Positions 1 to 57,890 of a stretch of 57,890 nucleotides of DNA are shown in pieces (within the stretch, counting starts at the first letter, position 1; the number at the start of each line of letters is the position of its first letter). The position numbers and the translations under genes are program-made. This DNA comes from Bacteroidota bacterium (GTDB taxonomy: Bacteria; Bacteroidota; Bacteroidia; UKL13-3), in assembly GCA_947456185.1 (NCBI GenBank), contig CANGPW010000006.1, forward strand, positions 1 through 57,890, read 5' to 3'. The notes beneath the pieces are model-generated. The model searched no databases and was not told where the DNA came from. It saw nothing but the letters and a program-made list of their open reading frames with translations.

Positions 1-2564
1 CTTGCAATTTTTTTATTTACAAAATCGTAACCCGATGAATAACCTACCGACCAACTTTTTGTTAAAGTTACATTTCCACTAAAACCTAATGTTTGAATAT
101 AAGCTGATTTAGTTAAATCCTTGTAATCGTTAGCTTGGTAACTAATGGCATAATTTAAATTAAGTGACCAAGGTAAATCGTAGGCCATATAACCCCATTT
201 CTCACTTTCTTTTTTACGGTCTTCTTTTTTCTTTTTCTTTCCTTCAAAAGTAGCTTGTGAAAAACCGTAGCCAAAGTTCAAATTGGCATTGGTAATTTTT
301 CCAAAAGTTCCATCATTGTTAAAGTAATACTGATTTACTCGTTGAATTCTACTATAATTATTTTGAGTGACTATGATATTTTGATATGGATCTAAGGTTG
401 CATAAGCATTTATAGCCAAAGTTTTAAATAAAGTAGTACGCCCACTTATTGAAATATTTGATAGATTTAATGAATCGGCAAAAATATTATAAGCACCGCC
501 AAAACTTAAACTTTCAAGTAGCTTAATTTTAGTTTCTTTCATGGCAGTATCTTTTCCCGTTCTAATTTTCATTTCCAAATTATTATTCAGTCCAAAAGTT
601 ATATTGCCTTGTTTACCGCGTCCTGGTGAACCTCCATAACTACTTTCAAATATGGAATATTTCATCATTTTACCAGTACTATCAGCTTGAACATCTCGGT
701 AAAAACCCCACATATTATCGCTAAAATCTGGTGTATAACTAAAACCTAAATTGGGATCAGCTACATGCCTAATAGCAGCAACTTTTCCTTTTTTGAATGC
801 AAGCATTCCATACCATTTTGTACTTAATGATGCACCCGTATTAAATGAAAACCACCTGCCAAATTCACTGACTAATTTGGTTTGAACTGCGTTGTTTACA
901 AATTCTTTTCTAACTGAAGTTGGTGACCAAGTTTCATTATAATTAGCGTTTACACTTAATACATAAAACTTAAATAATTTAAAAGAAGTATTGATAGGAA
1001 TTGCATGAGTAATTCCATATTTAAAAGTAGTGTCAATATACTTATTCCAATTTACTTCGTTACGTTGTTTAAACAAAACTGAATCAACTGCTGTAAATGA
1101 ATTACTAAAAGCAGCGCTATAACTCATATTGATTTTTTCATACCAAAATTCAGATTGTGGTTTACTTTTTGGTTTAAAAGGATTGAAAGCAGCAACTGTA
1201 AAATTTACACTTGGTAAAGTAGCTGATAATGTTCTGGTTTGTAAATTTTGAGTAATATTGGCCGATGACGACAAATTGTATTTTCCATTTTTAAATCCCC
1301 TAGAAAAAGAAATACTTGATTGAGAAGTGGAATTAAATTGAGTAGCACTTCTTAATGCATTTTGAGCATAATAATTTGAACTTACAAAATTTACACTTGC
1401 ACTAAAAGTAGTAAATGGTCTAGCTCGTCCATCCATAGCATGGTTCCAACCAATGGAATAAGTACCTTGTTCGTAATAACTGGCATCATCAGGATTTCCA
1501 AATTTATTATTACCAAATAAAACATTTACCGCTCCATTATACCTATACCTATTACTATAATTAGATTTTACATTTAAAGTCCAACTTAAATTGGTATAAA
1601 TATCTCCAAGAAGTGTTAAATCCATTTTCTCGCCTAAACCCAAATAATACCCACCTTGACGAATATTAGGCCCGCGTTGCGCATCTATACCGTATTGTGG
1701 GATAATTACTCCCGATTGTTGTCCAGGTTTTAAAGGAAAAATTCCAAAAGGTAAAAATAATGGTGTTTGAATACCCTCAATTACAAAATTAGCAGGACCA
1801 GTTATTAATTTTTTACCAGGAACAACTTTTATTTTTTTAGAGCCAATATAAAAATGAGGATGTTCCGCATCGCAGGTGGTATAATATGCACCATCTATAT
1901 AAAAATTATTTTCAGGATCGCGTTTTACATTGGTACCTTTCACATAACCATCACCTTCTTTGGTTTTGAATTCTTTTAAATACCCTTTTTTAGTTACAAA
2001 ATTATAAGTAATTTTTACTGCTTTATAACTATTCTCTCCTTGTTTAAAATCTGGAGCACCAATAATAGCACCTAAACTATCCATTTTCCCCAAACTGGCT
2101 ATTGTATTTCTATTGAGGTCAATAGTTATTCGTTCTGAACTGTTGTTTAAGTCTTCATATAAAACTTTGGCTTCACTATATAAATCAAAGGTTCGCACCG
2201 AATCAATAAACACAATAGAGTCTTTGGCATTATATTTAACTATACTTTTAATAGCAGATTTTGTTCTTGGTAAATAGCTAAAATTAGCTTTGGTAATACT
2301 GTCGTTATTTAAAGTGCTGTTTTGATTGGTGGTACTGATAGAATCCGAAAATAATGGTATTGATATTCTGATAGTTGAATCTTTATTAATTTTTTGAATT
2401 GCGACAGAGCCATTGGAATCAATTTTTTTACCTTTTCTTTGCTGAGCAGCAATAAAATTAACATTTAAAAAACTGCAAATTAACAAAATAGCTAAATACT
2501 TTAAACAACTAGTTAAAGTAATTTGGCTGTTAAAAAACAAATGATATGAAAGGTTATTATTCAT
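1..2564 (-). CDS. lptD: LptD-like outer-membrane LPS-assembly protein, 3' end outside the window
   Basis: The reverse strand is open from an ATG at 2564 to the window edge (about 854 residues), so the C-terminus is missing. A signal peptide is visible (core around LAILLICSFLNVNFIAA), followed by an OstA/LptD-type jelly-roll region and a long region typical of beta-barrel strands. The motif YYTTCDAEHPHFYI near residue 225 matches the LptD 'TTCD' signature, and GQQSGVIIPQYG with GYYLGLGEKMD further on is typical of Bacteroidota LptD. LptD normally inserts lipopolysaccharide into the outer leaflet. The last residues in view (GYDFVNKKIA) resemble a late barrel strand, so probably only a few tens of residues are missing. 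The start overlaps the divergent amidase ORF by 19 bases. Family call firm; start less so. Confidence 0.85.
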   Translation of the reverse strand, partial: MNNNLSYHLFFNSQITLTSCLKYLAILLICSFLNVNFIAAQQRKGKKIDSNGSVAIQKINKDSTIRISIPLFSDSISTTNQNSTLNNDSITKANFSYLPRTKSAIKSIVKYNAKDSIVFIDSVRTFDLYSEAKVLYEDLNNSSERITIDLNRNTIASLGKMDSLGAIIGAPDFKQGENSYKAVKITYNFVTKKGYLKEFKTKEGDGYVKGTNVKRDPENNFYIDGAYYTTCDAEHPHFYIGSKKIKVVPGKKLITGPANFVIEGIQTPLFLPFGIFPLKPGQQSGVIIPQYGIDAQRGPNIRQGGYYLGLGEKMDLTLLGDIYTNLSWTLNVKSNYSNRYRYNGAVNVLFGNNKFGNPDDASYYEQGTYSIGWNHAMDGRARPFTTFSASVNFVSSNYYAQNALRSATQFNSTSQSSISFSRGFKNGKYNLSSSANITQNLQTRTLSATLPSVNFTVAAFNPFKPKSKPQSEFWYEKINMSYSAAFSNSFTAVDSVLFKQRNEVNWNKYIDTTFKYGITHAIPINTSFKLFKFYVLSVNANYNETWSPTSVRKEFVNNAVQTKLVSEFGRWFSFNTGASLSTKWYGMLAFKKGKVAAIRHVADPNLGFSYTPDFSDNMWGFYRDVQADSTGKMMKYSIFESSYGGSPGRGKQGNITFGLNNNLEMKIRTGKDTAMKETKIKLLESLSFGGAYNIFADSLNLSNISISGRTTLFKTLAINAYATLDPYQNIIVTQNNYSRIQRVNQYYFNNDGTFGKITNANLNFGYGFSQATFEGKKKKKEDRKKESEKWGYMAYDLPWSLNLNYAISYQANDYKDLTKSAYIQTLGFSGNVTLTKSWSVGYSSGYDFVNKKIA

Positions 2565-3400
2565 TATTGAGGTTTGCAAAACTAATTAATATTGGCAAAT
2601 TCGCTAAGATTGAAAATTTCATGCCAATATTGGTACTGTTGATATCTATCAATGCAGCTTTACCAGCTTTGAACAAACGTCAAATAAAAACCATTGTAAT
2701 AGATGCAGGACATGGTGGACATGATCCTGGCTGTCAGTATGGTGGAGCAAAAGAAAAAGAAGTTACTTTAAAAATTGCATTAGAGTTAGGTAAAAAAATA
2801 AGTGAAGAACTTTCTGATGTAAAAGTAATTTTTACAAGAAAAACAGATGAATTTGTAACACTTTGGGACAGGGCAAATATTGCAAACAGAAACCAAGCAG
2901 ATTTATTTATTTCTATTCATTGCAATGCTAATAAAAATACTGAAGTTAGTGGTACTGAAACATTTGCAATGGGCTTACATAAAGCCGAAAGTAATTTAGA
3001 AGTTTCAATTAGGGAAAATGACGTTATTTTAATGGAAAAAAATTATGAAGAACGTTACGAAGGTTTTGATCCTAACTCACCTGAAACTCATATTATTCTA
3101 TCGTTACACCAAAATGCCTATTTAGATAAAAGCATAGATTTAGCTTCAAGAATTGAAAAATATTTTGTTAAAAACAAAGTAAACACTAGTAGAGGTGTAA
3201 AACAAGCAGGTTTTGTAGTGCTTTGGAAAACAAAAATGCCAAGCATACTCATTGAAACAGGTTTTTTATCAAATAAAAATGACAGAATTTTATTAACAAG
3301 CGATGACGGTGTTGATAAAATTACTGATAATATAAAATATTCTTTGGTTGATTTTAAACAATCGATTGAAAATGTTCAAGTCAAAGTAAGTAATGATTAA
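2546..3400 (+). CDS. N-acetylmuramoyl-L-alanine amidase (Amidase_3)
   Basis: Zinc-dependent cell-wall amidase that cuts between MurNAc and the L-Ala of the stem peptide. The catalytic domain starts near residue 49. VIDAGHGGHDPG carries the first zinc ligand (H56), E70 in the GGAKEKE stretch is the second, SIHCNAN carries H125, and ILIETGFLSN carries the catalytic glutamate E237. The N-terminus is a signal peptide or membrane anchor. The longest start (2546) gives a basic n-region before the hydrophobic stretch. M26 (start 2621) is an alternative that would remove the overlap with divergent lptD. A gene order of lptD, amidase, MCE protein is familiar in Bacteroidota and points to envelope maintenance. 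The protein has no SPOR or LysM domain. Confidence 0.9.
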   Translation: MKGYYSLLRFAKLINIGKFAKIENFMPILVLLISINAALPALNKRQIKTIVIDAGHGGHDPGCQYGGAKEKEVTLKIALELGKKISEELSDVKVIFTRKTDEFVTLWDRANIANRNQADLFISIHCNANKNTEVSGTETFAMGLHKAESNLEVSIRENDVILMEKNYEERYEGFDPNSPETHIILSLHQNAYLDKSIDLASRIEKYFVKNKVNTSRGVKQAGFVVLWKTKMPSILIETGFLSNKNDRILLTSDDGVDKITDNIKYSLVDFKQSIENVQVKVSND

Positions 3401-3461
3401 ATTACTGTTGGGGTAAACTTTATTTGACAAAAAAACATGCATTATTTTACCTAAAAAACAA

Positions 3462-3469
3462 TACTTTTG
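3462..3469 (+). promoter_or_regulatory. Possible -7 box (TACTTTTG) for the MCE gene
   Basis: TACTTTTG fits the Bacteroidota -7 consensus TAnnTTTG and ends 26 bases before the GTG start at 3496. No convincing TTG -33 element lies at the usual spacing, so this is tentative. Confidence 0.3.
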
Positions 3470-3495
3470 CCCAATAATTATTATAATAAATTTTT

Positions 3496-4518
3496 GTGAA
3501 AATAACTAAAGAAGCTAAGGTTGGATTGTTTGTTGCAGTTGCAATAACATTATTGTATTTTGGTTACAATTTTTTAAGAGGAAAAAAACTCTTTTCAACT
3601 TACAATACCTATTATGTAGTTTATAATAATGTTGAAGGGCTGGTAACATCTACTGCAGTATATGTAAATGGTTTTAAAGTAGGTCAAATTGAAGAAATTT
3701 CAATGCCAGATATGCTTAAAACAGATAGTATTTTAGTGAAAATATTAGTACAAGGTAAAATTCAAATCAAATCTAATTCAATAGCTTTAGTTACTAAATC
3801 TGGATTATTAGATGGGAATGTAATAAGCATCAACTTTGATGATAAATCAGCTTCTATTTTAACAGATGGTTCTTATATTACTGGTGCGAGAGAAGAAGAT
3901 TTATTTACTTCAATCAACAATTTAGTGTCTCCAATTAAAACCAAAAGTGAGCAAGTTTTAGTAACTTTAGATAAGGTATTGGGCTCTCTAAGGCAGGTTT
4001 TTAATGAAAAAGGAACACAGAATTTAACCAATAGTGTAGTTGATTTAAGTGGTGCTTTACATGCGCTCAGGTTAACATCTGAAAGTTTAAATAAAATTGT
4101 AAACGAAAATGGAAATTCAATCAATAAAACTTTAGGAAATGTTCAGTTAATTAGTAACAACCTAGCTAAAAACAATGATGAAATTAATAGAACCATTAAA
4201 AATTTTGGTAAGTTAAGCGATTCATTGGCAAATTCTGATATTAAAGGTACCATTGAAAACTTAAGTATAGTAACTAAAGAATTGGCAACGATTACTTCAA
4301 AAATGAACAAAGGTGAAGGTTCATTAGGAAAAATGATGAACGATCAAGAGCTTTATGATAATTTGAATAAATCGACCAAGGAATTGAACTTATTATTGAA
4401 AGACATGCAACGTTATCCTGGTCGTTATGTGAATGTTTCAGTATTTGGTGGGCCAAGTAAAAAAGCAAATACTAAACGCGAAAAAGACATAAAAAGTGGA
4501 ACTTATAAACCAGAATAA
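3496..4518 (+). CDS. MCE-domain protein (MlaD family, lipid transport)
   Basis: A single N-terminal membrane helix (VGLFVAVAITLLYFGYNFL, residues 9-27) is followed by one MCE domain (about 38-115; YNNVEGLVTSTAVYVNGFKVGQI). A long alpha-helical tail rich in N, S, L and K extends to residue 310. MCE proteins form hexameric rings that carry phospholipids between inner and outer membranes; in MlaD the helical tail closes the channel. The start is a GTG, 95 bases after the amidase stop. No MlaE permease or MlaF ATPase is next to it here, which is common when the ring subunit sits in the amidase operon. The substrate cannot be told from sequence. Confidence 0.85.
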   Translation: MKITKEAKVGLFVAVAITLLYFGYNFLRGKKLFSTYNTYYVVYNNVEGLVTSTAVYVNGFKVGQIEEISMPDMLKTDSILVKILVQGKIQIKSNSIALVTKSGLLDGNVISINFDDKSASILTDGSYITGAREEDLFTSINNLVSPIKTKSEQVLVTLDKVLGSLRQVFNEKGTQNLTNSVVDLSGALHALRLTSESLNKIVNENGNSINKTLGNVQLISNNLAKNNDEINRTIKNFGKLSDSLANSDIKGTIENLSIVTKELATITSKMNKGEGSLGKMMNDQELYDNLNKSTKELNLLLKDMQRYPGRYVNVSVFGGPSKKANTKREKDIKSGTYKPE

Positions 4519-4530
4519 TAAATTTAAATT

Positions 4531-4647
4531 ATGAATAATAAATTTTTTAAAGGATTCTTTATTGGTGCATTAATTACGGCAATTGTAACGCTATTAGCAC
4601 AAAAAGTAGATTGGCAAAAACTGAAACGCAATTTGTTTCAAAACTAA
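4531..4647 (+). CDS. 38-residue single-pass membrane peptide
   Basis: A short ORF begins 12 bases after the MCE gene stop and ends just before a strong terminator, so it is the last cistron of that unit. The peptide begins MNNKFFKGFFIGALITAIVT and ends with a basic, amphipathic tail (residues 26-38, including DWQKLKRN). Layout: a short basic start, one hydrophobic segment (about residues 8-24) with small residues, and a charged tail. Its size resembles small YtxH-like membrane peptides, but I recognise no family. Its place between gene and terminator and its sensible composition argue that it is real. Function unknown; possibly a partner of the MCE ring. Confidence 0.55.
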   Translation: MNNKFFKGFFIGALITAIVTLLAQKVDWQKLKRNLFQN

Positions 4648-4662
4648 TATTATCAATCATAT

Positions 4663-4700
4663 AAAGCCCTTGTTTTTAATAATAAAACAAGGGCTTTTTT
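4663..4700 (+). terminator. Rho-independent terminator after the amidase/MCE unit
   Basis: AAAGCCCTTGTTTT and AAAACAAGGGCTTT form a perfect 14-bp stem with a 7-base loop, followed by a T run. It lies 15 bases after the small ORF. Confidence 0.9.
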
Positions 4701-4740
4701 ATTTATAAATCATTATGATACATTTTATAACAAAACATAA

Positions 4741-4776
4741 AAAAAGCTTCCAAAACTATGGTTTTGAAAGCTTTTT
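4741..4776 (-). terminator. Terminator of the YfhO-type gene
   Basis: An interrupted stem (AAAAAGCTT/AAGCTTTTT plus CAAAAC/GTTTTG with one mismatch) lies 20 bases past the reverse-strand stop. It is followed by a T run in the reverse direction. Confidence 0.8.
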
Positions 4777-4795
4777 CAAAATCAGTTAATACAAA

Positions 4796-7231
4796 TTACC
4801 CCTCAGTATTTTGTTTGCGTTTTTTGTAAAAATACATTCCCAATAAAGCGACTAAGCCAATATATAAAGTGGCAGATGAAGCCAATGCAATTGTTTGTCC
4901 TTTTTGAACTGTTTTAGGCTCAAATTTAAATGTTATATTATGTTTTCCTTCAGGAACTATCATGGCTCTTAACACATAATCTGCTCTAAAATGAGGAACC
5001 AATTTACCATCAACATATGCATCCCATCCCTTGTCGTAAAACATTTCGCTAAAAACTGCTAATTGCGCAGCATTGGTATTGCTTACATAAACTAGTTTAT
5101 TTGGAGCATAGCTCAATAATTTAATGGTAGCGCTGCTATCAAAATTCATTTTAAATGAAGCCAATTCGTTTTCATAACGCATATCAATTACTGCCGATTG
5201 TTTTGAGTTAAATCCAGTTAAAGCTTTGATTTCTTCATCGGCATTTGCTACTATTTTAGTATTTCTCACAAACCAAGCATTGCCATTAGCAGCAGGATTT
5301 TGCTGAACAAATTTTTGTCCTGTTGAATCGCCTACAATAATGTATTTTACATTCAACATATTATAGCAATCCATGTTATTTTTAGATAATTGCCATTCAA
5401 TTAACTCTTGGAATCTGCGCATTTTAGCACCATGATAACCACCAATTGATTTGTGGTAATAAGCAGTGATGGCATCTTTATCAAAATCTGTGGTATTGTT
5501 ATAAACTCTGTAATTAGGATCTGTATCTTTTAATATTTCAGCATCAACATTTGTTTTCTCAAATAATGCTGCAGCTTTCTTTTTCTCAAAGTCACTGTCA
5601 TTCAAATAACGTTTATCTACTTGCCATAAATCGCCAACAATTAATAAACCCATGATGCTAATAAAAACCATATTGGTAATTTTTTTATTAAAATAAAACC
5701 AAAGCAAAGCACAAGCCGCAACAATTAATGCAAATGAGCGGAATGCATCCGTTTGAAACAAACTTTCTCTGTCAGCTTTGATTGCAGATAATAAAGTTGC
5801 ATCCATTCTGTCATCGTTTAAACCTGTAAAACTAGAGAATACTCCTGGCATAATTGCAAAAAGTAAACATAAACCAGCTAAAATTCCTCCACCATATTTT
5901 AGGCCATTCATTAAGTCTTTTTTATTGATTTTATTGTTCAATAAATCATTCAATCCTATTAATGCCAATAAAGGAAATAAGGCTTGTGTAATGCATAAAA
6001 TAAAAGTTACAGACCTGAACTTATTATACAAAGGAAAATAATCAAAGAAAATATCAGTAAGTGGCATAAAGTTTTTGCCCATTGATAAAAATATTGCCAA
6101 TAATGACGCGGATAAAATCCACCATTTTGCTTTTGATTTTACCACTATTAAACTAAATACAAATAGGAAACAAATGATTGCTCCATAATAAATTGGACCA
6201 GCAGTAAATGGTTGATCGCCCCAATAAATTGGCATTTGTTTTACAGCTTGTTTAGCATCGTAACCAGCAGCTTTATATATTTTATAAGTTTCGCTTTTAG
6301 TACTTAATTCACCACTACTTGAACCACCATAAAAATTAGGAACAAGTAAAGTTAAAGGTTCCATAACGCCATTACTCCATGCTAAAGCATAATCTTTATC
6401 TAAACCCGAACTGCCATTATCAGCTTTAGTTTTACCATCTTCGGCAACAGATAATTCACTTGGCGCACGCAAACTATATTTGCCATATTCTTCAGTTACT
6501 AATAAACTAGTAATATTTGTGCCAACTGCAACTAAAGCAGCAGCACATAAAAACACACCACTTAATATTAAATTCTTTAAGGTTTTTTGTTTAATAGCAT
6601 CAATTAATTCAACAATTATCCAAGCTATGATGATAAAAACTAAATAGTAAGTTATTTGTAAATGGTTAGCAGCTAATTGAAACGAAAGTGCTATTCCGGT
6701 TAACAAAGCTCCCATGATTCTATTTTTATGAAAAGTCATTTGAATACCTGCAATTACCAATGGAATAAATGCAATGGCATTGCCTTTGGTAATATGTCCG
6801 GCATCTATATTTATAAAATTAAAACTACTCAATGCAAAAGCCAAGGCCCCAATAATAGCTAACCAAGCATTAACTTCAAATACCAAAAGCATGATGTAGA
6901 AACAAATGAATAAAAGAAAAACTGTATCGGTTGGGTGTTTGAAAACTTGTTGAAAGCTAAAATAGATTTGATTCGTCCAATTTCCAGTATAAGTTGCACC
7001 TATTAGGTAATTAGGCATGCCACCAAAAATACTATTTGTCCAATAAGTTCTTTCACCCGTTTGTTTTTCAAAATTAGCAGTTTCCTCATAGGTAGCTCGC
7101 CATTGACTTACATCGTATTGCTTTAAAACTTTACCACCAAAAAATGGCTGAAAGTAAATAAACATGGTAATTAAAATTACACCAACTGCCACAAAATGTG
7201 GCAATGCTTTTTTCATAAAATTGTTTTTCAT
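4796..7231 (-). CDS. YfhO-family polytopic membrane protein
   Basis: An 811-residue inner-membrane protein with about a dozen or more hydrophobic helices in the first 550 residues. A soluble, mostly beta C-terminal region (about 560-770) and a last helix near 780-800 (ALASSATLYIGLVALLGMYF) follow. The motif near residue 50-75 (ERTYWTNSIFGGMPNYL) and the C-terminal 'MFYDKGWDAYVDGK...' region are typical of YfhO proteins. YfhO belongs to the GT-C-like group and in Gram-positives glycosylates lipoteichoic acid; the Bacteroidota substrate is unknown. The gene stands alone between a terminator and a 367-bp spacer. Family call good, function uncertain. Confidence 0.8.
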   Translation of the reverse strand: MKNNFMKKALPHFVAVGVILITMFIYFQPFFGGKVLKQYDVSQWRATYEETANFEKQTGERTYWTNSIFGGMPNYLIGATYTGNWTNQIYFSFQQVFKHPTDTVFLLFICFYIMLLVFEVNAWLAIIGALAFALSSFNFINIDAGHITKGNAIAFIPLVIAGIQMTFHKNRIMGALLTGIALSFQLAANHLQITYYLVFIIIAWIIVELIDAIKQKTLKNLILSGVFLCAAALVAVGTNITSLLVTEEYGKYSLRAPSELSVAEDGKTKADNGSSGLDKDYALAWSNGVMEPLTLLVPNFYGGSSSGELSTKSETYKIYKAAGYDAKQAVKQMPIYWGDQPFTAGPIYYGAIICFLFVFSLIVVKSKAKWWILSASLLAIFLSMGKNFMPLTDIFFDYFPLYNKFRSVTFILCITQALFPLLALIGLNDLLNNKINKKDLMNGLKYGGGILAGLCLLFAIMPGVFSSFTGLNDDRMDATLLSAIKADRESLFQTDAFRSFALIVAACALLWFYFNKKITNMVFISIMGLLIVGDLWQVDKRYLNDSDFEKKKAAALFEKTNVDAEILKDTDPNYRVYNNTTDFDKDAITAYYHKSIGGYHGAKMRRFQELIEWQLSKNNMDCYNMLNVKYIIVGDSTGQKFVQQNPAANGNAWFVRNTKIVANADEEIKALTGFNSKQSAVIDMRYENELASFKMNFDSSATIKLLSYAPNKLVYVSNTNAAQLAVFSEMFYDKGWDAYVDGKLVPHFRADYVLRAMIVPEGKHNITFKFEPKTVQKGQTIALASSATLYIGLVALLGMYFYKKRKQNTEG

Positions 7232-7598
7232 TTGGAATATAAAAATTTGGTCGAATATAAGTTTTTGACTCAGATATCATATAAAGGATAAATTATTTTT
7301 ATTGAATGATGAGTTATTTGATGTTGAGAAAACCAAAACAGTAATTTAATAAGTTGTAGGAGCAATTTTTAGAAATTACCCTTCTAATTATTTGTTTAAT
7401 TAACCAAAGTAGGGAATTATAAATTTACTTTAAAAAAATTTTTTTTTTAAAGTATTAGAAATAAATTTGTTATAATTCTAAATTTTAAACATTTAGTTAA
7501 ATAAGATGTTAGTAATAATTAACTACTAAAAAATAAAGAGAATAAATTAATAATTATTTTAAATAAACTGTGATTTTTAAAAAATAATCGAATACATA
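7232..7598. other. AT-rich divergent intergenic region upstream of the Crp/Fnr gene
   Basis: A 367-bp spacer between two divergently transcribed genes, with no ORF or RNA that I can support. It must hold promoters for both. On the reverse strand TATATTCG (near 7252-7259) is one mismatch from the TAnnTTTG box. On the forward side there are AT-rich dyads, TTAGTA-N9-TACTAA (7509-7529) and TTTAA-N8-TTAAA (7484-7501). They could be operators but are also expected by chance in such sequence. A run of 8-9 T lies near 7440. Confidence 0.45.
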
Positions 7599-8180
7599 AT
7601 GAATATAAATAAACTATTGACTCATTTTAGCAATTACATTCCTTTAAATGAAGAAGAAATTATTGAATTATCAAATAGAGTTGTAGAAAGAAGTATTAAA
7701 AGAAAACAATTTATTTTGCAAAAAAATGATATTTGCAACAATTATACATTTATCGTTTCAGGTTTATTTAAAATGTATACAGTTGATAAAAATGGAGTTG
7801 AACATATTTTACATTTTGCATCTGAAAATGATTGGATTTGTGACATCAATAGCTTTCATAACAAAAAACAAAGTTCTCTTTATATAGATGCAATAGAGCC
7901 ATCAATAATTATACAAATTGACAATTCAAATTTGATGTACCTTTTTACACATTATCAGAAATTTGATAGAACCTTTCGTGTTTTAATTGAAAATAAATTT
8001 ATAGAACTTGAAAATAGAATTTTACAAAATATTAGTTCAAAAGCAGAAGAAAGATATCAATTTTTTTTAGAACAATATCCTAATATTTGTAACCGTTTAC
8101 CAAATGTACTTATAGCTTCCTATTTGGGAATTACTCCTGAATTTTTGAGTAAAATTAGAAATATTATTTCTAAAAAATAA
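7599..8180 (+). CDS. Crp/Fnr-family transcriptional regulator next to rhodopsin
   Basis: A 193-residue protein with the Bacteroidota Crp/Fnr layout. An N-terminal cyclic-nucleotide-binding-type beta-roll (about 20-120; NNYTFIVSGLFKMY at the typical GxxR/K turn) leads to a dimerisation helix (about 125-150) and a C-terminal winged helix (RLPNVLIASYLGITPEFLSKIR, about 164-188). The phosphate-binding cassette of true CRP (GExxxxxxRSA) is replaced by DINSFHNKKQSS, so cAMP binding is doubtful. There is no cysteine cluster for an FNR-type iron-sulphur centre. It is 103 bases upstream of the opsin on the same strand, with dyads in between. I infer, but cannot show, that it controls itself and/or the opsin. 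Confidence 0.85.
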   Translation: MNINKLLTHFSNYIPLNEEEIIELSNRVVERSIKRKQFILQKNDICNNYTFIVSGLFKMYTVDKNGVEHILHFASENDWICDINSFHNKKQSSLYIDAIEPSIIIQIDNSNLMYLFTHYQKFDRTFRVLIENKFIELENRILQNISSKAEERYQFFLEQYPNICNRLPNVLIASYLGITPEFLSKIRNIISKK

Positions 8181-8189
8181 ATAAAAAAA

Positions 8190-8226
8190 CTTAAACTATA
8201 TTAAGAATAAATATTAAACTAGTTTA
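8190..8226. promoter_or_regulatory. Two dyads between the Crp/Fnr gene and the opsin (candidate operators)
   Basis: CTTAAACTATATTAAG (8190-8205) is a perfect CTTAA-N6-TTAAG dyad, the 5-6-5 geometry of Crp/Fnr-family sites. TAAACTAGTTTA (8215-8226) is a perfect 12-bp palindrome. Both contain TTAAACTA (8191-8198 and 8214-8221), 23 bp apart, about two helical turns. Candidate sites for the neighbouring regulator; high AT content means chance is not excluded. Confidence 0.4.
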
Positions 8227-8283
8227 TGTGAATTTGTGGTAGATTAAATTTTTATTTGTTGCTTAAAATATAAAAAAACAAAT

Positions 8284-9000
8284 ATGGAGCATTTAAAAAT
8301 TGCAAGTGATAATTACGTAGCATTTACGTTTTTTATCGGAACAATGGCCATGATGGCCGCATCAGTATTCTTCTTTTTCGAATTAGGTAACACTAATGCA
8401 AAATGGAGAACATCAGTTTTAGTTTCTGGATTAATTACTTTTATTGCAGCAGTTCATTACTACTACATGAGAGGTTACAATTTAGCAACAGGTGATTCAC
8501 CAACATTCTTTAGATATGTAGATTGGATTCTTACAGTACCTTTAATGTGTGTTGAGTTTTATTTAATCACTAAAAAAGCAGGTGCAAAAATTTCTTTACT
8601 TTGGAAATTAATTTTAGCGTCACTTGTAATGCTTGTTACCGGATATTTCGGAGAAACAATTGACAGAGGAAGTAGTGTAATGTGGGGAGTAATTTCTGGA
8701 GCAGCATATTTCTACATTGCATACTTAGTATGGTTTGGTGAAGTTGCTAATTTAGCACAAACAGCTGGAAAGCAAGTAGCAAAAGCAACAAGAGTATTAG
8801 CTTGGTTCGTTTTAGTTGGTTGGGCAATTTATCCATTGGGTTACATTTTAGGAACTCCAGGTGGTTTATTTGGAATTCAATTAGTTGCAGATCCTGCAGC
8901 AGCTTCTCATGCTATGGACATTGTTTATAACATTGCTGATGCAATTAATAAAATTGGATTTGGTTTAGTAATTTATACTTTAAGTAGAAACGAAGACTAA
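8284..9000 (+). CDS. Proteorhodopsin, green-tuned light-driven proton pump
   Basis: A seven-helix, 238-residue microbial rhodopsin. Helix C reads RYVDWILTVPLMCVEFYLI: R77, D80 (proton acceptor), T84 and E91 (donor) give the DTE motif of outward proton pumps. M88 is at the position of GPR Leu105, where Leu or Met gives green and Gln gives blue absorption. H58 matches the His that pairs with the acceptor. In helix G, D219 is the second counter-ion and K223 (DAINKIGFG) binds retinal. G135 in helix E aligns with xanthorhodopsin Gly156, the opening for a carotenoid antenna, where bacteriorhodopsin has Trp138. It is preceded by a Crp/Fnr gene and followed by a terminator and then the retinal-making fusion. 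Codon use is like its neighbours. There is no signal peptide, as usual for non-cleaved Bacteroidota opsins. Confidence 0.97.
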   Translation: MEHLKIASDNYVAFTFFIGTMAMMAASVFFFFELGNTNAKWRTSVLVSGLITFIAAVHYYYMRGYNLATGDSPTFFRYVDWILTVPLMCVEFYLITKKAGAKISLLWKLILASLVMLVTGYFGETIDRGSSVMWGVISGAAYFYIAYLVWFGEVANLAQTAGKQVAKATRVLAWFVLVGWAIYPLGYILGTPGGLFGIQLVADPAAASHAMDIVYNIADAINKIGFGLVIYTLSRNED

Positions 9001-9020
9001 TCATTTACAATAAATAATTA

Positions 9021-9063
9021 AAAAGGGGGGTTTCTTTCATCAAAGAGGAACCCCCCTTTTTTT
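9021..9063 (+). terminator. Strong terminator or attenuator between opsin and crtY-blh
   Basis: AAAAAGGGGGG pairs with CCCCCCTTTTT, extended inward by TTTCTTT/AAAGAGGAA-type pairing around a CATC loop and followed by T7. It lies 20 bases after the opsin stop and only 13 bases before the next gene's TTG, leaving little room for a promoter. The downstream gene probably depends on read-through. Confidence 0.9.
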
Positions 9064-9076
9064 AATTAAAATTACA

Positions 9077-11104
9077 TTGGAAAATCAAATTCAAACTTCT
9101 TATATTGATTATTTATTTGCTGGAGCCGGAGCTTCGGCAATATTGTTGTTAATGAGTTTGGAGGAACGTGGAATGTTAAACGGAAAAAACATTGTTATTA
9201 TTGATCCTGATACCAAATTAATAAACGATAAGACCTATTGTTTTTGGGAAAATTCTGATGATTTAATTGTAAAAAGATGTAAGCATTTAATTAGCCACCA
9301 ATGGGAAAAAGTTAGCGTAAATTCAAATAAACCCCAACTAATTCAACCAATGAAATATTTCTATATTTCAAGTTTTGATTTGTATAAAGAATTACATAGG
9401 ATTATTGAAAAATATAACATACTACGCATTCATCAGCCTGTTTTATACTTAAAAAAATCGGAACATGGAATAACAACTAACACACCCAATGAAACTTTTC
9501 TTTCAAAAATAGTTTTCGACAGTCGCCCCCCTAATTATTTAACACTTAAAAAAAATGAATCACATCTACTTCAATCTTTTTTAGGTTATGAAATAGAAGT
9601 TGAAAAGAAAATACAGGATTATAATTGGGTGAATTTAATGGACTTCGATGTTGAACAAAATGATTCAACTCAATTTGTATATATACTTCCATTTAGTGAA
9701 AATAAACTTTTGGTGGAATTAACTCGATTTGGTGTTTCACAATTGATGCAAAAAGAAGCTGAACCAATCCTTGATAAATATATAACTAAGCATTTTGGAA
9801 AATATAAAATAGCAGCTATTGAAATTGGAAGTATTCCTATGAGTAATGCTGAGATTGTATCTGATACAATACCCAATATTATTTCAATTGGAGGAAGGTC
9901 AGGTGCTATAAAACCAAGTACTGGTTATGCTTTTAAAAACATGTTTAAACATGCAGAAAATATTGCAAATAGTTTGCAAAATATGCACCAACTAAAAGTA
10001 ATCAATAACTCCACTAGGTTTAAATTTTACGATAGACTGTTATTATTAATTTTAAGCAATCACCCATATTTTGGAAAAAAAATCTTTGAGGTTTTATTTC
10101 AAAAGAATAATGCAAAAAATGTGTTACAATTTATGGATGAAAAAACTTCCATATTTCAAGATATTAAAATATTAAGTTCATTGCCCTTCAAACCATTTCT
10201 GAAAGCATGGAAGTTTGATATAATTGTAAAGTTTAAACCATTCATTATTACCATTATATTAATTACTTTAGCCTTAGGATTATTAATTTTAAATTCAGCG
10301 TTTCCCTCCCCTTTTAATTGGACTGAATCAATACTTTTTACATTAGGATTGATTACTGTTGGAATTCCCCATGGAGCAGTTGATCATTTATTAGAAAGTG
10401 GAAATTTACACGGTAATGTTAAGCTAAATTTTATATTAAGGTATTTGGGTGCTGCTTTCATCTACTTTATTTTATGGCTCCTTTTTCCAAATATTGCTTT
10501 ATTGTTTTTTCTTATTTATTCTATTTGGCATTTCGGACAAGCAGATATGAATGAGTGGGGAATTAAAAATAATAATGTTTTTAAAAACTGGATTTGGGGT
10601 GGGACTTTATTGGGCATTATTTTATATGGACATTCAGTAGAAACCAATATTATTTTAAAAAATATGGGCGTAGAACTATTTCAAATAAATGAAAAATCCG
10701 GTAAGGCTATCGGTATTTCTCTTACTTTTTTTGCTTTCATTTGGGGATTTTGGGAAAGGAAATTAGGAATGATTTTGAGTTGTATTTTTTTAGCAATAAG
10801 CATCCAACTTCCTTTAATTACTTCATTTGGTTTATACTTTATAGGTCAACATAGTATTCATGGTTGGTGTCATTTAAAAAAAGGTTTAAATGTTAATAAT
10901 ACTTCCCTTTATTTAAAAACGCTTCCATTTACGTTAGGAGCATTTTTATTGTTTTTTACCCTATATTTTTGTATTGAAAAAGGATTATTAGTAGCCATTA
11001 AAAGTCAAATAATTATTGTTTTTTTTATATTTACATCATGCATTAGTTTTCCTCACGTTTTAACTATGAATGTATTTTATAAAAACACTTTTAAATCAAA
11101 CTAA
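9077..11104 (+). CDS. crtY-blh: Fused lycopene beta-cyclase (CrtY) and beta-carotene 15,15'-dioxygenase (Brp/Blh)
   Basis: One uninterrupted 675-residue frame holds two complete enzymes. Residues 1 to about 383 are CrtY: dinucleotide-binding start (YLFAGAGASAILL, 13-24), TYCFW (53-57), FDSRPP (147-152), IGGRSGAIKPSTGYAF (271-286) and a normal CrtY C-terminus ending near FLKAWKF. Residues about 386-675 are the membrane-embedded Blh domain: GIPHGAVDH (H432, H437), SIWHFGQAD (H485), GQHSIHGWCH (H595, H599) and SFPHVLTMN (H660). The H485/H595/H599 spacing (110 and 4) equals that of iron ligands reported in marine Blh. CrtY cyclises lycopene to beta-carotene; Blh cleaves it to two retinals, the cofactor of the opsin just upstream. 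The start is TTG, with no ATG before residue 26, inside the nucleotide-binding fold. It converges with trhO, 9 bases apart. The domain calls are firm; the fusion is unusual. Confidence 0.95.
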   Translation: MENQIQTSYIDYLFAGAGASAILLLMSLEERGMLNGKNIVIIDPDTKLINDKTYCFWENSDDLIVKRCKHLISHQWEKVSVNSNKPQLIQPMKYFYISSFDLYKELHRIIEKYNILRIHQPVLYLKKSEHGITTNTPNETFLSKIVFDSRPPNYLTLKKNESHLLQSFLGYEIEVEKKIQDYNWVNLMDFDVEQNDSTQFVYILPFSENKLLVELTRFGVSQLMQKEAEPILDKYITKHFGKYKIAAIEIGSIPMSNAEIVSDTIPNIISIGGRSGAIKPSTGYAFKNMFKHAENIANSLQNMHQLKVINNSTRFKFYDRLLLLILSNHPYFGKKIFEVLFQKNNAKNVLQFMDEKTSIFQDIKILSSLPFKPFLKAWKFDIIVKFKPFIITIILITLALGLLILNSAFPSPFNWTESILFTLGLITVGIPHGAVDHLLESGNLHGNVKLNFILRYLGAAFIYFILWLLFPNIALLFFLIYSIWHFGQADMNEWGIKNNNVFKNWIWGGTLLGIILYGHSVETNIILKNMGVELFQINEKSGKAIGISLTFFAFIWGFWERKLGMILSCIFLAISIQLPLITSFGLYFIGQHSIHGWCHLKKGLNVNNTSLYLKTLPFTLGAFLLFFTLYFCIEKGLLVAIKSQIIIVFFIFTSCISFPHVLTMNVFYKNTFKSN

Positions 11105-11113
11105 AATATTTAA

Positions 11114-12055
11114 CTAATCAATGGCAAAGCGAGTATAATAACCGGTTCCGTTGAATTCACGTTTGCGCGGATGAACTTTACAAGCATCGCAACAAGCGCC
11201 TTCCATTTCTGTAGCGCAGGCATCGCACATATTGAACTGATCGTTGCATTCTACGTTGGCACAATTTAAATTTCGAGGCGCTGGGCCACCACATTTTTTA
11301 CAAGGAGAAATTACTGAAGGATTTATTTCATTCACAGCTACATTAACCCTACCATCAAAAACATACAACATACCATCAAAGTCTTTTCCTCCAGTTTCTT
11401 TTGCATAACCAATGATTCCATTGTGTAGTTGATAAACATCGGTAAAACCTTCTTTTAATAAAAGTGCAGATGCCTTTTCACATTTAATACCACCAGTGCA
11501 ACAAGTAATTATTTTTTTTCCTTTGTACTTTTCTAATTCAGCTATTTTACCGGGAAATTCACGAAAATTCTCCATGTCTAAAGTGATGGAATTTTTAAAT
11601 TTCCCTAAGCGAGTTTCATAGTTACTTCTTACGTCTAAAATAACAACATCTTGTTGGTCCTTTAAAGCCAAAAACTCTTCACCTTTTAAGTGTTTACCAG
11701 TTTCTTTGGTTGGGTCAATCACATTTGGATCACGCAGACCACTGTATACAATTTCAGTTTTATACCTACAATGCATGCGTTGAAAAGCGTGTTCAGCAAC
11801 TTCGTCAATTTTAAATTCTGTTTTAGCAAAACGAGGATCAGCCACTAAATCACGCATGTATTGTTCACAAGCTTCTTTAGTTCCGCTAATGGTTCCATTT
11901 ATTCCTTCTTGGGCTATGTAAATTCTACCTCGAAGTTTCAAATTTTTACAATAGGCCAAATGTAACGGAGCAAAAGTTCCGGCATCATCTATTCGGGTAT
12001 AATTATAATATGCTAATACTAAATAATTGAATGGTTCACTCATCATTGGCTGCAA
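11114..12055 (-). CDS. trhO: tRNA uridine-34 hydroxylase TrhO (rhodanese family)
   Basis: A 313-residue member of the YceA/UPF0176 family, which makes 5-hydroxyuridine at tRNA position 34 in an oxygen-dependent reaction. An N-terminal acylphosphatase-like domain (about 8-100; IAQEGINGTISG) precedes a rhodanese domain (about 125-220) with the active loop CCTGGIKCEKA (C185/C186, C192). A cysteine-rich tail follows (C252, C255, C265, C270, C277, C280, C288, C289, C292), probably a metal site. The start may be M4 or M5 rather than M1 (MQPMMSEPF). It is a single gene, with a 9-base gap to the convergent crtY-blh. Confidence 0.92.
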   Translation of the reverse strand: MQPMMSEPFNYLVLAYYNYTRIDDAGTFAPLHLAYCKNLKLRGRIYIAQEGINGTISGTKEACEQYMRDLVADPRFAKTEFKIDEVAEHAFQRMHCRYKTEIVYSGLRDPNVIDPTKETGKHLKGEEFLALKDQQDVVILDVRSNYETRLGKFKNSITLDMENFREFPGKIAELEKYKGKKIITCCTGGIKCEKASALLLKEGFTDVYQLHNGIIGYAKETGGKDFDGMLYVFDGRVNVAVNEINPSVISPCKKCGGPAPRNLNCANVECNDQFNMCDACATEMEGACCDACKVHPRKREFNGTGYYTRFAID

Positions 12056-12110
12056 ATATAAAAATTTTTAGAGAGTAAAAATGGAAGATTGAACAGATTT
12101 TTTAATAAAT

Positions 12111-13178
12111 CTAATCATTAAACACACTCATGGCTGGCAATGCATGATTGTTAAAATCCCACAATGCTTGATTTTCCCAACTAGAACCGTTCTTTGCTTC
12201 GCTTCCTTTAAATGAAATAAATTCAGCTCCCCAATAAGCAAAACCAATTCCATTTGGAATATTTGAAATGATATATTTTATTTTATTCAAATAATCTTTT
12301 TGACCTTTTAAAGAAGCTGAATATTCTGGAAGAATTTGACTGCTATCGCCAATAATATTATTTGTCCAGTCGTTCCAAGAAAAAGTAAAAGGATATGCAG
12401 TCTCTGCAATCAAGATAGGTTTATTAAATTTGAAACTCAATGACTGTAATTTCATTTGCAATGTATCGAAACTTTTTCCATGCCAAATTGGATAATAAGA
12501 AAGACCAATTATATCATAATTTAAATTTGAAATTTTACTGTAAAAATAATCTGCTTTTTCATAGCCAGCAAAATGAATGATTATTTTAGTTTGAGGAGAA
12601 TTTTCTTTCACAGCTTTTATGCCTTCATTTAATAATTCAAGCATTTGCGAAGTATATGAAAAACTACCTTCAGGCCATAAAAAACCATTGTTAATTTCAT
12701 TGCCAATTTGAATATAATCAGGTTTAATTTCCTTTGAAATTTTTGCAGTATAAACACTCATACTATCTTTTAACTGAACAAATGTTAATCCATTCCATGT
12801 ACTTGGTTTTGTTTGCGCACCTGGATCTGCCCATGTGTCGGAATAATGAATGGTAAGCCACACTTTTAAACCCAATTTTTTTATTTCATTACTAAAAGTC
12901 TTTACTTCCTCCAATCCTGAATGTTCGTTCATTGGATGATTCCAAATTCTTAACCTGATGGTATTTACGCCAGCATTTTTTAAAGTCAAAAGCATGTCTT
13001 CTGCTTGACCGTTTTCATTTTTAGCAATTAAGTTTGTTAGCCTAATTTCGGGTATAAAAGAAGCATCCACACATTTGATAAAAAAAGGTTTTTCAACTAG
13101 TATAAACTTGTTTTCTGATTTGTTGCAAGCAAAAATCAAAAATATAAAAACTGAAAAATAGAGGTGTTTTTTTATCAA
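12111..13178 (-). CDS. GH53 arabinogalactan endo-beta-1,4-galactanase, lipoprotein
   Basis: A 355-residue glycoside hydrolase of family 53 that cleaves beta-1,4-galactan side chains of pectin. The signal peptide ends in a lipobox (LIFAC, C18), so it is a lipoprotein. A TIM barrel follows: SFIPEI near residue 40, NTIRLRIWNHP (72-82), WLTIHYSDTWADPG (107-120), acid/base E161 in IGNEIN and nucleophile E259 in IAETAYP. Both catalytic glutamates are present and the length is normal. It is not in a polysaccharide utilisation locus: no SusC/SusD or other glycosidase is nearby. A promoter-like element sits 34 bases upstream. Confidence 0.9.
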   Translation of the reverse strand: MIKKHLYFSVFIFLIFACNKSENKFILVEKPFFIKCVDASFIPEIRLTNLIAKNENGQAEDMLLTLKNAGVNTIRLRIWNHPMNEHSGLEEVKTFSNEIKKLGLKVWLTIHYSDTWADPGAQTKPSTWNGLTFVQLKDSMSVYTAKISKEIKPDYIQIGNEINNGFLWPEGSFSYTSQMLELLNEGIKAVKENSPQTKIIIHFAGYEKADYFYSKISNLNYDIIGLSYYPIWHGKSFDTLQMKLQSLSFKFNKPILIAETAYPFTFSWNDWTNNIIGDSSQILPEYSASLKGQKDYLNKIKYIISNIPNGIGFAYWGAEFISFKGSEAKNGSSWENQALWDFNNHALPAMSVFND

Positions 13179-13211
13179 AATGGTTAAAAAGTATTTGTAT
13201 TATTTATAATT

Positions 13212-13241
13212 CGAATATAAAATAAAAAAATGAAGATACAA
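13212..13241 (-). promoter_or_regulatory. Candidate promoter of the GH53 gene
   Basis: On the reverse strand TTG-N19-TATATTCG fits the Bacteroidota TTG-N17..23-TAnnTTTG promoter with one mismatch, 34 bases before the ATG. Confidence 0.4.
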
Positions 13242-13281
13242 TCTAACAAAATATTCAATTATATTATTGCCACTTTTAAAT

Positions 13282-13315
13282 AAAAAAAGCCCCCTCAAAA
13301 TTGAGCGGGCTTTTT
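13282..13315 (-). terminator. Terminator of the Omp28-like T9SS gene
   Basis: AAAAAGCCC and CTCAA pair with TTGAG and GGGCTTTTT around a 2-base loop with one internal mismatch, followed by T7 on the reverse strand, 20 bases past the stop. Confidence 0.85.
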
Positions 13316-13335
13316 CCGATTTTACTTTATTCTAA

Positions 13336-15537
13336 TTATTTTTGAATAGCTAACTTATGAGTAGCTGTATAATTAGTAGATGATAATTTTAAGAAATAAA
13401 CACCATTTTGAATGTTTTCAGTATCAAAGAAAATCGAATGTTCACCACTAGCAAAAGAACCATTTTTAATAGTTTTTACGCTTTTACCCATGATGTCAAA
13501 TAATTCAATAGTTAAATTATCATTTGATGATAATTTGAAATCAATTTGAGTAAGTCCTGAAGTAGGATTTGGAAATACATTAGAGAAATAAGCTGACTTA
13601 ATTTCTTCTTTTGCACTTGTACTCCATAATGCTGGAGTTTCATTTACGTTAATAACTTGGCGTTTTGAAGCATCAGCATTGTAATACGATACCAAAGCAA
13701 TAATACTGGTTGCTCCAATTTTATTATTTGCTTCACCAGGATAAGTATTTTGAAAAGGAGTGTAAATACCAGTATTTCCTGGGAAATCTGTTTCAGAAAC
13801 TTTAACAACTGCAGGTAAAGTATAAGTAAAATCTTGAGTGTAAGAAGAACCTTTTAATGGAGCATTAGGTATTACTCCTGCATTACCCCAAGCTGAGGGT
13901 AAAATAGTTTTTGCAACATGTTTGTGGTTATAACCATAAAAATATGCAGGCTCATTATATAATTCATGAGTTGTTCCACCTGCACCAGCATCCATACTAC
14001 TATAATAATTATGTTGGTTCCAAGTAGTGCTAGTCCCAGAAATCATAGGACCACGAACATTGTCTTCAGAAATAATTGAAGTTATTCTAATATCTCCAGG
14101 TAAAGCATTGTCAACAAAATCAGCCTTAACAGTGTATGATAATGTTCTTGTTGTAGCGTTATAAGTTTTATTTATAACTGAAATATTTACTGGAGTAATT
14201 GCATTTAAGCTTTCAGTTGCTTTTGCATCCCACAAACCTCTATTTAAACCTACAGTTGTTTGGTCAGTATATAAAGTTCTATCTACTACACCATATGGGT
14301 AACCTGTAGCATAAGCAGTATTAATAGTATTACTTTGAGTGTTAGCCATACCATCACTATTGTGATGAACAACAGCAACTACATTGCTTTTTGCTGCTAA
14401 AATATCTCTCATTCTTAAATGTCCATCTGGGCAATATCCACACCATCCGCCTGAACCTTCTTCTAATAAAACACGTTTAGTTCCTGTAATACCATCATTA
14501 ACAAAAATATTAGTTATCAAAGTATCATTACTGGTGTTTTCGTCAGGTCTTAAGTTAGGATTATCAATCCAAGCTTTGATTACTTTGTTTCCACCAGTAG
14601 CAAAATTTAAAGGAGTTGGAAAATCAAATGTTTCAAAACCCCCTGAAATAATAGCACTTGTAGTATTTATAGTTCCTGATACTTTTACACCTGCATCTAT
14701 AGAATAATGAACTTTGATAGCTGTTAATTCAGATTTTCCAAAATTAAATAATGTACCTTTTAAAATTACGTTTGTTCCTATCTTTGCTACTACTGGAGAA
14801 GCTAATTTAGTTAAAGCTGCATCTAAATTTGGTTGAGGACCAGGTAAAAATTTGTAAACCACAGATTTAGTAGCATCATAACTTCCGTTAGCACCACCAA
14901 AATTTAAACTTGGACTTCCAGTAACCATGTAACCATTAGTTGCAGAATCATTTTGAACTCCACATGTAGCAGTAAAAGTACCAAATCCATAATTATGAAC
15001 AATATCAAAATTACCAGCTTCATACATTCTAATTGCAAAATAAGTTACATTAGTTCCACCAGCAACGCCAATAGTTCCCGTTAATCTCCATTGAACAACA
15101 AAAACTCTGTTTGGTGATGAACCATAAGTAAAAGTTTTTGCATCTGAAGGAAAAGTATTAGCTCCTTGAACAATTGACTGTAAATTCAAATTATCCCAAA
15201 AAGCAAAAATTGCATTTTTAGGAGCTGAAGCATTTGGTAAAGAAGTATTTGCAACTACATCTGCTGTTTGAGTTAAATCAAATGTAATATATCCACTTGA
15301 GCTAATTTTAAATTGAGTAACAGGATTTCCAAAGAATTTCCAGTTTGAAAAAGGAAGTGTTACAGGTGCTGATAAAGTATTATTTACTCCTGCAGTTGTT
15401 CCGGTTAACACCGCTACTGCACTTGCATCATTCATTGTGTAAGGATCTGTAGTACCCGTGCTTTTAATGGTCCAGTAGTCCTGACTAAATACATTTAAGC
15501 TAAATACTAATGCGCTAAATAGTAAGATTTTTTTCAT
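13336..15537 (-). CDS. Omp28-like T9SS-secreted protein with thioredoxin-type CxxC and type A sorting domain
   Basis: A 733-residue secreted protein. It has a signal peptide (MKKILLFSALVFSLNVFSQ), an N-terminal beta-sandwich region (about 20-235) and a CARDB-like segment (about 240-345; 'NFGKSELTAIKVHYSID'). An Omp28-type thioredoxin-like domain begins RVLLEEGSGGWCGYCPDG (about 355-372) with a WCGYC redox pair. The C-terminus (about 655-733; FPNPTSG, FDIMGK, NGVYFLKL) is a type A sorting domain recognised by type IX secretion, removed on export with anchoring at the surface. Role unknown; disulphide or adhesive functions are possible. It is divergent from recF and ends in its own terminator. 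Confidence 0.85.
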   Translation of the reverse strand: MKKILLFSALVFSLNVFSQDYWTIKSTGTTDPYTMNDASAVAVLTGTTAGVNNTLSAPVTLPFSNWKFFGNPVTQFKISSSGYITFDLTQTADVVANTSLPNASAPKNAIFAFWDNLNLQSIVQGANTFPSDAKTFTYGSSPNRVFVVQWRLTGTIGVAGGTNVTYFAIRMYEAGNFDIVHNYGFGTFTATCGVQNDSATNGYMVTGSPSLNFGGANGSYDATKSVVYKFLPGPQPNLDAALTKLASPVVAKIGTNVILKGTLFNFGKSELTAIKVHYSIDAGVKVSGTINTTSAIISGGFETFDFPTPLNFATGGNKVIKAWIDNPNLRPDENTSNDTLITNIFVNDGITGTKRVLLEEGSGGWCGYCPDGHLRMRDILAAKSNVVAVVHHNSDGMANTQSNTINTAYATGYPYGVVDRTLYTDQTTVGLNRGLWDAKATESLNAITPVNISVINKTYNATTRTLSYTVKADFVDNALPGDIRITSIISEDNVRGPMISGTSTTWNQHNYYSSMDAGAGGTTHELYNEPAYFYGYNHKHVAKTILPSAWGNAGVIPNAPLKGSSYTQDFTYTLPAVVKVSETDFPGNTGIYTPFQNTYPGEANNKIGATSIIALVSYYNADASKRQVINVNETPALWSTSAKEEIKSAYFSNVFPNPTSGLTQIDFKLSSNDNLTIELFDIMGKSVKTIKNGSFASGEHSIFFDTENIQNGVYFLKLSSTNYTATHKLAIQK

Positions 15538-15669
15538 AATTATTATAGGTTTTGATTTAATTTTAGAACTTCAATAATAAGAAAATATTAAGTTTTTCCA
15601 AATAAATATACTATTTAAAAATAATTTTACATTACAAAAAGGTTGTATTATTATAAACAAAAATTAATT

Positions 15670-15677
15670 TATCTTTG
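15670..15677 (+). promoter_or_regulatory. Candidate -7 box (TATCTTTG) for recF
   Basis: An exact match to TAnnTTTG, 10 bases before the recF ATG. A TTG lies 24 bases further upstream, slightly beyond the usual spacing. It would give a very short or leaderless message. Confidence 0.4.
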
Positions 15678-15687
15678 AAAAACAATT

Positions 15688-16830
15688 ATGCATTTATATT
15701 TACAAAACTTACGCCTATATAACTTTAAAAATTATGTTGCTGCCAAATTTGAATATAGCAAGCAAATCAATTGTTTTACTGGTTTAAACGGAAGTGGTAA
15801 AACAAATGTGTTAGATGCCATTTATTATTTGTGTTTTACAAAAAGTTATTTCCAAAACCAAGACGCCATCAATATTTTAACCGATCAAAATGAAATGAGT
15901 ATCAATGGTATGTTTTATAAAAATGATAACATTGAAAATATCCAATTAATTATTCAAAAGGGAAGCAAAAAAAAACTGAAAGTTAATAACAATGAATATC
16001 CAAAACTATCAGCACATATTGGTGAATTTCCTTTGGTAATTATTGCTCCAAACGATATATATTTAATTCATGAGGGAAGTGAAGAAAGAAGAAAGTTTAT
16101 TGATTCATTTATATCACAATTTGACAAAGAATACTTGTATCAATTAATGCAATATAATAAAGCTTTGGTACAAAGAAATACGCTGCTTAAGCGTTTTTAT
16201 GACCTGCAATATTTTGATGATAGTTTAATAGCTTCCTATAACGAAAAACTGATTAGTTTTGGAACATTTATATTCGAAAAACGCAAAGCTTTTATGCTTG
16301 ATTTTGAATCCTTTTTTTTAAAATATTACAATCAAATAAGTTTGCAAAGTGATGCCATTTCATTGAAATATGAAAGTCAGTTACTAAACGAAAATCTGAG
16401 TGATTTACTAATTCAAAATATAAATAATGATAAGGCTGCACAACGCACTACCAAAGGCATTCATAAAGATGATTTGTTGTTTGAAATAAATAATTTTCCT
16501 CTTAAAAGAATGGGCAGCCAAGGGCAACAAAAATCTTTTATTATTGCTTTAAAATTAGCTCAATATGAATATTTATTTAACAAAACTGGTATTAAACCTT
16601 TGCTTTTGTTGGATGATATTTTTGAAAAACTAGACAATAACCGATTGGCGATAATTTTAACCATGATAGCAGAAGATAATTTTGGTCAAATATTTATTAG
16701 CGATACCGATAAAAAAAGATTAGAAGCAATGTTTAAAAATCTTTCCGCAGAAATTAAATATTTTGAAATTAATAAAGGTAACTTAATTTCAAAAAAAATA
16801 ATTAAAGATAGTATAGAAACTATAATATAA
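15688..16830 (+). CDS. recF: DNA replication and repair protein RecF
   Basis: A 380-residue SMC-like ATPase that loads RecA at gaps as part of RecFOR. The N-terminus LRLYNFKNY is the family signature. Walker A is CFTGLNGSGKTN (about 31-42), the ABC signature region is MGSQGQQKSFIIALKLA (about 274-290), and Walker B is LLLLDDIFEKLD (about 306-317). Length and order of motifs are normal. It stands alone, divergent from the T9SS gene, with sdhC about 200 bases downstream. No dnaN or dnaA neighbours are seen. Confidence 0.96.
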   Translation: MHLYLQNLRLYNFKNYVAAKFEYSKQINCFTGLNGSGKTNVLDAIYYLCFTKSYFQNQDAINILTDQNEMSINGMFYKNDNIENIQLIIQKGSKKKLKVNNNEYPKLSAHIGEFPLVIIAPNDIYLIHEGSEERRKFIDSFISQFDKEYLYQLMQYNKALVQRNTLLKRFYDLQYFDDSLIASYNEKLISFGTFIFEKRKAFMLDFESFFLKYYNQISLQSDAISLKYESQLLNENLSDLLIQNINNDKAAQRTTKGIHKDDLLFEINNFPLKRMGSQGQQKSFIIALKLAQYEYLFNKTGIKPLLLLDDIFEKLDNNRLAIILTMIAEDNFGQIFISDTDKKRLEAMFKNLSAEIKYFEINKGNLISKKIIKDSIETII

Positions 16831-17031
16831 TTTTTTTTAGTTTTATAAACATCAAAAAAGCTTATTAAATTTGGATTTATTAGCCCAAAAGTGATAACCA
16901 TTCAAAGTATTTAAATCTAATTTTTATATTTTTTAGTTTAATAACATTTATTAGTTTTGATATTAATCATTTAGACTCTTTCAAATCATCGGTTACATTC
17001 GCAGTCATAAAATATAAATTACTACTAAAAA

Positions 17032-17706
17032 ATGAATTGGATTACTAAAATGTTTAGCTCATCTCTGGGACAAAAATTAATCATGGCTATTACAGGATTG
17101 TTTCTTGTTACTTTCCTTATTGTACATTGTACTTTAAACTCACTCATATTTTTAAATGATGGTGGCGTTACATTTAATACAGGAGCCCAGTTTATGGCTA
17201 CTAATCCAGTCATTAGAATTGTAGAAGTAGTTTTATTTATTGGCTTAATACTTCATGTGATTAAAGCATTATTGATTACATTAAATAATAACAAATCTCG
17301 TCCTGTAAAATATGCTGCTTACGATGGAAAAGCTAACAGTAAATGGTATTCACGCTCCATGGGGATTTTGGGTTCTTTACTATTAATTTTCTTAGTTATT
17401 CACCTTTCACATTTTTGGATTGGAACAAAAGCAGCTCAGTTCAATGGAACTATATCAAATCATAACACTTATTTAGAATTAAAAGAAGTATTTGAAAGTC
17501 CAATGAATGTGCTTATTTATTTATTAGGTGTAATTTCATTGGGATATCACTTAATGCATGGTTTTCAATCGGCATTTCAAACTTTGGGAATTAATCATAA
17601 AAAATACACGCCATTTATCAAATCATTTGGAAATGTGTTTTCAATACTAATTTCATTCATTTTTGCAATGATGCCAATTGCAATGCATTTCGATATTATT
17701 AAATAA
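17032..17706 (+). CDS. sdhC: Succinate dehydrogenase cytochrome b558 subunit
   Basis: A 224-residue membrane anchor of complex II of the single-polypeptide, di-haem b558 type found in Bacteroidota. Five hydrophobic segments are visible (about 15-38, 60-82, 107-130, 158-178, 198-220). Likely haem-ligand histidines lie in the helices ([36 protein letters not shown]). The last motif, HGFxSAFxTLG, is diagnostic. It starts the sdhCAB operon and is 20 bases from sdhA. It passes electrons from SdhB to menaquinone. Confidence 0.95.
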
Positions 17707-17726
17707 AAAAAATAACAAACACTAAT

Positions 17727-19730
17727 ATGTCAAAAATTGACTCAAAAATTCCAGCAGGTGATTTGGAAACAAAATGGACTAAATACAAGTCATCAGTACC
17801 ACTTGTAAATCCATCTAATAAAAGAAATTTAGAAATTGTGGTTGTTGGTTCAGGACTTGCAGGATCATCGGCTGCTACGTCATTAGCGGAACTAGGTTAT
17901 AAAGTAAAAGTATTTTGTTTTCAAGATTCACCAAGACGTGCGCATTCAATTGCAGCGCAAGGAGGAATTAATGCAGCAAAAAATTATCAAAATGATGGCG
18001 ATTCAGTTTATCGTTTATTTTATGATACTATAAAAGGTGGTGATTACCGTGCAAGAGAAGCAAATGTGCATCGTTTAGCCGAAGTAAGTAGTAATATCAT
18101 TGATCAAGCTGTGGCAAGTGGAGTTCCTTTTGCTCGCGAATATGGAGGATTATTAAGTAACCGTTCATTTGGTGGAACACAAGTTCAACGTACATTTTAT
18201 GCTGCGGGTCAAACTGGCCAACAGTTATTATTAGGCGCATACTCTGGTTTACAACGCCAAATAGGTCTTGGAAATGTTCAAATGTTTGCACGTCATGAAA
18301 TGCTAGAAGTAGTAAATATTGATGGTAAATGCCGAGGTATTATTGCCCGCGATTTAGTTTCTGGTAAATTAGAACGTCATTTTGGACACGCAGTTTTATT
18401 ATGTACTGGTGGATATGGAAATGTATTTTACCTTTCTACAAATGCCATGGCTTGTAATGTAACTGCAGCTTGGAAAGCGCATAAAAAAGGTGCTTACTTT
18501 GCCAATCCGTGTTATACTCAAATTCACCCAACTTGTATTCCTGTCTCTGGCGATCATCAATCAAAATTAACGTTAATGAGTGAATCGTTGCGTAATGATG
18601 GAAGAATTTGGGTTCCAAAACGTAAAGAAGATGCGGAAGCAATTCGCAATGGAAAATTAAATCCTAACGATTTAAAAGAAGAAGATAGAGATTATTATTT
18701 AGAAAGACGTTACCCTGCTTTTGGAAATTTAGTTCCAAGAGATGTGGCTTCGCGTGCTGCTAAAGAACGTTGTGATGCAGGTTTTGGTGTGAATAAAACT
18801 GGTGAAGCAGTATACTTAGATTTTGCTTTTAACATGAAGTATAAATATGGTAAACAAGTAGCAACTTTAAAACATATAACAAATCCTACTGAAGCACAAT
18901 TAACTGAATTTGGACATGAAGTAATCAAGGAAAAATATGGTAATTTATTTGACATGTACAAACAAATTACTGGCGTAAATCCTTATGAAAACCCAATGAT
19001 GATATACCCTGCGGTACATTATACCATGGGTGGACTTTGGGTAGATTATAACTTAATGACAACTGTTCCTGGTTTGTATGCTTTGGGTGAAGCTAATTTC
19101 TCTGATCACGGTGCCAATCGTTTAGGAGCTTCTGCTTTAATGCAAGGTTTGGCCGATGGTTATTTTGTTATTCCTTATACCATTGGTGCATATTTGGCAA
19201 ATGAAATTAGCGTAAAATCTATTTCTACCGATCATGAAGCATTTGTAGAAGCAGAAAAAAATGTTCAATCTACTATTGAAAAATTATTTGCCGTTAAAGG
19301 CACTAAACCTGTTGATTTTTTCCATAAGCGTTTGGGTAAAATTATATGGGACAATTGCGGAATGGCTCGTAATGTGGAAGGTTTAACTAAAGCAATTTCA
19401 GAAATTAAAGCACTTCGTGAAGAGTTTTGGAATGATGTTCGAGTTACTGGTGAAGCCAATGATTTTAACCCTGAATTAGAAAAAGCCGGACGTGTTGCCG
19501 ACTTTATTGAACTAGGTGAGTTAATGTGTAAAGATGCTTTAGAACGCAATGAAAGTTGTGGTGGACATTTCCGTGAAGATCATCAAACGGAAGAAGGTGA
19601 GGCTTTACGTGATGATGAAAATTTCAAAAATGTATCGGCATGGGAATTTAAAGAAATAGGAAATTGGGACTTACACCAAGAAGAACTAGTTTACGAAAAC
19701 ATAAAAATTGCACAACGTAGTTACAAATAA
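17727..19730 (+). CDS. sdhA: Succinate dehydrogenase flavoprotein subunit
   Basis: A 667-residue catalytic subunit that oxidises succinate to fumarate. FAD-binding [12 protein letters not shown] lies near residue 40-51. [17 protein letters not shown] (about 71-87) holds the histidine that binds FAD covalently. The substrate-binding region includes [11 protein letters not shown] near 290, and the capping and helical domains are complete. [18 protein letters not shown]-type sequence (about 450-467) is the second FAD motif. Length is normal for the Bacteroidota b558-type enzyme. Middle gene of sdhCAB. Confidence 0.97.
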
Positions 19731-19807
19731 CAGTTAACAAAGTAAAAAGTTATTTGGTTTATTATTTTAAAACTTATAACCATAATCAATATAAAAAATT
19801 AAATATT

Positions 19808-20575
19808 ATGAGCGGAAATATGAATATCAACTTAAAAGTTTGGCGCCAGAAAAACGGTAAAAGTCAAGGTAAATTAGTTGATTACAAAGTAGAAAATGTA
19901 TCTCCTGATATGTCATTTCTTGAAATGTTTGATGTATTAAATGATAGATTAATAAATGAAGGAAAAGACGAACCAATCGCGTTTGATCATGATTGTAGAG
20001 AAGGTATTTGTGGCTCTTGTAGCATGTACATTAATGGTAGGCCGCATGGGCCAAACCAAGGTGTTACTACTTGCCAATTGCACATGCGTAGCTTTAAAGA
20101 CAATGATACCATTGTAGTAGAACCTTGGCGTTCGGCTGCTTTTCCGGTTATAAAAGATTTAGCAACCAACCGTTCTGCTTTTGATAGAATCATAGCTTCT
20201 GGAGGATTTATTTCCATCAATACAGGAAATGCACAAGATGCAAATAACTTACCTATTGCAAAAGACAATGCAGACGATTCGTTTGCTGCAGCGGCTTGTA
20301 TTGGTTGTGGTGCTTGTGTAGCTGCTTGTAAGAATTCTAGTGCAATGTTATTCGTTTCGGCTAAAGTTTCTCAATTGGCATTATTGCCACAAGGAGCTCC
20401 TGAACGTGCTACTCGTGTGTTAAATATGGTAGCTCAAATGGATGCTGAAGGATTTGGTTCTTGTACCAATACTGGTGCTTGCGAAGCTGAATGTCCTAAA
20501 CAAATTTCATTGACCAATATTGCTCGTTTAAACAGGGAATATTATAAAGCACAATTGTTCTCAAACGAAGGTTAG
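19808..20575 (+). CDS. sdhB: Succinate dehydrogenase iron-sulphur subunit
   Basis: Electron-transfer subunit with three iron-sulphur centres. CREGICGSC and a later CQLH hold the 2Fe-2S centre, [11 protein letters not shown] binds the 4Fe-4S centre, and [13 protein letters not shown] the 3Fe-4S or 4Fe-4S centre. I chose the ATG at 19808 ([12 protein letters not shown]; 255 residues). The frame is open to an ATG at 19754, but the extra 18 residues (rich in Y, N, K) are not conserved-looking and the shorter form fits the family length. It ends the operon and is followed by a hairpin and a terminator. Confidence 0.95.
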
Positions 20576-20596
20576 TTGACCAATTTTTAATTTGTC

Positions 20597-20623
20597 TTCG
20601 GTTGATGTTCGCATCAAACCGAA
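20597..20623 (+). other. Hairpin with UUCG loop downstream of sdhB
   Basis: TTCGGTTGATG and CATCAAACCGAA pair around a TTCG loop with one bulged A. It lies 22 bases after the sdhB stop and has no T run, so it is more likely a message-end stabiliser than a terminator. Confidence 0.5.
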
Positions 20624-20641
20624 TCCCGAAAATAAAATCCC

Positions 20642-20685
20642 AAAAAATCCATTAATTGTAATATTACAGTTAATGGATTTTTTTT
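20642..20685 (+). terminator. Terminator of sdhCAB
   Basis: AAAAAATCCATTAA pairs with TTAATGGATTTTTT. The central TGTAATATTACA is itself a perfect palindrome, so the whole 42-base element is nearly one continuous dyad, followed by T8. Confidence 0.85.
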
Positions 20686-20755
20686 CATTTTTATGCAACA
20701 AAAAATACTATTTTGCTACCTTAATTTTTAAGTGTTTTAAACTATAAAATAAAAC

Positions 20756-23431
20756 GTGATTAAATCGACTCATTTTCACTTTATACTTTTTATTTTATTT
20801 AGCATCATGGCTAAATTTTCTATTGCTACGCATTACCGTGCAGGAGAAATTTTATTCAGAAACATTTCTGGTTTTAACTATGAAATAACTGTAATAACAT
20901 ATACCGACCAAAACTCACAAGGTGATGTGAGTACAGGTTCTATAGATGTAAGTTTTGGAGATTTCAGAACTCAAAATATTCCAAGAACAACAAAATCAGC
21001 ATTGATTAACGAAGCCGGATATGGCGTTCAAAAAAATGTTTATAAAACAACTCATCTTTATGGAGGTGGTGGCATTTATAGAGTTTGTATAATTGATAAA
21101 AACAGGGTTGATGGTATCAATAATATAAATGGCGGACAATCAGTAAACGTAGCATTTTGTGTAACTGCACAAATAGTTATAGGATTTGATAATCAATCAC
21201 CAATTTTGCTTTCATCGCCCATTGATAGAGGTTGTGTCAATAAAGTTTTTACTCATAATCCTAGTGCTTACGATCCTGATGGTGATAGTTTAGTTTTTGA
21301 AATTAGATCGCCTAAAGATGATTGTGATAAAGATGTTCCAGGCTTTCAAATTCCTTTATATACAGATTCATTTGTTATCAATCAAAACTCTGGTCAATTA
21401 ACTTGGAGTAAACCACTAAAAGTTGGAATTTATAATATTGTTATTCGTGTAAAAGAATATAGAAGAAATGGGAAAATTAAACCTATTTTAGTTGGTTATG
21501 TTGATAGAGACATGCAAATTAAAATAGAAATTTGTACTAATAATCCACCAATTATAGCCAATTTGAGCAATGAATGTGTAATTGTTGGTGATTTACTTCA
21601 AAAAAATATTTCAGCCAGTGACCCCGACATTAACAATGTAACACTTACAGCATCTGGTGGACCATTTGCTCAAAAATTTGGTACAGCATTCACATCTCCA
21701 ACAGTTGCAATTGGTAATCCAACAGGGTTTTTATTTAGGTGGAGACCAGCTTGTACTTCTATTCGTGCAGCGCTTTTTCAAGCTGATTTTAAAGCTGTAG
21801 ATAATGGATCTCCATTTCCTCTTTCAAACTTTAATCATTTTAAAATAAAAGTAATTGGACCAGCGCCAAAAAACTTTTCCATTATCCAAGATAGCAATGG
21901 ATTTAAATTAAACTGGAGTCCTGATAGTTGTAATTTTGCTTTTGGTTATAAAATTTATAGACGAATAGATTCCTCCTTTTGGAATCCAGGTTGTCAAAAT
22001 GGAGTTCCCTCATTTACAGGTTTTGAATTATTAGATACTACACAAGGAGTAAATAACACCAACTATTTTGACAATAATAATGGCAAAGGATTATCACCAT
22101 TAATTAATTATTGTTATAGAATTACTTCATTTTATTTAGCAAGAAATGATGAAGGCCAAATAGTAGGTTTAGCAGAAAGTTCAGAAGGATTAGCTAGTAA
22201 AGAAATTTGTGGCGTTATTACTAGAACAAAGCCAATCATTACCCATGTAAGTGTTTTAAAAACTGATGTGTCAAATGGTGCTATTTTAGTAAAATGGTTG
22301 AAACCTTTATTCCTTGATTCTATTCAATTTGCGCCACCTTACACCATTCAATTACAAAGAACGGTTTTTGGAAACGCTAATTATGTAAATATTGGAGTTG
22401 GTAAAAATTACAATACATTTAGTGAAATAATGAATGACAGTTTAGTTGATTCCACAATAAATACTCAAACCATTCAGTATAATTATAAATTGATGTTTTA
22501 TTGCACCAAAACATTAAATCCACTTTCCTACATTGACCAAAGTATAGCAGCAAGTTCTGTATATTTAATGCCCAATAACACCGATAAAGCCATTATTTTA
22601 AACTATAAATTTGATGTTCCTTGGACCAATAAATCCTATAATATTTACAGAAAAACTGGAAGTGCTTTTACTTTTTTAACAAATACAAATAACACTTCAT
22701 ACAGAGATACAGGTTTAATAAATGGTCAATCTTATTGTTACTATATCACCACAATTGGAAATTATAGTTTAATGGTAGATTCTTTGTTTAATAATTCGCA
22801 AGAAGCCTGTGGAATTCCAGAAGATACCATTCCTCCTTGCATTCCAGTTCTTAGCTATATTAGTCCGTGTACACAGTTTAATTTAAACAATATTATTTTG
22901 AATTGGACGTATCCAAATACATGTACTCAAGATGTAGAAACTTATAAAATTTATTACAGAAAGAAAAACACATTGCCTTGGGTTTTAATTGCTACTAGCA
23001 ATGCGAATACATTTACATATACCGATACAAATTCATTATTAAAATATAGCATAGCGGGTTGTTATGGTGTTACCGCAACTGATTCTATTGGAAATGAAAG
23101 TAACATCAATGGAAATGCTTTTTGTATTGATAATTGCCCATATTATGAATTACCAAATGTATTTACTCCAAATGGTGATGGAATCAATGATTTATTTAAA
23201 CCGAGAAAGTACCGCTTTATTGAAAAAATAGAATTTCAAGTTTTTAACCGTTGGGGCAATCCAGTTTTTGATTCTGAAAACATTGATATCAATTGGAATG
23301 GTAAAGACAAAGAATCAGGTAAAGATTTATCGAGTGGTGTATATTTTTATACTTTAAAAATATACAAAAACTATTTATCAGGAACTGTAATGGAACCTGT
23401 AAGAGGTACCATTACAATTATAAGAGAGTAA
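20756..23431 (+). CDS. Large T9SS-secreted protein with gliding-motility-associated (CHU_C) C-terminus
   Basis: An 891-residue secreted protein with a GTG start. The signal peptide is MIKSTHFHFILFILFSIMAK followed by FSIA, then THYRAGEILF, a start common in large Bacteroidota surface proteins. Middle domains are beta-rich: cadherin/Ig-like (about 160-330) and fibronectin III-like repeats (about 375-470, 500-600, 615-690, 705-790; 'LNWSPDSC', 'YKIYRR', 'YNIYRKTG', 'YKIYYRKK'). Many cysteines are consistent with disulphides outside the cell. The C-terminus (about 800-891; LPNVFTPNGDGINDLFKP, FNRWGNPVF, WNGKDKESGKDL) is the type B sorting domain for T9SS export. Probably a surface adhesin or structural protein; ligand unknown. 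The next gene starts 3 bases after its stop. Confidence 0.88.
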   Translation: MIKSTHFHFILFILFSIMAKFSIATHYRAGEILFRNISGFNYEITVITYTDQNSQGDVSTGSIDVSFGDFRTQNIPRTTKSALINEAGYGVQKNVYKTTHLYGGGGIYRVCIIDKNRVDGINNINGGQSVNVAFCVTAQIVIGFDNQSPILLSSPIDRGCVNKVFTHNPSAYDPDGDSLVFEIRSPKDDCDKDVPGFQIPLYTDSFVINQNSGQLTWSKPLKVGIYNIVIRVKEYRRNGKIKPILVGYVDRDMQIKIEICTNNPPIIANLSNECVIVGDLLQKNISASDPDINNVTLTASGGPFAQKFGTAFTSPTVAIGNPTGFLFRWRPACTSIRAALFQADFKAVDNGSPFPLSNFNHFKIKVIGPAPKNFSIIQDSNGFKLNWSPDSCNFAFGYKIYRRIDSSFWNPGCQNGVPSFTGFELLDTTQGVNNTNYFDNNNGKGLSPLINYCYRITSFYLARNDEGQIVGLAESSEGLASKEICGVITRTKPIITHVSVLKTDVSNGAILVKWLKPLFLDSIQFAPPYTIQLQRTVFGNANYVNIGVGKNYNTFSEIMNDSLVDSTINTQTIQYNYKLMFYCTKTLNPLSYIDQSIAASSVYLMPNNTDKAIILNYKFDVPWTNKSYNIYRKTGSAFTFLTNTNNTSYRDTGLINGQSYCYYITTIGNYSLMVDSLFNNSQEACGIPEDTIPPCIPVLSYISPCTQFNLNNIILNWTYPNTCTQDVETYKIYYRKKNTLPWVLIATSNANTFTYTDTNSLLKYSIAGCYGVTATDSIGNESNINGNAFCIDNCPYYELPNVFTPNGDGINDLFKPRKYRFIEKIEFQVFNRWGNPVFDSENIDINWNGKDKESGKDLSSGVYFYTLKIYKNYLSGTVMEPVRGTITIIRE

Positions 23432-23434
23432 TAC

Positions 23435-24568
23435 ATGCAAAAATTTGATTGCATTATAATTGGTGGTGGATTAGGTGGGTTAACACTTTCCATTCAATTA
23501 GCAAAAAAAGGATACCAAATAGCTTTATTGGAAAAAGAAACTTATCCTTTTCATAAAGTTTGTGGAGAATACATAGCCATGGAATCTTGGAATTATTTAA
23601 TCAATTGTGGTATTCAATTACCCAATTTACATTTACCAAGACTAGAAAAATTGAAAGTTTCAGCACCTAACGGAAATTTTATTGAGCATCAATTAAAACC
23701 TGGTGGATTTGGAATTTCGCGACATAAACTAGATCATTTATTGGCATTAGAAGCCAAGAAACTAGGTGTAAATTTAATTGAAAATTGCAAGGTAAATGAT
23801 GTAACCGAAATCAATGAAAACCATTATTTAGTTCATTCAAATATTGAAACCATAGAAGCAAAAATTGTTGTTGGAAGCTATGGAAAGCGGAGCAATTTAG
23901 ATGTAAAATTAAACAGGGATTTTATACAAAATAAAGCCAAAGGATTGAATAATTATATTGGCATCAAATACCATGTAAAAGCAAATTTGCCAAATGATAT
24001 AATAGAACTGCATAACTTTAAAAATGGGTATTGCGGCATTTCTAAAATTGAAGAGGAAAAGTATTGTATGTGTTATTTAACAACTGCACAAAATTTAAAA
24101 GAACACAATGGAAATATCAAGAAAATGGAGGAGTCTGTTTTGTATAAAAATCCATTTTTAAAAAAATATTTCACCTCCTTTGAAAGTTTTTACGAAGAGC
24201 CCTTGGCAATATCACAAATAAATTTTTCCAATAAAACACAACACGAAAACGGAATAATTATGCTTGGTGATGCTGCCGGATTAATCACACCACTTTGTGG
24301 AAATGGAATGAGTATGGCCATGAAAGCAGCTAAAATACTGAGCGAATTACTTCCACAATATTTTGAAAATGAAATAAATAAATCACATTTAACAGCAAAA
24401 TATGTGTTTCAGTGGAAACAAAATTTCAGTACCAGACTTTGGGCAGGAAGGAAAATTCAAGGAGTTTTTGGCAATGAAATGATGACAAACTTGCTCATAA
24501 ATGCAATAAAACCAATGCCTTTTTTAGTCAATAAACTGGTTTCTTTAACGCATGGAAAGTCATTTTAA
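23435..24568 (+). CDS. FAD-dependent oxidoreductase (geranylgeranyl-reductase/halogenase-like)
   Basis: A 377-residue flavoprotein. The Rossmann motif is IIIGGGLGGLTLSIQLA (about 6-22), an acidic residue ends the second strand (LLEKE), and the CGE motif near residue 43-45 is typical of this superfamily. The second FAD motif GDAAGLITPLCGNGMSMAM (about 278-296) has the GD-G-P pattern. Such proteins reduce isoprenoid chains or hydroxylate/halogenate aromatic compounds; the substrate cannot be read from sequence. It begins 3 bases after the T9SS gene, so it is co-transcribed or uses an internal promoter. A carotenoid role is possible but unsupported by neighbours. Confidence 0.75.
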   Translation: MQKFDCIIIGGGLGGLTLSIQLAKKGYQIALLEKETYPFHKVCGEYIAMESWNYLINCGIQLPNLHLPRLEKLKVSAPNGNFIEHQLKPGGFGISRHKLDHLLALEAKKLGVNLIENCKVNDVTEINENHYLVHSNIETIEAKIVVGSYGKRSNLDVKLNRDFIQNKAKGLNNYIGIKYHVKANLPNDIIELHNFKNGYCGISKIEEEKYCMCYLTTAQNLKEHNGNIKKMEESVLYKNPFLKKYFTSFESFYEEPLAISQINFSNKTQHENGIIMLGDAAGLITPLCGNGMSMAMKAAKILSELLPQYFENEINKSHLTAKYVFQWKQNFSTRLWAGRKIQGVFGNEMMTNLLINAIKPMPFLVNKLVSLTHGKSF

Positions 24569-24662
24569 CTACATTATATTGAAATAAATAATTTGCTTCT
24601 TAATATTAAAGCTTTATATTGTGCAATCAAATTAATAAGCTTCTAATTCATTCAATTAATTT

Positions 24663-25403
24663 ATGAAAATAGCACTACTTGGTTATGGGAAAATGGGAAA
24701 AGCAATTGAAAAAATTGCCTTAGCCAAAGGCCATGAAATTGTTTATCGTGTTGACTTAAACAATGCCTTTGATTTTTTACCTTTAAGTTTGCAAAACGTA
24801 GATGTGGCTATTGATTTTAGCATGCCAACTGCCGCAGTTGATAATATTTTAAAATGTTTTGAAGCAAACGTGCCAATTGTAGTTGGAACTACTGGTTGGT
24901 ATGATCAATTTGATGCCATAAAAGAAAAATGTTTGACTGAAAAGCAAAGCATGGTTTATAGCAGTAATTTTAGTATTGGTGTAAATATATTTTATAAAAT
25001 AAATAAGATGTTGGCACAAATAATGAAAAATCATGACTATGATGTAATGATCAATGAATCGCACCACACCGCCAAAAAAGATCATCCGAGCGGTACTGCG
25101 TTGACTTTGGCCAATCAAATAATGTCAGAAAATACCAAGAAAGAAAAAATAAAAGATCGTTTATTATTTGACAATTCAACTCCATCACAAAGTACCAAAT
25201 CAAACGAATTATTAATTGAAAGTTACCGAGAAGGTGATATCATGGGTGACCATACTGTTCGTTATGAAAATGTAATAGACATCATAGAAATTACCCATAG
25301 CGCTAAGAGCAGGTATGGATTTGCACAAGGAGCTGTTTTGGCTGCAGAATGGTTAGTTGGCAAAAAAGGCATTTACACCCTTGATGATATTTTACAATTC
25401 TAA
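24663..25403 (+). CDS. dapB: 4-hydroxy-tetrahydrodipicolinate reductase
   Basis: A 246-residue NAD(P)H-dependent enzyme of the lysine and meso-diaminopimelate pathway. The nucleotide-binding start is ALLGYGKMGKAIE (3-15), VVGTTGWYD lies in the cofactor loop (about 73-81), and ESHHTAKKDHPSGTAL (about 132-147) has the catalytic His-His and Lys residues of the DapB signature. The C-terminal dimerisation region has 'HSAKSRYGFAQGA'. It is somewhat shorter than proteobacterial DapB, as usual in Bacteroidota. It is followed by lepB, a common pairing in the phylum. Confidence 0.96.
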   Translation: MKIALLGYGKMGKAIEKIALAKGHEIVYRVDLNNAFDFLPLSLQNVDVAIDFSMPTAAVDNILKCFEANVPIVVGTTGWYDQFDAIKEKCLTEKQSMVYSSNFSIGVNIFYKINKMLAQIMKNHDYDVMINESHHTAKKDHPSGTALTLANQIMSENTKKEKIKDRLLFDNSTPSQSTKSNELLIESYREGDIMGDHTVRYENVIDIIEITHSAKSRYGFAQGAVLAAEWLVGKKGIYTLDDILQF

Positions 25404-25499
25404 AATTTACCGTTTACAATCAAATAAAACAATTTAACAAAATTTGAATAATTAGCAGTTAACTATGTTTAACTATGTATATTCAATAAAAAAATATTC

Positions 25500-26846
25500 A
25501 TGAATAATATAAAAGAAAATAACAATCTAGTTAAAGGTAATTTTTTTACAGAATTGTTTAATTATTTTTACAAAAGCCCTAAAAATTTCAGTAAAAAACA
25601 ATGGTCAATTATTTCCATTTGGATAATTATTAATTTTGTATGTATGTTTTTATACATGGCCGCTGGTGCTACATTTGGCTTAGCTTTGGTAAATTGTATT
25701 TATGGAATACTCATTATATTTGGCTATTTTACTAGAGTAATTGCCATGTTAATTGCACCCATTTTTATTTTAATATTTAAAATTGTTGGCTTGGTTTTTA
25801 AACAAGAAAATGAAATTCAAACTGCTTACGAATGGAGCGATGCCCTAATATTTGCAACCATTGCAGCTACCATTATTCGTGGTTATTTTATGGAAGCTTA
25901 TACCATTCCTACTTCTTCCATGGAAAAATCCTTATTGGTTGGTGATTTTTTATTTGTAAGTAAATACAGCTATGGAAACAGGTTGCCACAAACGCCTTTA
26001 AGCTTTCCATTTGTTCATAATAAATTACCTTATTCTGAAACCACCCAATCGTATTTAGAATGGATGAAAATGCCTTACACCCGCTTATTTGCGGTGTCTT
26101 CCATTAAAAACAATGATGTGGTTGTGTTCAACTATCCTTTTGAAATAGACAAACCAACTGATAAAAAAGAAAATTATATCAAGCGTTGTGTGGGCATAGC
26201 TGGCGACAGTTTAAAAGTAGTAAATCAGCAATTATTTATCAATAATAAACCAGCAGACAATCCAGACTTAATGCAACATTTTTACAAAGTAGTAAGTACT
26301 GAGGGTATCACTGAAAAATTTATAAAAGACAATGACATTACTGAAGGTGGCGCCACTGATAAAGGATATTTATTAATCAATTTATCAAATAAATCGAAAG
26401 CCAAATTGAAAGAATTGCCAGGAATTGTTTCTATTGAAAAAAATGATACTACATTCATAAGTGGCTATACTACTTTTCAAGAAAAATATAAGTGGAGTAT
26501 TGATGATTATGGCCCTATTTATATTCCAAAAAGTGGCGATATCATTGAAATGAATGAGCACAATTATGAAGTATATCAATTTGCCATCAACCATTATGAA
26601 GACAACCCAACTTTAACTTGGGAAAATGGACAAGCCATGAACAATGGTCAAGCAATAAAAACTTATCAGTTTAAGTATAATTATTATTTTATGATGGGCG
26701 ATAACCGTGATAATTCCGCAGATAGTCGTTTTTGGGGATTTGTTCCAGAAACTCATATTGTGGGTAAAGCACTTTTTGTATGGATGAGTTGGGATTCTGG
26801 AAACAAAGAAGTACGTTGGAAAAGATTATTTAAAGGAATTAAATAA
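25500..26846 (+). CDS. lepB: Signal peptidase I
   Basis: A 448-residue membrane protease that removes Sec signal peptides. An unusually long N-terminal region with about three hydrophobic helices (37-57, 60-78, 80-99) precedes the helix at 112-127 and the catalytic domain. Box B is [12 protein letters not shown], with nucleophile S140; the general base is K228 in [11 protein letters not shown]; Box E is [14 protein letters not shown] (about 399-412). Inserted segments between boxes explain the length and are typical of Bacteroidota LepB. Forms a probable unit with dapB (96-base gap). Confidence 0.95.
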
Positions 26847-26862
26847 ATTATTTCAACAGATT

Positions 26863-26879
26863 TGATGTAATATATCAAT
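26863..26879. promoter_or_regulatory. TTGAT-N7-ATCAA dyad upstream of the haem-lipoprotein operon
   Basis: Perfect inverted half-sites identical to those of FNR boxes (TTGAT/ATCAA), but with a 7-base rather than 4-base spacer. It lies 64 bases before the first gene of a cytochrome-like operon and after the lepB stop. It could equally be a weak hairpin ending lepB. Confidence 0.25.
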
Positions 26880-26943
26880 CAAAATATTCTTTAACATTGT
26901 TCCAAAAACAATAAATTCGTCAAAAAAATCATAAAAATAAAAC

Positions 26944-27420
26944 ATGAAATTGAAAAAATATATCATTTTTTTATCCTTATTGTTTACCATATTTTTTGCT
27001 GCCTGCTCCCATTATGATGATTTGCAAAAAAATACTAAACAAAGTGCAGCTAATGAAGACGAAAGCCATAAAACTGGAGAAGATTGTATGAGTTGTCATA
27101 ATAATTCATCGAACGAGGCTTCCAGTGAAGGTTGGTGGAATGTAGCTGGATCGGTTTTTAATAATGGTTCTCCAGCCAATAATGTTACAGTAGAATTATG
27201 GAGTGAACCTAATGGAGGTGGTTTTAAAATTTCAACTTTAACATCAGACAAAAAAGGTAATTTTTATACCAATAAAATCATCAACTTTAATGGTGGATGC
27301 TATCCTTTAGTTATCAGTGGTTCAAAAAGAAAGAATATGATTTCTAAATTTATGGGCGGAATGAGTTGTTCTAATTCAAGTTGTCATGGTGGTATCATTG
27401 ATAAAATAAACATCAACTAA
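26944..27420 (+). CDS. Haem-motif lipoprotein (CxxCH and CX4CH)
   Basis: A 158-residue predicted lipoprotein (lipobox FFAAC, C21). CMSCH at 48-52 is a standard c-type haem motif. C142-x4-C147-H148 near the end is a wider, non-standard version. Between them is a small beta domain (about 62-130; WWNVAGSVFNNGSPANNVTVEL) like carboxypeptidase-regulatory folds. Likely a periplasmic or outer-membrane electron carrier. First gene of a tight five-gene run; the next ATG directly follows its stop. Confidence 0.7.
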   Translation: MKLKKYIIFLSLLFTIFFAACSHYDDLQKNTKQSAANEDESHKTGEDCMSCHNNSSNEASSEGWWNVAGSVFNNGSPANNVTVELWSEPNGGGFKISTLTSDKKGNFYTNKIINFNGGCYPLVISGSKRKNMISKFMGGMSCSNSSCHGGIIDKININ

Positions 27421-27795
27421 ATGAAAATTTCAAATCAAGCTATTAGCATGAAAATAATTCTCTCAACTTTACTTTTTGGTTTTATTGTTTTAACAGGTTG
27501 TTATTACGACAAAGAAGAACAACTTTACCCAAATTCAGGTACTAATTGCAATGCACTGCTAACCTATAATACTGGAATAAAAACTATTATAGATGGAAAT
27601 TGTGCAACATCGGGTTGCCATGTATCGGGAGGAACTTCTCCTGATTTAACAACTTACTCTTTAGTTAAGGCCAATACCTTGAGAATAACAGCAAGAGCTG
27701 TTACCATTAAAGACATGCCAAAACCATCAGGAATGTCTAGTTGTAATATCACAAAATTAGATAATTGGATAAAAGCTGGAGCTTTAGAAAACTAA
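27421..27795 (+). CDS. Small lipoprotein with CX4CH haem-like motif
   Basis: A 124-residue lipoprotein (lipobox VLTGC, C27) with GNCATSGCHVSGG (C61-x4-C66-H67). This motif is frequent in Bacteroidota and Planctomycete cytochrome-like domains and resembles CxxCH with two extra residues. MPKPSGMSSCNITKLDNWIKAGA near the end, with a Met that could be the distal ligand, fits a class I cytochrome c fold. It starts immediately after the previous gene and the next gene starts 2 bases after its stop. Its first residues (MKISNQAISMK) resemble those of the YceI gene downstream. Confidence 0.65.
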   Translation: MKISNQAISMKIILSTLLFGFIVLTGCYYDKEEQLYPNSGTNCNALLTYNTGIKTIIDGNCATSGCHVSGGTSPDLTTYSLVKANTLRITARAVTIKDMPKPSGMSSCNITKLDNWIKAGALEN

Positions 27796-27797
27796 AA

Positions 27798-28709
27798 ATG
27801 AAAAAAAATATACTTTTTATCGCAATGCTTTTAATGGTAAATTATGCTTGGGCACAAGATGATTTATTAGACATGTTGAAAGCTGAAAATACCGTTTCGA
27901 GCCCAGTATTAGCAACCTTTAAAGGAACCAGAATTATTACAGGACAGAGCAATGAAAACATTGCTAAAAAACATTTAAACTTTTTGATTCTTCATCGTTT
28001 TGGAGAGTTAAAAGATGATGCTTGGTATTACAGTTTATTAGGAATAGATGCAGCTACTGTTCGTTTGGCTTTAGATTATGGAATTACCAATAAATTAATG
28101 GTTGGAGTTGGTAGAAGCTCTGTAGCTAAAATATATGATTTTAGTGTAAAATATAAACTTTTTCAACAAACAAGTGGTGGCAAGAAAAACTTTCCAATAG
28201 CTATTTCTTATTATGGAAATATGGGGCTTAACACTACTACTTTTGCAGATCCTACAAGAGATAATTATTTCACTTCACGATTAAATTTTTGTAACCAATT
28301 AATCATTTCAAAAAAAGTTACACCAGGAATTTCATTACAAATAACTCCAACTTTTGTACACAGAAATTTAGTGGCAAAAACCAGTGATCCAAATGATGTA
28401 ATTGCTTTAGGTTTGGGTGGTTCGTTTAAAATTACTAGAAGTACGCGTTTCAATATTGAATATTACCCTCGTTTAACGGGAAGAGATGAATTAATTCCGA
28501 ATACAAATAATAACTTTGAAGATTATTTAGCTGTAGGTGTTGATATAGAAACAGGTGGTCACGTATTTCAATTAATGTTTAGCAATTCAACTTATATGTT
28601 TGAGCAAGGATTTGTGGCTCAAACTACTGGTAAATGGAGTGATTTTGGAATAAGATTAGGCTTTAATTTATCACGTACTTTTTCATTTGATAACGAACAT
28701 AAAAAATAG
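27798..28709 (+). CDS. DUF5777 family beta-barrel protein
   Basis: I chose the ATG at 27798 (MKKNILFIAMLLMVNYAWAQ, a clean signal peptide); the frame is open 11 codons further up, inside the previous gene. The mature 283 or so residues (DDLLDML, LATFKGTRIITGQS, FLILHRFGEL, YGITNKLMVGVGRSS) match the DUF5777 family, predicted to be an outer-membrane barrel. These genes regularly sit beside YceI and cytochrome-like genes, as here, suggesting a shared envelope function, perhaps electron-transfer related. Exact role unknown. Confidence 0.85.
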   Translation: MKKNILFIAMLLMVNYAWAQDDLLDMLKAENTVSSPVLATFKGTRIITGQSNENIAKKHLNFLILHRFGELKDDAWYYSLLGIDAATVRLALDYGITNKLMVGVGRSSVAKIYDFSVKYKLFQQTSGGKKNFPIAISYYGNMGLNTTTFADPTRDNYFTSRLNFCNQLIISKKVTPGISLQITPTFVHRNLVAKTSDPNDVIALGLGGSFKITRSTRFNIEYYPRLTGRDELIPNTNNNFEDYLAVGVDIETGGHVFQLMFSNSTYMFEQGFVAQTTGKWSDFGIRLGFNLSRTFSFDNEHKK

Positions 28710-28758
28710 TAGTTTACTATTGGCACCATCATTGTAATAAACAATAAAAAACATAAAA

Positions 28759-29334
28759 ATGAAAATCACAAACCAAGTCATCGGCATGAAACTAATCTTA
28801 ACAATTGCTGCCATAGCACTATTTTCAATAGCAAATTCATCGGCACAAACTTTATATAAAGCTACCAATGCCACCGTAAGCTTTTTTTCAAAAACTCCCA
28901 TTGAAGACATTGACGGAAAAAGTGAAACAGCTACAACTTTGGTAAATATAGAAACAAAAGATATTGCTTTTATGATTCAAAATAATTCTTTCAAATTTCC
29001 AAATAAGTTAATGCAAGAGCATTTCAACGAAAAATACATGGAAAGTGAAAAATATCCTGCAAGTAGTTTTAGAGGAAATATTCAAGAAGATATTAATTTA
29101 AAAGCAATTGGTACATACAAAGTAAATGTAAAAGGTAAATTGAATATTCATGGAATAATTCAGGAAAGAATAATAACTGGAACCATTATAGTTAATGAAG
29201 GAAGTATTGTATTGGAAAGTGATTTTAAAGTAAAAAATTCAGACCATAAAATAGAAATTCCTTCTTTGGTTGTTACTAAAATTGCTGATGAATTAGATGT
29301 AAATGTAAAAGCTATATTATTTCCTAAAAAGTAA
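28759..29334 (+). CDS. YceI-family periplasmic protein
   Basis: A 191-residue lipocalin-like protein. A signal peptide ends near SSAQ (residue 29). The YceI fold then follows: VSFFSKTPIEDIDG, FMIQNNSFKFPNKLMQEHFNEKYMES and a 'GKLNIHGI' strand. YceI proteins bind long isoprenoid (polyprenyl or quinone-like) chains. The start may be M10 (28786), which gives a more usual signal peptide. The first ten residues (MKITNQVIGM) resemble those of the small lipoprotein at 27421, which argues that the upstream start is genuinely translated. Confidence 0.88.
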   Translation: MKITNQVIGMKLILTIAAIALFSIANSSAQTLYKATNATVSFFSKTPIEDIDGKSETATTLVNIETKDIAFMIQNNSFKFPNKLMQEHFNEKYMESEKYPASSFRGNIQEDINLKAIGTYKVNVKGKLNIHGIIQERIITGTIIVNEGSIVLESDFKVKNSDHKIEIPSLVVTKIADELDVNVKAILFPKK

Positions 29335-29445
29335 TTATTTGAATTTAATATTCATATTTAAAAGTGGAAATTTAAATTACTGCATTTTTTTAACAAAATT
29401 TTAGATTTTCATTTCATTTAAAAAGCATAAACTTGCCTTTACCAA

Positions 29446-30780
29446 ATGAAAATTAAATACAGCATATTATCACTCTTTTTGGTGTTATTTTTAACAAATA
29501 ACACCAATGCTCAAACTGAGCAAAAAATATTTATGGATAAAAGTGAAAACATTATCTCGCTTTTTAAAAACAGAAATTACGATTCATTAACCAAGCAGTT
29601 TAACGAACAGCAAATTTCGTTCAATAGCCCAATGGCATTGGCTTCTAATTACGACCCAATTATTGAAAAATATGGTGGTATTACTAAATATAAATTTGCC
29701 GGATTTAGTGAAAACTATGGTCAAATAAATATAGAATATGTTACCAAAACAGTTTATAACATTGATTTATTAATTGAATTGGTTTTTAACAGAGAAAATA
29801 AAAAATTAATCCTTTATCGATTTACAGAAACTTTTAAAACCTATGCAATTCCTGATTATGCCACTGCGGAAAATTATCATGATGAAAACATAACATTTGC
29901 AGCTGATACAAGCATGCCATTAAGTGGTATTTTAAGCATGTCTGTTGGAATTAAAAAAGTACCACTGGTAATTATTATTCCAGCTGCAGGACCAACAGAT
30001 GCAGATGGTAATTTTGTTTCAAAACCTTATAAAGACATTGCAGTGGGTTTGGCTACAAATGGATATGCCGTTTTTAGGTATAACAAACGCAGTTTGAATT
30101 ATGGTTTCAATTTTTCGCAGAACAAAATGAATGGGGTGCCATTTACTCCTCGTGAAGATTTATTAGATGATTTACAAGCTGTAATTAATTTATTAAAGAA
30201 AAATCCAAATATAGACAGTACCAAAATATATTTACTTGGGCATGGGGAAGGTGCTTATTTTGCTCCATTTGTAGCCAAAGAAAATCCTTTTATAAAAGGG
30301 ATTATTATGATGGGAGCAAACGCCAATCATCCTTTAGAAATGATGATAGACCAAAACAAATATTTAGGAAGAATATTACCTCATAAAAAAGTACATTTTG
30401 ATGAAGATGATGCCAAAGCTAAAATAGTTTTGAAACGAAAAGTAAAAGAAAACACTTCCTACTTTTTATTGCCTCACGAAATTCCAGCTAAATATTGGTT
30501 ATGGATCAATAAATACGATCAAATAAAAGTAGCAAAAAAGCTAACAATTCCAATTTTAATTATGCAAGGCGCGCGCGATTACCAGGTAGATAAAAAGAAT
30601 TTTGCAGTGTGGGAGAAAAAGCTAAAAAACCATACAAATGTTACCTTTAAAATGTATGAAAAAATGAATCATATAATGCATGCTGGTGAGGGTGAATCAA
30701 CTTACAGCGAATATGCAATTATGCGCCATATTCCATATGAAGTAATCAATGATTTACAAGTTTGGCTTCATGAAAATTAG
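29446..30780 (+). CDS. Alpha/beta-hydrolase-fold protein with nucleophile Ser replaced by Gly
   Basis: A 444-residue secreted protein: signal peptide (to NAQ, residue 23), an N-terminal DUF3887-like domain (about 28-135; 'KNRNYDSLTKQFNEQ') and an alpha/beta-hydrolase domain (about 150-444). The oxyanion region VIIIPAAGPTDADGN and catalytic D378 (MQGARDYQV) and H409 (MNHIMHAG) are present. The nucleophile elbow reads G-H-G-E-G at 265-269, where active relatives have G-H-S-x-G; the codon is GGG at 30244-30246. It is therefore probably not a classical serine hydrolase, unless another residue acts. It ends before a bidirectional terminator. Confidence 0.8.
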   Translation: MKIKYSILSLFLVLFLTNNTNAQTEQKIFMDKSENIISLFKNRNYDSLTKQFNEQQISFNSPMALASNYDPIIEKYGGITKYKFAGFSENYGQINIEYVTKTVYNIDLLIELVFNRENKKLILYRFTETFKTYAIPDYATAENYHDENITFAADTSMPLSGILSMSVGIKKVPLVIIIPAAGPTDADGNFVSKPYKDIAVGLATNGYAVFRYNKRSLNYGFNFSQNKMNGVPFTPREDLLDDLQAVINLLKKNPNIDSTKIYLLGHGEGAYFAPFVAKENPFIKGIIMMGANANHPLEMMIDQNKYLGRILPHKKVHFDEDDAKAKIVLKRKVKENTSYFLLPHEIPAKYWLWINKYDQIKVAKKLTIPILIMQGARDYQVDKKNFAVWEKKLKNHTNVTFKMYEKMNHIMHAGEGESTYSEYAIMRHIPYEVINDLQVWLHEN

Positions 30781-30840
30781 AAAAATAAAAGTAGTTAATT
30801 ATTAAAATATTTTATCAATAATTGCTAAATTTATTTTATA

Positions 30841-30878
30841 AAAAAAGCCCAATTTGAAATTTCAAATTGGGCTTTTTT
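30841..30878. terminator. Perfect bidirectional terminator
   Basis: AAAAAAGCCCAATTTGAAA and its exact complement form a 38-base perfect palindrome with A6/T7 flanks. It lies between the convergent hydrolase and DUF1573 genes and serves both. Confidence 0.93.
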
Positions 30879-30894
30879 TATAAATTGATAATAA

Positions 30895-31344
30895 TTATTG
30901 CTTTGGAGATTCTACAGGTACAGGCTTCACGTCACCTTTGATATAAAGAATAACGTTTGATTTTTTACCATTGCTCATTACTGTTACAGTTTTGTTAAAA
31001 GACCCAGGCGATGCTGCATTATAAGTTGCTTTTACATAACCTTTTCCACCTGCTTTAATTGGTTCTTTTGTCCATTCTGGAGTAGTACAACCACAACCTG
31101 CTGCTGCATTTGTAATAATTAATGGCTCTTTTCCTGAATTTTTAAATACAAAAGTATAAGATGCAGGAACTCCTTGTGGAATTGATCCAAATTCGTGCGT
31201 TTCTTTTTCAAACGTAATATCTGCTTGGTTTGGATTTTCAACAGCTGCAGGAACTGTTCCGGGAGTTGTTGAAGTTTGAGCTTTAGCGTTAAAACTAAAA
31301 AATGTTGCTACTGCAACAATTGCTGTGATGATTAACTTTTTCAT
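30895..31344 (-). CDS. DUF1573 domain protein, secreted
   Basis: A 149-residue protein with a signal peptide (cleavage near FNAKAQ) and one DUF1573 Ig-like domain (about 40-135; FEKETHEFGSIPQGVPASY, LIITNAAAGCGCTTPEW). The CGC pair in the strand-turn is a family hallmark. These small beta-sandwich proteins are abundant in Bacteroidota envelopes; their role is not established. A single gene with a candidate promoter at 31422-31429. Confidence 0.88.
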   Translation of the reverse strand: MKKLIITAIVAVATFFSFNAKAQTSTTPGTVPAAVENPNQADITFEKETHEFGSIPQGVPASYTFVFKNSGKEPLIITNAAAGCGCTTPEWTKEPIKAGGKGYVKATYNAASPGSFNKTVTVMSNGKKSNVILYIKGDVKPVPVESPKQ

Positions 31345-31421
31345 TTTTGTTTATTTTTTTGTTTTTTTTAATTTATGTTTTGACGTTTACAAATGTTATA
31401 CCAATTTTTTAAAAACCATCT

Positions 31422-31429
31422 CAAAGATA
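31422..31429 (-). promoter_or_regulatory. -7 box (TATCTTTG) of the DUF1573 gene
   Basis: An exact TAnnTTTG on the reverse strand, about 78 bases before the ATG. No clear TTG -33 box, though TTAAG is near the right spacing. Confidence 0.45.
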
Positions 31430-31495
31430 AGAATATTTAAATAACTAGTGCTTAAAAAATTCTTAACTTTTGCAATAATTCTGTTTTTTTACAAA

Positions 31496-32740
31496 TCAAA
31501 TAGTGGCTAATTTATTTTTACTGAACAAAAGTATTGCGCCCGCAATTAATAAAAATATTGCCATAATTACATAAGCAAAAATAATATTATTACTCATTGA
31601 AAAAAATGATTGTGAAAACATGAAAATAAAAATGCTCCGAGTTAATACATTGATTAAATTAAAAATACTACCTACCCTACCCATTAAGTTATTAGGAATA
31701 ATTTTAAACATATAAGTGAGTCGTAATACCCTGATTCCTGCATTACAAAAACCTAAAATGATACTTACGATATATATTATTAAAACACTTTTACTAATGG
31801 CAGCGGCAATAAATATAAATGCAACTACAAAAGTTAATATAACAATGACTTTTACAATAGAGGCCTTATCAAATAATTTATTAATAAAAAAACCAGCACT
31901 TAAAGCACCAATGGCATAAATGGTGTCGGCTAAAGCAAAAACATTGCCTTTGGCAAGCAAATGTTGTTTAATATAAGTTGGTAAAACTGCATGAATTTCA
32001 ACCAAAAGCATGGCAAAAACCATGTAACTACTTACTCCAAATATAAAAACATATTGGTGTTCTTTTAAATAGGTAAATCCTTTTTTTAGTCGCTCAATGA
32101 CGCCATGGTTAAATTCTGTAATTTTTTTAATAGGAGCATAAGGGATAAAATAAATTAATAATGCAGCTATAAAATAAGTGATGGCATCCATCATAAACAC
32201 ATCATATATTTGCCAAGCTTTGATGCTTATTTCAAAATTCAATACATTAATTTCAAAACCATCTAACAACATGGCTGCAAATCCACCTGATAAGATTGAA
32301 GTAGATTGACCCACAATTTCTATGTTAGAATTTACCGATTTATATTGTTCGGGACTTGAAATTTCTTGTCCAAATGCATATAAAGTTGGGTAATGTATAT
32401 TGTAATTAAGCATGGTAATGGCAAATACTGCCACAATTAAATAACTGGGCAAACCATGATTGAAATATCCAATGATGGCAATGGTAAAAATAAGTAAACC
32501 ACAAATAATGGAAGTAAATAAAAAATTATTTTTCCTGCTAAATTTATCAACTAAAGTTCCAGCATACAAGCCAAAAAACATGATAAAAAAAGTAAGTGCT
32601 GCATAGGAATAATTAAATACTTGCGAATTGTTATTTTTGGCAAAATACCATGGAATGGATAGCATGCTCACACCTTGGGCAAAACCACTGATGCCATTGG
32701 CAAAAAATAAAAGTAATAATGATTTTCGGTTTTCGTGCAT
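31496..32740 (-). CDS. MFS transporter
   Basis: A 414-residue membrane protein with about 12 hydrophobic helices. The loop between helices 2 and 3 (GTLVDKFSRKNNFLF, about 61-75) is the MFS A-motif (G-x-x-x-D-x-x-x-R-K). It most resembles the MFS_3/enterobactin-exporter-like branch. The cargo cannot be inferred. It diverges from recX with 74 bases between starts. Confidence 0.82.
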   Translation of the reverse strand: MHENRKSLLLLFFANGISGFAQGVSMLSIPWYFAKNNNSQVFNYSYAALTFFIMFFGLYAGTLVDKFSRKNNFLFTSIICGLLIFTIAIIGYFNHGLPSYLIVAVFAITMLNYNIHYPTLYAFGQEISSPEQYKSVNSNIEIVGQSTSILSGGFAAMLLDGFEINVLNFEISIKAWQIYDVFMMDAITYFIAALLIYFIPYAPIKKITEFNHGVIERLKKGFTYLKEHQYVFIFGVSSYMVFAMLLVEIHAVLPTYIKQHLLAKGNVFALADTIYAIGALSAGFFINKLFDKASIVKVIVILTFVVAFIFIAAAISKSVLIIYIVSIILGFCNAGIRVLRLTYMFKIIPNNLMGRVGSIFNLINVLTRSIFIFMFSQSFFSMSNNIIFAYVIMAIFLLIAGAILLFSKNKLATI

Positions 32741-32814
32741 GGTTTCAAAACTAATGTTTGCATTTGATTATATTTTGAAAATAGTTATCATTATTGTTTA
32801 TTTGAATAAAATAA

Positions 32815-33294
32815 ATGGCTGACAAATCAATAAAATTAACACCGCAACAAGCTTTGCTAAAAATGGCCAATTATTGTGCTTACCAAGAAAGGTGTCATTC
32901 AGAAACAAAAAACAAATTAGCGGAACTAGGAATTTATTATGAAAATGCCGATCAAATAATTGCTGAGTTAATTACTCAAAATTATTTAAATGAAGAGCGT
33001 TTTGCAAAAGCATATGCTGGTGGAAAATTCAGAATAAAAAAATGGGGTCGAAATAAAATAAAGCAGGAATTAAAGCAAAAACAAGTTTCAGATTATTCCA
33101 TTCTGCAAGGTTTAAAAGAAATAGATGCCGATGATTATTTGGTAACTTTAAAAAAGGAAGCCAAAGAAAAATACGAAAAAGTAAAAGATAAAAATGTATT
33201 GATAAAAAATAATAAAACTGCCCAATATTTAATGAGTAGAGGCTTTGAGGCCGATTTGGTTTGGGATGTTTTAAAAGAATTTAAAAATAAATAA
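32815..33294 (+). CDS. recX: Regulatory protein RecX
   Basis: A 159-residue, all-helical protein of three-helix repeats that modulates RecA filaments. Signature sequences are YCAYQERCHSETKNKLAELG (about 19-38), LITQNYLNEERFAKAYAGGKFRIKKWG (repeat 2, with the 'DExRFAxxY' pattern) and MSRGFEADLVWDVL (repeat 3). Length is normal. Not next to recA. Convergent with the next MFS gene, 13 bases apart. Confidence 0.93.
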   Translation: MADKSIKLTPQQALLKMANYCAYQERCHSETKNKLAELGIYYENADQIIAELITQNYLNEERFAKAYAGGKFRIKKWGRNKIKQELKQKQVSDYSILQGLKEIDADDYLVTLKKEAKEKYEKVKDKNVLIKNNKTAQYLMSRGFEADLVWDVLKEFKNK

Positions 33295-33307
33295 ATCCTT
33301 AGGTCTA

Positions 33308-34564
33308 CTATAATGCAATTGCATTTTCAAGGTCTTCAGGCTTGTGATTATGCTTAAATAACATTGCAAATGCAATAGCAATAATTAACGCATAAATAGC
33401 AAAAGAAATCCAGATAGCATGCCAATCTTTATTGCCATTTAAAGTAAAATAATGATCAATAACATAGCCACTGATTGAGCTTCCTATTACTGCTCCAAAT
33501 CCATTGGTCATCATCATGAATAAACCTTGCGCGCTAGAACGAATAGAAGAATCAGTAGAAGTTTCAATGAATAGTGAGCCTGAAATATTGAAAAAATCAA
33601 AAGCCATTCCATATACCACACAGGATAAAATGATCATCCACAAACCACCTGAAGGATCACCATAGGCAAATAATGCAAAGCGTAAAACCCATGCCACCAT
33701 TGAAATTAGCATGACTTGTTTAATTCCAAATCGTTTAAGGAAAAATGGAATTGCTAAAATAAATAAGGTTTCAGATATTTGAGAAATGGACATGATGATA
33801 GTTGAATATTTAGCAACAAATGAATTACTGTATTCAGGAATTTTAGAAAAATCGGATAGAAAAGTATCTCCATACATGTTTGTTAATTGCAAAGCAGCGC
33901 CTAAAAACATAGAGAATATTAAAAACAATGCAATTTTATAAGTTCCAAAAAGTTTAAAGGCATCCAATCCTAATTTCTGAACTAAAGTAGCATTTTCAGA
34001 AATTAGTTTTTGTGGTGGGCATTTGGGTAAGAAAAATGAATAAATTCCCAATGCAATGGCTGCAATGGCTGCTATATAAAACATATTTGCTGAAGCTTTA
34101 TTACCAGAAATATTGGTAATCCACATGGCAATGATAAATCCAATAGTGCCCCATACGCGAATTGGGGGGAATACTTTCACAACATCAAATTTGTTGTTTT
34201 TTAAAATATTATAAGCAATAGAATTTGACAGAGATAAAGTTGGCATATAGCAAAGCATTGCTGATAAAATGATCCAAAAGAAGGAAGCTGGTGATTCAAC
34301 TTGCGGTATATAACATAGAAACAAACCACCAAGAATGTGTAAAATTCCATATAATTTCTCGGCATTTAAATATTTATCAGCAATAATTCCTGTTAAAGCT
34401 GGCATCAAAATGGAAGAAAGTCCTAAGGTAGAAAAAATAGCACCAAAATCATCAGCTTTCCATTGCTTGGTAGCAAACCAATAATTTCCAACTGTAATCA
34501 GCCAAGCTCCCCAAACAAAAAACTGCAGGAAACTCATTAAAATAAGTCGATTTTTTATATTCAT
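33308..34564 (-). CDS. Nucleoside permease-like MFS transporter (NupG family)
   Basis: A 418-residue, 12-helix transporter of the nucleoside:H+ symporter group. The N-terminus (LILMSFLQFFVWGAWLITVGNYW) with the WGAW motif and SSILMPALTGIIADKYLNAEKLYG is characteristic. It probably takes up nucleosides or related sugars, driven by protons. A single gene, separated by 65 bases from the nuclease-like gene upstream, with which it may form a unit. Confidence 0.85.
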   Translation of the reverse strand: MNIKNRLILMSFLQFFVWGAWLITVGNYWFATKQWKADDFGAIFSTLGLSSILMPALTGIIADKYLNAEKLYGILHILGGLFLCYIPQVESPASFFWIILSAMLCYMPTLSLSNSIAYNILKNNKFDVVKVFPPIRVWGTIGFIIAMWITNISGNKASANMFYIAAIAAIALGIYSFFLPKCPPQKLISENATLVQKLGLDAFKLFGTYKIALFLIFSMFLGAALQLTNMYGDTFLSDFSKIPEYSNSFVAKYSTIIMSISQISETLFILAIPFFLKRFGIKQVMLISMVAWVLRFALFAYGDPSGGLWMIILSCVVYGMAFDFFNISGSLFIETSTDSSIRSSAQGLFMMMTNGFGAVIGSSISGYVIDHYFTLNGNKDWHAIWISFAIYALIIAIAFAMLFKHNHKPEDLENAIAL

Positions 34565-34629
34565 AAAGGTTTATTTTTTAATGTTATTGAAATAATTTGA
34601 ATTAATTCAGTAATTTTTATTGGTAAATA

Positions 34630-35214
34630 TTATTTTCTTAAATCTATTTCATCCCTAATTTTTGCAGCTAAAACATAGTCTTCAATTTGAAGGGCATCAT
34701 TTAATAAAATGTGCAAATTTTCTAAAGATGCTTTCGATAAATCGTTGGGTGAATTTGATGTAACATTTTGATTAGAAATATCCTCCTTTATACTTTCCTC
34801 ATCGCTGGCATCCACAATAATTCCTGCTTCTTCCATGACATCATCATATGAATAAATTGGACATTTAAACCTAACAGCTAAAGCAATACTATCGCTAGCT
34901 CTGGCTTCCAATTCTTTTACAATTCCCAATTGTTCACAAATCAATTTAGCATGAAAAACGCCTTCATTTAAACTATAAATTTGAACTTCAATCAATTCAA
35001 TATTGAATTCTTTGAAAAAATTCAAAAACAAATCGTGCGTCATTGGACGAAAAGGAACAATTTTTTCAATTTCAATGGCTATAGCCTGCGCTTCAAAGCT
35101 TCCTATAACTATTGGCAATCGTATATTACTATTTATGTCACCAAGTATTAATGTATAGCTTCCACTTTTTTGTCCGCTACTTAAACCTAATACGTTTAAC
35201 TTAATTTTATCCAT
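34630..35214 (-). CDS. Bifunctional nuclease-family protein (DUF151) with UVR motif
   Basis: A 194-residue protein. An N-terminal DUF151/BFN domain (about 1-130; 'LPIVIGSFEAQAIAIEIE', 'RPMTHDLF', 'ARASDSIALAVRF') is joined by an acidic linker to a C-terminal UvrB/UvrC (UVR) motif (about 162-193; 'LNDALQIEDYVLAAKIRDEI'). This architecture is conserved in Bacteroidota. Some DUF151 members act on DNA and RNA; the UVR motif usually mediates protein contacts. Cytoplasmic. Confidence 0.9.
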   Translation of the reverse strand: MDKIKLNVLGLSSGQKSGSYTLILGDINSNIRLPIVIGSFEAQAIAIEIEKIVPFRPMTHDLFLNFFKEFNIELIEVQIYSLNEGVFHAKLICEQLGIVKELEARASDSIALAVRFKCPIYSYDDVMEEAGIIVDASDEESIKEDISNQNVTSNSPNDLSKASLENLHILLNDALQIEDYVLAAKIRDEIDLRK

Positions 35215-35420
35215 TTAATTGGTATTATTAAAAAAACAAATTAATTAAATAATTACTTCAATGTACAAACAACTTATCAATATTAGTAAATAAATTATTA
35301 CGGCATGTTAAATTTACTTCTACATTATGGAATTTGAATCAAAACCTATAAATAGCATATTTTTTAAAATAAATTATTACTTTGCGCTATTAAAATTTTA
35401 AAAAAAATACACACTTTCAT

Positions 35421-37874
35421 ATGTATAAACACAAAAACATCACTCGAATTTGCATATTAGTATTTTCAATATTCGTTTTCAATTTAAATTATTCAGCAGC
35501 TCAAAATCAAATGCTTAGTTTGCAAAATATTGCAAAAATAAAGATTGATGATTTAAGTGATAATGAAATAGCAGATTTTTGGGAAAAAACTCAAAACAGC
35601 GGTTTAACGCTATCGCAATTAGAAAAAGAAGCTAAAAACAGAAATGTTCCTGCTGATGAAATTATAAAATTAAAAGAAAGAATTAATAATTTACAAGCTA
35701 CCAATACTCCAACTAAAACCACAATAATTGGGGAGAGAAAAATTACTTCAAAACCTGATGGTAATTTACAATTAGAAAAAGAGCGTTCAAAAATTTTTGG
35801 TGCTGAATTGTTCAGCAATAAAAATTTAACATTTGAGCCTAATATGAAAATGGCTACCCCACAAAACTATCAACTAGGGCCAGATGATGAACTTTTAATA
35901 GATATATATGGCTATTCTGAGGAAACCATGAATTTAAAAGTAAGCCCAGATGGAAACATTAGGATACCATTAGCTGGAATTGTTCAAGTTTCAGGATTAA
36001 CAATAGAGCAAGCAAAAATTAGAATTGTTCGATCATTGTCGCAAATATATGAAAGAATAAATTCAGGTGAAACTAAAGTAAACATTACACTCGGAAATAT
36101 AAGAAGCATTAAAGTTTTAATTGTTGGAGAGGTAAATTTACCAGGAACTTACACTTTACCTTCATTAGCTACTGTATTTAATGCCCTTTATGCATCGGGA
36201 GGACCCAATAAAAATGGTTCAATGCGTAATATTAAAGTAATTAGAAACAATAAATTAATTGTAACATTAGACATTTATGACTTTATGTTAAAAGCTGAAG
36301 TTAAAGGAAATATCAGGTTACAAGATCAAGATATTATAAAAATAAGTCCGTATGAAAATAAAATTTCAATTAAAGGTGAGGTGAAACGTGAAGGATTTTT
36401 TGAAGTACAAAAAAATGAAACTTTAAACGATGTAATCAATTTTGCTGGTGGTTTTACCAATGATTCATATAAGGAAAAAATAAAAGTTATAAGAAACACT
36501 TCCAAACAGAAAAGTGTGGCCGATATTCAACAAGAATTATTTGGCATGTTTAATCCTAAAAGTGGTGACGAATTTCAAGTAGATAAATTATTGAATAGAT
36601 ATGAAAACAGAGTGATAATTAATGGTGCTGTTTTTAGACCAGGAACTTATGCACTAGAAAGTGGATTAACTGTTTTAAAATTAATTAATAAAGCTGAAGG
36701 TTTAAAGGAGGATGCTTTTGCTACAAGAGCTATTATATACAGATTAAAAGAAGATAACAGTTTAACCATGTTATCTATTAATTTAATAGATGCAAAAGAT
36801 GGAAAAGTGTCTGATATATTATTACAAAGAGAGGACATAATTCAAATTGCATCGAAGCTTGAATTAAAAGAAGGTTATAATGTAACTATCAATGGTCAAG
36901 TTATTAATCCAGGTACATTTTCATATGCTCAAAACATGAAAATAGAAGATTTGATAATAGCAGCCGGAGGATTTAGGGAAGCTGCTTCATACAGTAGAGT
37001 AGAAGTTTCACGCAGAAAATTTGATACTGATAAAACTCAAACCAATGCTGAAATAGCTATAGTTAAACAGTTTGATTTAAATAAAGATTTAAAAGATAAT
37101 CCTTCTCTAAAATTTGAATTAGAACCTTTTGACATTGTAAATGTTTATGTCCAACCTGGTTATGAACCACAAAAAAATGTAACCATTGAAGGTGAAGTAT
37201 TATATCCGGGTAATTATACACTTGAAAAAAACAATGAATATATTTCTGATTTACTAAAACGAAGTGGTGGTTTAACCGCAGCTGGATACTTAGATGGAAT
37301 AGTATTGTTAAGAAAAAAAAATAGAAGTGTTTTAGAAGATATCATAAAAGCAAACAAATTAAGGGCATTGCAAAAGCAAAGTAAAGATCAAGAAGATGTA
37401 AATGAACAAATACTTAATTCTGAAAATGGGGAATATGATATTGTAGGAATCGATGTTTCAAAAATATTAAAAAAACCAGGATCAAAAGCTGATTTATTAT
37501 TAAGAGAAGGTGATATAATAAGGGTTCCGTATATTAAACAAACTGTTTTCGTAAGTGGAGAGGTACTTTACCCTGTAAAAGTAAATGTAAACATTGCAGG
37601 TGGTTTAAGAGGATTTGTAAGAAATGCAGGCGGATTCAGTATTAAGGCTATGAAAAGAAAAACTTATGTGGTATATGCAAACGGAACCGTAAAAGCCTCA
37701 AAAAACTTTTTAGTTTTTAATATTTATCCAAAAATTAAACCTGGTTGTGAAATAATAGTTCCTAAAAAAGAAGTTAAAAAAGGCACAAATATAGCAGAAA
37801 TTGCTACTGTTACTACCAGTTTATCTACCCTAGTATTTTTAATTGTAACCATAACAAACATATCAAAACCATAA
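35421..37874 (+). CDS. Polysaccharide export protein with six SLBB repeats
   Basis: An 817-residue outer-envelope protein, probably the Wza-like export channel of this locus. It has a signal peptide (cleavage near SAAQ). A Poly_export domain (about 150-225; LGPDDELLIDIYGYSEETM) is followed by six SLBB segments starting near residues 233, 315, 400, 489, 587 and 710 (each with a pattern like 'V-x-G-E-V-x-x-P-G-x-Y'). A hydrophobic C-terminal helix (VTTSLSTLVFLIVTITNI) ends it. Wza itself has two SLBB domains; six is typical of long Bacteroidota versions. The Wzz-type gene starts 4 bases after its stop. Confidence 0.9.
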   Translation: MYKHKNITRICILVFSIFVFNLNYSAAQNQMLSLQNIAKIKIDDLSDNEIADFWEKTQNSGLTLSQLEKEAKNRNVPADEIIKLKERINNLQATNTPTKTTIIGERKITSKPDGNLQLEKERSKIFGAELFSNKNLTFEPNMKMATPQNYQLGPDDELLIDIYGYSEETMNLKVSPDGNIRIPLAGIVQVSGLTIEQAKIRIVRSLSQIYERINSGETKVNITLGNIRSIKVLIVGEVNLPGTYTLPSLATVFNALYASGGPNKNGSMRNIKVIRNNKLIVTLDIYDFMLKAEVKGNIRLQDQDIIKISPYENKISIKGEVKREGFFEVQKNETLNDVINFAGGFTNDSYKEKIKVIRNTSKQKSVADIQQELFGMFNPKSGDEFQVDKLLNRYENRVIINGAVFRPGTYALESGLTVLKLINKAEGLKEDAFATRAIIYRLKEDNSLTMLSINLIDAKDGKVSDILLQREDIIQIASKLELKEGYNVTINGQVINPGTFSYAQNMKIEDLIIAAGGFREAASYSRVEVSRRKFDTDKTQTNAEIAIVKQFDLNKDLKDNPSLKFELEPFDIVNVYVQPGYEPQKNVTIEGEVLYPGNYTLEKNNEYISDLLKRSGGLTAAGYLDGIVLLRKKNRSVLEDIIKANKLRALQKQSKDQEDVNEQILNSENGEYDIVGIDVSKILKKPGSKADLLLREGDIIRVPYIKQTVFVSGEVLYPVKVNVNIAGGLRGFVRNAGGFSIKAMKRKTYVVYANGTVKASKNFLVFNIYPKIKPGCEIIVPKKEVKKGTNIAEIATVTTSLSTLVFLIVTITNISKP

Positions 37875-37878
37875 AAAA

Positions 37879-38949
37879 ATGCAAAAAAAATCGGTTGAAC
37901 TAAATGATATTGGTAAATTATTTAAAAATATTTATAATTTACTTTTATCAAAATGGAAAATCATTGTTATTATTTGTTTTCTTGGTGCTATATTAGGATT
38001 TGGCTTTGCACAATTTCAAAAACCTATATATATTTCAAAATACTCGTTTATTTTAAATGAAAATGATGGAAGTACATCATTGAACTTATCATCATTAGCT
38101 GGTTTGGCTGGGATTGCTGGTATTGCAGGCGGAAGTAATAACGTGAATGAAGACAAACTTTTATACTTAGCAAATTCAAGACAAATTATTGGAAGTACAT
38201 TAGTAGAAAAAGCCACTATCAATGGCGAAGAAAAATTAATGGTCAATCATTTTATAGATATTTACAAGTTAGCAAAAGGATTTAAATCGGATACTTGCTT
38301 AGAAAACTTCACTTATTTTATTCATGCTGATTTAGATAAATTTACTTATCAGGAGAATAAAGTTTTAGACATTATTATAAAAAAAATAAATGACAATAAA
38401 CAATTATTTATTGATACCAAAAAGAAAACTGGAATTGTTATTCAAAGTGCCGGTATTATTACGATGGAATTTAAATCAATCAGTGAGGAATTTTCTAAGT
38501 ATTTTATAGAAAACTTATACAGAAACTTAAGTGATTATTATACTAATAGAACCATTCAACGTCAATATAAAAACTATGTTTTAATAAAAGAAAGGGCAGA
38601 CTCTATAAAATCTGTGCTTTTTGAAAAAGAAAACTATGGAGCTGACATTTTCGATAAAAATGTTAGAGTAGTAAGAATGGCAGGAAAAGTAGATTTAGAA
38701 AGAACGAGAAGAGATGTACAAATGTTGAGTCTAATGTATGCTGAAGTATTGAAAAACCTTGAGATTGCTAAATTTACCTTGGATAATCAAACACCATTTT
38801 TTCAAACTGTAGATAAACCAACTTTACCACTTGAAAAGAAAAAATTATCACGTTTAATTAGTGCAATAGTTGGATCAATAATTACAGGTATTATTTTTAG
38901 TTTTTATTTAATTAGAAAAAACTTTAAAAAGTCAGTTTTACCACAATAA
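37879..38949 (+). CDS. Wzz-type polysaccharide co-polymerase (no kinase domain)
   Basis: A 356-residue inner-membrane protein with the chain-length determinant layout. Helices at about 26-46 (WKIIVIICFLGAILGFGFA) and 325-345 flank a large periplasmic helical region. A glycine/alanine-rich hydrophobic stretch (about 75-90; LAGLAGIAGIAGG) is a known feature of the family. P-x2-P-type residues before helix 2 (VDKPTLPLEKKKLSR) fit. It has no tyrosine kinase fusion. It controls chain length and couples to the SLBB exporter upstream. Confidence 0.87.
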   Translation: MQKKSVELNDIGKLFKNIYNLLLSKWKIIVIICFLGAILGFGFAQFQKPIYISKYSFILNENDGSTSLNLSSLAGLAGIAGIAGGSNNVNEDKLLYLANSRQIIGSTLVEKATINGEEKLMVNHFIDIYKLAKGFKSDTCLENFTYFIHADLDKFTYQENKVLDIIIKKINDNKQLFIDTKKKTGIVIQSAGIITMEFKSISEEFSKYFIENLYRNLSDYYTNRTIQRQYKNYVLIKERADSIKSVLFEKENYGADIFDKNVRVVRMAGKVDLERTRRDVQMLSLMYAEVLKNLEIAKFTLDNQTPFFQTVDKPTLPLEKKKLSRLISAIVGSIITGIIFSFYLIRKNFKKSVLPQ

Positions 38950-38963
38950 AAATATATAAATAT

Positions 38964-40121
38964 TTAATTAATAGCTTCTACTTCTGTTGAATTAGTTTCA
39001 TTTAATTTATTGTTTTCAACAACATAAATTATTGCTAAAAAAGTAAAAAGAAAAGGTAAGGCCAAACTAACAAATGAAAAACCCATTGTAAATAATGGGA
39101 ATAAAATATAAAGTGCCTTACCACTGGTTTTTTTAATTGAATAATACATACTTGACATAAAAAGTACTAATCCAATTAAACCTGTTTCTAAAGTTAGTGT
39201 TACCAATAAATTATGAGCTCCAATACCAATAAAGCTAAATGTATTTCCCATGCCAATACCAAAAAATATGGAAGAAATAGGGATACTCTTTAAAAAGTCG
39301 TTGGCTAAATATAAAATCATGAACTTAGAATTGAAACTTTCATCATTTTTAATTAATGACAAAATAAAAACTGATACAATAATTAAAAAAACTACAATTC
39401 CAATTAACCATAAAATTTGTTTCCTGTTTAATTGAAAGGGAAATGATATTTTATTAAAAATCAAAGTATACAAAAACATTGTAATTATAGCAGAGCGAGA
39501 GGTAGATAAAATTACTAAAACGAAAAGTACATGTTTTAAGTTTTTTGCCCATGAAACAAGTAAATTTTCTTTGATTAAATAAACTGTAAAAAAATAGGTT
39601 AAACATACTTGAACCCCAACAAAATTAGAATCAGGATACATAATTGAATTGTATTTAAACATATATGCCAATCCAGATTCACGGGTATGGCCTGAGTATA
39701 TATTGGTAGCATATACATTTGGATTTGCTAATCGAATTATTGCATCAAATGAAATAAGTATAACGTGAACTAAAATCATGTAAGCACACAAATTCATGAT
39801 CTCTTTTTTTGTTAATTTATTTAAACTTTGAAAACAAATAAAATAAAACAAATAAGGCAATGCCAAACCAATAGTATTGGGCACTCTCGTATTTGGAATA
39901 ACTATTAATTGAATAAAAATACTAAAGACACAAATAAACAAATTAAAAAAAGCCAATCCACTTAAATGGATTTCAAAATGAAGTAGTAATTTAAAACAAT
40001 AGAAAATTATTGCTATTCCAAATATAAAATAAATTGGACTTAATGGAGTTATTCCAGAAAGGTAAAGACCTGATGCTACTAACATCAGAAATGAAATGAA
40101 ATAATCTATACTAATTCTCAT
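38964..40121 (-). CDS. O-antigen polymerase/ligase-like membrane protein (Wzy candidate)
   Basis: A 385-residue protein with 10-12 hydrophobic helices and a periplasmic loop in the middle (about 145-175; 'YATNIYSGHTRESGLAYMF'). This resembles the O-antigen ligase/polymerase superfamily. Placed between Wzz and nucleotide-sugar genes, it is the likely Wzy that polymerises repeat units. It is the only gene in the locus on the reverse strand, so it has its own promoter. WaaL-type ligase is the alternative. Confidence 0.7.
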   Translation of the reverse strand: MRISIDYFISFLMLVASGLYLSGITPLSPIYFIFGIAIIFYCFKLLLHFEIHLSGLAFFNLFICVFSIFIQLIVIPNTRVPNTIGLALPYLFYFICFQSLNKLTKKEIMNLCAYMILVHVILISFDAIIRLANPNVYATNIYSGHTRESGLAYMFKYNSIMYPDSNFVGVQVCLTYFFTVYLIKENLLVSWAKNLKHVLFVLVILSTSRSAIITMFLYTLIFNKISFPFQLNRKQILWLIGIVVFLIIVSVFILSLIKNDESFNSKFMILYLANDFLKSIPISSIFFGIGMGNTFSFIGIGAHNLLVTLTLETGLIGLVLFMSSMYYSIKKTSGKALYILFPLFTMGFSFVSLALPFLFTFLAIIYVVENNKLNETNSTEVEAIN

Positions 40122-40299
40122 AAAATAGTTACAATAATAAACTTTTCTGTTTGTTTTAGTTTTATTAATTTCGTAAAAAATAATAATTTAAATTTGTAAA
40201 TTTCTAAATATATAACACTACAATAAAAACAAATTACTTGTTTTTGATTCGCATTATTTAGTTTTTTATAAAAGAAAATATTTAATTGCACCAAATTAA

Positions 40300-40704
40300 A
40301 TGAATCTAAATCAAATAAAAACCATAGAATTACCGAAAATACTGGATGATAGAGGAAACCTTTCCTTTTTTGAAAGTAATAACCATGTGCCTTTTGAAAT
40401 AGAAAGGGTTTATTGGATTTATGATGTTCCCGGTGGTGAAAATAGAGGTGGACATAGCTATTATCAAAATCAGGAATTGATCATTGCACTTTCAGGTAGT
40501 TTTGATGTGGTGTTAGATGATGGCTTTGAAGCTAAAAAATATACTTTAAACAGGTCACATTTTGGATTATATGTACCCAACGGAATTTGGCGTCAATTAG
40601 AAAATTTTTCTACCAATTCATTGGCATTTATTGCCGCTTCGCATGAATATGATGAAAACGATTATTTGAGAAATTACGAAACTTTTAAAACATTTAAAAA
40701 ATGA
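40300..40704 (+). CDS. FdtA/QdtA-like cupin (sugar 3,4-ketoisomerase family), variant active site
   Basis: A 134-residue WxcM-like cupin related to dTDP-4-keto-6-deoxyglucose 3,4-ketoisomerase. RGNLSFFESNNHVPFEIERVYW and PGGENRGGHSYYQNQELI match the family. In the next gene and in FdtA the motif is RGxHAH; here it is RGGHSY, so H52 is kept but the second catalytic His is Tyr54. The two genes are tandem paralogues. It could be a ketoisomerase with altered specificity or an inactive partner. The TGA overlaps the next gene's ATG (ATGA). Confidence 0.82.
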   Translation: MNLNQIKTIELPKILDDRGNLSFFESNNHVPFEIERVYWIYDVPGGENRGGHSYYQNQELIIALSGSFDVVLDDGFEAKKYTLNRSHFGLYVPNGIWRQLENFSTNSLAFIAASHEYDENDYLRNYETFKTFKK

Positions 40705-41135
40705 TCGATAATAAAACTGTGTTTGATTGTAATTTAATTTATCTTCCTAAAATTGAAAATAGGGCAGGTAATATTACTCCTATTCATAATAATGTAGAAG
40801 TACCTTTTAATATAAAAAGAATTTTTTACTTATATGATATTCCTGGCGGAGAATCCAGGGGAACACATGCACACAAAGAGTGTCATCAATTTTTAGTGGC
40901 AGCTAGTGGTTCTTTTGAAATTTTATTAGACGATTGTAAATCAAAAAGATTAGTGCATTTAAATAGACCTTATATGGGTTTACACATTCCTCCTGGAATT
41001 TGGGCTTCCGAAATAAATTTTTCCTCTGGTTCTATTTGTTTAGTTTTAGCCTCACACCCTTATGAAAAAGAAGATTATATTAGGGATTATGATGAGTTTA
41101 TTAGTTTTAAAAAACAAAGTGCAATATTGAAATAA
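40701..41135 (+). CDS. fdtA: FdtA/QdtA-type dTDP-4-keto-6-deoxyglucose 3,4-ketoisomerase
   Basis: A 144-residue cupin with both catalytic histidines (ESRGTHAHKECHQ; H56, H58) and the conserved PGGESRG and GIWASEINF segments. It converts the 4-keto sugar to the 3-keto form, the substrate for the aminotransferase encoded next. Translationally coupled to the paralogue upstream by a 4-base overlap. FdtA (galacto) and QdtA (gluco) products cannot be told apart by eye. Confidence 0.85.
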   Translation: MIDNKTVFDCNLIYLPKIENRAGNITPIHNNVEVPFNIKRIFYLYDIPGGESRGTHAHKECHQFLVAASGSFEILLDDCKSKRLVHLNRPYMGLHIPPGIWASEINFSSGSICLVLASHPYEKEDYIRDYDEFISFKKQSAILK

Positions 41136-41193
41136 ATTTATAAATTGCACTTTTGTGACCTAATCATCTCAAACAATCAAATTTAGCCTAAAA

Positions 41194-42300
41194 ATGAACA
41201 TTCCTTTTCTTGACCTAAAGAAATTAAATCTTACCTATCAACTAGCCTTTGAAGAAGCTTTTACTCGTGTTTTATCATCGGGTTGGTTTATCATGGGAAA
41301 TGAAGTAAAAGCATTTGAAAAAGAATATGCTCACTATTGCGAAGCCAAACATTGCATTGGCGTTGCCAATGGTTTAGATGCGCTTATTTTAATTATTAGA
41401 GCCTACAAAGAATTGGGTATTTTTAATGACGGTGATGAAATTATAGTTCCGGCTAATACTTATATAGCCAGTATTTTAGCTATTTCTGCAAATAACTTAG
41501 TACCTATATTAGTGGAACCAAATGAATTAAGTTTCAATATCAATCCTGAATTGATTGAAAAACATATTTCAGCAAAAACAAAAGCTATTATTACTGTTCA
41601 TTTGTATGGTCAAATGGCAGCTATGAACCCAATCAATGCCATTGCTGAAAAATATCATTTGAAAGTAATTGAGGATGCGGCTCAGTCGCATGGTGCATTA
41701 TACCAAAACAAAAAATCAGGTTCAGTTGGACACGCTGCTGGACATAGTTTTTATCCGGGAAAAAACTTAGGCGCTCTAGGCGATGGTGGAGCAATTACAA
41801 CCAATGACGATGAATTAGCGGAGGTAATAAGCGCGCTTAGAAATTATGGTTCACATAAAAAATATGAAAATATTTATAAAGGAATAAATAGCAGGTTAGA
41901 TGAATTACAAGCAGCTTTTTTACGAATTAAACTAACCCAATTAGATGCTGACAATTTAAAAAGAAACGAAGTTGCCAGTAAATATTTAAATCATATCAAT
42001 AATCCTTTGGTTCAATTACCAATTGTTGAAGAAAATAATATGCATGTTTGGCATTTATTTGTGGTAAGAGTTAAAAATAGAAATGCGTTTCAATCATTTT
42101 TATTAGCACATGGAATTCAAACGGTTATTCATTATCCAATTGCGCCAAACCATCAAATTGCATACAAAGAATTAGCTGATTTAAAATTTCCAATTACCGA
42201 AAAAATTCATGAAGAAGTGATAAGTTTACCCATTAGCCAAGTGATGTCTGAAGCTGAAGTAAATGAAGTAATTAGAGTAGTTAATTTATTTACAGCATAA
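41194..42300 (+). CDS. fdtB: DegT/DnrJ/EryC1 aminotransferase (FdtB/QdtB type)
   Basis: A 368-residue PLP enzyme that aminates the 3-keto sugar nucleotide to a 3-amino-3,6-dideoxyhexose. [15 protein letters not shown] (about 60-74), [17 protein letters not shown] (about 159-175) and [18 protein letters not shown] (about 182-199), with the Lys that binds PLP, are the family motifs. [25 protein letters not shown] is typical of the FdtB branch. No FdtC/QdtC acyltransferase follows, so the amino group may stay free or be acylated by an enzyme encoded elsewhere. Confidence 0.9.
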
Positions 42301-42305
42301 GCTTT

Positions 42306-43601
42306 TTGAAAAGATTTTTTAGAAAAATACGTTCATCGGAACTAATTAATATTTCTGTTTTTACAGGGGCGGCTACTGTTGTAAAATTATTTACTGCATT
42401 TTTTACTGCAAAAATAATTGCCATTCGTTTAGGACCTGAAGGATTAGGATTATTAGGCCAATTAAGCAGTTTTATTTCTATTGCTTTGGTACTTTCTACT
42501 GGTGCTGTTACTAACGGAGTGATTAAATATTTAGCAGAATTCAAAAATGATGAATTAAAGCAAAAAAAAATCATTAAAACTGCTATAGTTATAACATTAT
42601 TTTGTTCTATTTTTATTAGTTTGACAGTCATATTATTTGCTTCTTTTTGGGCTAAAATACTCTTTAAGGACCATGCGGAGAATTATTTATCCATTATAAT
42701 TATTTTTGGATTTACCATCTTTTTTTATGCCAGTTATTCTTTATTTATTGCCATTTTAAATGGACTGAAAGAATTTAAAAAATATAATTTTATTGGTATT
42801 TGGTCAAGTTTAATTGGACTAGCATTTTCTATTATTTTAGTAATATATGCGGGAGTTTATGGTGCGTTATTGGCTGCTGTTACTTATCAAACCATTGTAT
42901 TTATTATCATTATATTTTATAAAAGTAAAATAGAATTGGTAAAATGGAAACATATAAAAGACATCAATATTCAGCAAGCTGATTTTGTGAATTTATCAAA
43001 GTTTTCATTGATGGCCATAGTAAGTGCGGCAACAGTTCCAGTTTCACAAATTATTATTAGAAACTATTTATTAAACGAAATAGATGCGGAAACAGTGGGA
43101 TATTATGAAGGAATTAACAGACTTTCCAATTTATATTTAACAGTTATTACCACCACTTTATCTATTTATTATTTACCAAAATTGTCGGAAATAACAAATA
43201 ACAAATTGCTTAAAAAAGAAATTTTTAAAGGTTATAAAATTATTCTTCCAGCTACATTTATCATATTAGTCTTGGTTTTTTTATTCAAAAATTTGGTGAT
43301 AAATATTGTATTTAGTCAAAAATTTGAATTGATGGAGGTGTATTTTTTACCACAATTAATAGGCGATTTCTTTAAAATTGCAAGTTGGTTACTTGCATTT
43401 CAAATGATTGCGAAAGCAATGACCAAAATATTTATCATTTCTGAAATATTCTTCTCAATATTGTTAGTAATACTAACTATGAGTTTAATAAATTTGTACG
43501 GAGGAATTGGTTCAGTGTATGCATATGCAATCAATTATTTCCTGTATTTTATTTCGATGCTAATAATATTCAATAGGACAATATATGATAAAAAAAAATG
43601 A
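42306..43601 (+). CDS. Wzx O-antigen/ECA-type flippase
   Basis: A 431-residue, about 12-helix MOP-family transporter that flips undecaprenyl-linked repeat units. The start (ISVFTGAATVVKLFTAFFTA, KIIAIRLGPEGLGLLGQ) is close to enterobacterial WzxE and O-antigen translocases. The start codon is TTG, 5 bases after the aminotransferase stop. Its end overlaps the next gene by 17 bases. ECA also contains an amino-dideoxy sugar, which fits the neighbours. Confidence 0.88.
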   Translation: MKRFFRKIRSSELINISVFTGAATVVKLFTAFFTAKIIAIRLGPEGLGLLGQLSSFISIALVLSTGAVTNGVIKYLAEFKNDELKQKKIIKTAIVITLFCSIFISLTVILFASFWAKILFKDHAENYLSIIIIFGFTIFFYASYSLFIAILNGLKEFKKYNFIGIWSSLIGLAFSIILVIYAGVYGALLAAVTYQTIVFIIIIFYKSKIELVKWKHIKDINIQQADFVNLSKFSLMAIVSAATVPVSQIIIRNYLLNEIDAETVGYYEGINRLSNLYLTVITTTLSIYYLPKLSEITNNKLLKKEIFKGYKIILPATFIILVLVFLFKNLVINIVFSQKFELMEVYFLPQLIGDFFKIASWLLAFQMIAKAMTKIFIISEIFFSILLVILTMSLINLYGGIGSVYAYAINYFLYFISMLIIFNRTIYDKKK

Positions 43602-44430
43602 GAAAGCGCTTGTTAGTATAATTTGTATTTGTTGGAATCACGAAAATTACATTGAGCAATGTTTAAATTCTCTTTTAGCACAAACCTATCAGAACATTGA
43701 AATCATTTTTGTAGATAATCTTTCTACAGATCAATCTTTTGAAATAGCTAATCAATTACTTTCTAAGTCAAAAATTCCTTTTTCAATAATTAAAAGAACT
43801 TCAAACTTTGGTATATCTAGTAATATCAATTTTGCCATTGATTTATGTAAAGGAAAATATATCATGTCAATGTCGACCGATGATTGGTTAACACCTGACA
43901 GCATTGCTAAAAAAGTGGAATATTTAGAGAAAAATCCTAAATTTGCAATGGTATCGAGCAATGGATATATTTATAACCAAAACATCAATGAAACAGTTCC
44001 TTATATAGAAAATCGTGCTAAAACAGGTTTTTTATTCCATGATTTATTAAAGGAGAATTTTATTTTTGCCATTGGAGTGTTAATCAAGCTTTCGGTAATA
44101 AAAGAAGTAGGACTTTACGATGAACAATGTCCAATAGAAGATTGGAGCATGTGGATTAAAATATCAAAGGATCATGAAATAGGATTTATACCCGATCAAT
44201 TAGCTTATTACAGAAAACATGGTAATAATTTTTCCGGAAATTTTAAAAAGATGAAAGCTTCGGAATTAATTTTATTGAATAATTATTTGGAGTATCCAGA
44301 GGCTAAATTAGGTAAAAAAAATGCACAATATAGATTTTATCGTTATACCATTTTAGGTTACCTATCGAAGATTCCATTTTACAATTCTGCAAAAAAAATA
44401 ATTTGGAATATACATGCCAAATTATCTTAA
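43585..44430 (+). CDS. Family 2 glycosyltransferase
   Basis: A 281-residue GT-A enzyme. The N-terminal motif ALVSIICICWNHENYIEQCL and VDNLSTDQSFEI (nucleotide binding) are GT2 hallmarks; the metal-binding region is SMSTDDW (about 93-99). A CPIEDWSMWIKIS segment near 175-190 is the acceptor-side 'ED' motif. Probably adds one sugar of the repeat unit on the cytoplasmic face. It overlaps the flippase gene by 17 bases. Confidence 0.88.
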   Translation: MIKKNEKALVSIICICWNHENYIEQCLNSLLAQTYQNIEIIFVDNLSTDQSFEIANQLLSKSKIPFSIIKRTSNFGISSNINFAIDLCKGKYIMSMSTDDWLTPDSIAKKVEYLEKNPKFAMVSSNGYIYNQNINETVPYIENRAKTGFLFHDLLKENFIFAIGVLIKLSVIKEVGLYDEQCPIEDWSMWIKISKDHEIGFIPDQLAYYRKHGNNFSGNFKKMKASELILLNNYLEYPEAKLGKKNAQYRFYRYTILGYLSKIPFYNSAKKIIWNIHAKLS

Positions 44431-44438
44431 TTTTATAA

Positions 44439-45518
44439 ATGGATTCAACTATAAAAGTATCCTTATTAATACCCTGCTATAATGTGTCAGCATTTTTAGA
44501 TGATGCCATTTATACCATTACCAATCAAAGCTATAAAAATTTAGAAATTGTTTTAATTAATGATGGCTCTACCGATGATACATTTGAAAAATTAAACATA
44601 ATTGCAAAAGCAGATTCAAGAGTGATTTTAGTCAATAATGAACAGAATATTGGTTTAATCAAATCGTTGAATAAAGGAATTAATTATTGCACTGGATCTT
44701 ATATTGAACGATTTGATGCAGATGATTTGATTGGCTTGGATAGAATAGAAAAACAAATTGAAATTATCAGTAAAAATGCAAAAATAGACCTGATTACTTC
44801 TTATGCTAATTACATAACTCCAAATGGTAAGTTTCACAGTAAAGTAGCATCTTTTTATTGTAATTCGTTACATTCTGCAGCATTTTTAAGTTTATTTGAA
44901 TGTCCGTTACTTCATGCGGGAATGCTTATCAAAACAAGTGTATTAAAAGAATATATGTACGATGAAAATGAATCTTCCTCACATATTGAAGACTATGATT
45001 TGTTTTCAAGGTTAATCATAAACAAAATAAATTTATGGATAGATACCAGGGACAATCAAAGGTATATGTACCGAAGAAATCCAAATAGTGTATCGAGCAG
45101 GAATATTGATTTTCAAAGAGAAAATGCCATACAAAAGTCAAAAGACAATTTGAAAAGTATTTTAAATTACAGCATTGATGATATCATTTTACGTGCTATT
45201 ATTTTAAAAACTGAAATTAATTGGACTCCAACATTACTAAGGAATGCTGTTAAAGAATTGGAAAATATAAAGTTGAATTATTTTCAAAAATACAATAAAA
45301 GTATTTCAAAAAAAGACAAGAAAATTATTACTGAATGGATGTATTTACGCTTATTGAAAATAATTGCTACTGTGATCATCAAAGGGAAATTTACCAGTAA
45401 AATAAAAGCATTTCAAGTATTATTATTGAATTCGAAAATGTTATTAAGTAATAAAGTAATGCAAAATATTTTCTATAGATTTGTATGGTTATTTAACCGA
45501 ATTAGATACAATAATTAA
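44439..45518 (+). CDS. Family 2 glycosyltransferase
   Basis: A 359-residue GT-A enzyme with KVSLLIPCYNVSAFLDDAI, LINDGSTDDTFEKL and the DxD motif RFDADDL (about 90-96). HIEDYDLFSRL (about 182-192) is the catalytic-base region. The extra basic C-terminal 120 residues may sit on the membrane. Starts 8 bases after the previous GT2; the two are about as different from each other as from other family members, so not a recent duplication. Sugar unknown. Confidence 0.88.
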   Translation: MDSTIKVSLLIPCYNVSAFLDDAIYTITNQSYKNLEIVLINDGSTDDTFEKLNIIAKADSRVILVNNEQNIGLIKSLNKGINYCTGSYIERFDADDLIGLDRIEKQIEIISKNAKIDLITSYANYITPNGKFHSKVASFYCNSLHSAAFLSLFECPLLHAGMLIKTSVLKEYMYDENESSSHIEDYDLFSRLIINKINLWIDTRDNQRYMYRRNPNSVSSRNIDFQRENAIQKSKDNLKSILNYSIDDIILRAIILKTEINWTPTLLRNAVKELENIKLNYFQKYNKSISKKDKKIITEWMYLRLLKIIATVIIKGKFTSKIKAFQVLLLNSKMLLSNKVMQNIFYRFVWLFNRIRYNN

Positions 45519-45527
45519 TTATAAAAC

Positions 45528-46586
45528 ATGCTAAAAGTAGCTATTTTATTACCATCATTAGCCCGAACGGGTCCCATTTTTGTGGCACACAAAATAGTAG
45601 AAAATTTAAAACATGAAGTAGATTTTACTGTTTTTTATTTAGATAAAATTGAACACCTGCCATTTGATTGTAAAACAGTAAAAATAAGTTTTTTTGAAAA
45701 AATAAAGTTCAGAGAATTTGATGTGATACATTCACATATGATGAGACCTGATTTGTATTTAATTTATCATAAAGCAAGTTTATATACCAAAACTGTAACT
45801 ACTTTTCATCAATACATATTTCAAAATTTTAAATATACACACAATGCATTCATTTCATTTATCATTAAAAAATTATGGCTATTTAGAATATCAAAAATAA
45901 ACCAAATTGTTTGTTTGAGTAAAGGAATGAAGGAATATTATAACAAGAAAAAAATTCATCCCTTCATTACAAATATTTATAATGGCGTAAATATTCCAAT
46001 AATTAATAACGACATAAATAGTGATGATTTACAAAAAATACAAGCATTAAAAAGTAAATTCATAATTTTAGGATCAATGGCAAAATATGATGCCAGAAAA
46101 GGATTAGAACAAATTATCAAAGTTTTGGCCATTAATCCGAAATTGGCATTTGTGTTGATTGGAGATGGATCAGAAAAGGAAAAATTATTGGCATTGGCCA
46201 ATCAATTAAATGTAAGTGACAGAATATTTTTTGCAGGATTTAGAAAACATGCTACTGATTATTTACCCTTATTTGATATTTATTTAATACCATCAAGGAG
46301 CGAAGGAGTTAGTTTGGCATTATTAGAAGCGGTAGCATCTAAAACACCCGTTGTATGTTCCGATATTATTAGTTTTACTGAACTTTTTGAAAATGATGAA
46401 TTATCATTTTTTGCGTTAGATAATATTGAATCTTTGAACAATGCAATTGAATTTTCGTTGGCAAATGGCAATGAATTAGTAGAAAAAGCATTCGAAAAAT
46501 ATACGAATAATTTCACTCAAAGTTTAATGGCACAAAACTACTTAAAGCTATATAATAAGCTTGTTGATAAAAACACTTCAAAATAG
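45528..46586 (+). CDS. Family 4 glycosyltransferase
   Basis: A 352-residue GT-B enzyme. The N-terminal half has LLPSLARTGPIFVAHKIVENL, and the C-terminal half has IYNGVNIP, FVLIGDGSEKEKLLALANQL and SRSEGVSLALLEAVASKTP with the E-x7-E pattern of retaining GT4 enzymes. Last gene of the polysaccharide run; about 95 bases separate it from the LysM gene, which has its own promoter. Confidence 0.9.
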   Translation: MLKVAILLPSLARTGPIFVAHKIVENLKHEVDFTVFYLDKIEHLPFDCKTVKISFFEKIKFREFDVIHSHMMRPDLYLIYHKASLYTKTVTTFHQYIFQNFKYTHNAFISFIIKKLWLFRISKINQIVCLSKGMKEYYNKKKIHPFITNIYNGVNIPIINNDINSDDLQKIQALKSKFIILGSMAKYDARKGLEQIIKVLAINPKLAFVLIGDGSEKEKLLALANQLNVSDRIFFAGFRKHATDYLPLFDIYLIPSRSEGVSLALLEAVASKTPVVCSDIISFTELFENDELSFFALDNIESLNNAIEFSLANGNELVEKAFEKYTNNFTQSLMAQNYLKLYNKLVDKNTSK

Positions 46587-46629
46587 ACAATCCACAATTT
46601 AATCAAATAAATAAATTATTTAAACAAGA

Positions 46630-46657
46630 TTGATTTTAAATAATTAACCTATTTTTG
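46630..46657 (+). promoter_or_regulatory. Promoter of the LysM gene
   Basis: TTG (46630-46632), 17 bases, then TATTTTTG (46650-46657), a full match to TTG-N17..23-TAnnTTTG, 23 bases before the ATG. Confidence 0.55.
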
Positions 46658-46680
46658 ATACAAAATAAATTCAAAGTAAA

Positions 46681-47691
46681 ATGAAACATATACTATCCAT
46701 TTTTGCAGCAATATTATTTATAATAAATATTGTAAATGCACAAACTGAGAAATATGAAACAAGATTAATTAACGGTAAACCATTCATAATTTATCAAATA
46801 AAAGAGGGTGAAACTTGGGCAAATATTGCTGAAAAATTTGGCATAGCAGAAAGATCATTAATTGATGCAAACAAACAAGCAAATGGAAGTTTAAAAAATG
46901 TAGTTACATTAAAAGTACCAATAGAAAAATCAACCAACAATGCTTTTAATGAAAATACTATAAATAATAAAAATTCAATACAAATTGAACCTGAAAAAGC
47001 ATTAAATGATACTGATTCAAATAAAAATAAAGTAATAAAAAGTAATAAAAGTAAAGCCGTAAAAAAATATTATTTGGGTAATCCATTAATAGAAAAATCA
47101 ACAGTTTTAGAAGACAATTTAATAAAAAAAACTGAAGATTTAACCAAAGAATTAAATAAGAAAGAATTACAATCAAATTCAAATATAGGAGAAACTAAAG
47201 TTGGTTTAACTCATATTGTTTTAGACGGTGAAACTATTGAATTTGTTGCTAAAAAATATAAAATTACTATCAGTGATATAGCCAATTGGAATAACTTAAA
47301 TCAAAACAAAATTAGAGTTGGCCAAGAGTTAATAGTAAGTTTAAAATCAAATAATAATCCAAATTTGTTATCAAAAGCAATTAATCCTGAATCAAATAAT
47401 AAAATAAAGAACTCAGAAATAGCTGGAAATTTTAGATTTGTAGAAGAAAAAGGACTATGTTTTCTTTCAGAAAAAAAATTTATTGGAATTGCTCATAATA
47501 ATGCACCAGTTGGTACATTATTACTTTTAACAAACACAGAAAACTACAAGAAAATATATGTGAGAGTTACAAGCATTTTAATAAATTCAAATGAAGATGT
47601 AATTATTCAAGTTGATAAAAATACAGCAAAAGAATTGGCATTTAATAGTAGCCTAACAAATGTATCATTAAGTTATAGTACAATTGAATAA
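46681..47691 (+). CDS. LysM protein with degenerate RlpA-like double-psi barrel
   Basis: A 336-residue secreted protein: signal peptide (to NAQ, near residue 21), LysM 1 (about 34-80; YQIKEGETWANIAEKFG), a low-complexity N/K/S-rich linker (about 83-175), LysM 2 (about 178-222; THIVLDGETIEFVAKKY) and a C-terminal domain (about 243-336). That domain reads AHNNAPVGTLLLLTN...VRVTSI...VIIQVDKNTAKELAF, the pattern of RlpA-like barrels. The DRGPF stretch with the catalytic Asp is absent, so lytic transglycosylase activity is unlikely and a peptidoglycan-binding role more probable. Its stop directly abuts the end of aroA. Confidence 0.78.
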   Translation: MKHILSIFAAILFIINIVNAQTEKYETRLINGKPFIIYQIKEGETWANIAEKFGIAERSLIDANKQANGSLKNVVTLKVPIEKSTNNAFNENTINNKNSIQIEPEKALNDTDSNKNKVIKSNKSKAVKKYYLGNPLIEKSTVLEDNLIKKTEDLTKELNKKELQSNSNIGETKVGLTHIVLDGETIEFVAKKYKITISDIANWNNLNQNKIRVGQELIVSLKSNNNPNLLSKAINPESNNKIKNSEIAGNFRFVEEKGLCFLSEKKFIGIAHNNAPVGTLLLLTNTENYKKIYVRVTSILINSNEDVIIQVDKNTAKELAFNSSLTNVSLSYSTIE

Positions 47692-48927
47692 TTAAATATT
47701 TTTCACTGTAATTCCTACTAATTTTAAGTCGTTAAAATAATTTGGATACGACTTTGATACTACTGCTATATTATCAATTTTTAGTTGGTTAAACAGCAAG
47801 GCAAGCGGAGCAAATGCCATTGCCATTCTATGGTCATTATATGTATTAATAGTTATTGATTGGTTATAATCAATATTATTTCTTTGTTTGATAATAATTT
47901 CATCCGATGAATTACTTGCATCATATCCGAATTTTTTCAATTCATTAACAATAGCTAATAACCGATTACTTTCTTTAATTTTCAAATTTTGCAATCCTGA
48001 AATTGTTGCATTAACATTTAAAGCCGCACAAGCGACACATAAAGCTGGAGCTAAATCTATTGCATTCATCAAATCAAATATTAGAAAATCAGTTAAAATA
48101 TTCTCTTTTAAAATAACTATACCTTCATTTGTTTCAGTTGTAGAAACGCCTAATTTTTCGAATATTTTAAATGTAATATGATCACCTTGAATACTTGTTT
48201 TGGACAAACCAATTAAATGAATGGAAAGTTTGGAATTTAAAGCTGCTATTAAATACCAAAATGCTGCACTACTCCAATCTTTTTCAATGGTAAAATCAGC
48301 TATAATCGGTTCATTTTGATAGGGTTTGATTATAATTGAATTTTCAATTAATGATACTGAAAGCCCAAATTCGTTCATAAGCAACGCTGTCATTTTAATA
48401 AAATCAAAAGAAGCAATTTTACCTTTTAAATTTATGGTAATTCCATTTTGAACAAACGGGGCAATTAACATTAAAGCTGTAATGAATTGGCTACTTTCAG
48501 AAGCATCAATATTTATTAATTTTCCAATTAACTTTTTACCATTAATTTTTAAAGGTGGATAATTTGGTTTTTCTAAATAATCTATCTCAGCTCCTAAAAT
48601 TAATAATGCATCAACCAATTCTTTTATTGGCCTTTGTTTCATTCTTTCACTTCCAATTAAATTTATATTTTTGTGTTCTTTAGATGCAAAAAAAGCTGTT
48701 AAAAAACGCATGCAAGTACCAGCATTTTCTATATTTACTTCATTGCTTTCATTTAATAAAACCGAATGCATTAATTGAGTATCATCTGCTGAAGAAATTT
48801 CATTTAAAACAATTTTATTGTTTAATAAAGCATTTATAATTAAAGCCCTATTACTAATACTTTTGGAATTAGGTAAATTAATTACTATATTTTTGATATT
48901 ATTTTTTGTGTAAATTAAACTTTTCAT
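47692..48927 (-). CDS. aroA: 3-phosphoshikimate 1-carboxyvinyltransferase (EPSP synthase)
   Basis: A 411-residue shikimate-pathway enzyme joining shikimate-3-phosphate and phosphoenolpyruvate. LPNSKSISNRALI (18-30), NAGTCMRFLTAFF (68-80), the 'ESSQFITALMLIAPF' region and IKESNRLLAIVNELKKFG near 320-345 are family motifs. The NAGT-x-MR motif has F75 where E. coli has Pro101. Slightly short, as in other Bacteroidota. The gene follows aroB by 3 bases. Confidence 0.95.
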   Translation of the reverse strand: MKSLIYTKNNIKNIVINLPNSKSISNRALIINALLNNKIVLNEISSADDTQLMHSVLLNESNEVNIENAGTCMRFLTAFFASKEHKNINLIGSERMKQRPIKELVDALLILGAEIDYLEKPNYPPLKINGKKLIGKLINIDASESSQFITALMLIAPFVQNGITINLKGKIASFDFIKMTALLMNEFGLSVSLIENSIIIKPYQNEPIIADFTIEKDWSSAAFWYLIAALNSKLSIHLIGLSKTSIQGDHITFKIFEKLGVSTTETNEGIVILKENILTDFLIFDLMNAIDLAPALCVACAALNVNATISGLQNLKIKESNRLLAIVNELKKFGYDASNSSDEIIIKQRNNIDYNQSITINTYNDHRMAMAFAPLALLFNQLKIDNIAVVSKSYPNYFNDLKLVGITVKNI

Positions 48928-48930
48928 TGT

Positions 48931-50001
48931 TTAGTTTTTTTGTGGCACAAAATTTTTATAAAATTCCAATGATTCAATAATTAACTCCATGCTGCAATAA
49001 CAATTAATTTTTGCCTTACCAATTTTCTTCAGTAAAGTAAAATTAATTTCTGAATTGATATTCTTCTTATCATTATGCATTATTTTTAAAAGTTCCTTAT
49101 TGTTCCAATTTGAAATATATTTTAAAAAGTTTTTGAAAATATATTTAACAATTAAATCAAATTCATCTTTACTTAACATATTACTTTTAAAAGATAAATA
49201 AGACTCACAAATAATTCCTACAGCTATTGCTTCGCCATGTTTTAGTGGTTCGGTATCATGAACTAAACTAAAAGTTTCAACGGCATGACCAATGGTATGA
49301 CCAAAGTTTAGCATTTTACGTAAATCCTTTTCAAAAGGATCTCTATTTACTATTTTTATTTTTATTTTAGCTGATTTTTCAATCCACTTTTCTAGCTGTT
49401 CAGCATCTATTTGATTAGTAGAAATAATTTTATTAAATAATTTTTCATCATTAATTAATGCGTGTTTGATCATTTCTGCCAAACCATTTCTTTTTTCAAT
49501 ACTTGAGAGAGTTTTCAAAAATTCAGGGTAAATAAAAATATGTTCTGGGTGTTGAAATACGCCAATTAAATTCTTGTAGTTATTTAAATCAATTCCCTGC
49601 TTCCCTCCTATTGATGCGTCAACCATTGATAAAAGTGTGGTTGGAATATTTATAAAATCAATTCCTCGTTTAAAAGTTGCAGCGCAAAAACCACCAATAT
49701 CGCTTAAGGTTCCACCACCTAAATTAAGTAAAACTGCATTTCTATTGGCAGAGTGTTGTTGTAAATTATCCCAAATATTATTAGCAGTTTGTAAATTTTT
49801 ATAAATTTCACCACTGGCTATTTTTACTAATGTAAAATTTTCTAAATAAGGCTTTAGAATGGGCAAGCAATATTTTTCAGTATTTTCGTCTACTAAAACA
49901 AAAACATTGCTATATGCCTTATTTATAATTGTTTGAGCTAAATGGTTTAATACATTTTCTCCAAAAAAAACTTTATAACTTTTATCGTAAATAACTTTCA
50001 T
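48931..50001 (-). CDS. aroB: 3-dehydroquinate synthase
   Basis: A 356-residue NAD- and metal-dependent enzyme, second step of the shikimate pathway. GGGTLSDIGGFCAATFKRGI and PTTLLSMVDASIGGKQGI are the NAD and phosphate motifs; metal ligands lie in ENGLAEMIKHAL-type sequence and GHTIGHAVE. I chose ATG 50001 (MKVIYDKSYKVFFGEN). The frame is open to 50031, but the extra MITNIVFVIL does not look native. Forms an operon with aroA and diverges from proline dehydrogenase (75 bases between starts). Confidence 0.95.
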   Translation of the reverse strand: MKVIYDKSYKVFFGENVLNHLAQTIINKAYSNVFVLVDENTEKYCLPILKPYLENFTLVKIASGEIYKNLQTANNIWDNLQQHSANRNAVLLNLGGGTLSDIGGFCAATFKRGIDFINIPTTLLSMVDASIGGKQGIDLNNYKNLIGVFQHPEHIFIYPEFLKTLSSIEKRNGLAEMIKHALINDEKLFNKIISTNQIDAEQLEKWIEKSAKIKIKIVNRDPFEKDLRKMLNFGHTIGHAVETFSLVHDTEPLKHGEAIAVGIICESYLSFKSNMLSKDEFDLIVKYIFKNFLKYISNWNNKELLKIMHNDKKNINSEINFTLLKKIGKAKINCYCSMELIIESLEFYKNFVPQKN

Positions 50002-50076
50002 CAATATCACAAAAACAATGTTGGTAATCACTTATTATTGCGCTGCTAAATTAAACAATAAATTATAAGCATTATT

Positions 50077-51258
50077 ATGACAAATAAAATATTACAACTT
50101 GACTTTTCAAATACTGAAATTGCTTTTAAAGCAAAAACAAATTCAGAATTAAGAACTTCATATTTTCTATTTAAAGCTATAGGAATGAATTGGTTAGTTA
50201 AAATTGGAACTCCATTAATTGAAACTGCTTTTGCCTTACATTTACCCATAAAATCATTAATTAAACATACAGTTTACCAGCAATTTGTTGGAGGCGAAAA
50301 CATTACTGAGTGTGAAAAAGCAATTGAAACGCTAAATAAATATCAAATTGGTACTATTTTAGATTATTCGGTAGAAGGAAAAGAAAATGAGATAGATTTT
50401 GAAAATACTTGTAATGAAACCATTGATACCGTTCACAAAGCAAAAGGAAATAAAAAAATACCTTTTTGTGTTTTTAAAGTAACAGGATTAGCAAGATTAT
50501 CATTACTTGAAAAAATAAATAGCAATATCACTTTAAATGAAAATGAAACATTAGAATTTGAAAAAGTAAAAGCCAGGATTGAAAAGATTTGTAATACTGC
50601 TTTTGAAAATGGGGTAAAAATATTTATTGATGCAGAAGAAACTTGGATCCAAAATCCAATTGATCAAATGGCAACTGATATGATGGTAAAATATAATAAA
50701 AAGGAAGCTATAGTTTATAACACTATTCAACTTTATCGTCATGATAGATTAGCATTTTTAAAGGATAGTTTTAACCATGCCATTGCTAATAATTACTTCT
50801 TAGGAATAAAACTGGTAAGAGGAGCTTATATGGAAAAAGAAAGAGCAAGAGCTGCTGAGTTAAACTATTTAGATCCTATTCAAAAAAGTAAAGAAGATAC
50901 CGATCACGATTACGACAATGCATTGAGATTTTGTTTAGAAAACATAGAAAGAATTAGTATCTGCGCTGGTACACATAATGAAAAAAGCAGTACTACTTTA
51001 GCTCAAATGATGCTTGATAACAATATAGAAATAAATGATAAAAGAATATACTTTAGTCAATTATATGGCATGAGCGATAACTTAAGTTTTAATATGGCAA
51101 ATGCCGGTTATAACGTTGCAAAATATTTACCATACGGTCCTGTAAAAGATGTGATGCCTTATTTATTCAGACGAGCTGCTGAGAATACAAGTGTTAAGGG
51201 TCAAACAGGAAGAGAATTGAATTTGATATTAAAAGAAAAAGCAAGAAGAGCTTTATAA
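50077..51258 (+). CDS. Proline dehydrogenase, monofunctional
   Basis: A 393-residue FAD enzyme that oxidises proline to pyrroline-5-carboxylate. The TIM-barrel motifs are present: FCVFKVTGLARLSLLEK (about 129-145), IFIDAEETWIQNPID, YNTIQLYRHDRLAFL, LGIKLVRGAYMEKERARA (about 244-261) and LPYGPVKDVMPYLFRRAAEN (about 353-372, substrate-binding YxxRRxxEN). The partner P5C dehydrogenase is not adjacent. The protein matches mitochondrial-type PRODH found in Bacteroidota. Confidence 0.95.
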   Translation: MTNKILQLDFSNTEIAFKAKTNSELRTSYFLFKAIGMNWLVKIGTPLIETAFALHLPIKSLIKHTVYQQFVGGENITECEKAIETLNKYQIGTILDYSVEGKENEIDFENTCNETIDTVHKAKGNKKIPFCVFKVTGLARLSLLEKINSNITLNENETLEFEKVKARIEKICNTAFENGVKIFIDAEETWIQNPIDQMATDMMVKYNKKEAIVYNTIQLYRHDRLAFLKDSFNHAIANNYFLGIKLVRGAYMEKERARAAELNYLDPIQKSKEDTDHDYDNALRFCLENIERISICAGTHNEKSSTTLAQMMLDNNIEINDKRIYFSQLYGMSDNLSFNMANAGYNVAKYLPYGPVKDVMPYLFRRAAENTSVKGQTGRELNLILKEKARRAL

Positions 51259-51310
51259 AAGAAATTAATTCAATCGTAAAACTAAAAATAATTCGTTTAA
51301 TTGCTAAACT

Positions 51311-52180
51311 ATGAAATATATAATTTTTATATTAGTTATGGTGTGTTTAACCAATACTACAAAAGCACAAAAATTAGATTCCTTAACCCTTGATACTTTA
51401 GTAGATGCTGAGATAAGACTGAATGGTTTAGCACAAAAAATGGTAACTAGTTTAGATGAAATGACCAGGATTAGCAGCGGTAAAAACTTTATTAGAACAC
51501 TTGCTCGAACTTTAAAAACAAATAATTCCTATTTCTATAATTTTGATTCATTGAAGAACATTTCCATCATCGTTTCTCCCGATGATTATTTTAGAATTAT
51601 GACTTGGAACGTGGCAAGCGATGATGAACATTTTAGGAATTTTGGGGTTATTCAAATGAATCCGAGTAAAATTAAGCGAGAAAAAAAGGTATATAATATG
51701 CCTGATTTTTTTCCTTTAATTGATAGAAGTGACAGCATTGAAAATGTATTTTATGCAGAAACTGATGCTGATCATTGGTTTGGTGCTATTTATTATAAAA
51801 TTATAAAAACTCAAACTCAAAAAGGTAGTTATTATACTTTACTAGGTTGGGATGGAGCCACTAATAAAAGTAATAAAAAAATTGCTGATGTTTTATTTTT
51901 CAGAGACAATGAACCATTTTTTGGAGCACCCATTTTTGATATAAAAACCAAGAAACCACTTAACAGAATGATTTGGGAATTTAACAATCATGCCACTATG
52001 ACTTTGCGATATGAAGAAAAAAGAAAGCTTTTCATATACGAAAATATTATTCCGCCAAAACCTGATAATGCTGGCATGTACGAAACCTATTTACCTGATG
52101 GAAGTTATGATTTTATGACATGGAATGGGAAAGTTTGGGAAAAACATAAAGGCATTGTTACCGATTTTCAGATGAAATAA
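51311..52180 (+). CDS. Secreted protein of unknown function
   Basis: A 289-residue protein with a signal peptide (cleavage near TTKAQ, residue 20). I recognise no named domain. Visible features: a helical N-terminal third (about 25-70), then repeated aromatic strands (IIVSPDDYFRIMTWNVA, YYTLLGWDGATNKSNK, IWEFNNHATMTLRYEE) and a C-terminal DGSYDFMTWNGKVWEKHKG that echoes the earlier 'MTWN' strand. The pattern suggests a beta-sandwich or propeller-like fold. It precedes the TonB receptor by 10 bases, so they are probably co-transcribed. Confidence 0.7.
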   Translation: MKYIIFILVMVCLTNTTKAQKLDSLTLDTLVDAEIRLNGLAQKMVTSLDEMTRISSGKNFIRTLARTLKTNNSYFYNFDSLKNISIIVSPDDYFRIMTWNVASDDEHFRNFGVIQMNPSKIKREKKVYNMPDFFPLIDRSDSIENVFYAETDADHWFGAIYYKIIKTQTQKGSYYTLLGWDGATNKSNKKIADVLFFRDNEPFFGAPIFDIKTKKPLNRMIWEFNNHATMTLRYEEKRKLFIYENIIPPKPDNAGMYETYLPDGSYDFMTWNGKVWEKHKGIVTDFQMK

Positions 52181-52190
52181 TGAAACAAAT

Positions 52191-54602
52191 ATGCATATAC
52201 AAAATATAGTCTTTATAAAATACTTTATAAAACAAGTTGTACTTTTATTTTGCTTTTTTATTTTCCAAAATGCTCAAGCGCAAACCTTTCAAATATTTGA
52301 TAAATCAAATAATTTAAGTATTTCTGATTACGAAATTTTTTATTCTGAATTTAATTCTAATTCGAGAGTTACAAAAATTACGGTTGTACATCCAGATTAC
52401 CGTTCATTAAGCATTGAAGCAAATTCAATTAGTAAAAGCGATACTTTTGTTATATACTTAATTCCTTCTACTTTAAAAATAAACGAAGTGGTTATTTCTG
52501 CTAATCGATTTAGTGAAAAACACAAAGATGTGCCAAGGCAAATACAAAGTGTTTCTCAAGCGAATATTCAGTTTCAAAACCGCCAAAATACTGGAGATTT
52601 ATTGGAACAAAGTGGTCATGTTTTTGTGCAAAAAAGTCAGCAAGGAGGCGCAAGTCCAGTTTTACGAGGCTTTGAATCAAATAGGATTTTGTTGGTGGTA
52701 GATGGTGTAAGAATGAACAATGCCATTTATCGCGGTGGTCATTTACAAAATGTGTTAAGAATTGACCAAAACATGTTGGTTAAAAGCGAAATATTATTTG
52801 GAGGTGGAAGTGTAATTTATGGTAGCGATGCGCTTGGAGGTGTAATGTATTTTGAAACCATGAAACCTGTTTTGAATAAAAATATCAGTAATGGATATAT
52901 GCGATACGGTTCTGTTAATAATGAAAGTACTTTTCATTACGATGCAAATATTGGATTTGAAAAATGGGCTCATTTAATAAGTATTACTAACAGTTCATTT
53001 GGCGATTTAAGACAAGGTACCAATAAAGAAAACGTAGATGGCGATAGCATATACCAAAGAAATTATTATGCTACCAGAATTAATAACCGAGATACCATGA
53101 CAAAAAATGCGGATCCTGCTATACAAGTTGGAACGGCTTATTCGCAGTACGATATTATGTACAAGGCATTGTACCAACAAAATGAAAACAAGCAACATGT
53201 ATTTAATTTCCAATTATCAAATACCAATAATGTTCCTAGATATGATAGATTAAATGAATGGAAAGGTACAAAAAACTATCGAAGTGCGGAATGGTATTAT
53301 GGTCCTGAATTACGTACTTTAGCTAGCTATCATTTTAGCAATAACTTAAAACATAAATATGCTGATAAATACAAATTGGTAGTGGCATACCAATATATTG
53401 AGGAAAGTAGAAACGATAGGAGTTGGCAATCACTTTATTTAAACAAAAGAAAAGAATTTTTACATGTAGCTAGTTTAAATTTAGACGCAGTAAAAACATG
53501 GAAACAAAATACAAATTCTATTCACGAAATTAGGTATGGATTAGATGTACAGTATAATTATGTGGCATCAAATGCACACGATGTAAATATCAATACAGGA
53601 GTTATTTCAAAAATTCCCACCCGCTATCCAGCAGGTGGAAGTAACATGGTTTATTTGGCAGCATTTGTAAGTCATTCGTGGGAAATAGGAAAAAAATTAA
53701 TTATAAGTGATGGTTTACGTTATAATTTTGTATCGTTGAATTCAACCTTTAATAACTTATTTTTCTTTCCTTTTTTAAACAACAAATTGATTCAAAATAA
53801 CCATGCTTTGAACGGTAATGTAGGCTTGGTATTTAACCCAATAAAAAACTTAAAACTATATACCAATGCATGCTCTGCATTTAGGGTACCTAACTTAGAC
53901 GATGTAAATAAAGTATTTGATAGTAGGTCGGGAGAAGCTATTGTTACTCCAAATGCTGACTTAAAACCTGAATATACTTCTAACTATGAGTTGGGGTTGA
54001 GCACCATTTATAAAAAAATAAAATTTGAAGCAGTAGGTTATTTCACACAAATTCAAAATGCTATAATCGTAAAGTCAAGTACTTTAAATGGATTGGATTC
54101 TGCAATTTATAATGGAATAAATACAAAAGTTTTTAGCAATCAAAATGCGCAGCAAGCTTATATTTATGGTTATAGCGTTCAGTTGGCAGCCGATTTATTT
54201 AAATCATTAGCTGTTACTTCCTCTTTAAATTATACATACGGACGCATAATAGAAAATGGGAAAGAAACTCCATTAGACCATATTCCACCAATGTTTGGCA
54301 GAACTGCTGTTTCGTATTTTACTAAAAAGTTTTCGGCCGAAATAAGTTCACTTTATAATGGTTGGAAAAATATAGCAGACTTTAACATAAATGGTGAAGA
54401 TAATGCTGTTTATGCCACTCCAAAAGGTTCTCCATCATGGTATACTTTAAACTTAAAAGCGCAATATGCTTTGGGCAAAAAAGGTAAAATTCAATTACAA
54501 TCAGGAATTGATAATATTACCGATACGCAATACCGTGTTTTTGCCTCTGGAATGAGTGCTGCTGGCCGTAATATTTGGATATGTGTTAGGGTAAAGATTT
54601 AG
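52191..54602 (+). CDS. TonB-dependent outer-membrane receptor
   Basis: An 803-residue receptor: signal peptide (cleavage near NAQAQ, residue 31), a short carboxypeptidase-regulatory-like start (about 32-95), the plug (about 100-225; 'VVISANRFSEKHKDVPRQI', 'GASPVLRGFESNRILLVVDGVRMNNAIY', 'YGSDALGGVMYF') and a 22-strand barrel. The RGFESNR...DGVRMN sequence resembles haemin/haemoglobin receptors, though no diagnostic ligand motif is clear. Translated just after the unknown secreted protein. It is not next to a SusD, so it is more likely for a metal complex or cofactor than for glycan. Confidence 0.9.
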   Translation: MHIQNIVFIKYFIKQVVLLFCFFIFQNAQAQTFQIFDKSNNLSISDYEIFYSEFNSNSRVTKITVVHPDYRSLSIEANSISKSDTFVIYLIPSTLKINEVVISANRFSEKHKDVPRQIQSVSQANIQFQNRQNTGDLLEQSGHVFVQKSQQGGASPVLRGFESNRILLVVDGVRMNNAIYRGGHLQNVLRIDQNMLVKSEILFGGGSVIYGSDALGGVMYFETMKPVLNKNISNGYMRYGSVNNESTFHYDANIGFEKWAHLISITNSSFGDLRQGTNKENVDGDSIYQRNYYATRINNRDTMTKNADPAIQVGTAYSQYDIMYKALYQQNENKQHVFNFQLSNTNNVPRYDRLNEWKGTKNYRSAEWYYGPELRTLASYHFSNNLKHKYADKYKLVVAYQYIEESRNDRSWQSLYLNKRKEFLHVASLNLDAVKTWKQNTNSIHEIRYGLDVQYNYVASNAHDVNINTGVISKIPTRYPAGGSNMVYLAAFVSHSWEIGKKLIISDGLRYNFVSLNSTFNNLFFFPFLNNKLIQNNHALNGNVGLVFNPIKNLKLYTNACSAFRVPNLDDVNKVFDSRSGEAIVTPNADLKPEYTSNYELGLSTIYKKIKFEAVGYFTQIQNAIIVKSSTLNGLDSAIYNGINTKVFSNQNAQQAYIYGYSVQLAADLFKSLAVTSSLNYTYGRIIENGKETPLDHIPPMFGRTAVSYFTKKFSAEISSLYNGWKNIADFNINGEDNAVYATPKGSPSWYTLNLKAQYALGKKGKIQLQSGIDNITDTQYRVFASGMSAAGRNIWICVRVKI

Positions 54603-54674
54603 GTGTTTAAGTGTTTAATTTTTAAATTATTTAGGTGTTTAAGTGTATAGGTGTTTAAGTGTTTAAGTGTTTTT
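54603..54674. repeat. 8-bp tandem repeats (GTGTTTAA)
   Basis: GTGTTTAA occurs at 54603-54610, 54611-54618, then in perfect 8-bp register at 54635, 54643 (variant GTGTATAG), 54651, 54659 and 54667 (variant GTGTTTTT). It starts right at the TonB receptor stop, in the gap before the convergent PagL-like gene. A second degenerate repeat, CATA-A/C-TTTATA-type, fills 54678-54737. Confidence 0.75.
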
Positions 54675-54743
54675 TTATACTTCATAATTTATACTTTCCA
54701 GATGTGTCGGGACTTCATACTTTATAATTCATACTTTACTAAA

Positions 54744-55874
54744 TTACTTTCTCCAAAACCTCCAGCCTAAGGAAAATTCCATAAAATCTGAGCTTAAAAT
54801 ATTGTATTTATTATTGCTACCTTTAAAATAACAACCAACAAATAACTTTTTAACTGGGAAATAGGTTAAACCAAAACGCACATAAACAGGACGTTTTATT
54901 TTATCGATATCATAAAAATAATAATATAATTCAAGGGGAATGGTTAACTTACCAATATTTAATTCATTACAAAAACCAATTGCTGCAAGCCATTTATCTC
55001 TTTCTTTTACTTGGCTTGGAATTAAATTGGGTTCATCGTTTAGAGCATTAGAAGCATCATAAAATAAATCAGCACCAATTCCAATATTATAAATTTTATT
55101 AATTGGTTTCATGATTGCTTGGTGATAAGCAAATACAGGAAATTGTCTGCGGTAAGCAAAAGTTCCATGTTCACGATAAGCACCTGCTAAAAAAGTGGTG
55201 TAAAAAACTTTTTTATTAAAAGTAGAAACATCATAATTCTTCATTTTGTTATAAGGTGTTTCCTTTAAAAAAAAACTCATTCCACCTTTTAAATAGTAAA
55301 TATTAATTCCTCCGTTAGGCATAATAAAACCACCATTGGAAGAATGAAAAAAACCTGTTTCTATGTTTAAATCAAAATGATTACTTATTTTTCTATTATA
55401 AATTGCAGCCAATTCAACAGCAAAATTCAAGGGAGTACTTATGGCTCTATTATCAAAATTTGATTTATACTTAAAACTTTTGGTAACATAAGCACCACCA
55501 ATACCTAATTTACCACAAAACTCAGCATTTTTATGTTTTAGTAACCTGAATTGCATAAACGGAAGAATGGAATAACTGATACCAAATGTATCGGGTTTAT
55601 TCATAAAAATAGTTCTAAAACTAATTCCAACACGTGGAATTCCATAAGTTAGATGCCAATTTTTAGTACCATTAACCTGTTTTATGAAATCGAATTGAAA
55701 ACCTGTAACAATACCATCCATGCTTTCTCCGGTAGTATTAATTTTATTTGGAGCTATATGATAACCATTAATAAAACTTAAACCAATAGCCATATTGTTG
55801 CTTTTCATCAATTGCCCTTGGCAAGGAATGGAAATACATAAATAAAATAAAAAATGTAAATTTATATTTTTCAT
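54744..55874 (-). CDS. PagL-like lipid A 3-O-deacylase / acyloxyacyl hydrolase-type barrel
   Basis: A 376-residue outer-membrane protein with a signal peptide (cleavage near CQG/Q). The motif FFHSSNGGFIMPNGGIN (about 175-191), with H177, S179 and N180, is the H-x-S-N signature of PagL-like enzymes, which trim acyl chains from lipid A. Proteobacterial PagL is about 150-180 residues; here about 200 extra residues follow (about 200-376), probably further barrel strands. With lptD at the other end of the window it is a second LPS-related gene, though not linked. Activity inferred only from the motif. Confidence 0.6.
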   Translation of the reverse strand: MKNINLHFLFYLCISIPCQGQLMKSNNMAIGLSFINGYHIAPNKINTTGESMDGIVTGFQFDFIKQVNGTKNWHLTYGIPRVGISFRTIFMNKPDTFGISYSILPFMQFRLLKHKNAEFCGKLGIGGAYVTKSFKYKSNFDNRAISTPLNFAVELAAIYNRKISNHFDLNIETGFFHSSNGGFIMPNGGINIYYLKGGMSFFLKETPYNKMKNYDVSTFNKKVFYTTFLAGAYREHGTFAYRRQFPVFAYHQAIMKPINKIYNIGIGADLFYDASNALNDEPNLIPSQVKERDKWLAAIGFCNELNIGKLTIPLELYYYFYDIDKIKRPVYVRFGLTYFPVKKLFVGCYFKGSNNKYNILSSDFMEFSLGWRFWRK

Positions 55875-55956
55875 TAATAGCTATAAAGTGCAATATAATG
55901 TGTAATTTATTACGTAACGAAAACTTCAAAAATGTAATTGAAATAGAAAAATAAAG

Positions 55957-57890
55957 CTATAAATGTTTCAATCTTTCTTCTAACTCTATAATATCAATTA
56001 CTAATACTTCACGGGCTTTACTTCCTTTAAAAGGACCAACAATTCCAGCTTTTTCAAGCTGATCAATTAAACGGCCGGCACGGTTATAACCCAAATTTAG
56101 TTTACGCTGTAATAAAGAGGTAGAACCTTGCTGACTAGAAACTATTAAATGTGCAGCTTCGTTAAACAATTCGTCTTTATCCTTGCTATCAAACATTTCT
56201 CCTCCCCCACCAAAATCGTCACCCTCTATACTTACTAATGGTAATAAATATGGTTCATTTCCACTTTGGCTACCAATAAAATCTGCAATTCTTTCTACTT
56301 CTGGTGTATCAACAAATGCGCACTGAATACGAATCAAATCGTTTCCATTGCTGAAAAGCATGTCACCTTTACCTATTAATTGGTCAGCACCATTTGCATC
56401 TAAAATAGTTCTAGAATCTATTTTTTGAGAAACCCTAAACGCTAATCTTGCAGGGAAATTTGCTTTGATAGTTCCTGTTATAATATTAACTGAAGGTCGT
56501 TGCGTAGCTAATATTAAGTGTATTCCAATGGCACGCGCTAACTGAGCCAAACGGGCAATTGGTAGTTCTACTTCTTTACCAGCTGTCATCATTAAATCGG
56601 CTAACTCATCAATTACCACAACAATATAAGGTAAAAAACGATGTGCTAATTTATCAGTTGGAACTAATTTACGGGTTAAAAACTTTGCATTGTATTCTTT
56701 TAAATTTCTGGCGTTTGCATCTTTAAGTAAGTCGTACCTTTCGTCCATTTCCTTACAAAGCGAACTCAGTGTATTTACCACTAGTTTAGTATCAGTTATA
56801 ATGGCATCAGAATCACCAGGAATTTTAGCTAAAAAATGTCGTTCAATGGTTTTGTATATGTTTAATTCTACTTTTTTGGGATCAACCAAAACAAACTTGA
56901 TTTGAGATGGATGTTTTTTGTATAACAATGAAACAAGTATCGCATTTAACCCAACTGATTTCCCTTGTCCGGTAGCTCCCGCCATTAACAAATGAGGCAT
57001 TTTAGCCAAATCGGCTACAAATACTTCATTAGAAATTGTTTTTCCAAATGCAATGGGCAAATCCATGTCAGCATTAACAAATTTGGCCGATGCAATTAAG
57101 CTCCTCATTGGAACCATAGAAGGATTGGAGTTTGGTACTTCTATACCAATTGTTCCCTTGCCCGGAATTGGAGCAATGATTCTAATTCCTAATGCAGCTA
57201 AACTTAAAGCTATATCGTCTTCTAAGTTTTTAATTTTTGCAATTCTAACACCATCTTGCGGTATAATTTCATATAACGTAACAGTTGGACCAACAGTAGC
57301 AGATATTTTTTTAATACCAATATTGTAATTTTTCAACGTATCCTCAATCATACGTGTTTTCTCACTTAATTCATTGGTATCAATGATTGATTTACTATCG
57401 CCATAATCAGTTAACAAGTCAATAGTTGGAAATGTATAACCTCTATATTCTAAAGTAGGATCGTAGGCTTCATCTATTCCAAAATGATTTTTAAATGTTG
57501 GAGCAGGTAATTCATCAAGAACATCTTTTACTTCTAAAACCAAACCGCTATTGGTTTTTAATGTTTCCTCATTGAATGGTATTGTTTCCTCCTGAGGAGG
57601 AAACACTTCCAATGGTGCATCTTCATCTATTGGAAATTCATTCTTTTCTAAGGCTGTTAAATCCTCTATAGGTCGTTCTACTAATAAAAAATTTTCTTCA
57701 TTTAAAGGTGCTAAATCTAATCCATCGGCTATAGTTATAGCGCCACCTTCGGTAAATATTTTATTGCCGATTGTAGCAGTTTCAGAATCTTCGTTTTGAT
57801 TAGGTGCAAGGTTATTTTCAAATAACGAAACAGCTTGTAGTTTGATATTTGGTTGATAGAATTCTATGTTAAATATTGCAATAGCAAAAA
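55957..57890 (-). CDS. ftsK: FtsK/SpoIIIE DNA translocase, 5' end outside the window
   Basis: The reverse frame stays open from 55957 to the window edge (about 644 residues in view), so it extends beyond the TTG at 57612; no stop interrupts 57613-57890. The visible start (FAIAIFNIEFYQP) is probably the region just after the membrane helices, then an acidic linker. The motor has the alpha domain (about GYTFPTIDLL onward), Walker A GATGQGKSVGLNA, DPKKVELNIY, Walker B VVIDELADLMM, and a C-terminal gamma winged helix (GSTSLLQRKLNLGYNRAGRLIDQLE) that reads KOPS-type sites. It pumps chromosome termini during division. Confidence 0.95.
   Translation of the reverse strand, partial: FAIAIFNIEFYQPNIKLQAVSLFENNLAPNQNEDSETATIGNKIFTEGGAITIADGLDLAPLNEENFLLVERPIEDLTALEKNEFPIDEDAPLEVFPPQEETIPFNEETLKTNSGLVLEVKDVLDELPAPTFKNHFGIDEAYDPTLEYRGYTFPTIDLLTDYGDSKSIIDTNELSEKTRMIEDTLKNYNIGIKKISATVGPTVTLYEIIPQDGVRIAKIKNLEDDIALSLAALGIRIIAPIPGKGTIGIEVPNSNPSMVPMRSLIASAKFVNADMDLPIAFGKTISNEVFVADLAKMPHLLMAGATGQGKSVGLNAILVSLLYKKHPSQIKFVLVDPKKVELNIYKTIERHFLAKIPGDSDAIITDTKLVVNTLSSLCKEMDERYDLLKDANARNLKEYNAKFLTRKLVPTDKLAHRFLPYIVVVIDELADLMMTAGKEVELPIARLAQLARAIGIHLILATQRPSVNIITGTIKANFPARLAFRVSQKIDSRTILDANGADQLIGKGDMLFSNGNDLIRIQCAFVDTPEVERIADFIGSQSGNEPYLLPLVSIEGDDFGGGGEMFDSKDKDELFNEAAHLIVSSQQGSTSLLQRKLNLGYNRAGRLIDQLEKAGIVGPFKGSKAREVLVIDIIELEERLKHL

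Follow-up and report, generated by a model that had tools for sequence, protein, structure and literature searches.

The window, that is the whole stretch of DNA which was analysed (57,890 nucleotides from a Bacteroidota bacterium), contains a rhodopsin gene followed on the same strand by one long reading frame in which a lycopene cyclase domain and a beta-carotene dioxygenase domain are joined. The features are the following:

8284..9000, + strand: proteorhodopsin-type rhodopsin of 238 amino acids, PF01036, with D80-T84-E91 as predicted proton-pump motif
9021..9060, + strand: putative terminator-like hairpin with a T-run, between the rhodopsin and the fusion
9077..11104, + strand: fused crtY-blh gene, 675 amino acids, TTG start, stop codon included
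9107..10204, + strand: CrtY-type lycopene cyclase domain (PF05834), residues 11–376, conserved glutamate E214 at 9716–9718
10187..10300, + strand: junction helix predicted by AlphaFold2 to be continuous, residues 371–408, from the CrtY C-terminus to the first Blh membrane helix
10346..11077, + strand: Brp/Blh beta-carotene 15,15'-dioxygenase domain (PF15461/TIGR03753), residues 424–667

The frame from 9077 to 11104 on the + strand is free of internal stops. Its TTG start lies 76 nucleotides behind the end of the rhodopsin and agrees with an ATG at the equivalent position of a homologue of 85% identity (L020). Pfam profiles assign residues 11–376 to Lycopene_cycl (E 8e-40) and residues 424–667 to BCD (E 5e-33), both far over the cut-off. 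The original prediction of a complete CrtY and a complete Blh in one open frame beside a rhodopsin was therefore borne out by the matches to PF05834, PF15461 and, for the rhodopsin at 8284–9000, PF01036. Its further statement that the motifs of both activities are intact agrees with the alignment, in which the key residues of cyclase and dioxygenase are conserved without variation across 67 fused proteins.

A homologue scan with one genome per species, covering about 85,000 prokaryote species, yielded 79 loci. In 78 of these both domains are contained in one intact frame of 652–723 codons from stop to stop, and the 79th ends at a contig edge; identity to the window protein ranges from 85% down to about 35%. 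The region of residues 375–395, in which a stop or frameshift in relatives had been named as the mark of an artificial joint, is thus open in 78 of 79 independent loci. As the source genomes are mainly metagenome assemblies, a sequencing or assembly error joining two genes might be suspected. With an identical junction in that many loci from separate records and in 30 genomes of the window's family its probability is negligible, and an assembly artefact was rejected. The single-chain CrtY-Blh is hence confirmed as a natural protein.

The lineages named in the records are Chitinophagaceae, Crocinitomicaceae, Schleiferiaceae and other Bacteroidota, nearly all of them metagenome genomes, and a few fused loci labelled as other phyla are probably mislabelled or mis-binned. 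In the window's family a BCD domain was found in 35 of 64 genomes, 30 of these with an intact fusion and a rhodopsin. In a sample of 395 genomes across the phylum the fusion occurred in 5 of the 59 genomes with a BCD domain, in frames of 650–696 codons. The fusion is a minority form across the phylum, yet widespread in aquatic Bacteroidota. No relative of it was found in viral contigs, and among plasmids there was no full-length match, the ten best matches covering the cyclase half only. Two decaying copies were observed, one with a 193-amino-acid Blh remnant in a genome without rhodopsin (L174, G015) and one a fusion whose frame is broken within the Blh domain (L176, G456). A 958-amino-acid frame with a BCD domain in genome G285 was rejected as a fusion, its N-terminal part being, as read by eye, a high-GC open frame with a CrtYcd-like gene in another frame.

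The cyclase half scored 137.5 bits with PF05834 (cut-off 23.4) and covered positions 1–377 of the 380 in the profile. It stayed below threshold with the NCBIfam CrtY equivalog TIGR01789 (46.9 bits versus a cut-off of 215.2) and with TIGR01790 (91.3 versus 209.5). By its sequence it would be classed as a CrtY-type member of PF05834 which is distant from the NCBIfam CrtY models and is not a TIGR01789 equivalog. E214, which we take to be the catalytic glutamate, is invariant in the aligned fused and standalone CrtY sets together with T282-G283-Y284 and other residues, and the GxG of the FAD site, the IPM motif and the TGY motif are kept in both. CrtY-type cyclases act at the membrane, so that this half is not a plain soluble enzyme and the earlier description of it as soluble was inaccurate. 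A sequence search of solved structures with the fused profile gave no match. The 50 Foldseek matches listed are FAD enzymes, geranylgeranyl reductase and squalene epoxidase among them; all fell on the CrtY half and none on Blh.

The dioxygenase half scored 124.9 bits with TIGR03753 (cut-off 95.25) and 115.2 bits with PF15461 (cut-off 28). Four histidines, H432, H485, H592 and H660, do not vary among the fused proteins and scarcely do so in other Blh. H519 and W597 show no variation in the fused clade, and there alone; H599 is nearly invariant in it as well. In Blh 66A03, from an uncultured marine bacterium, His21, His78, His188 and His192 were reported to be essential (Kim et al. 2009, cited in PMC9227343). 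By family motifs, the 66A03 sequence itself lying outside the alignment, their counterparts would be H432, H485, H592 and G596. Iron ligands had originally been placed at 485/595/599, a set which copies the published spacing His78/188/192, while the alignment puts His188 at H592 and His192 at G596. Residue 595 is asparagine in 50 of 83 fused proteins and histidine in 12, so the set 485/595/599 is not the iron site. The position equivalent to His192 is glycine or alanine in most fused proteins and histidine in none. Loss of His192 was rejected as a hallmark of the fusion, as flavobacterial Blh adjoining rhodopsins likewise have no histidine there. In 23 of 50 standalone Blh, many of which adjoin rhodopsin or crtY, the column of residue 596 holds serine, asparagine or glutamine, and the accepted four-histidine site may therefore not fit the whole family. 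With a glycine here and serine or asparagine in many standalone Blh, the fourth histidine is no universal family mark. In the Blh half H519 or H599 may replace the usual fourth histidine, in an iron site specific to this clade.

Between the two domain envelopes of the homologous loci only 8–14 residues are found. Standalone CrtYs stop some 5–20 residues past a conserved PFLKA-like motif, and the fused ones continue directly into the first Blh helix. The AlphaFold2 model gave a pLDDT of about 90–95 across the junction, and for a 38% identical homologue the helix was modelled with a one-residue break.

In separate trees of the two domains, which were quick and unrooted, all fused proteins lie on one side of a supported branch (SH-aLRT 100 for Blh and 95 for CrtY). 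Both trees are compatible with a single fusion event and subsequent descent. Unfused crtY and blh stand in the same order as in the fusion, and in most of the clusters examined the stop of the first meets or slightly overlaps the start of the second. Two of them (L204 and L205) have the order rhodopsin, crtY, blh, and in the tree no standalone CrtY is closer to the fused ones than that of L204. In many other Bacteroidota the rhodopsin is paired with a standalone Blh, and crtY is not adjacent. In one genome of the window's own genus (G009, locus L173 on contig C199) the gene behind the rhodopsin is a standalone Blh, which lacks a CrtY domain and is cut off by the end of the contig. This partial Blh grouped with the fused proteins in an earlier Blh tree, and a later split is therefore possible; its row was omitted from the later tree. 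The arrangement could be a splitting of the fusion or a replacement. In another genome without rhodopsin or Blh (L178, G022:C15) a standalone CrtY adjoins CrtZ and CruF and apparently serves a general pigment cluster.

The rhodopsin is closest to proteorhodopsins, and proton pumping is predicted from D80, T84 and E91, which were read from the sequence as aligned to proteorhodopsins. The rhodopsin adjoins the fusion in most homologous loci, whatever its orientation: 41 have it immediately ahead of the fusion and in the same direction, 10 shortly behind it, 2 about 2 kb behind it, and 9 have the two genes diverging. In 18 loci the fetched stretch, which in some cases ends at a contig end, contains none. 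Rhodopsin is present in all 30 genomes of the window's family with an intact fusion. Across the 64 genomes of this family rhodopsin and BCD occur together in 33, rhodopsin only in 3 and BCD only in 2 (p 2e-12, kinship ignored). The RPE65 type, the other known family of retinal-forming enzymes, is absent in 63 of the 64, which makes the fusion the only recognised retinal source in most. Where the rhodopsin lies upstream, 42 of 51 loci have a comparable hairpin in diverged sequence; the strong one of the window escaped the standard terminator scan because of its overlong loop. Such a hairpin between pump and enzyme suggests that more mRNA is made for the pump than for the enzyme. Directly upstream of the rhodopsin a Crp/Fnr-like regulator gene (7599–8180), found among the fetched loci in the closest relatives only, may control the pump. 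On a contig of 3.8 kb (L135, G000:C118) the window's genome has one more rhodopsin gene, which diverges from a standalone Blh. This Blh groups with the Blh of another family (f27) which shares the divergent layout, and a second Blh of this kind was seen in no other genome of the window's family; the contig is either a recent transfer or mis-binned.

Further carotenoid genes of the window's genome lie on other contigs. One (L134) carries crtI-crtB. On another, contig C122, genes for a CrtZ-type hydroxylase and for a CrtYcd-type lycopene cyclase of 226 amino acids, which is unrelated to CrtY, lie with the end portion of a CruF-type gene. Since its CrtZ recurs at 97–98% identity in three genomes of the genus, and such relatives also group CruF with CrtZ and CrtYcd, this contig belongs to the window's genome. 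Irrespective of rhodopsin, CrtYcd is found in 58 of the 64 genomes of the family (28 of the 30 that have the fusion and 30 of the 34 others), and in fusion genomes it usually adjoins crtZ and cruF. With a separate CrtYcd in 28 of 30 genomes the fusion constitutes a second cyclase, tied to rhodopsin. In Algoriphagus CruF, CrtYcd and CrtZ have been assigned to monocyclic flexixanthin (PMC10784355), and Klassen termed the CrtYcd of this genus a monocyclase (PMC2889829). By this analogy the best view of the fused CrtY is that of a second, rhodopsin-bound cyclase which would make two-ringed carotene for the cleaving domain. CrtYcd may here itself make beta-carotene.

As it adjoins a pump which needs retinal and is carried by many aquatic Bacteroidota, the fusion is read as a dedicated retinal-making enzyme and not as a sequencing error. 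Judged by its two domains, it is probably a bifunctional membrane-bound enzyme which leads from lycopene to retinal and is dedicated to rhodopsin. The N-terminal flavoprotein domain would close both rings of lycopene to give a presumably two-ringed product, and the C-terminal non-haem iron domain would cleave beta-carotene, supplying two retinals to the pump whose gene lies just upstream. Other carotenoids of the cell would come from the separate route of CrtYcd, CrtZ and CruF, which by analogy with Algoriphagus may yield monocyclic pigments. A private cyclase beside the cleaving enzyme could in this way keep the retinal branch apart from the hydroxylase/hydratase branch. Against a strict need for the fusion stands G009, where rhodopsin and a standalone Blh occur with no CrtY domain. 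True channelling, in which lycopene enters, retinal leaves and beta-carotene crosses the helix-linked domain interface, bypassing the hydroxylase/hydratase branch, is a plausible hypothesis, though less likely than not; if it held, cells with mainly monocyclic pigments could still make retinal.

It is quite possible, if short of probable, that both domains are active with no metabolic insulation, the stop between touching genes having simply been lost and beta-carotene mixing with the cell pool. The fusion would then persist through its fixed 1:1 ratio and single membrane address. The unfused genes which already touch or overlap in the same order, in L204 and L205 behind a rhodopsin, fit such an origin, as do the trees, which allow for a single fusion with later descent. 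That widely diverged relatives retain the fusion, and that exceptions in the family are few, would argue against it, as would the presence of a second cyclase and CrtZ, which would compete for a free beta-carotene pool. As this explanation differs from the preferred reading of a dedicated lycopene-to-retinal enzyme solely on insulation and channelling, the confidences placed in the two overlap. That one domain is inactive and the other alone matters, as in a dioxygenase that retains the cyclase as a membrane part or for binding substrate, is improbable. The missing His192 equivalent in all fused proteins, a CrtYcd which could provide cyclised carotene and the missed NCBIfam CrtY equivalog cut-offs would speak for it. 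The key residues of both domains are nevertheless invariant in the 67 fused proteins, those of the cyclase being common to standalone CrtY, and with RPE65 nearly absent retinal must in most genomes come from the Blh domain. Post-translational cutting of the chain into separate CrtY and Blh is very improbable given the short gap between the domain envelopes and a junction predicted as a confident continuous helix.

Retinal supply underlies rhodopsin phototrophy. Beside the pump, a clade widespread in aquatic habitats has united the final two steps in one protein, and it has kept the other cyclase for other pigments. The fusion allows substrate channelling from one membrane enzyme to another to be tested clearly, is a potential single-gene tool for converting lycopene to retinal and provides a simple sequence marker of such phototrophs in metagenomes.

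The fusion joins two known enzyme families, and a fusion with another type of cyclase is already known from a eukaryote (PMC10016063). The architecture had been proposed to be undescribed, and in the open-access full-text literature, subscription papers and preprints being outside this scope, no description of a bacterial CrtY-Blh fusion was found. The protein of the protist Thecamonas trahens (CrtI-CrtB-CrtYcd-Blh, XP_013761525.1) likewise has a C-terminal Blh on one chain with a lycopene cyclase, and its authors suggested direct conversion to retinal (PMC10016063). It differs in its eukaryotic origin, in the unrelated CrtYcd type of its cyclase and in two more enzymes on the chain, and is an independent fusion. 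Fungal and thraustochytrid fusions (phytoene synthase with CrtYcd; CrtIBY) also unite carotenoid enzymes on one chain, but with other partners and no cleavage enzyme. Blh 66A03 is of the same family with counterparts of His21, His78 and His188 present here, but is standalone and has His192 in place of the glycine. Unfused rhodopsin/crtY/blh clusters link the same two enzymes to rhodopsin, but as two proteins; L204 and L205 share the gene order of the window, whereas the RCA operon has blh before crtY.
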